DNA from: Thiomargarita sp.
Lineage (GTDB): Bacteria; Pseudomonadota; Gammaproteobacteria; Beggiatoales; Beggiatoaceae
NCBI GenBank assembly: GCA_020721045.1
Contig: DYNN01000027.1
Coordinates: 1 to 32,291 of the forward strand
Reading direction: 5' to 3'
Length of the DNA stretch: 32,291 bases
Numbering within the stretch: the stretch's first letter is position 1; each line of letters starts with the position of its first letter. Of the stretch, positions 1 through 32,291 are shown piece by piece. The notes below the pieces were generated by a model. It was not told the DNA's origin, made no database searches, and worked only from the letters and a program-made list of their open reading frames with translations. The position numbers and the translations under genes were made by a program.

Positions 1-40
1 GTACATATTATTACATACATTTAAATATATTCAAAGCAAT

Positions 41-1018
41 CTAGTTAAGCTCTTTGGTACGTTGTGCCACTTGTTTTTTTAGCGATAAAGACCATGCAAA
101 TGAAATTGCAAGCAAAGTTAAGAAAATGGCGGCTGCAAGAAAAATTACCTTTAAAATCAATCGCCAATCAATAGTTTTATGCTTTAATGCGCCAAACCAT
201 TTATCGTAAATTTGATCATATTGACCGGTGGCTTTAATGATATTTAAACCATCATTTAATAAAGTAACTAATTTGACATCTCCGTCCTTAACTGCAAAAC
301 AAAAAGCCCGCGTATAATCTTCAATTGGTGCGCCAATAGATTGAATATTATCTAATTTTTCATCTCTAATAATTAACAACCCCATCAATTTTGGCATTAA
401 TACATAATCATATTGACCTGATGCCAACATTTTCATGGCTTGCGGATTAGTGTCTGCTAAGATAATGTTTTCTATCGGTATTCCAATTCCTACAACATAA
501 TCATTAGCATTATCTGATCGTAAGACAATAACTTTTTTCTCTTTTAAATCAGTAAGCGTATGGAAATCTTTAAATTTTTCAACATCTTCTTTTCTAATAA
601 AAATTGAATCATAAACGATGGTATGCGGCATCGTAAAATCCATTTTTTCATCACGTTCTTCAGAATAACCCACCAATGGCAAAATATCGATTTCTTTATT
701 TTCTAAAGCCGCCCGCACTTCGCTCCAAGGACCCGTTTGAAAGCGAATATCTAATTTCATCACCTCAGCAACCGCTTTAATTAAATCAACACTATAACCG
801 TCTGCTTGTCCCTCTGGTGTGATCAAAGCAAAAGGAGGATAATCAAATTCACTTCCTACAATCAATTGTCGATCTGCTTGTTTGAAGCTTTCAGCAATAA
901 TTTTATCTGGATGTATAGGGATTTTATCAGTTTGCACTTCATCACTGATAACATGGCTACTCACAAACAATATAAACAAAAAAGACAAACTTAGCAGAGC
1001 GATATTGCGTTTTTTCAT
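41..1018 (-). CDS. Membrane-anchored periplasmic amino-acid-type solute-binding (SBP_bac_3) protein, probably a truncated sensor kinase
   Basis: The 325-residue product has a signal peptide or N-terminal anchor (residues about 1-26), a family-3 periplasmic binding fold (about 50-275, with IDILPLVGYSEERDEKMDFT typical of the family), one transmembrane segment (about 287-311), and then only a short basic/helical tail ending KKQVAQRTKELN. Free transport binding proteins lack a C-terminal membrane helix. In BvgS/EvgS-type sensors the same fold, helix and 'QVAQRTKEL' coiled coil lead into PAS, kinase or GGDEF domains. Here a TAG stop follows directly, and none of the three frames stays open through the remaining 40 bases. 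It therefore looks like the sensory front of a two-component or diguanylate-cyclase protein that lost its output, or a stand-alone sensor that signals through a partner. It lies 38 bp downstream of the hydrolase gene on the same strand. The domain call is firm; the truncation is an inference. Confidence 0.85.
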   Translation of the reverse strand: MKKRNIALLSLSFLFILFVSSHVISDEVQTDKIPIHPDKIIAESFKQADRQLIVGSEFDYPPFALITPEGQADGYSVDLIKAVAEVMKLDIRFQTGPWSEVRAALENKEIDILPLVGYSEERDEKMDFTMPHTIVYDSIFIRKEDVEKFKDFHTLTDLKEKKVIVLRSDNANDYVVGIGIPIENIILADTNPQAMKMLASGQYDYVLMPKLMGLLIIRDEKLDNIQSIGAPIEDYTRAFCFAVKDGDVKLVTLLNDGLNIIKATGQYDQIYDKWFGALKHKTIDWRLILKVIFLAAAIFLTLLAISFAWSLSLKKQVAQRTKELN

Positions 1019-1056
1019 GAAAATTTACCCTAGTTGATCGATTAAATAACAATTGG

Positions 1057-1911
1057 CTAATTTTTTAATAACCAATTTTTAATTACTTGAATTTGCTCAT
1101 TATCCATCAATGCGGGTGCATGTCCAACTTGCTTGAAGGTCACAACGTGCATCGTTGGCTGGATGGCTTGCATTTTGTCCACTGTATCAATACTCAATAA
1201 ATCAGAGTCTTCTCCCCTTAACAACAATACTGGACAAGTTACTTTTTTCCAAATTGCCCATAAATCCATGCTTTCTGTAATATTCTGAAAAGGCAGCGAA
1301 ATTCCAGGATCATAAGTCAAGATATAAGTGCCATTATCACTGATAGAAACACCGTATTTTGTGATATGCTGCCACTGAGTATCAGTCAGTTGACCAAAGG
1401 TTGAATAAGTTTGTCGAAAATATTGTTCTGCTTCAAATAAATTATTAAAACGTGGAAATAATTGTGCGGTTAAATAACTGCCAATACGCTTTAATGCCAT
1501 TTTGGGAATGAAAGCACCAATATCATTCAAAATTAGACGTTGGATAGGAGAATTACCCATTGCCGCAATTGACATACCAATGAGTCCACCCATCGAAGTA
1601 CCCAACCAATCAACCGATTTAAGCTTTAATTCTGTCAATAATGCCAACATATCACTGACATAGACAGAATAAGTATAATCGGCTGGATGTAACAACCATT
1701 CACTTTCACCACGTCCGGCAATATCTGGGCAGATAATCCGATAATGTGATTGTAATGCAGTTGCCAAAAAATCAAAATCACGGCTGTTGCGCGTTAAACC
1801 ATGCGCACATAACAACGTAGAAGTGTTTTCAAGATTGCCCCATTGGTGGTATACCATTTCGTGCGTATCGTGTGGATCAACACAGGTGAGCGTATTTGTT
1901 ATCATTGTCAT
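1057..1911 (-). CDS. Alpha/beta-fold hydrolase
   Basis: This 284-residue protein has the usual alpha/beta hydrolase landmarks. There is an oxyanion-side HG motif (LCAHGLTRNSRDF, about residues 35-47) and a nucleophile elbow GTSMGG with Ser106. An acidic residue lies in RGEDSDLL (about 232-239), and the catalytic His264 sits in VGHAPALM near the C terminus. It has no signal peptide, so it is probably cytosolic. The fold does not reveal the substrate; esterase, epoxide-hydrolase and C-C-bond hydrolase relatives look alike at this level. ATG codons occur at the first and third positions and either could be used. The gene lies between the LRR and binding-protein genes on the same strand with gaps of about 40 bp, so the three may be co-transcribed. 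Confidence 0.88.
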   Translation of the reverse strand: MTMITNTLTCVDPHDTHEMVYHQWGNLENTSTLLCAHGLTRNSRDFDFLATALQSHYRIICPDIAGRGESEWLLHPADYTYSVYVSDMLALLTELKLKSVDWLGTSMGGLIGMSIAAMGNSPIQRLILNDIGAFIPKMALKRIGSYLTAQLFPRFNNLFEAEQYFRQTYSTFGQLTDTQWQHITKYGVSISDNGTYILTYDPGISLPFQNITESMDLWAIWKKVTCPVLLLRGEDSDLLSIDTVDKMQAIQPTMHVVTFKQVGHAPALMDNEQIQVIKNWLLKN

Positions 1912-1952
1912 ATTGTGAGTTATCAGTCATATTATAGAAAATAAGTCGCTTT

Positions 1953-3050
1953 TTAAGGAAATAAACGCTTAAATAAACTTTTATTCTCTTTTTTAGAAAA
2001 AGTCTCGATATAATCTTGCCATCCAATCTCTATATCAGAAGTTACATCATGCGAAGTTAATAAATCACGTTGATTATTGCTTAAATGTAATTTTTGTAAA
2101 CCTTTCCAAGCTGTTACCTCTATGGGTAATGAGTTCAATGGATTAGCGGCTAGATATAAAACACGTAAAAATTCCCATGCCATAATTTCTTTTGGTAATA
2201 CTTCCAATTTATTTTTCATGACATTTAAAACTTGCAAATTTTTCCACTCATTCACTTCCAATGGAAGCGTAGTGAGTTGATTACTCATTAAATTTAAATC
2301 TTGTAAATTGTTCCACCCCTTACTTTCTTCTGGAATATCAGTTAATTGATTATAACTCAAATCTAATTTTTGTACATTTTTCCAATAAAATACTTCTTTT
2401 GGTAATTTATAAAGTTGGTTATAACTTAAATCCAAATGCTGCATAGTTTGCCAAGCTTGCACCCCTTTGGGCAACTCACTTAAACGATTATAGCTGAGAT
2501 AAACTTTTTGCAAATTATGCCAAGCAGAGATGTTTACTGGTAACGTATTCAATTGGTTATAGCTTAAATGTAACTTTTGTATGTGATGCCAAGCAACGAC
2601 TTCAACCGGTAAACCAATCAATTGGTTGCTACTCAAATCCAATTGTTGTAGATGGGTTAAGTAACCTATTTCAGGCGGCAAAGTCCTCAATTGGTTATTA
2701 CTTAAATGCAAATTTTGTAACGTTGTTAACGCACCGATTTCATTTGGCAACGTCACTAATTGGTTGTTACTTAAATTCAAAGACAGCAATTTTTTAAGTT
2801 GCGCAATTTCTCTAGGAATAACAGTAATTTTATTATTAACTAAGCGTAATGTTTGCAAATGTTCAAGTTGAAAAATGAGACTAGGAATTTCTTGCAACTC
2901 CATATCTGGTAAAGTCAAGCCAACTACTTGTTTATCAGCATTTAATAAATATCCTTTTGAAAAAGTAGTAATAACGATAGGAATTTCAAATATCCGTTTA
3001 CCAATGACCTGTTCCAATTGTTTAATTATTTCTAAATCATTTGTCGCCAT
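1953..3050 (-). CDS. Leucine-rich-repeat protein, typical LPxE 23-residue repeats
   Basis: After a unique N-terminal region of about 65 residues, the 365-residue protein has eleven to twelve consecutive 23-residue leucine-rich repeats of the form LxxLxxLxLSxNQLxxLPxE, followed by a basic tail ending SLFKRLFP. In the later eight or so repeats the first conserved Leu is replaced by Trp (WxxLQxLxLSYNQL), so these copies probably arose by recent internal duplication. It has no signal peptide or membrane segment, so it should be cytoplasmic and act as a protein-binding solenoid. LRR proteins of this type often sit beside Ras-like GTPases (Roc/COR or MglA types), but no GTPase is visible in this window. 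It is divergent from the PP2C phosphatase gene across a 217-bp intergenic region. Partner and function cannot be read from the sequence. Confidence 0.93.
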   Translation of the reverse strand: MATNDLEIIKQLEQVIGKRIFEIPIVITTFSKGYLLNADKQVVGLTLPDMELQEIPSLIFQLEHLQTLRLVNNKITVIPREIAQLKKLLSLNLSNNQLVTLPNEIGALTTLQNLHLSNNQLRTLPPEIGYLTHLQQLDLSSNQLIGLPVEVVAWHHIQKLHLSYNQLNTLPVNISAWHNLQKVYLSYNRLSELPKGVQAWQTMQHLDLSYNQLYKLPKEVFYWKNVQKLDLSYNQLTDIPEESKGWNNLQDLNLMSNQLTTLPLEVNEWKNLQVLNVMKNKLEVLPKEIMAWEFLRVLYLAANPLNSLPIEVTAWKGLQKLHLSNNQRDLLTSHDVTSDIEIGWQDYIETFSKKENKSLFKRLFP

Positions 3051-3267
3051 TTGTTTTCTCTAAATTTTAAAGTATTGATCATATCGTTCAAAAAACGCTA
3101 TTCTAACAAATTACAAATACATAAGCACAATAATTATGTGATAGTCGAGATAAGCAGCATTACAAAAAAAGTGTAGTTTTAGGTTAAAAATATGCGTAAA
3201 ATTAAGTGTAATAATTGGCTTTAATCGTAATCACATGTACTACTTTAAAAATAAAAGATAATTGACC

Positions 3268-4077
3268 ATGTTTGAAATCTATGCCCGTACTGAAATTGGC
3301 TTGATTCGTCCTGCCAATGAAGACCATATTTTGGTGGGACGTTTTATCAAAAATTATGGAGATATGCGGATATTTTTTAAAAACAATGATGATTTTCTAT
3401 ATGAACACGGTTTATTACTTGCGGTTGCAGATGGAATCGGTGGCGAATTAGGTGGCGCAATTGCCAGTTCTAATGCACTATGGACATTGGAACAATTGTT
3501 TTATCCAGCAAAAAAAAATGGTGAAATACAGCGAATACAATCTACACTAATTGAGGCAATTACCCAAGCAAATGTTATTTTATTGCAAAAAGGGGCAGAA
3601 CGACCAGAATTAGCGAGAATGGGTTGTACTTTAGCCGGCATTTGTTTGACTTTACAAGGTTTTTTAGTATTTAATTGTGGCGATAGTCGAGTTTATCGTT
3701 ATCGGCATCCACATTTGAAATTATTAACAGAAGATGACACAGTCACTCAAAATGCGGTGCGTAATGGCAAAATGACAATGGCAGAAGCAAGGCGTTCTGA
3801 ACAACGTCATCGCTTAACTAATTTTCTGGGTTATACTCATTTCTCTTGTAAAATCAATGAACATTTACTATTACGAGAACAAGATATTATTCTCATTTGT
3901 TCTGATGGTTTGCACGACCTTCTTAGTGATAAAGAAATTGAAGAAATTTTAGCCAACAAAGAAATAAGTTTACCTCATATGGGGCAACAATTAGCCAAGC
4001 AGGCGATTAAAAAAGGTGGATATGATAATATTTCTTTGATTTTAATTCAGTTAGATAATAGTGAGCAAAAATGGTAA
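3268..4077 (+). CDS. PP2C-family Ser/Thr protein phosphatase (Stp1/PppA-type)
   Basis: Single-domain soluble PP2C phosphatase of about 269 residues. Metal-binding and catalytic motifs appear in the expected order: the N-terminal RPANEDH, ADGIGGELGG (motif 2), NCGDSRVYR, CSDGLHDLLSD, and the C-terminal GGYDNISLILIQL with its metal-binding Asp. It should remove phosphate from Ser/Thr residues using two Mn/Mg ions. I prefer the ATG at 3268 over the TTG six bases upstream; neither has a strong ribosome binding site. No Hanks-type kinase lies nearby to act as its opponent. The next genes, 130-580 bp downstream on the same strand, are two Roadblock-domain proteins, so this may belong to a small GTPase or switch regulatory cluster (inference). 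Confidence 0.93.
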   Translation: MFEIYARTEIGLIRPANEDHILVGRFIKNYGDMRIFFKNNDDFLYEHGLLLAVADGIGGELGGAIASSNALWTLEQLFYPAKKNGEIQRIQSTLIEAITQANVILLQKGAERPELARMGCTLAGICLTLQGFLVFNCGDSRVYRYRHPHLKLLTEDDTVTQNAVRNGKMTMAEARRSEQRHRLTNFLGYTHFSCKINEHLLLREQDIILICSDGLHDLLSDKEIEEILANKEISLPHMGQQLAKQAIKKGGYDNISLILIQLDNSEQKW

Positions 4078-4136
4078 AGATTAAGTTTCAATAACTGCTC
4101 ATCTTAAAATATGTTATCTTTATGACAAATCGGTTG

Positions 4137-4142
4137 TATAAT
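4137..4142 (+). promoter_or_regulatory. Candidate -10 box ahead of the Roadblock gene pair
   Basis: A perfect TATAAT hexamer lies about 60 bp before the first Roadblock start, in a 126-bp AT-rich gap. At 17-bp spacing the -35 position reads TTATCT, a poor match, so this is only a tentative sigma-70-type promoter. Confidence 0.3.
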
Positions 4143-4203
4143 AAAGTTAAAATATGATTTTCATTAATCTAGGAATTGTAGCGTTATCATTTAGCTTGAA
4201 ACT

Positions 4204-4611
4204 ATGAACACTAATCAAATATGTGAAGAAATTGTTAACAGCGTGCCTTTTGCTTTAGGATGTGCTGTTGTTGACTTGGACAGCGGTTTACTGTTGGGCG
4301 TATCTCATAAAGTCCCTTATTTTACCCAATCTTACTTAGACGCTGCTGCTGCCGCTGCAGTTGATATGTTTCACGGTAAAACAGTCAGCATTGTTGAACA
4401 AATGTTATCCAATATACGTGGCAGCAGTGTTTCAAAAATAATCAAAGAAATTCAATTAGCTAGCGATAATACTTACCACTTTATGGCAGTTATCCCAGAA
4501 AAGCCTAGCTCAATGGTCGTGCTTATTACCACAAGACAAGCAAATTTAGGTATGGGCTGGTCTACCGTGCGAACAGCATTGCCAAAACTAGAACCCTTGT
4601 GTCATAAATAA
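4204..4611 (+). CDS. Roadblock/LC7-domain-like small protein, copy 1
   Basis: This 135-residue soluble protein has the layout of a Roadblock/LC7 (MglB-like) fold: an N-terminal helix, a strand pair around ALGCAVVDLDSGLLLGVSH, a long helix through an Ala-rich stretch (LDAAAAAAVDMFHG), and C-terminal strands (TYHFMAVIPEKPSSMVVLIT). In bacteria such proteins typically dimerise and regulate Ras-like GTPases of the MglA type. No GTPase gene is visible in the window. A very similar gene follows 45 bp downstream. Conservation between the copies is strongest in the core (residues 17-56) and at the C terminus (NLGMGW) and weakest in the loop around residues 68-88, which probably forms a variable partner surface. 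The domain family is recognised from pattern only. Confidence 0.72.
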   Translation: MNTNQICEEIVNSVPFALGCAVVDLDSGLLLGVSHKVPYFTQSYLDAAAAAAVDMFHGKTVSIVEQMLSNIRGSSVSKIIKEIQLASDNTYHFMAVIPEKPSSMVVLITTRQANLGMGWSTVRTALPKLEPLCHK

Positions 4612-4656
4612 ATTAAATAAAGCACTACCAGACAACCTTATCTTACAGGAGAAAAT

Positions 4657-5061
4657 ATGGATATTAATCAAATTTGTGGCGACATCGTACGTGGTGTTGA
4701 TTCAGCGTTAGGCTGTGCAGTCGTTGATTTAAGTAGTGGCTTACTATTGGGTGTATCACATAATGTTCCTTATTTTACTCAATCTTATTTAGACGCGGTG
4801 GCAGCGGCGGCTGTTGATATGTTCCGCGGGCGTACTGTTAGCGCAGTAGAAGACATGATTGGCAATATGCGTGGAAACACCAAAAAGAACCTGCTCAAAG
4901 AAGTGCAAATGACCACAGAAAATACTTATCACTTTATGATGGTTGTCCCAGAAAAACCTAATGCCCTAGTTGTGTTAATTACCAGTAAACGTGCAAATCT
5001 TGGTATGGGTTGGTCCTCTGTTCGTATGGCTGTACCAAAATTAACCCCGTTGTGCCCTTAA
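4657..5061 (+). CDS. Roadblock/LC7-domain-like small protein, copy 2
   Basis: The 134-residue product is a tandem paralogue of the preceding gene, about two-thirds identical by eye and collinear along its full length, so it arose by local gene duplication. It has its own good ribosome binding site (ACAGGAGAA just before the ATG). The two proteins could form a heterodimer. Divergence lies mainly around residues 8-16 and 63-88, while GCAVVDL, SGLLLGVSH and VPYFTQSYLDA are retained. Like copy 1 it has no membrane segment or signal peptide. The specific role is unknown; regulating a Ras-like GTPase encoded elsewhere is the obvious family-based hypothesis. Confidence 0.72.
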   Translation: MDINQICGDIVRGVDSALGCAVVDLSSGLLLGVSHNVPYFTQSYLDAVAAAAVDMFRGRTVSAVEDMIGNMRGNTKKNLLKEVQMTTENTYHFMMVVPEKPNALVVLITSKRANLGMGWSSVRMAVPKLTPLCP

Positions 5062-5086
5062 TTACACTAGCAAAAATATTGATATT

Positions 5087-5110
5087 GGGTGTAGCTTTAC
5101 TTGTACACCC
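5087..5110 (+). terminator. Hairpin after the Roadblock pair, possible terminator
   Basis: An inverted repeat GGGTGTA (5087-5093) / TACACCC (5104-5110), with a 10-nt loop, lies 25 bp after the second Roadblock stop. There is no T-run downstream, so it is either a weak terminator or a decayed copy of the GGGTGCAT-type repeat seen at 18537 and 20285. Confidence 0.35.
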
Positions 5111-5151
5111 TATTGAATTTAAACAAGTAAGTTATATCAAACAGAGGATTT

Positions 5152-5538
5152 ATGGCATATCGTATTCCTATTCCAACAGATATTAAATTACATCAAAAAT
5201 CACATATATTAGAAGTTACTTTTGATACCAAAGAAGAATTTTCTTTCACTTGTGAATATTTGCGCGTTTATTCGCCTTCTGCTGAAGTACGCGGTCATTC
5301 GCCTGATCAAGAAGTATTGCAAATTGGCAAAGCAGATGTGAATATTGAGCAAATCGAATCAGTTGGCACTTACGCCATTCGTTTATTATTTGATGATGGG
5401 CATGATACGGGCATATATTCATGGGAATGGCTATATTACTTGGGTCAAAATCAGGCGCGGTTGTGGAATGAATATTTGGATAAACTCGAAAAAGCGGGTG
5501 CAAAACGCGCTCCGAGTGGAATTCCATTAACTAATTGA
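5152..5538 (+). CDS. DUF971 domain protein (gamma-butyrobetaine-hydroxylase-like N-terminal domain)
   Basis: The 128-residue protein matches the compact DUF971 family pattern: an N-terminal 'IKLHQKSHILEVTF' strand pair, a central LRVYSPSAEVRGHSPDQ segment, and GTYAIRLLFDDGHDTGIYSWEWLYYLG. The same small domain occurs at the N terminus of gamma-butyrobetaine hydroxylases and fused to Mrp/ApbC ATPases. As a free protein in proteobacteria its function is not established; an iron-sulfur-related role has been suggested for the family. It starts with a clear ribosome binding site (CAGAGGA) and is convergent with rodA, whose stop is only 34 bp away. There is no signal peptide, so it should be cytosolic. 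The family call is good; the function is open. Confidence 0.85.
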   Translation: MAYRIPIPTDIKLHQKSHILEVTFDTKEEFSFTCEYLRVYSPSAEVRGHSPDQEVLQIGKADVNIEQIESVGTYAIRLLFDDGHDTGIYSWEWLYYLGQNQARLWNEYLDKLEKAGAKRAPSGIPLTN

Positions 5539-5572
5539 TACTCATGTGATTCCTTCCACATTTTCGGAAAAT

Positions 5573-6667
5573 TTAGTTTGATAGTAAAGGGCGATGAATA
5601 TGAACCGCCATGAGCAGACCAAAGCTTGCCATCAACGTAACAATCGAAGTTCCTCCATAACTGATTAATGGTAGTGGTACGCCTACAACGGGTAGGATAC
5701 CGCTGACCATGCCCATGTTAACCATGATATAAACGAAAAAGGTCAATATGATACTGCCGGCTAATAACCGTGAAAAAGTGCCTTGTGCTTGCAAAGCAAT
5801 GTAAGTGCCGCGTGTTAGGATAAACATATAGATAGAGAGCAATAGCAACACGCCTAATAAGCCAAACTCTTCACTGAGAACGGCAAAAATAAAATCAGTT
5901 GAACGCTCAGGTAAAAACTCTAAATGAGACTGAGTACCGTTGAGCCAACCTTTACCATAGAGACCACCAGAACCTATTGCTATTTTTGATTGAATAATGT
6001 GATAACCAGAGGTAGAAGCGTTCTTTTCTGGATCAAATAAAGTCAATACCCGAGTTTTTTGATAATCGTGCATAAATTGCCATAAAACCCATAAAGCAAC
6101 TGGCGTGAGCGCGACCACCTTAATAATTAACTGCCACTGCAAACCCGCGAGAAATAAAACAAATATACCCGATGCTGCTATAAGAATTGCAGTCCCTAAA
6201 TCAGGTTGTTTAGCGATTAAAAGAACAGGTAACACTATGAGCATTAAAGCAATCGACAAGCGAGTATAGTTCGGAGGAAGCGGCTTATCAGCCAAATACC
6301 ATATCACCATCAAAGGGACAGTCAACTTCATCAATTCTGAAGGTTGAAAACGAACGACACCGAGGTCAAGCCAACGTTGAGAACCCTTACTAATTTCACC
6401 TATCGCTAAAACAGCGAACAAAAGAAGAACGCCTACTAAATAAACCCAAGGAATCCATTGTTTTAAGTGTTGTATACGGATTTGTGCGAGCACTATCATA
6501 AGAGTAAATCCGATAGCGATACGTACCACTTGCCTAATGATTAAATCCCAATCTTGCCCACCTGCGCTGTATAGTACGATCAGCCCTACACCGCTCAATA
6601 ATAGCAATCCTGATAATAAGGGAGAATCTAAAAAAATGTAATGACTATTGTTCCAATTCGTTTTCAT
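5573..6667 (-). CDS. mrdB: Rod-shape determining SEDS glycosyltransferase RodA
   Basis: RodA polymerises lipid II into glycan strands for cylindrical wall growth together with PBP2. The 364-residue product is close to E. coli RodA in length and carries about ten hydrophobic segments. Family signatures visible are LDLGVVRFQPSELMKL (the catalytic-face segment), KQPDLGTAILI, LPERSTDFIFAVLSEEFG and the C-terminal GMVSGILPVVGVPLPLISYGGTS. Its start overlaps the end of mrdA by 23 bp on the same strand, so the two are translationally coupled, as expected for partners in the elongasome. The gene ends 34 bp from the convergent DUF971 gene with no strong terminator in between. Presence of the pair indicates a rod-shaped or filamentous cell that elongates along its side wall. 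Confidence 0.97.
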   Translation of the reverse strand: MKTNWNNSHYIFLDSPLLSGLLLLSGVGLIVLYSAGGQDWDLIIRQVVRIAIGFTLMIVLAQIRIQHLKQWIPWVYLVGVLLLFAVLAIGEISKGSQRWLDLGVVRFQPSELMKLTVPLMVIWYLADKPLPPNYTRLSIALMLIVLPVLLIAKQPDLGTAILIAASGIFVLFLAGLQWQLIIKVVALTPVALWVLWQFMHDYQKTRVLTLFDPEKNASTSGYHIIQSKIAIGSGGLYGKGWLNGTQSHLEFLPERSTDFIFAVLSEEFGLLGVLLLLSIYMFILTRGTYIALQAQGTFSRLLAGSIILTFFVYIMVNMGMVSGILPVVGVPLPLISYGGTSIVTLMASFGLLMAVHIHRPLLSN

Positions 6668-8552
6668 AAGCGGGCGGCGTTTGGTATTTGGTTAGAGGTG
6701 TTTTGGGTAATAAATAAGCATCCATCACTTTTTTTGCTATAGGTGCCGCAGTACGACCGCCGCTGCCGCCATTTTCAATGATAACAGCAACAGCTATTTG
6801 AGGATTTGATAACGGAGCGAAAGCGATAAACAACGCGTGATCATGATTTTTTTTAGAAAGTTTATTCGCATTATAACTTTCTTCCTGCTTAATACTGACC
6901 ACCTGCGCGGTACCGGTTTTACCTGCAAAGCGATAACGTGAACGTCGACCTATATGTTTAGCTGTACCACGCCCGTTATGTACCACAGCCTCCATACCAG
7001 AAATTGCTATATCCCAAAAATGCTGTTGTTTTAAAACAATGGGCGGTTGAGGTGTTGTAACGACAGTTTTCATCTCGCCAGTATCTGGATTATCCAAGGC
7101 AAAAGCGAGTCGCGGCTCTTTATATTGACCACGATTAGCTAAAGTAGCAGTGGCGACAGCAAGTTGTAAAGGTGTTGCTAAAGAAAAACCTTGACCAATA
7201 CCCGTAATCACAGTATCGCCGGCATACCACTCACGCTTACGTGTGCGAAGTTTCCATTCACGTGAAGGCATCAAACCAGTCAGTTCTCCGCTGAGATCAA
7301 TACCAGTTTTTTGACCAAACTTAAAGCGAGTCATAAACTCATGTAAACGATCTATACCTAAATCGTGAGCAATATCATAAAAATAAACATCACAAGACTG
7401 CTCAATTGCATGATAAAGATTCATACTACCATGACCACTTTTTTTCCAATCCCGATATTTATGTTCTTGCCCCTTAAGTCGATACCACCCACGACACCAA
7501 GTAGAACTATGTTCTGCACGAACGCCGTACTCTAAACCCGCCAAACCAACAAACGCCTTCACAGTTGAACCAGGCGGATATTGACCACGGATAGCGCGAT
7601 TAAATAAAGGACGGGCTTGAGAATCTCGTAAAGAAGCATAATCTTTAGAACTAATACCTTGAACGAACAAATTAGGATCGTAACCCGGTGTGCTCACCAT
7701 AGCTAAAACAGCGCCGGTTTCAGGCTCAATCGCGACAACTGAAGCGTGCTCATTTTTTACCAACTCCTCAATATAAGCCTGCAAAGCCATATCCACATTC
7801 AAATAAAGATTCTGACCAGAAACAGCGGGTTTTCTTTCTAAAATACGCAATATGCGCCCCTGAACATTAGACTCAACATGCTGAAAACCGGCTTGACCGT
7901 GAAGTTCAGGCTCATAAAATTTTTCAATACCTATTTTTCCTATATAATTACTGCCATGATAATTAACAGGGTCTATCTCCTTCAATTCCTGCTCATTAAT
8001 TCGACCGACATAACCAACCACATGAACACCTGTCGCGCCCAGAGGATAATATCGAGTTAACTCAGAAGAAATATCTAATCCAGGAAATCGGTGACGTTGC
8101 ACAGAAAAACGTGCGACCTCGTCCTCATTCAAATTAAATCGCAGTGGGATAGCTTCAAAAGAACGTTTTTGCTTAAGAAGTTTCATAAAACGAGCTACAT
8201 CATCTTCACTTAAAGGAATAACCTTATTCAACTGTGAAAGCATATGTTTAATATTATTTACCTTTTCAGGCACAACTTGCAAACTATAAGCGATACGATT
8301 TCCAGCTAATAACACACCACGTCTATCATAAATGAGACCACGTGTTGGAGGTAATGGGAGGACTTTTATGTAATTATTCTCTGATAGCTTAGTGTAATTA
8401 CTGTGGTTAATAATTTGGAGAATGTATAACCGTGTGACTATAACTGCTATTCCAATTAACATGCAAAACCATGCAATAATAATTCTATTTTTGAATATTT
8501 TAGCTTCATTAACAGTGTCTTTTAGTATAAATCGTGGACGTTTTTGCAACAT
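6645..8552 (-). CDS. mrdA: Penicillin-binding protein 2 (elongation-specific transpeptidase)
   Basis: PBP2 cross-links peptide stems during cell elongation as the transpeptidase partner of RodA. The 635-residue protein has one N-terminal membrane anchor (about residues 25-45), a dimerisation/pedestal region, and a C-terminal transpeptidase domain. Active-site motifs are STVK with nucleophile Ser329 and Lys332, SCD (the SxN-type motif in the PBP2 form) and KTGTAQ. Ser329 is almost the same position as the E. coli PBP2 nucleophile (Ser330). The segments PPTRGLIYDRRGVLLAGN and ATGVHVVGYVGRI are typical of the family. The mreBCD genes that often precede this pair are not in the window. Upstream is a 280-bp gap to a divergent gene. 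Confidence 0.97.
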   Translation of the reverse strand: MLQKRPRFILKDTVNEAKIFKNRIIIAWFCMLIGIAVIVTRLYILQIINHSNYTKLSENNYIKVLPLPPTRGLIYDRRGVLLAGNRIAYSLQVVPEKVNNIKHMLSQLNKVIPLSEDDVARFMKLLKQKRSFEAIPLRFNLNEDEVARFSVQRHRFPGLDISSELTRYYPLGATGVHVVGYVGRINEQELKEIDPVNYHGSNYIGKIGIEKFYEPELHGQAGFQHVESNVQGRILRILERKPAVSGQNLYLNVDMALQAYIEELVKNEHASVVAIEPETGAVLAMVSTPGYDPNLFVQGISSKDYASLRDSQARPLFNRAIRGQYPPGSTVKAFVGLAGLEYGVRAEHSSTWCRGWYRLKGQEHKYRDWKKSGHGSMNLYHAIEQSCDVYFYDIAHDLGIDRLHEFMTRFKFGQKTGIDLSGELTGLMPSREWKLRTRKREWYAGDTVITGIGQGFSLATPLQLAVATATLANRGQYKEPRLAFALDNPDTGEMKTVVTTPQPPIVLKQQHFWDIAISGMEAVVHNGRGTAKHIGRRSRYRFAGKTGTAQVVSIKQEESYNANKLSKKNHDHALFIAFAPLSNPQIAVAVIIENGGSGGRTAAPIAKKVMDAYLLPKTPLTKYQTPPAYENELEQ

Positions 8553-8832
8553 GGGTTTCCTGTTATTTTGTGTTGCTTCTATATAGTGGTAATGAGATTT
8601 ACATTATTTTCCATTATACACTGAAGTTACGCAATCCACGTAATTTACCTGTAGAAACATGGGCTAGTAACAAACTTACAAATCACAAAGTGTCACGATT
8701 AAAGTATATCTACTATTAATAATTCATCTATTTATTTGATGATATATGCCAAGAAAAATAAAATTTAGTTGGACTTTGTATGATAAAATCATTAAAATAA
8801 ACAACTTAGTATGAATTTGATTAAGGAGATAA

Positions 8833-9273
8833 ATGAAGATGTTAAGTCAATTAATTAGACCACTTGTTTGGATTGTTGTACTGTTAATAAGCTTACCCGT
8901 ATTGGCAGTTGAAGAAGCGATTGAGACAGAAAATAAAGCGACTGAAACTGAGAGTAAAACTCAGGCAGAATCAGAGAAAGCAATGGCAGAATTAGATGAA
9001 ATGATGAAGAACATGGAAAAAATGATGTTCCTCATGGAAGCGGTACAAAAAGACACGAATGCTGACAATCCAGAATTGAAAGCAGCCGCTAATCAAATTG
9101 CAGAAGCCGGCGAAGCAAAAGATGATAGCGCAATGAATACTGCATTAGATGCTTATGTTGATTTAAAAGTAAAAAATTTAAATAAAGATGATGCAAAACA
9201 ATGGCATGATTCATTAAAAGCTTTTAAAAAGATGCAAGAGCAGGCAAAAGAGGCTGAAACGATTAAAAAATAA
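8833..9273 (+). CDS. Small secreted coiled-coil protein of unknown function
   Basis: I do not recognise this 146-residue protein. It has a typical signal peptide (residues about 1-25, LLISLPVLAVEEA, probably cleaved after LAV or AVE). The mature part is highly charged, Glu/Lys/Ala-rich and strongly helical, with ATETESKTQAESEKAMAELD and methionine-rich MMKNMEKMMFLMEA stretches that suggest a coiled coil. The ATG at 8833 follows an excellent ribosome binding site (AAGGAGAT). It precedes the giant hybrid kinase gene by about 130 bp on the same strand, so it could be a periplasmic accessory to that receptor, but nothing in the sequence proves this. Low-complexity helical composition makes remote similarities unreliable. 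Confidence 0.75.
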   Translation: MKMLSQLIRPLVWIVVLLISLPVLAVEEAIETENKATETESKTQAESEKAMAELDEMMKNMEKMMFLMEAVQKDTNADNPELKAAANQIAEAGEAKDDSAMNTALDAYVDLKVKNLNKDDAKQWHDSLKAFKKMQEQAKEAETIKK

Positions 9274-9404
9274 ATTTTGTAGTTATAAATTTTAACCGTA
9301 TCGTAAATTCTTAGTCTATCCATTTTCTCATCGTTTACTAACGCATTGGCAATCCTCAAATTAGGGTTGCCAGCCACGAAACTATTCGATTTCAATCTAT
9401 CTTG

Positions 9405-12400
9405 ATGATGAATAATTTTAAAGTCAGCACGCGCCTTGGTATCACTTTCTTGATCACTATTTTGGTAGTTAGTAGTGTTGGCTGGATTGCATGGAGTGGA
9501 TTTAGTAAAGCTCAAATTGAAATTCTTACCTTCTTAAAAGAAAATATTCCCCAATTAAAAGGTTCACTACGTCTATCAGAATTAAGCACTGATTTAGAAG
9601 CTTTTTCTTTGACCATGCCTTCTATTATTGATGAAAATGAAATTAGTCTTGCACGTGAAGTACTTAATAGTAGAATGTTGGAAATAACCCAATTAATCAA
9701 TCGGTTACTCAATGTACAACGTCATATTTTGGATCGCAGTGCCGATATAAAAATTAGCCAACAAATTGAAATTCTTATTGTTTCGCTTATTAATACACAA
9801 GTAATATTGCAAGAAAATTTAAATGAATTATTAACAATTGTGCAAAAAATGATTATTTTGGATGCACAGCGTCATAATCAATTGAAACAATTAAATAATT
9901 ATGTTAATGATATTAGTAAAATATTTAAGCAACAAATCGAATTATTAAATAATCAACCACAAATCAGTCTAAAACAATTAGAAAATACAACTATTCATCT
10001 TAATAAAGATGAGCATTATTTTATTCAAAATATTGAAATTTTTAAAAATTTAATGGATAGTTTGGTAGATATTAAACGTATTGAAAGTATACTTTCTATA
10101 GCGGCTTCCACCACATTATCTAATAATTTACTCGAAATTAAACAATCATTAAATGACTTTAGTACGATATTACCGAGTTTAACCACTAAAATAATTAAGC
10201 TTCAGTTTATTTTTTTAGATAAATCAGTGGATATTAAAATTAGAAAAATTACTAAATTAGGTACAGATAAAAATAGTATTTTTTCCCTCCGTGCACAACA
10301 GTTTAGCGCGCAAAAAGAAGCCCAAATTGTTTTAGAAAAGACCAAATTGACGATTCATCACTTAAAAGAAAGTATTGCTAAAATTGTTGAACTTATTGAT
10401 CAAGAAGGTTATGCCAGAAGTCAGCAAACGCTGAATGAAATTCAGATTGCATTATATTATATCATTTGTTTAACTGTGTTAATTACTCTGGTTATGGGTA
10501 TTGTCGCTTATTTTTTAACTTATTCAATCACTAAACCACTCAATGAAGCCGTCCAAATTGCCAATGCTATTGCACGCGGAAATTTACAAAATCATATTGT
10601 TGCAACGGGTAAAAATGAGACTGGACAACTGCTTTTTGCATTGGGTTGTATGCAAACTCAATTATCAGAACGAATCAGTGCTTATCAACAAAGCCAATTT
10701 GCTTTACAAAAAGCTAAAGAATCAACGGAATTAATTAATATTCAATTGAGCCAGTTTAAAACCACTTTAGACATGACTTTAGATTGTGTTTTTATGTTTG
10801 ATGCTGAAAATTGGCGATTTTTGTATGTTAATCAAGGCGCAATTAATCAAGTTGGTTATACTGAAGTAGAATTGTACCAAATGACACTATTGGATATACA
10901 ACCTTATATTAGCCTTCAGCAATTTTATCGAAAAATTAATGAGTTAATCAATCAATCGCCCCTATCTTTAACATTTGAAACTGTACATAAACATAAAGAA
11001 GGTCATATTATTCCAGTAGAAATTTCTTTACAATATATCCAAATTATCGGACAAAAATCTCGTTTTGTTGCTATTGTGCGTGATATTAGTGAACGTAAAC
11101 AAATTGAAAAATATACGAATAATCTGATTTATGATTTAAACACTGCTGTGGCTGAGTTAAATCGGTTTAAAAATACCTTAGATTTGACTTTAGATGGGGT
11201 TTTTATTTTAGAAGCGGAAACTTTAAAATTCTCTTATGTTAATGAAGGTGCTTTAAAATTATTGGGTTATAGCAAGGAAGAATTATTACAACTTACCATT
11301 TTTCAAATTGATGCGCTAAAAATTTCTAATTGGCGAGAGGCTGTAAAACTGTTATCACCTCTATTTGATGATATTCAACCTTCTGTTGTGTGTGAAAGTT
11401 TTTATCGACATAAAAAGGGTACATTAATTCCCATAGAAATGTCGATTCAATATATTCAAATGGCTGAACAAGGCAGTCGCTTAATTGCTATTGCGCGTGA
11501 CATTAGTGAACGGAAACATATTGAAGCGGCTTTGCGTGAAAGTGAACGTGTGACTAGCATTAATAATCGTGTTTTAACGGCATTATTGACTTCTGTCGGC
11601 AATAATATGTATTCGGAAGTATTACACATTTTAATTGATGTTTTTAATACAGAATGTGGATTTTTTGGTTATATTCGCGAAGAAAGTGGTGCACTCGTGA
11701 TTCCCGCTCTAACTCTATTAATTCAACCTCAGCTTAACGATACAATGTTAGTGCTAAAACCCGAGCAATGGAAAGAATTGCAAGTGTTAGAAGATGTACT
11801 GATCCAAAAAAGATGTTTGTTTCGCAATACCCCACAACCCATGCCACGACATCACATTATTATTCGTAATATTATTGCAGCCCCTTTTGTCTATCAAAAT
11901 AAATTATTAGGTGCTGTGCTGTTAGCTAATCGTACACAGGAATTTAGTGAAACTGATTTAAGAATGATACAAAGTATTGTGACAATGTTTGCGCCTGTGC
12001 TAAAAACACGCTTAGATTTTGATAAAGAAGAGTTTGAGCGTAAAAAAGCAGAACAAGCATTACGTCAATCTGAAGAAAAATTTTCAAAAATCTTTTGGGC
12101 AAGCCCACATGCTGTTGCAATTACCACTTTAATCGAAGGTAGCTTTATTGAAGCCAACGATAGCTTTTTTAATTTTATTGATTACCAACGTGCTGAAGTG
12201 ATTGGTTATACTTACACAGAATTAAATTTATGGGTTAATACTACCAAACAACAACAAATATTTGAAAAATTACAAAAAGGGCAAGCAATACGTAATGATG
12301 AAATTGAATTTAGACGAAAAAAAGGTGAAATTAGAATTGCACTGACTTCAATTGAATTATTACCAATTGATAACGAACAATATTTACTATTTGTTATTAA

Positions 12401-13844
12401 TGATATTACCGATAGAAAGCGTACAGAAGCCGCATTATTAAAAGCCAAAGAAGCCGCTGAAACTGCAAATCAGGCTAAAAGCACTTTTCTTGCTAACATT
12501 AGTCACGAATTACGTACACCACTTAATGGTATTTTAGGTTATACGCAGATTTTGAAGCGCGATGAGCATTTGCTTGAATCTCAACAAAATAATATTGATG
12601 TGATTCATCGCAGTGGCGAATATTTACTGACTTTAATTAATGACATTTTAGATTTATCTAAGATAGAAGCGGGACGTATTGAATTACACCCCATCGACTT
12701 TGATTTTACTTATTTCTTAACCAGTTTGGTTGATTTGTTTAAAATGCGCGTGCAACAAAAGAATATTCAATTTATTTATGAAGATATTGGAGTTTTGCCC
12801 ACGGGTGTACATACAGATGAAAAGAGATTACGACAAATTTTAATTAATTTATTGGGTAATGCAGTTAAATTTACAGAAAAAGGTCACGTACAATTTCATG
12901 TGAGTTATCATGAAGGGGTAGCCAATTTTGTGGTGACGGATACCGGCATTGGGATCGCTCAAGAAGATTTGAAAAATATTTTCCTTCCTTTTAAACAAGT
13001 TGGAAATCATAACCGTTGTATTGAAGGGACAGGCTTAGGCTTATCCATTAGTAAGAAATTAGTTGACATGATGCATGGTCAATTATGGGTAAATAGTGAA
13101 TTAAATCATGGCAGTGTTTTTCAATTGATTATTCCGCTGCCCATTGCTGAAGGTTTTATAAAAAAAGTTGATCAAAAACAAGAAAATATTATTGATTATG
13201 AAGGTCGACGACGTAAAATTTTAATTATTGATGACAAACTGGAAAATCGCACTATTTTGCAAATTTTACTTGATCAACTGAGTTTTATCACTGATGAAGC
13301 AATCAATGGTGAAATAGGTTTACAAAAGGCGATAGCGTTCATGCCAGACCTTATTTTGGTTGATTTATTGATGCCGATAATGGATGGATTTGAGTTTTGC
13401 CGTCAAATTCGTCAAATACCCGAGTTGCAACATATAATAGTTATCGCTATTTCTGCCAGTGTTTTTGAGCAACATCGTCTAAATAGTTTAGCCGCAGGTT
13501 GTGATAATTTTATTGCTAAACCGGTACATATAGCTACTTTGTTGCAACATTTACAAAATTATCTCAATTTAACTTGGATTTATGAAAAACCAATCGCAAT
13601 TCAATTTGACAATATGTCAGATATTCATAATGAATGTGATGAATCTTGTCGTTTAAACTCTGTACAAGCCACTGAATTATTTAATTTAGCCGAAGTTGGT
13701 AATATTCATGGTATTTTGACAATAGCGGAACAAATTGAACAAGAAAATCCTGAATTGCGCCCATTAACCCAAAGAATTACTCAATTGGCAAAAGTGTTTG
13801 AAGATGAACAAATTTGTCAACTGGTAAAGCAATATATGGATTAA
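9405..13844 (+). CDS. Giant hybrid sensor histidine kinase (HAMP-PAS-PAS-GAF-PAS-HisKA-HATPase-REC)
   Basis: About 1,479 residues from the first ATG; a TTG three bases earlier is less likely. Order: membrane helix 1 (about 11-31), a helical periplasmic sensor of about 310 residues, membrane helix 2 (about 349-372), HAMP (373-425), two related PAS domains (about 452-568 and 588-705), GAF (about 720-870), a third PAS (about 890-1005), HisKA with phospho-acceptor His1034 in [11 protein letters not shown], HATPase (N box LLGNAVKF, G1 DTGIGI at about 1179, G2 GTGLGLS), and REC with phospho-acceptor Asp1320 in [15 protein letters not shown]-terminal helical region of about 95 residues follows; it has no HPt histidine motif that I can see. 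PAS1 and PAS2 share framing (FKxTLDxTLDxVF ... RDISERK) and look duplicated. The protein should pass phosphate from His1034 to its own Asp1320 and then to an unlinked partner. The periplasmic sensor matches no family I recognise. Confidence 0.95.
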
Positions 13845-13962
13845 TTAAACGCATCACTTATGCAGTTGAGATAATTTTTGGTTTACTATTTGACTTATTT
13901 ATTTGACTTCACTACATTAAATAAAAAATCATCCTAAGTTTTATGCTAAATCGCTTCTTTTT

Positions 13963-13991
13963 TTGTCAAGAAAAACTTAAAATGATATAAA
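13963..13991 (+). promoter_or_regulatory. Sigma-70-type promoter for the SPOR gene
   Basis: TTGTCA (13963-13968), a 17-bp spacer and TATAAA (13986-13991) give a near-consensus housekeeping promoter. It lies 86 bp before the SPOR gene start in an otherwise empty 230-bp gap. Confidence 0.55.
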
Positions 13992-14076
13992 TGCATCTGA
14001 AATACCATTTTTATCTTCATTAAACGATGGTACAGATTGAAAAATACCTTAAATACTAAAAGTAGATACCTTTGAT

Positions 14077-14664
14077 ATGACAGTTCGTAACATTCGTCGA
14101 ATGGTTACCGACCCTTACGATCCTAAACAACGGATCGTCGGTGGTATCGTATTATTTTTATTAATATTATTGCTCTATATGATCCTCAAAATCATGTTAA
14201 GTCTTTTTGCGGTTAGAGAAAGTAACTACACGCTACATGAACCTTTACCAGATGAAATACTAGTGGAGCAAATGGAAATAAATAGAAGCACTAATACTCA
14301 TCCAACGACTCAAACAAATAAACGAGTACCCGCGGGTTTTGTTTTTCTTGATTTAAGCGGTAATCCCATGCAAACCAGTAATGGTGATGTGCAAACTGAT
14401 ATAGCAGAGACATTTCCAACTACCAGTACCGGCGAAAATTGGGTTGTTCAAATAGCGAGCTTCAAAGAAAATAATCGCGCTCAAGATTTGGTGCAACAAT
14501 TGAAAAATAAGGGAATGGATGCTCAAATTACTAAAATTGGTAATTGGTATGCCGTTAGATTATTACCTCAAAATGAACGCAGCAAGGCGGAAAGTCAGGG
14601 GCGACAAGTGAGCAATTTGGGTTTACCCGGCATTCGGCACCCTCTGATTAAAAAAATAGACTGA
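14077..14664 (+). CDS. SPOR-domain membrane protein (DedD/FtsN-like organisation)
   Basis: The 195-residue protein has a short basic cytoplasmic N terminus, one membrane helix (about residues 22-45), a variable periplasmic linker, and a C-terminal SPOR domain (about 118-193). The SPOR core is visible as NWVVQIASFKENNRAQDLVQQL, followed by NWYAVRLLPQNERSKAES. SPOR domains bind glycan strands lacking stem peptides and so target proteins to the division septum. The topology equals that of DedD and FtsN, but the neighbours do not identify which division protein this is (dedD usually lies near folC/accD). It probably has its own promoter at 13963 and precedes the speE-like gene by 36 bp. Confidence 0.88.
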   Translation: MTVRNIRRMVTDPYDPKQRIVGGIVLFLLILLLYMILKIMLSLFAVRESNYTLHEPLPDEILVEQMEINRSTNTHPTTQTNKRVPAGFVFLDLSGNPMQTSNGDVQTDIAETFPTTSTGENWVVQIASFKENNRAQDLVQQLKNKGMDAQITKIGNWYAVRLLPQNERSKAESQGRQVSNLGLPGIRHPLIKKID

Positions 14665-14700
14665 AACCAAATTCATAACCATATTCTTGGAATTTAACAA

Positions 14701-15576
14701 ATGAGTTTACACAACGACAATTGGTTTACTGAAGCAAATGAGCAAACAGGTATTGCTTTTTCCTTGCGTCTAACTAAAAAATTGCATGAAGAGCAGTCTC
14801 CCTATCAATTAATTACCATTTACGATACTAAAGAGTTTGGCAAATTAATGGCTTTAGATGGGCTTTATATGGTGACAGATCGAGATAATTTTATTTATCA
14901 TGAGATGATGTCACATACCGCTTTGTTTGCCCATCCCAATCCACGTACTGTCGTTATTATTGGGGGCGGTGATTGTGGTACTTTACGTGAAGTATTGAAA
15001 CATCCTACTGTAGAACATGCAATACAAATCGAAATTGATGAGCGAGTTACCCGTGTCTCCGAACAGTATTTCCCCGTTTTATGTGAATCTAATCATGATC
15101 CGCGCGCGCAATTGTTGTTTGAAGATGGAATTAAATGGATGGCAGCAGCGGCTGATCAGAGTTGCGATGTGATTATTATTGATAGTACTGATCCCATTGG
15201 TCCGGCTGAAGGCTTATTTAACGAAAAATTTTACCGTGAATGTCGTCGAGTATTAGCAACTGATGGTATCTTAATTCAACAAAGCGAATCTCCTTTGCTG
15301 CATTTACCCTTATTAAAATCAATTCATACCGCCATGCGTAAAGCTGGTTTTACGGCAACGCGCACTTTACATTTTCCACAATGCATTTACCCTTCCGGTT
15401 GGTGGTCAGCCACGCTGGCAAGTCACGAAGATGTCACACAGTTTAGAGTAAATTCTACACCTTCTTTTGACACCCGTTATTATAACGCACAAATACATAC
15501 TGCCAGTTTCGCATTACCCACATTTGTCACTGAAACTCTAAGAGATTGCGAAAATACACCACAACTATCAGAATAA
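14701..15576 (+). CDS. speE: Spermidine synthase (polyamine aminopropyltransferase)
   Basis: This enzyme transfers the aminopropyl group of decarboxylated S-adenosylmethionine to putrescine. The 291-residue product shows the family sequence in order: an N-terminal beta domain (YDTKEFGKLMALDGLYMVTD, then FIYHEMMSHTALFAHPNP), the Rossmann glycine motif IIGGGDCGTLREVLKH, the acidic IEIDERV that binds the nucleoside, and the catalytic region IIIDSTDPIGPAEGLF. Length and layout match bacterial SpeE (about 285-290). Context gives no polyamine partner: no speD or speA/speC is in the window. Close enzymes with other substrates (agmatine or longer polyamines) cannot be excluded from the sequence alone. 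It sits between the SPOR and DUF2279 genes on the same strand. Confidence 0.93.
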   Translation: MSLHNDNWFTEANEQTGIAFSLRLTKKLHEEQSPYQLITIYDTKEFGKLMALDGLYMVTDRDNFIYHEMMSHTALFAHPNPRTVVIIGGGDCGTLREVLKHPTVEHAIQIEIDERVTRVSEQYFPVLCESNHDPRAQLLFEDGIKWMAAAADQSCDVIIIDSTDPIGPAEGLFNEKFYRECRRVLATDGILIQQSESPLLHLPLLKSIHTAMRKAGFTATRTLHFPQCIYPSGWWSATLASHEDVTQFRVNSTPSFDTRYYNAQIHTASFALPTFVTETLRDCENTPQLSE

Positions 15577-15618
15577 ACCATTGCTCATCGGCTCATATTT
15601 TAACAAACGATTAATCAC

Positions 15619-16614
15619 ATGATGATAAAAACTTTACGTTTATTGCTTATTTTTTACCTATTTCCTTGCACATTAGCCATGGCTTCGATTGGTAACTTGC
15701 CTATATTAACAACAACAGATGACAGCTTTGAACAATCATTTAAGCTTGATCCGATTGATAAACAACTTCGTACTCGAATGTTAATTGCCAGTTATGCGGT
15801 TGGCGTAGGTATTTACGGTTATCTGGAATGGTGGGGGAAAACTGTAACAAAAAATCATTTACAACCAGATGGTTCAGTGATTCCCGAAGAGGTTGACAAT
15901 TATTCTGGCAGATTTCGTGTTAATCATGAAGGTTGGTTTGAAAAAGATTCACCCAATGGCGGTGCTGATAAATTGGGACATGCCTACTCTGCCTACATAA
16001 GTACACGTTTAATGACCTATGGTTTTGAATGGGCGGGGCATGATCACGATACTTCAGTCAAACTCGCCAGCTTAACATCCGGTGCGATTATGTTAGGCGT
16101 TGAAATTTTTGATGGTTATACAGTGGAATACGGATTTAGTCCCGAAGATTTAGTGATGAATTTATCTGGCGTAGCGGCTGGTGCATTATTAGAAGCTTAT
16201 CCTGAATGGGATGCAATTTTTGATATTCGCTTTAAATACTGGCGTTCTGATGACGCACGTAGATTAGGAGAATCCGATCCAATTTCAGACTACTCCGGAC
16301 AAACTTATCTATTAGTCACCAAAGTCAGCGGTATTCCCAGCTTAGCAAATAATTGGTTATTACGGTATGTAGAATTTGATTTAGGTTATGGCAGTCGTGG
16401 TTATCAACCCAATCCGGGTCAATATATAGACACTCAACCCAAAGAACGCCATTTATATTACGGTATCTCATTGAATTTATCCCAAATATTTAATGATGCC
16501 TTTTTTCACGAAAATGATCGCAATTTACGTTCTACCACGCAAAAAGTAACAGATGGCGTTTTAGAATATTTACAAATGCCGGGTACTGCTTTACTTTTCG
16601 ATCACCAATTTTAA
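15619..16614 (+). CDS. Secreted DUF2279 (YfiM-like) protein of unknown function
   Basis: The 331-residue protein starts with a signal peptide (residues about 1-23, ending TLAMAS). A central DUF2279/YfiM-like region follows, recognisable by GGADKLGHAYSAYISTRLMT, a hydrophobic stretch with EIFDGYTVEYGFSPEDLVMN, and GVAAGALLEAYP. The C-terminal third has the alternating, aromatic-rich pattern of a small outer-membrane beta structure (WLLRYVEFDLGYGSRGYQPN, HLYYGISLNLSQIF) and ends with LLFDHQF. It is probably periplasmic or outer-membrane associated. The family has no established function. Two adjacent ATG codons open the frame; the ATG at 15619 is used here. Located 42 bp after speE, so possibly in the same transcript. 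Confidence 0.75.
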   Translation: MMIKTLRLLLIFYLFPCTLAMASIGNLPILTTTDDSFEQSFKLDPIDKQLRTRMLIASYAVGVGIYGYLEWWGKTVTKNHLQPDGSVIPEEVDNYSGRFRVNHEGWFEKDSPNGGADKLGHAYSAYISTRLMTYGFEWAGHDHDTSVKLASLTSGAIMLGVEIFDGYTVEYGFSPEDLVMNLSGVAAGALLEAYPEWDAIFDIRFKYWRSDDARRLGESDPISDYSGQTYLLVTKVSGIPSLANNWLLRYVEFDLGYGSRGYQPNPGQYIDTQPKERHLYYGISLNLSQIFNDAFFHENDRNLRSTTQKVTDGVLEYLQMPGTALLFDHQF

Positions 16615-16703
16615 TGATTGTTGAATGGTATTATTCTCAATATCCAGCTTCAATTCAAAATAAAAATTGTTGTACAATCACTGAATTATGTACGCATCAT
16701 TGC

Positions 16704-16709
16704 TATAAT
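16704..16709 (+). promoter_or_regulatory. Extended -10 promoter candidate for the hoxF-like gene
   Basis: TGCTATAAT, an extended -10 element with TATAAT at 16704-16709, lies 30 bp before the hoxF-like start in a 124-bp gap. No good -35 hexamer is seen at standard spacing, which is common for extended -10 promoters. Confidence 0.45.
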
Positions 16710-16738
16710 GGAAAAATCACTTAACTCTTGGAGATTTT

Positions 16739-18514
16739 ATGTCTACTGGCGAAATTGCGCAAATTAAATCTATTATTCAAGATCATAGCTATCAAGCGAC
16801 TCAACTTCTCCCAATTTTACAACAAGTACAAGACAACTATAGTCACATTTCTGAATCAGCAATTGATTGTATTGCTAATGAACTAAAAATGCCACGTGCA
16901 CAAGTTGCTGGTGTTGTTGGTTTTTATAGCTTTTACCATACACAACCACGTGGTCAATATCACATTTTGTTTAGCGATAATATCATTGAACATCATGCGG
17001 GTAAACAAAAATTGATGACAACTTTCATGCAAAAATTAGGGGTTAATCTCGGACAATGTCGCACTGATGGACGTGTGACGGTTGAAAATACCTCTTGTAT
17101 TGGCATGAGCGATCAAGCACCGGCTTTGTTGGTAAATGGTTATACAATTCCACGTTTAACTGAAGCAAAATGCGATCAAATAATTGAATTAATTGAAAAA
17201 CAAGTACCGGTGAATGAATGGACAACTGACTTGTTTCAAGTTTCAGACAATATTCAACGCACCGATTTATTATTAGGCGAAGCTTTTGAAAATGGTAGTG
17301 CGATCAAATTTAGCTTAGAACAAGGCGCAGACGCTGCACTTGCTGCAATTGATCAAGCGGGATTACGTGGATGTGGTGGAGCTGGCTTTAAAACCGCAAC
17401 TAAATGGAAATTTTGTCGTCAAGCCATAGCCGATCAACGCTTTGTCGTTTGTAATGCTGATGAAGGCGAACCCGGCACTTTTAAAGATCGAGTTTTATTA
17501 CAAAGTTATGCCGATTTAGTCTTTGAAGGCATGACCTTATGCGCACATGTCATTGGTGCTGAACAAGGTTTTCTCTATTTGCGTGGAGAATATCGCTATT
17601 TAATCAAACCCTTAGAAGAAATTTTAGCCAAACGCCGTCAACGAGGTTTACTAGGTAAACACATTTTAGGTAATCCTAATTTTAGCTTTGACATTCAAAT
17701 TTATATGGGTGCAGGGGCTTACGTTTGCGGTGCAGAATTAGCTTTAATCGAATCGTTAGAGGGAAAACGTGGCAACCCACGCAATCGCCCGCCATTTCCC
17801 GTTACTCACGGCTATTTGAACAAACCAACCATTGTCAATAATGTAGAAACCTTTGCATTAGCAGCCAAAATTCCCAGCTATGGTGCAGAAAAATTCGCTG
17901 CTATCGGTACCACTGAATCTAAAGGCACGAAATTATTGAGTATTTCCGGAGATTGTGAAAAAGCTGGCATTTACGAAATTCAATTTGGCATGACGATTCG
18001 TGAAATTTTGGCTTTATGTGGTGCTAAAGAGACTAAAGCGGTGCAGATTTCTGGACCTGCTGGACGTTGTATTGCCGAATCAGAATTTGATCGTCGTATT
18101 TGTTTTGAAGATGTTGCTTGCGGTGGTTCTTTTATGATTTTTAATCAACAACGTGATCTATTTGAAATCGTGAGAAATTTTGCCGATTTCTTTATACACG
18201 AAAGTTGTGGTTTTTGTACCCCTTGTCGTGTTGGCACATCGATATTAAAGCAAATTTTAGGCAAAATTCACGATGGGCATGGTACAGCAGACGATTTACA
18301 AGCAATTACGCAACTTGATCACTTATTAAAAACGACCAGTCATTGTGGTTTGGGACAAACGGCTTCTAACCATTTGACTGACACAATGAAAAAATTTCCA
18401 GAAATCTACCATCAACGTCTCAAAATGGATGCACGCTTAGAACCTTCTTTTGATTTAGATAGTGCATTAGAGGCAGCACGTCAAATTACCGGACGGCAAG
18501 ATCATTTGACATAA
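16739..18514 (+). CDS. hoxF: HoxF-like NAD-binding diaphorase subunit (NuoE-NuoF fusion), isolated
   Basis: The 591-residue protein fuses a NuoE-like thioredoxin-fold domain (about 1-165) to a NuoF-like FMN/NADH domain. The fusion, overall length and tail (KFPEIY ... PSFDLDSAL) match HoxF of soluble NAD-reducing [NiFe] hydrogenases from memory. Visible features are RGCGGAGF with Cys212 where Arg is usual, NADEGEPGTFKDR, GAGAYVCGAELALIESLEGK, and the four [4Fe-4S] cysteines Cys490, Cys493, Cys496 and Cys536. In the NuoE-like part only Cys120 of the four usual [2Fe-2S] ligand positions is kept (CIGMS), so that cluster is probably absent. No hoxU, hoxY, hoxH or other nuo/fds gene is adjacent: homoserine dehydrogenase is convergent 123 bp away. 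The start has a good ribosome binding site (TTGGAG). It could serve an unlinked hydrogenase or formate dehydrogenase. Confidence 0.87.
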   Translation: MSTGEIAQIKSIIQDHSYQATQLLPILQQVQDNYSHISESAIDCIANELKMPRAQVAGVVGFYSFYHTQPRGQYHILFSDNIIEHHAGKQKLMTTFMQKLGVNLGQCRTDGRVTVENTSCIGMSDQAPALLVNGYTIPRLTEAKCDQIIELIEKQVPVNEWTTDLFQVSDNIQRTDLLLGEAFENGSAIKFSLEQGADAALAAIDQAGLRGCGGAGFKTATKWKFCRQAIADQRFVVCNADEGEPGTFKDRVLLQSYADLVFEGMTLCAHVIGAEQGFLYLRGEYRYLIKPLEEILAKRRQRGLLGKHILGNPNFSFDIQIYMGAGAYVCGAELALIESLEGKRGNPRNRPPFPVTHGYLNKPTIVNNVETFALAAKIPSYGAEKFAAIGTTESKGTKLLSISGDCEKAGIYEIQFGMTIREILALCGAKETKAVQISGPAGRCIAESEFDRRICFEDVACGGSFMIFNQQRDLFEIVRNFADFFIHESCGFCTPCRVGTSILKQILGKIHDGHGTADDLQAITQLDHLLKTTSHCGLGQTASNHLTDTMKKFPEIYHQRLKMDARLEPSFDLDSALEAARQITGRQDHLT

Positions 18515-18536
18515 AAAAACGTGAGTTTTGAGGCTT

Positions 18537-18612
18537 GTAGGGTGCATAAACGCAGTGTCATGCACCATTCCATATTTTCTACGGTGTATGACGCTTCGCT
18601 TATACACCCTAC
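18537..18612. repeat. Dispersed GGGTGCAT-type inverted repeat between convergent genes
   Basis: Two 30-bp arms (18537-18566 and 18583-18612) are inverted copies with 5 mismatches, separated by 16 bp. Each arm begins or ends with GTAGGGTG/CACCCTAC and can itself fold, because GGTGCAT pairs with ATGCACC inside the arm. A third related arm lies at 20285-20314. Its place between the hoxF and hom stops suggests it also works as a bidirectional terminator or mRNA-protecting hairpin, like REP/BIME elements. Confidence 0.8.
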
Positions 18613-18636
18613 GAGTTATCACTTAAATACTCATTT

Positions 18637-19947
18637 CTACAATGTTTCAATTCGAATACGCGCAACTTGTCCTTCGATACCTTCTAAAGCTTCAATTTGA
18701 GCAATTGCTTGATTTAGATGCTTTTCAACTACTTTATGAGTTAACATGACAATAGGTACTGAAGCGGCTTTATTAGTCGGTTCTTTTTGAATAACCGCTT
18801 CAATGCTAATTCCGTGTTGACTCAAAATCGTTGCCACTTGAGCCAAGACACCGGTTTTATCTAATGCGTGCATCCGTAAATAATATGCGGTTTCAATTTC
18901 TTCAATTGGTAAAATAGGCAGATCAGACAGTAATGAATCTGGTTGAAAAGCCAAATGAGGTACACGATTTTCTGGATCAGTGGTCAATGCCCGCACGACA
19001 TCAATCAAATCAGCAACAACGGCGGAACCAGTGGGAGTCGCACCTGCTCCTGCACCGTAGTACAATGTTTGACCCACTGCATCAGCTTGTACCGCAACGG
19101 CATTCATCACACCATCTACATTGGCAATTAAACGACGACAAGGAATGAAAGTAGGATGTACCCGTAATTCAACTCCTTTGTCAGTCCAACGTGTGATACC
19201 TAAATGTTTGATTCTATAGCCTAATGTGTCGGCATAAATGACATCTTCTGGGGTAATTTTGGTAATCCCTTCTTTGTAGACTTTATCAAATTGGAGTGGT
19301 ATACCAAAGGCGATAGAGGCAATAATAGTCAGCTTATGCGCGGCATCAACACCTTCAATATCAAAAGTGGGATCCGCTTCGGCATAGCCTAAACGTTGAG
19401 CTTCTGCCAATACATCACCGAATTCACGCCCTTTATCACGCATTTCGGTTAAAATAAAGTTACTCGTACCATTGATAATACCCGCTACCCATTGAATTCT
19501 GTTGGCACTTAATCCTTCGCGAATGGCTTTAATAATTGGAATTCCGCCGGCGACTGCTGCTTCAAACGCTATCATTACGCCTTTTTCTTGGGCAGCGGCA
19601 AAAATTTCGTTACCACAAGTCGCAATTAGGGCTTTGTTAGCGGTGACAACATGTTTACCGTGGGCAATGGCTTTTAAAACCATCTCTTTGGCTAAGGTAG
19701 TTCCTCCGATTAGCTCGACGACAATATCAATTTCGGGATTGGTAACAACATCGTCTAATTGTTCGGTAATTTTAATACTATCAGTATCATAGGGTAAGTT
19801 CTTTTTAATTTCTTTAGCGCAAGCATGAGTAACGACAATGCCGCGTCCAGCTCGTCTGGCAATTTCTTTGGCGTTATGTTGCAGAATGTAGACGGTGCCA
19901 CCTCCTACTGTACCTAGCCCTAATACGCCTACTTTGACAGGATTCAT
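18637..19947 (-). CDS. hom: Homoserine dehydrogenase with C-terminal ACT domain
   Basis: This enzyme reduces aspartate semialdehyde to homoserine with NAD(P)H, the branch point to threonine, methionine and isoleucine. The 436-residue monofunctional form has an N-terminal Rossmann domain (GLGTVGGGTVYIL, residues 9-21), the catalytic/dimerisation part (VAGIINGTSNFILTEM, GYAEADPTFDIEGVDAAHKL, GAGATPTGSAVVADL), and a C-terminal ACT domain (about 355-430, YLRMHALDKTGVLAQVATIL), which in this family gives threonine feedback inhibition. A GGAGAG ribosome binding site precedes the ATG. thrB and thrC, often adjacent, are not in the window. The gene is isolated between two repeat-rich intergenic regions. 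Confidence 0.97.
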   Translation of the reverse strand: MNPVKVGVLGLGTVGGGTVYILQHNAKEIARRAGRGIVVTHACAKEIKKNLPYDTDSIKITEQLDDVVTNPEIDIVVELIGGTTLAKEMVLKAIAHGKHVVTANKALIATCGNEIFAAAQEKGVMIAFEAAVAGGIPIIKAIREGLSANRIQWVAGIINGTSNFILTEMRDKGREFGDVLAEAQRLGYAEADPTFDIEGVDAAHKLTIIASIAFGIPLQFDKVYKEGITKITPEDVIYADTLGYRIKHLGITRWTDKGVELRVHPTFIPCRRLIANVDGVMNAVAVQADAVGQTLYYGAGAGATPTGSAVVADLIDVVRALTTDPENRVPHLAFQPDSLLSDLPILPIEEIETAYYLRMHALDKTGVLAQVATILSQHGISIEAVIQKEPTNKAASVPIVMLTHKVVEKHLNQAIAQIEALEGIEGQVARIRIETL

Positions 19948-20076
19948 TGACTCTCCTCTGTTGTTTTTTATAAGCAGTTTTGATCGATTTTAGAAGAAAT
20001 TTTGCAAAGTAGATTATAATTCATCACAGATGAATAGAGGAAATGTATTTTAATTAGGTGTGTTAAAAGTAGAGAC

Positions 20077-20112
20077 CGTAGGTCCGATTACGCTACGCTA
20101 ATTGGACCTACG
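20077..20112. repeat. GGACCTACG hairpin
   Basis: Inverted arms of 14 bp with one mismatch (CGTAGGTCC... and ...GGACCTACG) flank the 8-bp loop CGCTACGC. The sequence GGACCTACGC recurs at 20251 and 20483, so this is part of a dispersed family. Confidence 0.8.
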
Positions 20113-20121
20113 CGGCAATGC

Positions 20122-20245
20122 CATTAAGTTAAGCGTTTCCCCCCTTTTTTAAAGGGGGCAGTGGGGATTTAAGTAATTGAAATATAAAAAATCCCCCTCA
20201 ATCCCCCTTTGGTAAAGGGGGAAGCAAAATTTCCTTAACTTAATG
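20122..20245. repeat. MITE-like 124-bp element with 12-bp terminal inverted repeats
   Basis: Perfect 12-bp inverted ends, CATTAAGTTAAG (20122-20133) and CTTAACTTAATG (20234-20245), enclose two imperfect inverted halves rich in CCCCC and GGGGG (AATCCCC and CCCCCTTT...AAAGGGGG motifs). The whole can fold into a long cruciform. It has no coding capacity and resembles the small non-autonomous repeats that are common in filamentous sulfur bacteria and cyanobacteria. Confidence 0.7.
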
Positions 20246-20284
20246 CTATTGGACCTACGCGGGCTTGGAATCCTCACGCTCATT

Positions 20285-20314
20285 GGTGCATGATGCTTCG
20301 CTTATGCACCCTAC
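20285..20314. repeat. Single arm of the GGGTGCAT-type dispersed repeat
   Basis: This 30-bp unit differs at only three positions from the right arm of the 18537-18612 repeat. It is self-complementary at its ends (GGTGCAT/ATGCACC). Confidence 0.75.
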
Positions 20315-20510
20315 GAGCTACGAGCTCTCTCCCGTTTGATGCTACGAGAGAGAGGTACATTGTCTTCTAGGCTTCAGACCTTGCAATTACTCACAACGCC
20401 TGCTAGAATAGGCTCGCAGTGACGGAACACTGGGATTCTTATTATGAATCATTCACTTAAGCGACTTCTTGTCGCACTAATCGGACCTACGCAGGCTTTT
20501 GCAAAGGTCT

Positions 20511-21185
20511 TTATTTATTTTCCGCATGTAACATTTTGTCACGTTCTGCAAACCATTCAGTTGCATATTCACATTGTTGCCATTTTGAAAAATAGGGACC
20601 GCCAATAGTATAATGCACTAGAGAAACATCACGATTTGGTGGATCGTAATCCACGAGATGATTCCAACGATGAGGAATTTCGCCAATCAAAGTTTCATTT
20701 TCTAACCATTTGAATTGGTGTAATTCTAAGCCGCTGGCGGTATTTACATAGTCTGGTGTGAGTGCTTTGCAACGCGCATTGTTAAATAACATCACGCTAG
20801 ACCAATTTTTCTTATCATATTTACTTTGCGGTGCACCTAAAAATTTAGTCGCTTCTTGTGGTATATGTTGATGTTTCACTACTTGTACTGCAAAACTGTC
20901 ATCGCGCAATTGCCACAAATTCACAATATCATCTAATACCAACATGTCGCAGTCCATAAAAATAGACCAACCTTGATAATCGGATAAGTAGGGTGTTAGA
21001 AAACGGGAAAAGGAAAAATCGGTGGATTGTAGTGGATGCTTTTCGCGTGTTATCAATTTGGTTAGATGAGAAAGGGCGAGCGGTGCAATAGTCACAGGTT
21101 GCGATGTGCGTGATAAAATGCTGTGACTTAAAACGTGGTAAGCGACGGTTTCTCTTGGATCAAACCCAATAAATATTCTGATCAT
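20511..21185 (-). CDS. Glycosyltransferase-like protein (DxD, GT-A type)
   Basis: The 224-residue soluble protein begins MIRIFIGFDPRET and has a clear DxD metal/nucleotide-sugar motif, FMDCDMLVLDD (Asp78 and Asp80), preceded by FSFSRFLTPYLSDYQGWSIF. This is the arrangement of GT8-like and 'capsular/LPS' GT-A glycosyltransferases. The C-terminal WNHLVDYDPP ... VHYTIGGPYF is also typical, with the late histidine that often binds the metal. Donor and acceptor are unknown. It is the last gene of the ribB-ribH-nusB cluster, 33 bp after the zinc-finger membrane protein. That linkage has no obvious functional logic and may be only transcriptional. Confidence 0.75.
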   Translation of the reverse strand: MIRIFIGFDPRETVAYHVLSHSILSRTSQPVTIAPLALSHLTKLITREKHPLQSTDFSFSRFLTPYLSDYQGWSIFMDCDMLVLDDIVNLWQLRDDSFAVQVVKHQHIPQEATKFLGAPQSKYDKKNWSSVMLFNNARCKALTPDYVNTASGLELHQFKWLENETLIGEIPHRWNHLVDYDPPNRDVSLVHYTIGGPYFSKWQQCEYATEWFAERDKMLHAENK

Positions 21186-21218
21186 TTTTGTATCCCGCTT
21201 GTAGTGATATTGTTAGAT

Positions 21219-21482
21219 TTAGGTATTATGTTGCGCCAGTTTTTGGTGTTCTTCACAACAAAAGTAAACGCCATTTGCATTAATCGCATCATCTTTTGCG
21301 AGATGAACGTCACAATGTTGACAACGTACCATAGGACCACCTTCAATGATTGTGGCTTTGGGATTGGGCAAATTTTTTTCTATGTAATCTTGTAAAGCAG
21401 CCTTTGCCCATCTTTTAAGCACAAACCAGACGATGATCAATGCAATAATAATAAAGATTGTCCGAAAAAACATGTTAGTCAC
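21219..21482 (-). CDS. Small membrane protein with zinc-finger tail (PP0621-like)
   Basis: The 87-residue protein has one N-terminal membrane helix (about residues 5-22), a short basic/helical linker, and a C-terminal cysteine cluster: Cys54-x2-Cys57 in MVRCQHCDVHL, and Cys75/Cys76 with His79 in YFCCEEHQK. These can form a TRASH/MYND-like zinc finger. The arrangement resembles the PP0621 family of proteobacterial small proteins, which has no assigned function. Its start overlaps the nusB stop by 8 bp, so the two are probably translationally coupled. Confidence 0.7.
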   Translation of the reverse strand: MTNMFFRTIFIIIALIIVWFVLKRWAKAALQDYIEKNLPNPKATIIEGGPMVRCQHCDVHLAKDDAINANGVYFCCEEHQKLAQHNT

Positions 21483-21921
21483 CTATCTTGGGAGTAGATG
21501 TGTGTTCCAGTACACCATGAGCAACGCGATCTAAAATACCGTTGATGTATTTGTGACTTTTATCTGCCCCAAATTTCTTTGCTAATTCAATCGATTCATT
21601 TAACACCACACGCCATGGAATGTCTTTACAAAAATATAACTCATAACAACCAATATATAAAATGGCGCGCTCAGTAGGATCAAGTTGTTCAACTTCTCTA
21701 TCAATAAAAGGTTTAATCATACCATTTAATAAATTGAGTTGTTGTGGAATACCGTGTAATAGTTGTTGGAAATAAAGAATATCTACTTTGCGCATATCTT
21801 GCGTTTCCAAGAATTGTTCTTCAATTGTTTTAATCGCGTGTCCGGCTAGCTGCCACTGATACAAAGCCTGCAATACCCGCCAACGGGCATGTGTTTTATT
21901 TTGAGTTGAGTTGTTATGCAT
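21475..21921 (-). CDS. nusB: Transcription antitermination factor NusB
   Basis: NusB binds boxA RNA with NusE (S10) and supports antitermination, mainly on rRNA operons. The 148-residue helical product has the family features: an N-terminal ARWRVLQALYQWQLAG (the RNA-binding arginine-rich helix), VEQLDPTERAILYIGCYEL and the C-terminal PWRVVLNESIELAKKFGADKSHKYINGILDRVA. Its ATG overlaps the ribH stop (TAATG), and the following gene overlaps its end. The ribH-nusB order is a widespread proteobacterial arrangement and supports both calls. Confidence 0.97.
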   Translation of the reverse strand: MHNNSTQNKTHARWRVLQALYQWQLAGHAIKTIEEQFLETQDMRKVDILYFQQLLHGIPQQLNLLNGMIKPFIDREVEQLDPTERAILYIGCYELYFCKDIPWRVVLNESIELAKKFGADKSHKYINGILDRVAHGVLEHTSTPKIGD

Positions 21922-22391
21922 TAGGGTATTAGGTGACGCAGTAAGCTGACCATTTCTAAGGCAGATAAAGTGGCTTCTACGCCCTTATTACCTGCTTTGG
22001 TGCCAGCACGTTCAATCGCTTGTTCTATCGTATCTACGGTTAATACACCAAAACTAACCGGCATATTGTGTTCTAAACCCACCATGGCAAGACCTTTGGC
22101 ACATTCGCCAGCGACAAAGTCAAAATGTGGTGTACCGCCACGAATAACAGCACCTAAGGCAATAATCGCTTGGTATTTTTTGGTACTTGCTAAACGTTGT
22201 GCAACTAGGGGTAATTCATAAGCACCCGGTGCCCAAATCACAGTGATGTCATTTTCATCAACACCATGTCTTTTCAGTGTATCTAATGCGCCTTTTAATA
22301 AACTTTCTGTAATAAAACTGTTAAATCGTCCAACTATAATGGCATAATGTGCATCAATTGCCTGAAAATTACCTTCAATATAGATTGTCAT
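21921..22391 (-). CDS. ribH: 6,7-dimethyl-8-ribityllumazine synthase
   Basis: This enzyme condenses 3,4-dihydroxy-2-butanone 4-phosphate (the product of the upstream RibB domain) with the pyrimidine intermediate to give lumazine, the penultimate step to riboflavin. The 156-residue product shows [37 protein letters not shown], and the catalytic [22 protein letters not shown] with the conserved histidine (PHFD). Length is typical of the family, which assembles into pentamers or 60-mers. Its ATG overlaps the ribB(X) TGA stop in an ATGA, so translation is coupled. ribE (riboflavin synthase) and ribD are not in the window. Confidence 0.97.
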
Positions 22392-23512
22392 CCTTGGTTT
22401 CCTTCTGGGTTCACATAATCAACGACTTCTAAGCCAAAACCTGAAATACCGTGCATTTTCTTGGGCGCACTGAGTACACGCATCTTAGTCACGCCTAAAT
22501 CGGATAAAATTTGCGCACCTAAACCATATGTTCGTAATTTATCTGAATGTGGATGAGCTGGTAAATTTTCACCGCGATCCTGACGACAATAATATTTTAG
22601 AGAATTTGACAATGCTTGGCTATCTTGTTGTTGTTGCAAGATAATAACGACACCATTTTCTTCTTGTGAGATGCGTTGCAACGCTGAGCGCAGCGGATAA
22701 CCACATTCATCACGTAGACTGGAGGTTAGATCGCATAATAAATTGTGAATATGCACACGTACCAAAACGGGTATTTCTGCATCCATTTGCCCTTTGACTA
22801 GCGCAAAATGCACAGTATCTGTAATGGTATCTTGATAGGCAACTAATTGAAATTTACCAAATTCAGTGGGCAAGCTGCAATTAGCAATGCGTTCAACGGT
22901 TTTTTCATGCTCAATCCGAAAACGAATCAAATCAGCAATAGTGCCAATTTTCATGCGATGTTGTTCAGCAAAGGCTTCTAAATCAACGCGTCGCGCCATA
23001 GAACCATCTTCATTTAAAATTTCAACCAACACAGCAGAAGGGTCTAAACCTGCAAGGCGGGCTAAATCACAACCTGCTTCGGTATGTCCCGCACGTCGCA
23101 ATACGCCACCGGGCTGTGCCATAATCGGAAATATGTGTCCGGGTTGCACTAAATCCGAAGGCTTTGCAGCAGATGCCACAGCGGTACGAATGGTCACAGC
23201 GCGATCCGCAGTTGAAATGCCAGTGGTTACCCCTTTTGCTGCCTCGATGGATAAGGTAAAGTTAGTACCATAAGCTGCGCCATTATCATTTACCATTAAA
23301 GGGAGTTGTAATTGTTTGCAACGTTCTTGTGTGAGCGTTAAACAAATCAATCCACGTCCATAACGTGCCATGAAATTAATATGCTCGGCTTGTACTTTTT
23401 CAGCCGCCATAATCAAATCGCCTTCATTTTCACGATCTTCGTCATCCATTAAGATAACCATTTTACCTTGACGGATATCGCTGATGAGTTCTTCTATACT
23501 ATTCAAATTCAT
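22388..23512 (-). CDS. ribB: 3,4-dihydroxy-2-butanone-4-phosphate synthase with degenerate GTP cyclohydrolase II-like domain
   Basis: Residues about 1-200 form an intact RibB domain, with the acidic loop [24 protein letters not shown] and [15 protein letters not shown]; it converts ribulose 5-phosphate to the four-carbon unit used by RibH. Residues about 205-374 resemble GTP cyclohydrolase II (RibA), ending with [20 protein letters not shown]. However, the RibA zinc motif CxTGD...RCDCG is replaced by [15 protein letters not shown], so most zinc ligands and the substrate-loop residues are missing. The C-terminal domain is therefore probably not a cyclohydrolase. This matches the RibBX-type proteins known in proteobacteria; an independent ribA would be needed elsewhere. 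No FMN riboswitch is evident upstream. Confidence 0.92.
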
Positions 23513-23550
23513 TATTTACTCAGGAATTACGTAGTGAATCATGCTTGCTA

Positions 23551-23556
23551 AGTATA
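23551..23556 (-). promoter_or_regulatory. Extended -10 candidate for the rib-nusB operon
   Basis: Read on the minus strand, TGTTATACT (extended -10 with TATACT) lies about 39 bp before the ribB(X) start. No clear -35 hexamer accompanies it. Confidence 0.35.
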
Positions 23557-23617
23557 ACATGAGAGAGAAAAAAGCAGCTAATTTATTGTAAGACGGCACA
23601 AGGCAAACGCATTAAAA

Positions 23618-23823
23618 TTACAGACCAAACACAAGCTTAGCGCGGTAGGTATCACTCCAGCTTGCTTTGCGAATTCTGCATGCAATAAACCTTGATTGCC
23701 TTTTAGCCCAATTGAATAGTCGCCATCTTGGTTAATGATTTGTTTCGTAATATTCCGTTGGCAATCCATTGCATCAATGGTGACAATGTAACCTTTTAAT
23801 TCTAGCGAAGAAATTAGATAAAG
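23618..23823 (-). pseudogene. Internally deleted ISAs1-family (H-repeat type) transposase remnant
   Basis: The minus-strand frame reads ...[19 protein letters not shown], then [27 protein letters not shown]. This is the DDE-region signature of ISAs1/H-repeat transposases (LxLxGxIVTIDAMxCQ ... KGNQ). After HAEF the similarity jumps: a shifted frame reads [16 protein letters not shown] and stops at 23618-23620, which looks like the family C terminus. Both the N-terminal part and the middle are missing, so it is inactive. A 63-residue open frame starting at ATG 23769 covers part of it but is not a real gene. It is squeezed between ribB(X) and tsaD. Confidence 0.7.
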
Positions 23824-23846
23824 ATCAAAGACGTATGACGGGTTGT

Positions 23847-24857
23847 TTAGCTAGACAAAGCCCAACGTGGATAGGCACGAAAACCTAACGGTGATGATTC
23901 GCCATTAGCTAAGTGAACATAGCCCGCATAGGCAATCATTGCGCCATTGTCAGTACAAAATTCAGGGCGAGGATAATAAACGGTAATGCCCATTTCACTA
24001 TTTAATGTGGCTAGACGTTGGCGCAACTGCTGATTGGCACTGACACCACCGGCAATTACTAAAGTTGTCAATTGGGTTTGTTGCAACGCACGCCGACATT
24101 TAATCAATAAAGTATCAATGACTGCATCTTCAAATGCTTTGGCAATATCGGCTTTGGTTTGATCATCTTGTGCACTATTTTGCCAAGTATTCAATGCAAA
24201 AGTTTTTAAACCGCTAAAACTAAAATCTAAGCCCGGACGATTGATCATAGGTCGTGGAAAATGGTAAGTATTTGAATTTCCTTGAGTTGCCAAGCGTGCC
24301 AGTGCAGGTCCGCCCGGATAACCTAATCCTAGTAATTTAGCCACTTTATCAAAAGCTTCACCGGCAGCATCATCTAAAGATTCTCCTAAGAGTTTATACT
24401 GTCCTATTGCTGTTACTTCAATTAGTTGCGTATGTCCACCCGAAACTAATAATGCCACAAAAGGGAAAGATGGTGCCGGGGTTTCTAACATGGGTGCTAA
24501 TAAATGCCCTTCCATATGATGCACTGCAACAGCCGGTATTTGCCAAGTCCACGCCAAGCTACGTCCCACAGCAACACCTACTAATAATGCGCCAATTAAA
24601 CCGGGACCGGCAGTATAGGCAATACCATCAATTTGTTGATAATGTGTGTGACTTTCGTGTAAAACTTGATGAATTAAAGGCACAATCCTACGCACATGAT
24701 CGCGTGAGGCTAATTCTGGAACAACGCCACCATAAGCCGCGTGTAATTCGATTTGGCTATATAAAGCGTGACTGAGTAAACCTTGTTCAGCATCATAAAT
24801 TGCAATACCAGTTTCGTCACAAGAGGTTTCAATTCCTAAAACACGTAATTTTTTCAT
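23847..24857 (-). CDS. tsaD: tRNA N6-adenosine threonylcarbamoyltransferase TsaD
   Basis: TsaD transfers threonylcarbamoyl from its adenylate (made by TsaC) to A37 of ANN-decoding tRNAs, with TsaB and TsaE. The 336-residue product starts [22 protein letters not shown]. It has the metal-binding HxxxH motif in [67 protein letters not shown] and [13 protein letters not shown] longer frame from TTG 24899 adds 14 residues without similarity, so the ATG at 24857 is preferred. It follows the cheB-like gene by 47 bp and may be read through from the signalling operon. Normal length and complete motifs indicate an active enzyme. Confidence 0.97.
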
Positions 24858-24904
24858 GGTCACTATTGTATGAAGGAGAGTGATGAAAGATATTGACAAA
24901 AATA

Positions 24905-25507
24905 TCAGTTGTTTTCACGTATGCTATGATTAACGAGTTCTACTAAATAAATACCAATATTTTCAACCGCTAAGATTTTATCTACAGTTGTCGCCGCTAT
25001 AGCTGCATTTGGCATAATAGGCACATGAGCCGTAGTTGGGTCTTCGACAATAGCATAACCACCGAATTCTTTAATAAATTTTAATCCGTTACTGCCATCA
25101 TTATTGGCACCTGTTAAGATAATGGCGATCAATTTTTCTTGATAAGCATAAGCCGCTGTTTCAAAAAGCACATCTATTGCTGGACGAGAATAATTAACTG
25201 GCGTATCCAAAGATAAAGCAAAAGTTTTATCCTCTTCAATTAATAAATGATAATTAGGGGGCGCAATATATACAAAACCAAGTCTAATAGCTTCTTTTTC
25301 ATCAGCTTGCTTGATTTGTAATTGACACTTTTCTTGTAAAATATGAATTAAATAACCATCTGAATGTGGATGTAAATGTTGCACCACAACAATAGGTAAT
25401 GGAAAATCTGCGGGTAAAGGGGCTAAAACATGACTTAATGCTTTGATTCCACCAGCAGATGCACCAATAACAATGGCTTTGAAATGATTAATTGGAGGGG
25501 TCTCCAT
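24905..25507 (-). CDS. Stand-alone CheB-type methylesterase domain protein
   Basis: The 200-residue protein is a CheB catalytic domain without the N-terminal receiver. The Ser-His-Asp triad is visible as Ser17 in VIGASAGG, His44 in [11 protein letters not shown] and Asp137 in [12 protein letters not shown], with the spacing expected from chemotaxis CheB. CheB removes methyl-glutamate groups from chemoreceptors. No CheR, MCP, CheA or CheW gene lies in the window, and without a receiver its activity cannot be controlled in the classical way. It lies 30 bp after the histidine kinase gene as part of the SpoIIE/DUF6272/STAS/kinase unit. It could be a non-chemotactic amidase/esterase output or be recruited to distant receptors. 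Confidence 0.93.
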
Positions 25508-25537
25508 GGAAGCATATGTTAAAAATTGCCTAAAATC

Positions 25538-26509
25538 TTAAGTTATTGATTGATTATAATAATAAGGTAAATAGACGGTAAATGTACTGCCTTTATGTAA
25601 TTCACTACTTACTGAGATGTAACCACCAAGCATTTCGGTAAAGGCTTTACTAATACTTAATCCTAAACCAGTGCCGCCAAATCTACGTGTAGTAGAATTA
25701 TCTATTTGATTAAATGTTTGAAATAATTGACTAATTTGTGTTTGTGTCATCCCAATACCTTGATCGGTAATGCTAAAGACAATCCAAACTTTACCATCTT
25801 GTGTAGTTTCTGATTTTGTGGTAAAAATAATATCGCCTTGATCGGTGAATTTGATGGCATTATTTAGCAAATTAAACAAAATTTGACGCACTTTAGTTAA
25901 ATCTGTATTGAGTTCGCCTAGCTGCTCTGCAATATGTAAAATTAACTGATTATTTTTTTGTTGGATTAAGGGTTGAATGTTTGAAATAATTTCTTTAATA
26001 AGTACTGTAATATCAAAAGATTCAAGATGAATAAGCATTTTACCTGCTTCAATTTTAGAAATATCCAAAACATCATCAATTATTCTTAACAAATGACGTG
26101 CCGAAATCAGAATTTTTTTTGCATCAAAAGATAAATCACTATATTCAGTATGATACAGTTCATCTATTAATAATTCGCTATAACCCATAATTGCATTTAA
26201 AGGGGTACGTAATTCATGGCTCATATTGGCGAGAAAGGTGCTTTTAGCACGATTCGCCATTTCTGCGACAATACGTGCTTGTTCGGCGGCTTCTTTGGTT
26301 TGATGTAATTCAGCATTTTTTTCAGCCAATTCGCGTATACGTTCTTGAACTTTTATTTCAAGATGCTCTTGAATCTCTAATAATTGCGCTTCTACTAGAT
26401 CAGCATGTTCTGTCACTGCGTCCAATGCAATTTCTAATTGGGTTTTGTTTTTTTCCAATGCTTGAATGCGCTGATGTAGTTGTACGATATTATTATCAAA
26501 ATTTTCCAT
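25538..26509 (-). CDS. Soluble histidine kinase with N-terminal coiled coil
   Basis: The 323-residue kinase has no membrane segment and no PAS or receiver domain. An N-terminal coiled coil (about residues 5-85, [20 protein letters not shown] ... [19 protein letters not shown]) leads into HisKA with phospho-acceptor His98 ([19 protein letters not shown]). HATPase_c follows: N box [11 protein letters not shown]1 TDQGIGM, G2 [10 protein letters not shown]. It should autophosphorylate but needs a partner for sensing and a separate receiver. The only input candidates in the same unit are the STAS-like protein (33 bp upstream) and the SpoIIE/DUF6272 pair. It resembles the kinase part of the giant hybrid kinase at 9405 (both have 'KSTFLAN(I/M)SHELRTPLN'). 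Confidence 0.93.
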
Positions 26510-26542
26510 GAGAATCAGTACATACGAATAATTTTTATTTGA

Positions 26543-26902
26543 TTAATCAAGCAGTTCTATTTTTAAACTAGGCAATAAACGTTGTAAATTGATGCATAAT
26601 TTTTCTTGCCAAGCAATACGCTTTTTAGCTTGAAAACATAGGGTCAATTGCAATTTTTTGACATCACTGACGTGCATAATAAATTTTGTTAGCATGTTAA
26701 TGCCTGAGCTGTTCATGAATTTTAACGCATAAAGGTTGATCGTCAATGCATTAGGTTCTTGTTCTTCTGCGGCTTGCTTAAGTAATTGTAAAAGGGGCTC
26801 GTAACTTACTGCGCCATTTAACGACAATGACCCTTCACAGGTGATTGTTGCCGCATCGAAATCATAGGTAATGTGGTATTTGCTATCCTCTAGTTCTAGC
26901 AT
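26543..26902 (-). CDS. STAS-like (slr1659-type) anti-sigma-antagonist-like protein
   Basis: The ATG at 26902 gives 119 residues (MLELEDSKYH...). A longer open frame starts at 26983 but overlaps the upstream gene. The fold pattern fits a STAS/anti-sigma-factor-antagonist-like domain: a strand-rich start (YHITYDFDAATITCEGSLSL), helices, and INLYALKFMNSSGINMLTKF. There Ser65/Ser66 occupies the position phosphorylated in SpoIIAA-type proteins. The protein resembles those annotated as 'slr1659 superfamily regulator'. In partner switching, such a protein is phosphorylated by an adjacent HATPase kinase and dephosphorylated by a SpoIIE phosphatase; both are encoded immediately upstream. The gap to the upstream DUF6272 gene is 13 bp. 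Confidence 0.82.
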   Translation of the reverse strand: MLELEDSKYHITYDFDAATITCEGSLSLNGAVSYEPLLQLLKQAAEEQEPNALTINLYALKFMNSSGINMLTKFIMHVSDVKKLQLTLCFQAKKRIAWQEKLCINLQRLLPSLKIELLD

Positions 26903-26915
26903 GGCGTTTCTTCCT

Positions 26916-27527
26916 TTAGTTATTAATTTCCAAGGTAACCGTGGTTGTGACCGTGACCAATGGTGAATCTGCAATGCTTTCAAATTTCCAACCTAATTTC
27001 GCATTATAATCGCATATCATGCTTAATAAACCAAGACCTGAACGATGAGTGTTTTCCGCAAGCACACTGGTGCGCATTGTTTCAACATATAATTCTTGTG
27101 GATCATGTGTGAGTAGATTTTTGATGAAAATTCTAAATGATTCAGCATGTTGACTAATAACGCTGTGGGTAATATGAAAAACTAGTTTATCATGATAGAG
27201 TGAAAAGAAAATACGTGCTGCGGTTAAATTGCTGGAATGGGTGGATGGTGCTTGAAATTTCATTGCATTTTCAAGGAGTTCATTCGCAATATACTTAATA
27301 CTGTTACGGAGATTTTCTGTGCTAATTTCGTCGATATAATCTCCCTCTTCCTCTTGTTGACTGACATAGAAAATTTTAAAATATTCTGCAACAAAATCAG
27401 CAGATAATCCATTGTTTTCCCAACGTTTTTTTAACGGTAACCGGCTGGGTGAAAATTTAATTGACAAATATTCCTCACAATCCGCTTGTTCACTGTCATG
27501 AAAATTGCCGTAGATTTCGATAGTCAC
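26916..27527 (-). CDS. DUF6272 / SiaB-like (slr1658-type) HATPase-fold regulator
   Basis: The 203-residue soluble protein has an ATP-binding Bergerat-type core. The N box is NELLENAMKFQ with Glu83 and Asn87, and a glycine-rich G2-like loop appears as HRSGLGLLSMICDY (about 166-179). The usual G1 DxGxG is replaced by ITHSVISQHA. This matches DUF6272 (slr1658/SiaB family), whose member SiaB phosphorylates SiaC in Pseudomonas. The N terminus (about 1-50) is variable. It is encoded between the SpoIIE phosphatase (62 bp upstream) and the STAS-like protein (13 bp downstream), the expected order for a phosphatase-kinase-substrate trio. It is most likely the kinase, or anti-sigma-like binder, of the STAS protein. 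Confidence 0.82.
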   Translation of the reverse strand: MTIEIYGNFHDSEQADCEEYLSIKFSPSRLPLKKRWENNGLSADFVAEYFKIFYVSQQEEEGDYIDEISTENLRNSIKYIANELLENAMKFQAPSTHSSNLTAARIFFSLYHDKLVFHITHSVISQHAESFRIFIKNLLTHDPQELYVETMRTSVLAENTHRSGLGLLSMICDYNAKLGWKFESIADSPLVTVTTTVTLEINN

Positions 27528-27589
27528 AATTGCTTTTCCTTGATGATTAAGTTCGGTAAAACCATATGATTACCGAACTCAGATTACGA

Positions 27590-29305
27590 TTAAACAATTC
27601 GTTTGACAACAACTAGCGTAACGTCATCGGCAATTTCTTCATCACCAATGTAGTTTCGCATATCTTGAATAATAGCGCGTTGTATTTCGTTGGCAGTTGC
27701 TAATGACCAATTTTCACTTATAATTTGACAAAGACGTTCAACACCATACATATCTTCTTGATTATTCTGCGCTTCAGTGATGCCATCGGTATAAAGCACA
27801 ACGCCATCACCAATTGCCAAATCAATTTCTATATGTTTCAAAAAAGATGCAATTTCTGATTTAATGCCAACCATAAAGCCCAAATCAATCGTATCAATGC
27901 GTTCTATTTGACCATCTTTACGCACTAATAACACTTCTTCATGTTGTCCAATGACATGCAATTTACCTTCATGATAATCCAATAAAGCCAAGGTCATATT
28001 TTTATCGGTATTCATGCGTTGTACATTGGCAAAAACCGCGCGATTGAGAGAATCCATAAACAATTTAGGATCAGTCATACCACTCGCCAATAAAGTACGT
28101 ACCGCCATTTGTACCATAATCATCACAACACCGCTTTCTAAACCGTGTCCGGTTACATCACCAATACCGATTTTAGTCCGTCCATCATGGTGCAAGACAT
28201 CGTAATAGTCGCCACCAACTTCATTCGCTGGCTCCATAAAACCCGCAATATCTAATCCCTTAATCGCTTGCAATTCGGCTGTACTTGGCAACACCATTTG
28301 CTGTAATTTACGGGTCACTTCCAATTCAGAACCCATGCGTAAATTTTCTGCTTGTAAATTTTGATTAAGTCGATTGATCTCTTCATTGGCAATTGCCAAC
28401 TCAGCGGTTCGCGCAATCACTCGCTGTTCCAATTGCTCATTAAGTGTATGCAGGGCATATTGTTGTTCATTGACTTTAGTTGCCATATTATTAAAACCTG
28501 AACTGATCAAGGCAAATTCACCCGTAAAACCGCTTAAATTATATGAATAATTACCGCCAGCAACTTCTTGTAAACCTTGAGAAAGTTGTGTAATTGGCTC
28601 AGTAACGCTACGTTTAATAATAAAAGTGACCGCTAAGAAAATAATCACAAAACCAATCAACTGAATTGTAGCTCCCTCTTTAAAAGTCTGCCAAGCCCGT
28701 GCTTTAACTGTGGTAGCGGGTAATTTGATACTTAACAAACCACGCAAATCACCCACTTTGTAATTCCAAGCCAGATCATATTTTTCGCGAATCAATTGTG
28801 GTGCTTCTTCACGATTACCGTGGCATTTCAGACAATGTTCTTCAATCCAAACTGGACGTGCATAGAGATAATATTGTTCACCATTTTTCTTCGGATTAGA
28901 GAAGGGTTTAAACAAAACTTCTTCTTGTGGATTTTGACGAAAATAGTCCATGGCTTCTAATTCAATGGCATCAGCAGTATGTTCAGGATTACGCGGTTGG
29001 TCTGACACATTTTCAAAACTAAAACCGGAATTGTCCCAGTTTGGATATTCTTGTGAGATTTTACCAACGGCAAAGGCGGGTAAAAAATTCAAATTCTCCT
29101 CGGTCATAGCCACTTTATATTTTAGGAAAACAGCCTGTTGCGTACGACGATATGCCATTAATAATGAACGAACTTTTTCAGCCTGATCTTGTAAATCATG
29201 AATAGCATTCTGCTCAGCGTCTTTATAACTATTGTATTCGACTACAGTCAAAACTAACAATAAAACAATGCCAATGGCAGTTAATAATTTAGTTTGCAAA
29301 TGCAT
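27590..29305 (-). CDS. Membrane SpoIIE/PP2C phosphatase with heme-binding DUF3365 sensor
   Basis: The ATG at 29305 has a good ribosome binding site (GGGGA), giving 571 residues. An ATG 27 bp upstream lacks one. Order: membrane helix 1 (about 5-25), a periplasmic Tll0287/DUF3365-like domain (about 30-210) with a CxxCH heme motif (Cys158, Cys161, His162 in CLKCHG), membrane helix 2 (about 213-235), HAMP (about 236-288), coiled coil (about 290-340), and SpoIIE-type PP2C (about 345-570). The phosphatase motifs are GGDYYDV, IGDVTGHGLESG, LYTDGITEAQN and DDVTLVVV. The sensor should bind a covalent c-type heme, so redox state or a gas ligand could set phosphatase activity. It heads the unit with the DUF6272 and STAS-like genes. 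Plausible substrate: the phosphorylated STAS protein. Confidence 0.93.
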   Translation of the reverse strand: MHLQTKLLTAIGIVLLLVLTVVEYNSYKDAEQNAIHDLQDQAEKVRSLLMAYRRTQQAVFLKYKVAMTEENLNFLPAFAVGKISQEYPNWDNSGFSFENVSDQPRNPEHTADAIELEAMDYFRQNPQEEVLFKPFSNPKKNGEQYYLYARPVWIEEHCLKCHGNREEAPQLIREKYDLAWNYKVGDLRGLLSIKLPATTVKARAWQTFKEGATIQLIGFVIIFLAVTFIIKRSVTEPITQLSQGLQEVAGGNYSYNLSGFTGEFALISSGFNNMATKVNEQQYALHTLNEQLEQRVIARTAELAIANEEINRLNQNLQAENLRMGSELEVTRKLQQMVLPSTAELQAIKGLDIAGFMEPANEVGGDYYDVLHHDGRTKIGIGDVTGHGLESGVVMIMVQMAVRTLLASGMTDPKLFMDSLNRAVFANVQRMNTDKNMTLALLDYHEGKLHVIGQHEEVLLVRKDGQIERIDTIDLGFMVGIKSEIASFLKHIEIDLAIGDGVVLYTDGITEAQNNQEDMYGVERLCQIISENWSLATANEIQRAIIQDMRNYIGDEEIADDVTLVVVKRIV

Positions 29306-29477
29306 AGTTATCCCCGTGTATTGTTGTAGCATATAAGATACATTAAATCACAATTTGATTTCAAACACTTAACATTATGGAGTTGGCAATTGGCGTGAGC
29401 GATCAATATTTTCCGTTAACGTCTGCTAGAGCTTAACTGAATTGGATACTATGAATGATGAGAAGGACAATAAAGAT

Positions 29478-29553
29478 TGGAGCCGGTGAGCGGATTTGAA
29501 CCGCTGACCTGATACTTACGAAGCAACTGCTCTACCGACTGAGCTACACCGGC
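29478..29553 (-). tRNA. tRNA-Thr (anticodon CGT)
   Basis: On the minus strand the 76 bases fold into a cloverleaf: a perfect acceptor stem GCCGGTG/CACCGGC, D stem GCTC/GAGC, T stem AGCGG/CCGCT with loop TTCAAAT, discriminator T and an encoded CCA end. The anticodon loop TTCGTAA (29516-29522) gives CGT, which reads ACG. It resembles E. coli thrW in general layout. The anticodon stem GTTGC/GTATC contains a T-T mismatch (28-42) and a G-T pair (30-40). Confidence 0.92.
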
Positions 29554-29562
29554 AAAAGGAGT

Positions 29563-29590
29563 ATTTTACAATATTGTTAATATTAAGCAA
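29563..29590 (-). promoter_or_regulatory. Promoter of the tRNA-Thr gene
   Basis: On the minus strand TTGCTT (29585-29590), a 16-bp spacer and TAAAAT (29563-29568) lie just upstream of the tRNA 5' end at 29553. This suits a sigma-70-type promoter. Confidence 0.45.
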
Positions 29591-29673
29591 AGATTTTATT
29601 TCACAAAATGAGCAAAATTCATTATAGTAAACAATTACACCCCATTTCATTAACAATTACCAAAGGATTTCAA

Positions 29674-30756
29674 ATGCTAAAAAACCGTTTTAGGTATTAT
29701 CAGTTTTCACTTTGCTTGATTGGATTATTATTTAATTTCGTACAAGCGGCTGAAACTTCAACAAAAAATTTTGAATGGAAAATGGTCACCACTTGGCCCC
29801 CTCACTTTCCTGTTTTTCAAGAAGGCGTAGAATTATTTGCGCATGAAGTCGAAGAAATGAGTGGCGGACGGTTAAAAATCAAAATCTTTGCCGCTAACGA
29901 ATTAATCCCACCGCTAGAAACATTCAGTGCCGTTTCACAAGGCGTAGTACAAATGGGACACGGTTCCGCCTATTATTGGGCAGGCAAAGTACCCGCTGCA
30001 CAATTCATGAGTGCTGTCCCCTTTGGCATGACCGCAAAAGGCATAAACGCTTGGTTTTATAAAGGTGGCGGCTTAGAATTATGGCGCGAATTATATAAAC
30101 CATTTAACCTAATTCCATTTCCGGGCGGTAATTCCGGTGTACAAATGGGTGGTTGGTTTAAGAAAGAAATCAATAGCGTTGCCGACTTAAAAGGCTTAAA
30201 AATGCGCATTCCGGGTTTAGGCGGCAAAGTTTTAGCCAAAGCCGGTGGCACTCCCGTTTTATTAGCCGGTGGCGAAATTTATACTGCTTTAGAACGTGGC
30301 GTTATCGATGCCACCGAATGGGTCGGACCCTTTCATGACGAACGCCTTGGCTTATATCGCGCTGCTAAACATTATTATTATCCTGGCTGGCATGAACCCG
30401 GCACCACGCTAGAATTAATTGCCAACAGCCAAGCATGGGCAGAATTACCCCCCGATTTACAAAAAATTGTCGAAGTTGCTGCACGCGCCCTCAATCAATG
30501 GATGTTTGCCGAATTTGAAGGCTTAAATATCAAAGCGTTACACGAATTAAAAACCAAATACAAAGTTGATGTACGCGCATTTCCACCAGAAGTATTAAAA
30601 GAATTGCACCGTTTGACCGACGAAACTTTAGCAGAAGAAGCGGAAAAAGATGCGAGTTTTAAGAAAGTATACGAAGCCTATAAAACTTTCCAACAAGACA
30701 ACGATGCATGGACAGCAATTTCCGACGATGCCTATAGTCAAGCATCACAAAAGTAA
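29674..30756 (+). CDS. TRAP-type periplasmic solute-binding protein (DctP family)
   Basis: The ATG at 29674 has an AAAGGA site seven bases upstream, giving 360 residues. A frame from 29608 would add 22 residues before an obvious signal peptide and is rejected. The signal peptide covers about residues 1-27 (LFNFVQAAET). The mature DctP fold shows FEWKMVTTWPPHFPVFQEGV, MGHGSAYYWAGKVPAAQF, the substrate-arginine segment ADLKGLKMRIPGLGGKVLAK and ALERGVIDATEWVGPFHDE. The 'TTWP' start, 'GSAYYW' and 'ATEWVGP...D' pattern is that of the monocarboxylate / 2-oxoacid-binding subgroup (TakP-like); substrate is an inference. No DctQ or DctM membrane gene is adjacent; the next gene, 15 bp away, is a DUF2726-like protein. 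Confidence 0.93.
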   Translation: MLKNRFRYYQFSLCLIGLLFNFVQAAETSTKNFEWKMVTTWPPHFPVFQEGVELFAHEVEEMSGGRLKIKIFAANELIPPLETFSAVSQGVVQMGHGSAYYWAGKVPAAQFMSAVPFGMTAKGINAWFYKGGGLELWRELYKPFNLIPFPGGNSGVQMGGWFKKEINSVADLKGLKMRIPGLGGKVLAKAGGTPVLLAGGEIYTALERGVIDATEWVGPFHDERLGLYRAAKHYYYPGWHEPGTTLELIANSQAWAELPPDLQKIVEVAARALNQWMFAEFEGLNIKALHELKTKYKVDVRAFPPEVLKELHRLTDETLAEEAEKDASFKKVYEAYKTFQQDNDAWTAISDDAYSQASQK

Positions 30757-30771
30757 GGTTCATGCGCAAAA

Positions 30772-31437
30772 ATGATTGAGTGGATATTATTAAGCAGTTT
30801 AGGAATTATTTTGTTGATTATAATATGGAAATTATCTCCACTGAACATTTTATCTCATTATTATCGCTGGCGATCTAAATATCGGTACTCACCTAAATTA
30901 CCTAACGTTATTCAATATGGAGGTACCGGTAATTTACAGTCAGCGATTTTAACCACAGAATATCCACATGATAAAATCGTTAATACCGTACATCTAGCTG
31001 ATAGTAACTTTCCATACCACCTCCGCAATCCTTTCTTATCTACAGAAAAAAGCGTTTTATTTCAAGCACTAATAAAAGCATTTTATCAACAACCCTACTA
31101 CATTTTTATGAACATTCCTTTGACAGAATTGTTAATTATCGACAATCAAGCGAAAAATCAGCAAGTTATAGCGGAACGATTGCAGCAAAAATATGTAGAT
31201 TTTGTGTTGTATCATACGGTTACGCTAAAAATAATTGGTGTGATTATGCTAACGAATTCACATGAACAAAAATTAAACGACCATTTTTACCAAAAATTCA
31301 TTAAAAATGCCTTATTGGCTGCAAAAGTGCCAATATTACAATTACCCATTAAAAAACAATACAATATCATGATATTACGTCAAATACTCAATAAAAAATT
31401 TAATCTACAACTATCCACTGCAGGTAATAGTAAATGA
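30772..31437 (+). CDS. Membrane-anchored DUF2726-like protein
   Basis: The 221-residue protein has an N-terminal membrane helix (about residues 3-20), a basic linker, and a domain beginning NPFLSTEKSVLFQALIKAF. The later segments YYIFMNIPLTELL, VDFVLYHTVTLKIIGVIML and LLAAKVPILQLPI match the DUF2726 pattern of a nuclease-like alpha/beta fold. The catalytic Asp/Glu/Lys pattern of active members is incomplete by eye, because strand residues DFVL and IIGVIML are not followed by a clear Glu-x-Lys. So it may have no nuclease activity. It starts 15 bp after dctP, and its TGA overlaps the lptE ATG (ATGA), which indicates coupling with lptE. Codon use is similar to its neighbours. Confidence 0.6.
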   Translation: MIEWILLSSLGIILLIIIWKLSPLNILSHYYRWRSKYRYSPKLPNVIQYGGTGNLQSAILTTEYPHDKIVNTVHLADSNFPYHLRNPFLSTEKSVLFQALIKAFYQQPYYIFMNIPLTELLIIDNQAKNQQVIAERLQQKYVDFVLYHTVTLKIIGVIMLTNSHEQKLNDHFYQKFIKNALLAAKVPILQLPIKKQYNIMILRQILNKKFNLQLSTAGNSK

Positions 31438-31922
31438 AAACTAGACTAATAATTATTGTTACTTTGCTGTTATTAACAAGCAGTTGTGGATTTCAATTAC
31501 GCGGTGCTGGTGGATTTCAAATGGATCGTATATTTATTGATGCAATTGCAGCAAATAATACCGCGGCTGAAATTAAACGCATTATCACCGAAGAAGGTTT
31601 AACTGTCTCAGAAAATCCCGAAAAAGCCCAAGTTGTAGTTCATTTACGTGATGAAACGATTGATCGACGGGTTTTATCAATTTCGGCAGTTTCTGGTAAA
31701 TTAGAAGAAGTTGAATTACATTTACATGTTGAACTAGAAATTACTCATCCTAATGGTGAAAAAATTCAAGAATCACAACGCATTAGCTTAATTAGAGATT
31801 ATAGTTTTGATGAAACTGCAGTGTTAGCTGTCGCGACTGAAGAAGAGACCTTAATAGCTGAAATGTTTCGTGAAATTGTGGCACAAATTATTCGACGCTT
31901 ACAAGCAGTAAAGTTAGATTAA
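31434..31922 (+). CDS. lptE: LPS-assembly lipoprotein LptE
   Basis: LptE is the outer-membrane lipoprotein that plugs the LptD barrel and helps place lipopolysaccharide in the outer leaflet. The 162-residue product has a lipoprotein signal peptide with lipobox LTSSC (Cys18), followed by GFQLRGAGGF, the hallmark start of LptE/RlpB. The rest follows the family strand order: AEIKRIITEEGLTV, a central VVVHLRDETIDRRVLSIS, LEEVELHLHVELEI and a C-terminal helix MFREIVAQIIRRLQAV. In most gammaproteobacteria lptE lies between leuS and holA. Here it follows dctP and a DUF2726-like gene, and nothing recognisable follows within 370 bp. The gene is complete. Confidence 0.92.
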   Translation: MKTRLIIIVTLLLLTSSCGFQLRGAGGFQMDRIFIDAIAANNTAAEIKRIITEEGLTVSENPEKAQVVVHLRDETIDRRVLSISAVSGKLEEVELHLHVELEITHPNGEKIQESQRISLIRDYSFDETAVLAVATEEETLIAEMFREIVAQIIRRLQAVKLD

Positions 31923-32291
31923 AGAATTGTTATTGAGATAAGCGTTACTTGTTAAGAACTATCAAAAATATAACAATCCACATTATCATGTAACACTACA
32001 TTTATTTATCAAAATAATATTGACAAAGATTAATTTTGAGGTGACAACGAAGATGTTCACCCTTAAAGTATAGTGCAATCAAAATATAACAACTGTTACA
32101 TTTATTAACATGATGTTTTTAAAAGAAAATTTCATATTACTTGTGCAATTCAGAAAAATGTAACAATTATTTAAGTAATAATATTTAGGATTTCTAATTA
32201 AGCAGATCGATGAAAAGAAGTAAAGAGGGCGGACTTGGCTGCTTCAAAAAACATATTTAAATGTATGTATTTGATAATTCGCTTTCTGTTG
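31923..32291. other. Gene-free 370-bp AT-rich end region with repeated TGTAACA sites
   Basis: No credible coding sequence. AAAATATAACAA occurs twice (31965-31976, 32081-32092), each followed by TACATTTATT (31997-32006, 32097-32106). TGTAACA or its complement occurs three times (31989-31995, 32094-32100, 32159-32165). The stretch may be the regulatory region of a gene beyond the window edge. Confidence 0.5.

Follow-up and report, generated by a model that had tools for sequence, protein, structure and literature searches.

A predicted heme-c Cache sensor fused to a PP2C phosphatase and followed by putative partner-switch genes in Thiomargarita sp.

Introduction

Covalently bound heme is a defining feature of the Tll0287-like (DUF3365) family, whose CxxCH motif is 99% conserved and whose domain has been classed as a Cache domain (sCache_heme) in a preprint of February 2026 (PMC12889525). 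Most Cache domains bind small ligands without a cofactor; in the DUF3365/Tll0287 proteins covalent heme has been demonstrated in two members (PMC12889525). The stand-alone member that was tested behaves as a redox protein, and a HAMP-linked membrane member without an axial cysteine binds NO tightly (koff = 6.25 × 10−4 s−1) and does not form a stable O2 complex (PMC12889525). In the Geobacter proteins GSU0582 and GSU0935 the axial ligation changes with the redox state of the heme, with a redox-linked change of spin and ligand at potentials of −156 and −251 mV, and both NO and CO are bound (PMC8396549). The heme domain family is therefore already described, from Tll0287, from GSU0582/GSU0935 and in the sCache_heme preprint. 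The words SpoIIE and PP2C are absent from the text of that preprint (PMC12889525), and a literature search covering open-licence papers returned no description of a heme-c Cache sensor wired to a PP2C partner switch. In the best-described comparable switch, SiaABC(D) of Pseudomonas aeruginosa, Thr68 of SiaC is phosphorylated by SiaB and dephosphorylated by SiaA (PMC7647112).

In this study, we analysed a window of 32,291 nucleotides from Thiomargarita sp. (contig DYNN01000027.1 of assembly GCA_020721045.1), which contains a gene for a phosphatase with a Tll0287-like sensor. A first-pass annotation of this DNA had noted a c-type heme motif in that sensor and proposed that heme links the periplasm to a serine-phosphorylation switch. 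The domain organization, fold, conservation, neighbourhood and distribution of the protein are described here, and a mechanism is suggested.

Results

Domain organization of the phosphatase

The longer open reading frame (27590–29332, minus strand) starts at an upstream ATG at 29332 and encodes 580 residues. The start common to most orthologues is Met10 of this frame (base 29305), which gives a protein of 571 residues. Residue numbers refer to the 580-residue frame unless stated otherwise; the Cys158, Cys161 and His162 of the first-pass annotation are numbered from Met10 and belong to the motif at residues 167–171. The features are collected in Table 1.

Table 1. Features of the phosphatase gene and its neighbours in the window
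Feature	Residues	Position	Strand	Basis
sCache_heme–HAMP–SpoIIE (PP2C) phosphatase gene	571 in total	27590–29305	−	ORF, Pfam domains, start common to most orthologues
Membrane helix 1	14–32	29237–29293	−	Hydrophobic stretch, by reading the sequence
Tll0287-like/sCache_heme periplasmic sensor domain	41–205	28718–29212	−	PF11845, AlphaFold2 model
CLKCH c-type heme attachment motif (predicted)	167–171	28820–28834 (DNA 28834–28820)	−	
Membrane helix 2	220–239	28616–28675	−	Hydrophobic stretch, by reading the sequence
HAMP linker	239–288	28469–28618	−	PF00672, 25.0 bits (cut-off 25)
SpoIIE/PP2C phosphatase domain	383–578	27599–28186	−	PF07228, 130 bits
Regulator of the slr1658 superfamily with a NELLENAMKF motif; SiaB-like, candidate serine kinase		26916–27527	−	NF047703, NF052618
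slr1659-superfamily STAS protein, SiaC-like		26543–26905	−	NF047705
Candidate phospho-Ser in FMNSSG of the slr1659 protein		codon 26710–26708	−	
Candidate switch output: soluble histidine kinase with coiled coil, HisKA and HATPase but without a sensor domain		25538–26509	−	

The PF11845 profile scores 109.6 bits on the phosphatase against a cut-off of 24.1, which places the sensor in the Tll0287-like family, and the CLKCH motif lies inside this match, as had been claimed from the sequence. The order proposed earlier for the remainder, with membrane helix 2, HAMP and PP2C following the sensor, also agrees with the reading frame and the Pfam matches; the span 28340–29305 marked at that time covers the sensor, membrane helix 2, HAMP and a coiled coil. 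The metal-binding aspartate motifs of a SpoIIE-type PP2C (GGDYYD, GDVxGHG, YTDG and a C-terminal DD) are invariant among nine orthologues.

The CxxCH motif, its fold and predicted heme maturation

Both cysteines and the histidine of CxxCH are invariant in all 34 aligned family members, and a single CxxCH stands at the same place in each of 37 relatives selected by tblastn (35 distinct genes). This conservation indicates that the CLKCH motif is not a chance occurrence, and the first-pass annotation, which would have been given up had orthologues lacked CxxCH, survives its own test. An AlphaFold2 model of residues 36–212 (pLDDT 89, pTM 0.82) places CxxCH in a helix right behind a long strand. 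Its top structural match is Tll0287 (PDB entry 5b82; Z = 17.1, r.m.s.d. 2.8 over 154 residues), as the earlier suggestion of a comparison with Tll0287 had anticipated; the next match has Z = 8.7, and many Cache domains among the matches (Z = 6–9) identify a Cache fold. A sequence search with the sensor also retrieves 5b82, aligning CLKCH with CLACH of Tll0287. The host genome contains a CcmE gene (E = 1.2 × 10−34) and yielded no match for ResB, so that attachment of heme to the sensor by the Ccm system (system I) is plausible. Profile, fold, conservation and CcmE together support a covalent-heme sensor domain on the PP2C phosphatase.

Axial ligands

Cysteines occur in the phosphatase only at positions 167, 170 and 535, and the sensor therefore has no axial cysteine. 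In each of the six stand-alone relatives that were checked, one more cysteine precedes the heme histidine by 83–87 residues. Tll0287 has AVCAPVG at this place, holding its only other cysteine within the aligned stretch, and the output-fused sensors of the bacterial family of the host have FLPAxA where stand-alone members have the axial cysteine. Ligation of the Tll0287 type (Cys/His) is thus ruled out for a sensor without a third cysteine, and the fusion of membrane helix, HAMP and output without axial cysteine makes the protein a candidate member of the signalling class (NO sensors) of sCache_heme. The search for a further axial ligand suggested in the first-pass annotation did bring up a methionine candidate, Met59, which is conserved in 26 of 26 distinct close relatives, but not an axial cysteine. 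Met59 lies 112 residues before the heme histidine and Met60 of GSU0935 only 84, which makes their equivalence doubtful; a sequence match of the sensor to GSU0582 or GSU0935 was not obtained.

Candidate signals in the host genome

A cytochrome cd1 gene of the nirS type (PF02239 profile) is present in the host genome, and we take the reading frames next to it to be nirC-, nirF- and nirD/L/G/H-like. Given this nirS-type operon, the cell probably produces periplasmic NO itself. The operon, the missing axial cysteine and the tested HAMP-linked homologue lead us to favour NO as the signal, with redox state as the main rival and O2 as the least likely; the case for NO selectivity draws on one tested homologue, which itself ends after HAMP. 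Of the signals first proposed (redox state, NO, CO or O2), NO or redox state are thus the better candidates, and O2 fares poorly since the HAMP-linked homologue forms no stable O2 complex (PMC12889525).

Neighbouring genes

The suggested link to a serine-phosphorylation switch is strengthened by the two genes directly downstream of the phosphatase, a kinase-like slr1658 protein (NF047703, 192.5 bits against a cut-off of 100; NF052618, 201.2 against 200) and an slr1659 STAS protein (NF047705, 117 bits against 100), both of which pass their NCBIfam superfamily cut-offs. A sequence search with the slr1658 protein yielded no solved relative. In the slr1659 protein, NSS of FMNSSG is invariant in six aligned sequences; FMNSSG aligns weakly (E = 0.44) with FMDSSG of SpoIIAA, and its candidate serine was aligned by eye with Thr68 of SiaC. 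The order PP2C–slr1658–slr1659–histidine kinase is found in the window and at four more loci (L045, L046, L049 and L052), each in a different genome of the bacterial family of the host, the kinase occupying the same place in all five cassettes with 53–70% identity. Four of the nine fused orthologues (L047, L048, L050 and L051; reading frames read for three) have no slr1658/slr1659 neighbours, and the partner switch is therefore not universal for the fusion.

Curated cut-offs reject membership of SiaABCD: the SiaA equivalog model NF038263 scores 92.4 bits on the phosphatase against 700, the SiaB (DUF6272) and SiaC assignments reach 22.5 against 26.6 and 21 against 24.5, and the cluster holds a histidine kinase and not the diguanylate cyclase SiaD. 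In the window the histidine kinase gene is followed by a stand-alone CheB methylesterase domain of 200 residues (24905–25507, minus strand), which does not accompany the cassette at the other four loci, and the phosphatase gene adjoins a divergent gene for a TRAP-type DctP solute-binding protein (29608–30756, plus strand).

Distribution and history of the fusion

Nine full-length fusions of heme sensor and PP2C were found in eight of the 42 genomes of the order of the host, where fusions of the Tll0287-like sensor to histidine kinases are commoner. The nearest full-length fusion (73% identity) comes from a Thiomargarita MAG, which assigns the window to this group of sulfur bacteria. Outside the family of the host none was found in 398 sampled genomes of its phylum, a weak negative result since only about three candidates per genome were scored. 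The fusion is not restricted to this family, as one cyanobacterial genome has it too, in a protein of 567 residues with CLRCH and an adjacent slr1659-like gene; the closest relatives of its sensor belong to another sensor sub-group. This cyanobacterial gene stands directly behind a gene (L151:385–1497) whose product, judged by eye, resembles PhnD-type substrate-binding proteins, a hint that the signal there may be another one or that a second signal is read.

Within the family, the sensor tree rejects a single clade of the PP2C-fused sensors, and with it a single origin of the fusion (p-AU = 0.0007). The PP2C tree is compatible with one clade of all nine (p = 0.063); in it the PP2C domains of the five cassette loci group together with one further PP2C (99/98) whose match to the query omits the sensor. 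Fusion to PP2C thus arose more than once, with at least two recruitments or exchanges of the heme sensor.

The host genome has three more Tll0287-like genes (G000:C172, G000:C204 and G000:C228; L053–L055), one a histidine kinase fusion and two short frames of 208 and 234 residues. Six further heme-Cache proteins of about 290–360 residues (L102, L106, L108, L131, L133 and L135) end shortly past HAMP with no output domain, and must signal via a separate partner.

Discussion

Proposed mechanism and alternatives

From the computed domains, motif, fold, conserved cassette and Ccm gene we infer a scheme of heme attachment, signal, direction of effect, substrate and output. The Ccm system would attach heme to Cys158 and Cys161 (numbered from Met10), with His162 as the proximal ligand and a distal site that is open or weakly held, by water or possibly by the conserved Met59. 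With such a distal site and without a redox-type axial cysteine, NO (or CO), or a change in heme redox state, may alter the coordination. This change would pass through helix 2, HAMP and the coiled coil to the PP2C dimer, predicted to dephosphorylate a serine of the slr1659 STAS protein in opposition to the slr1658 kinase; the dephosphorylated slr1659 protein would then change partner, its new partner most probably being the soluble histidine kinase of the same cassette. We consider it rather probable that the periplasmic sCache_heme domain controls a cytoplasmic PP2C partner switch through NO/CO or heme redox state, and an NO- or redox-controlled partner switch is the likely function of the locus. 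The bolder version, in which a periplasmic covalent-heme NO sensor directly drives the PP2C switch and the freed STAS protein controls the sensorless histidine kinase, is put forward tentatively and is itself rather unlikely. If it were true, the sensor would detect, on the periplasmic side of the inner membrane, NO made by the nitrite reductase of the cell itself, and the signal would be passed from serine phosphorylation into a His–Asp pathway.

Hardly different in probability, and likewise doubtful, is the proposal that the heme is a redox sensor, in which oxidation or reduction swaps the distal ligand, as with Met60 of GSU0935, and gas binding is incidental. The redox-linked changes in the Geobacter homologues (PMC8396549), the invariance of Met59 among close relatives and the source of the nearest relative, a sulfur-oxidizing Thiomargarita, agree with it; the differing distances of Met59 and Met60 from the heme histidine do not, and the tested HAMP-linked homologue acts as an NO sensor (PMC12889525). 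It is improbable that the heme is structural or vestigial, stabilizing a Cache fold that senses something else: the cofactor-free ligand binding usual in Cache domains (PMC12889525) would suit such a role, but CxxCH is invariant over sensors with different outputs. A CxxCH that carries no heme at all and serves, for example, as a metal site or disulfide is more improbable still, given that fold and motif place agree with a solved c-heme protein (5b82) and that family members hold covalent heme experimentally (PMC12889525).

Comparison with known systems

The sensor shares domain family, fold and CxxCH place with cyanobacterial Tll0287, which however stands alone with Cys/His ligation, whereas here membrane helices, HAMP and PP2C are fused and the axial cysteine is absent. 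Periplasmic c-heme Cache domains with membrane helices are likewise present in the Geobacter chemoreceptors GSU0582/GSU0935 and in the HAMP protein of P. azotoformans, the latter also lacking the axial cysteine. The outputs described for sCache_heme signalling proteins are MCP, histidine kinase, GGDEF/EAL and cyclase, and a putative PP2C partner switch would join them. We found no description of a heme-c Cache sensor on a PP2C with partner-switch neighbours, an arrangement that resembles a SiaABC-like switch with a heme sensor replacing dCache. Such a SiaA-like phosphatase would have a built-in optical and chemical handle, in its heme spectra and defined gas ligands, allowing study of how a periplasmic signal crosses HAMP and turns a phosphatase on or off.

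In SiaABC(D), too, the gene for a membrane HAMP–PP2C phosphatase lies next to those of a kinase-like and a STAS partner, and the phosphatase, slr1658 and slr1659 proteins of the window may work like SiaA, SiaB and SiaC. The systems differ in the type of the partners, in the histidine kinase that takes the place of SiaD, and in the sensor, which is dCache in SiaA (PMC8694187) and a heme domain here. Heme state also controls a serine-phosphorylation partner switch in the O2-sensing Vibrio stressosome (PMC4976288). There the heme is on RsbR, whereas in the present locus it would sit on the periplasmic c-heme domain of the phosphatase itself. The heme domain of Vibrio RsbR is cytoplasmic and of the globin type.
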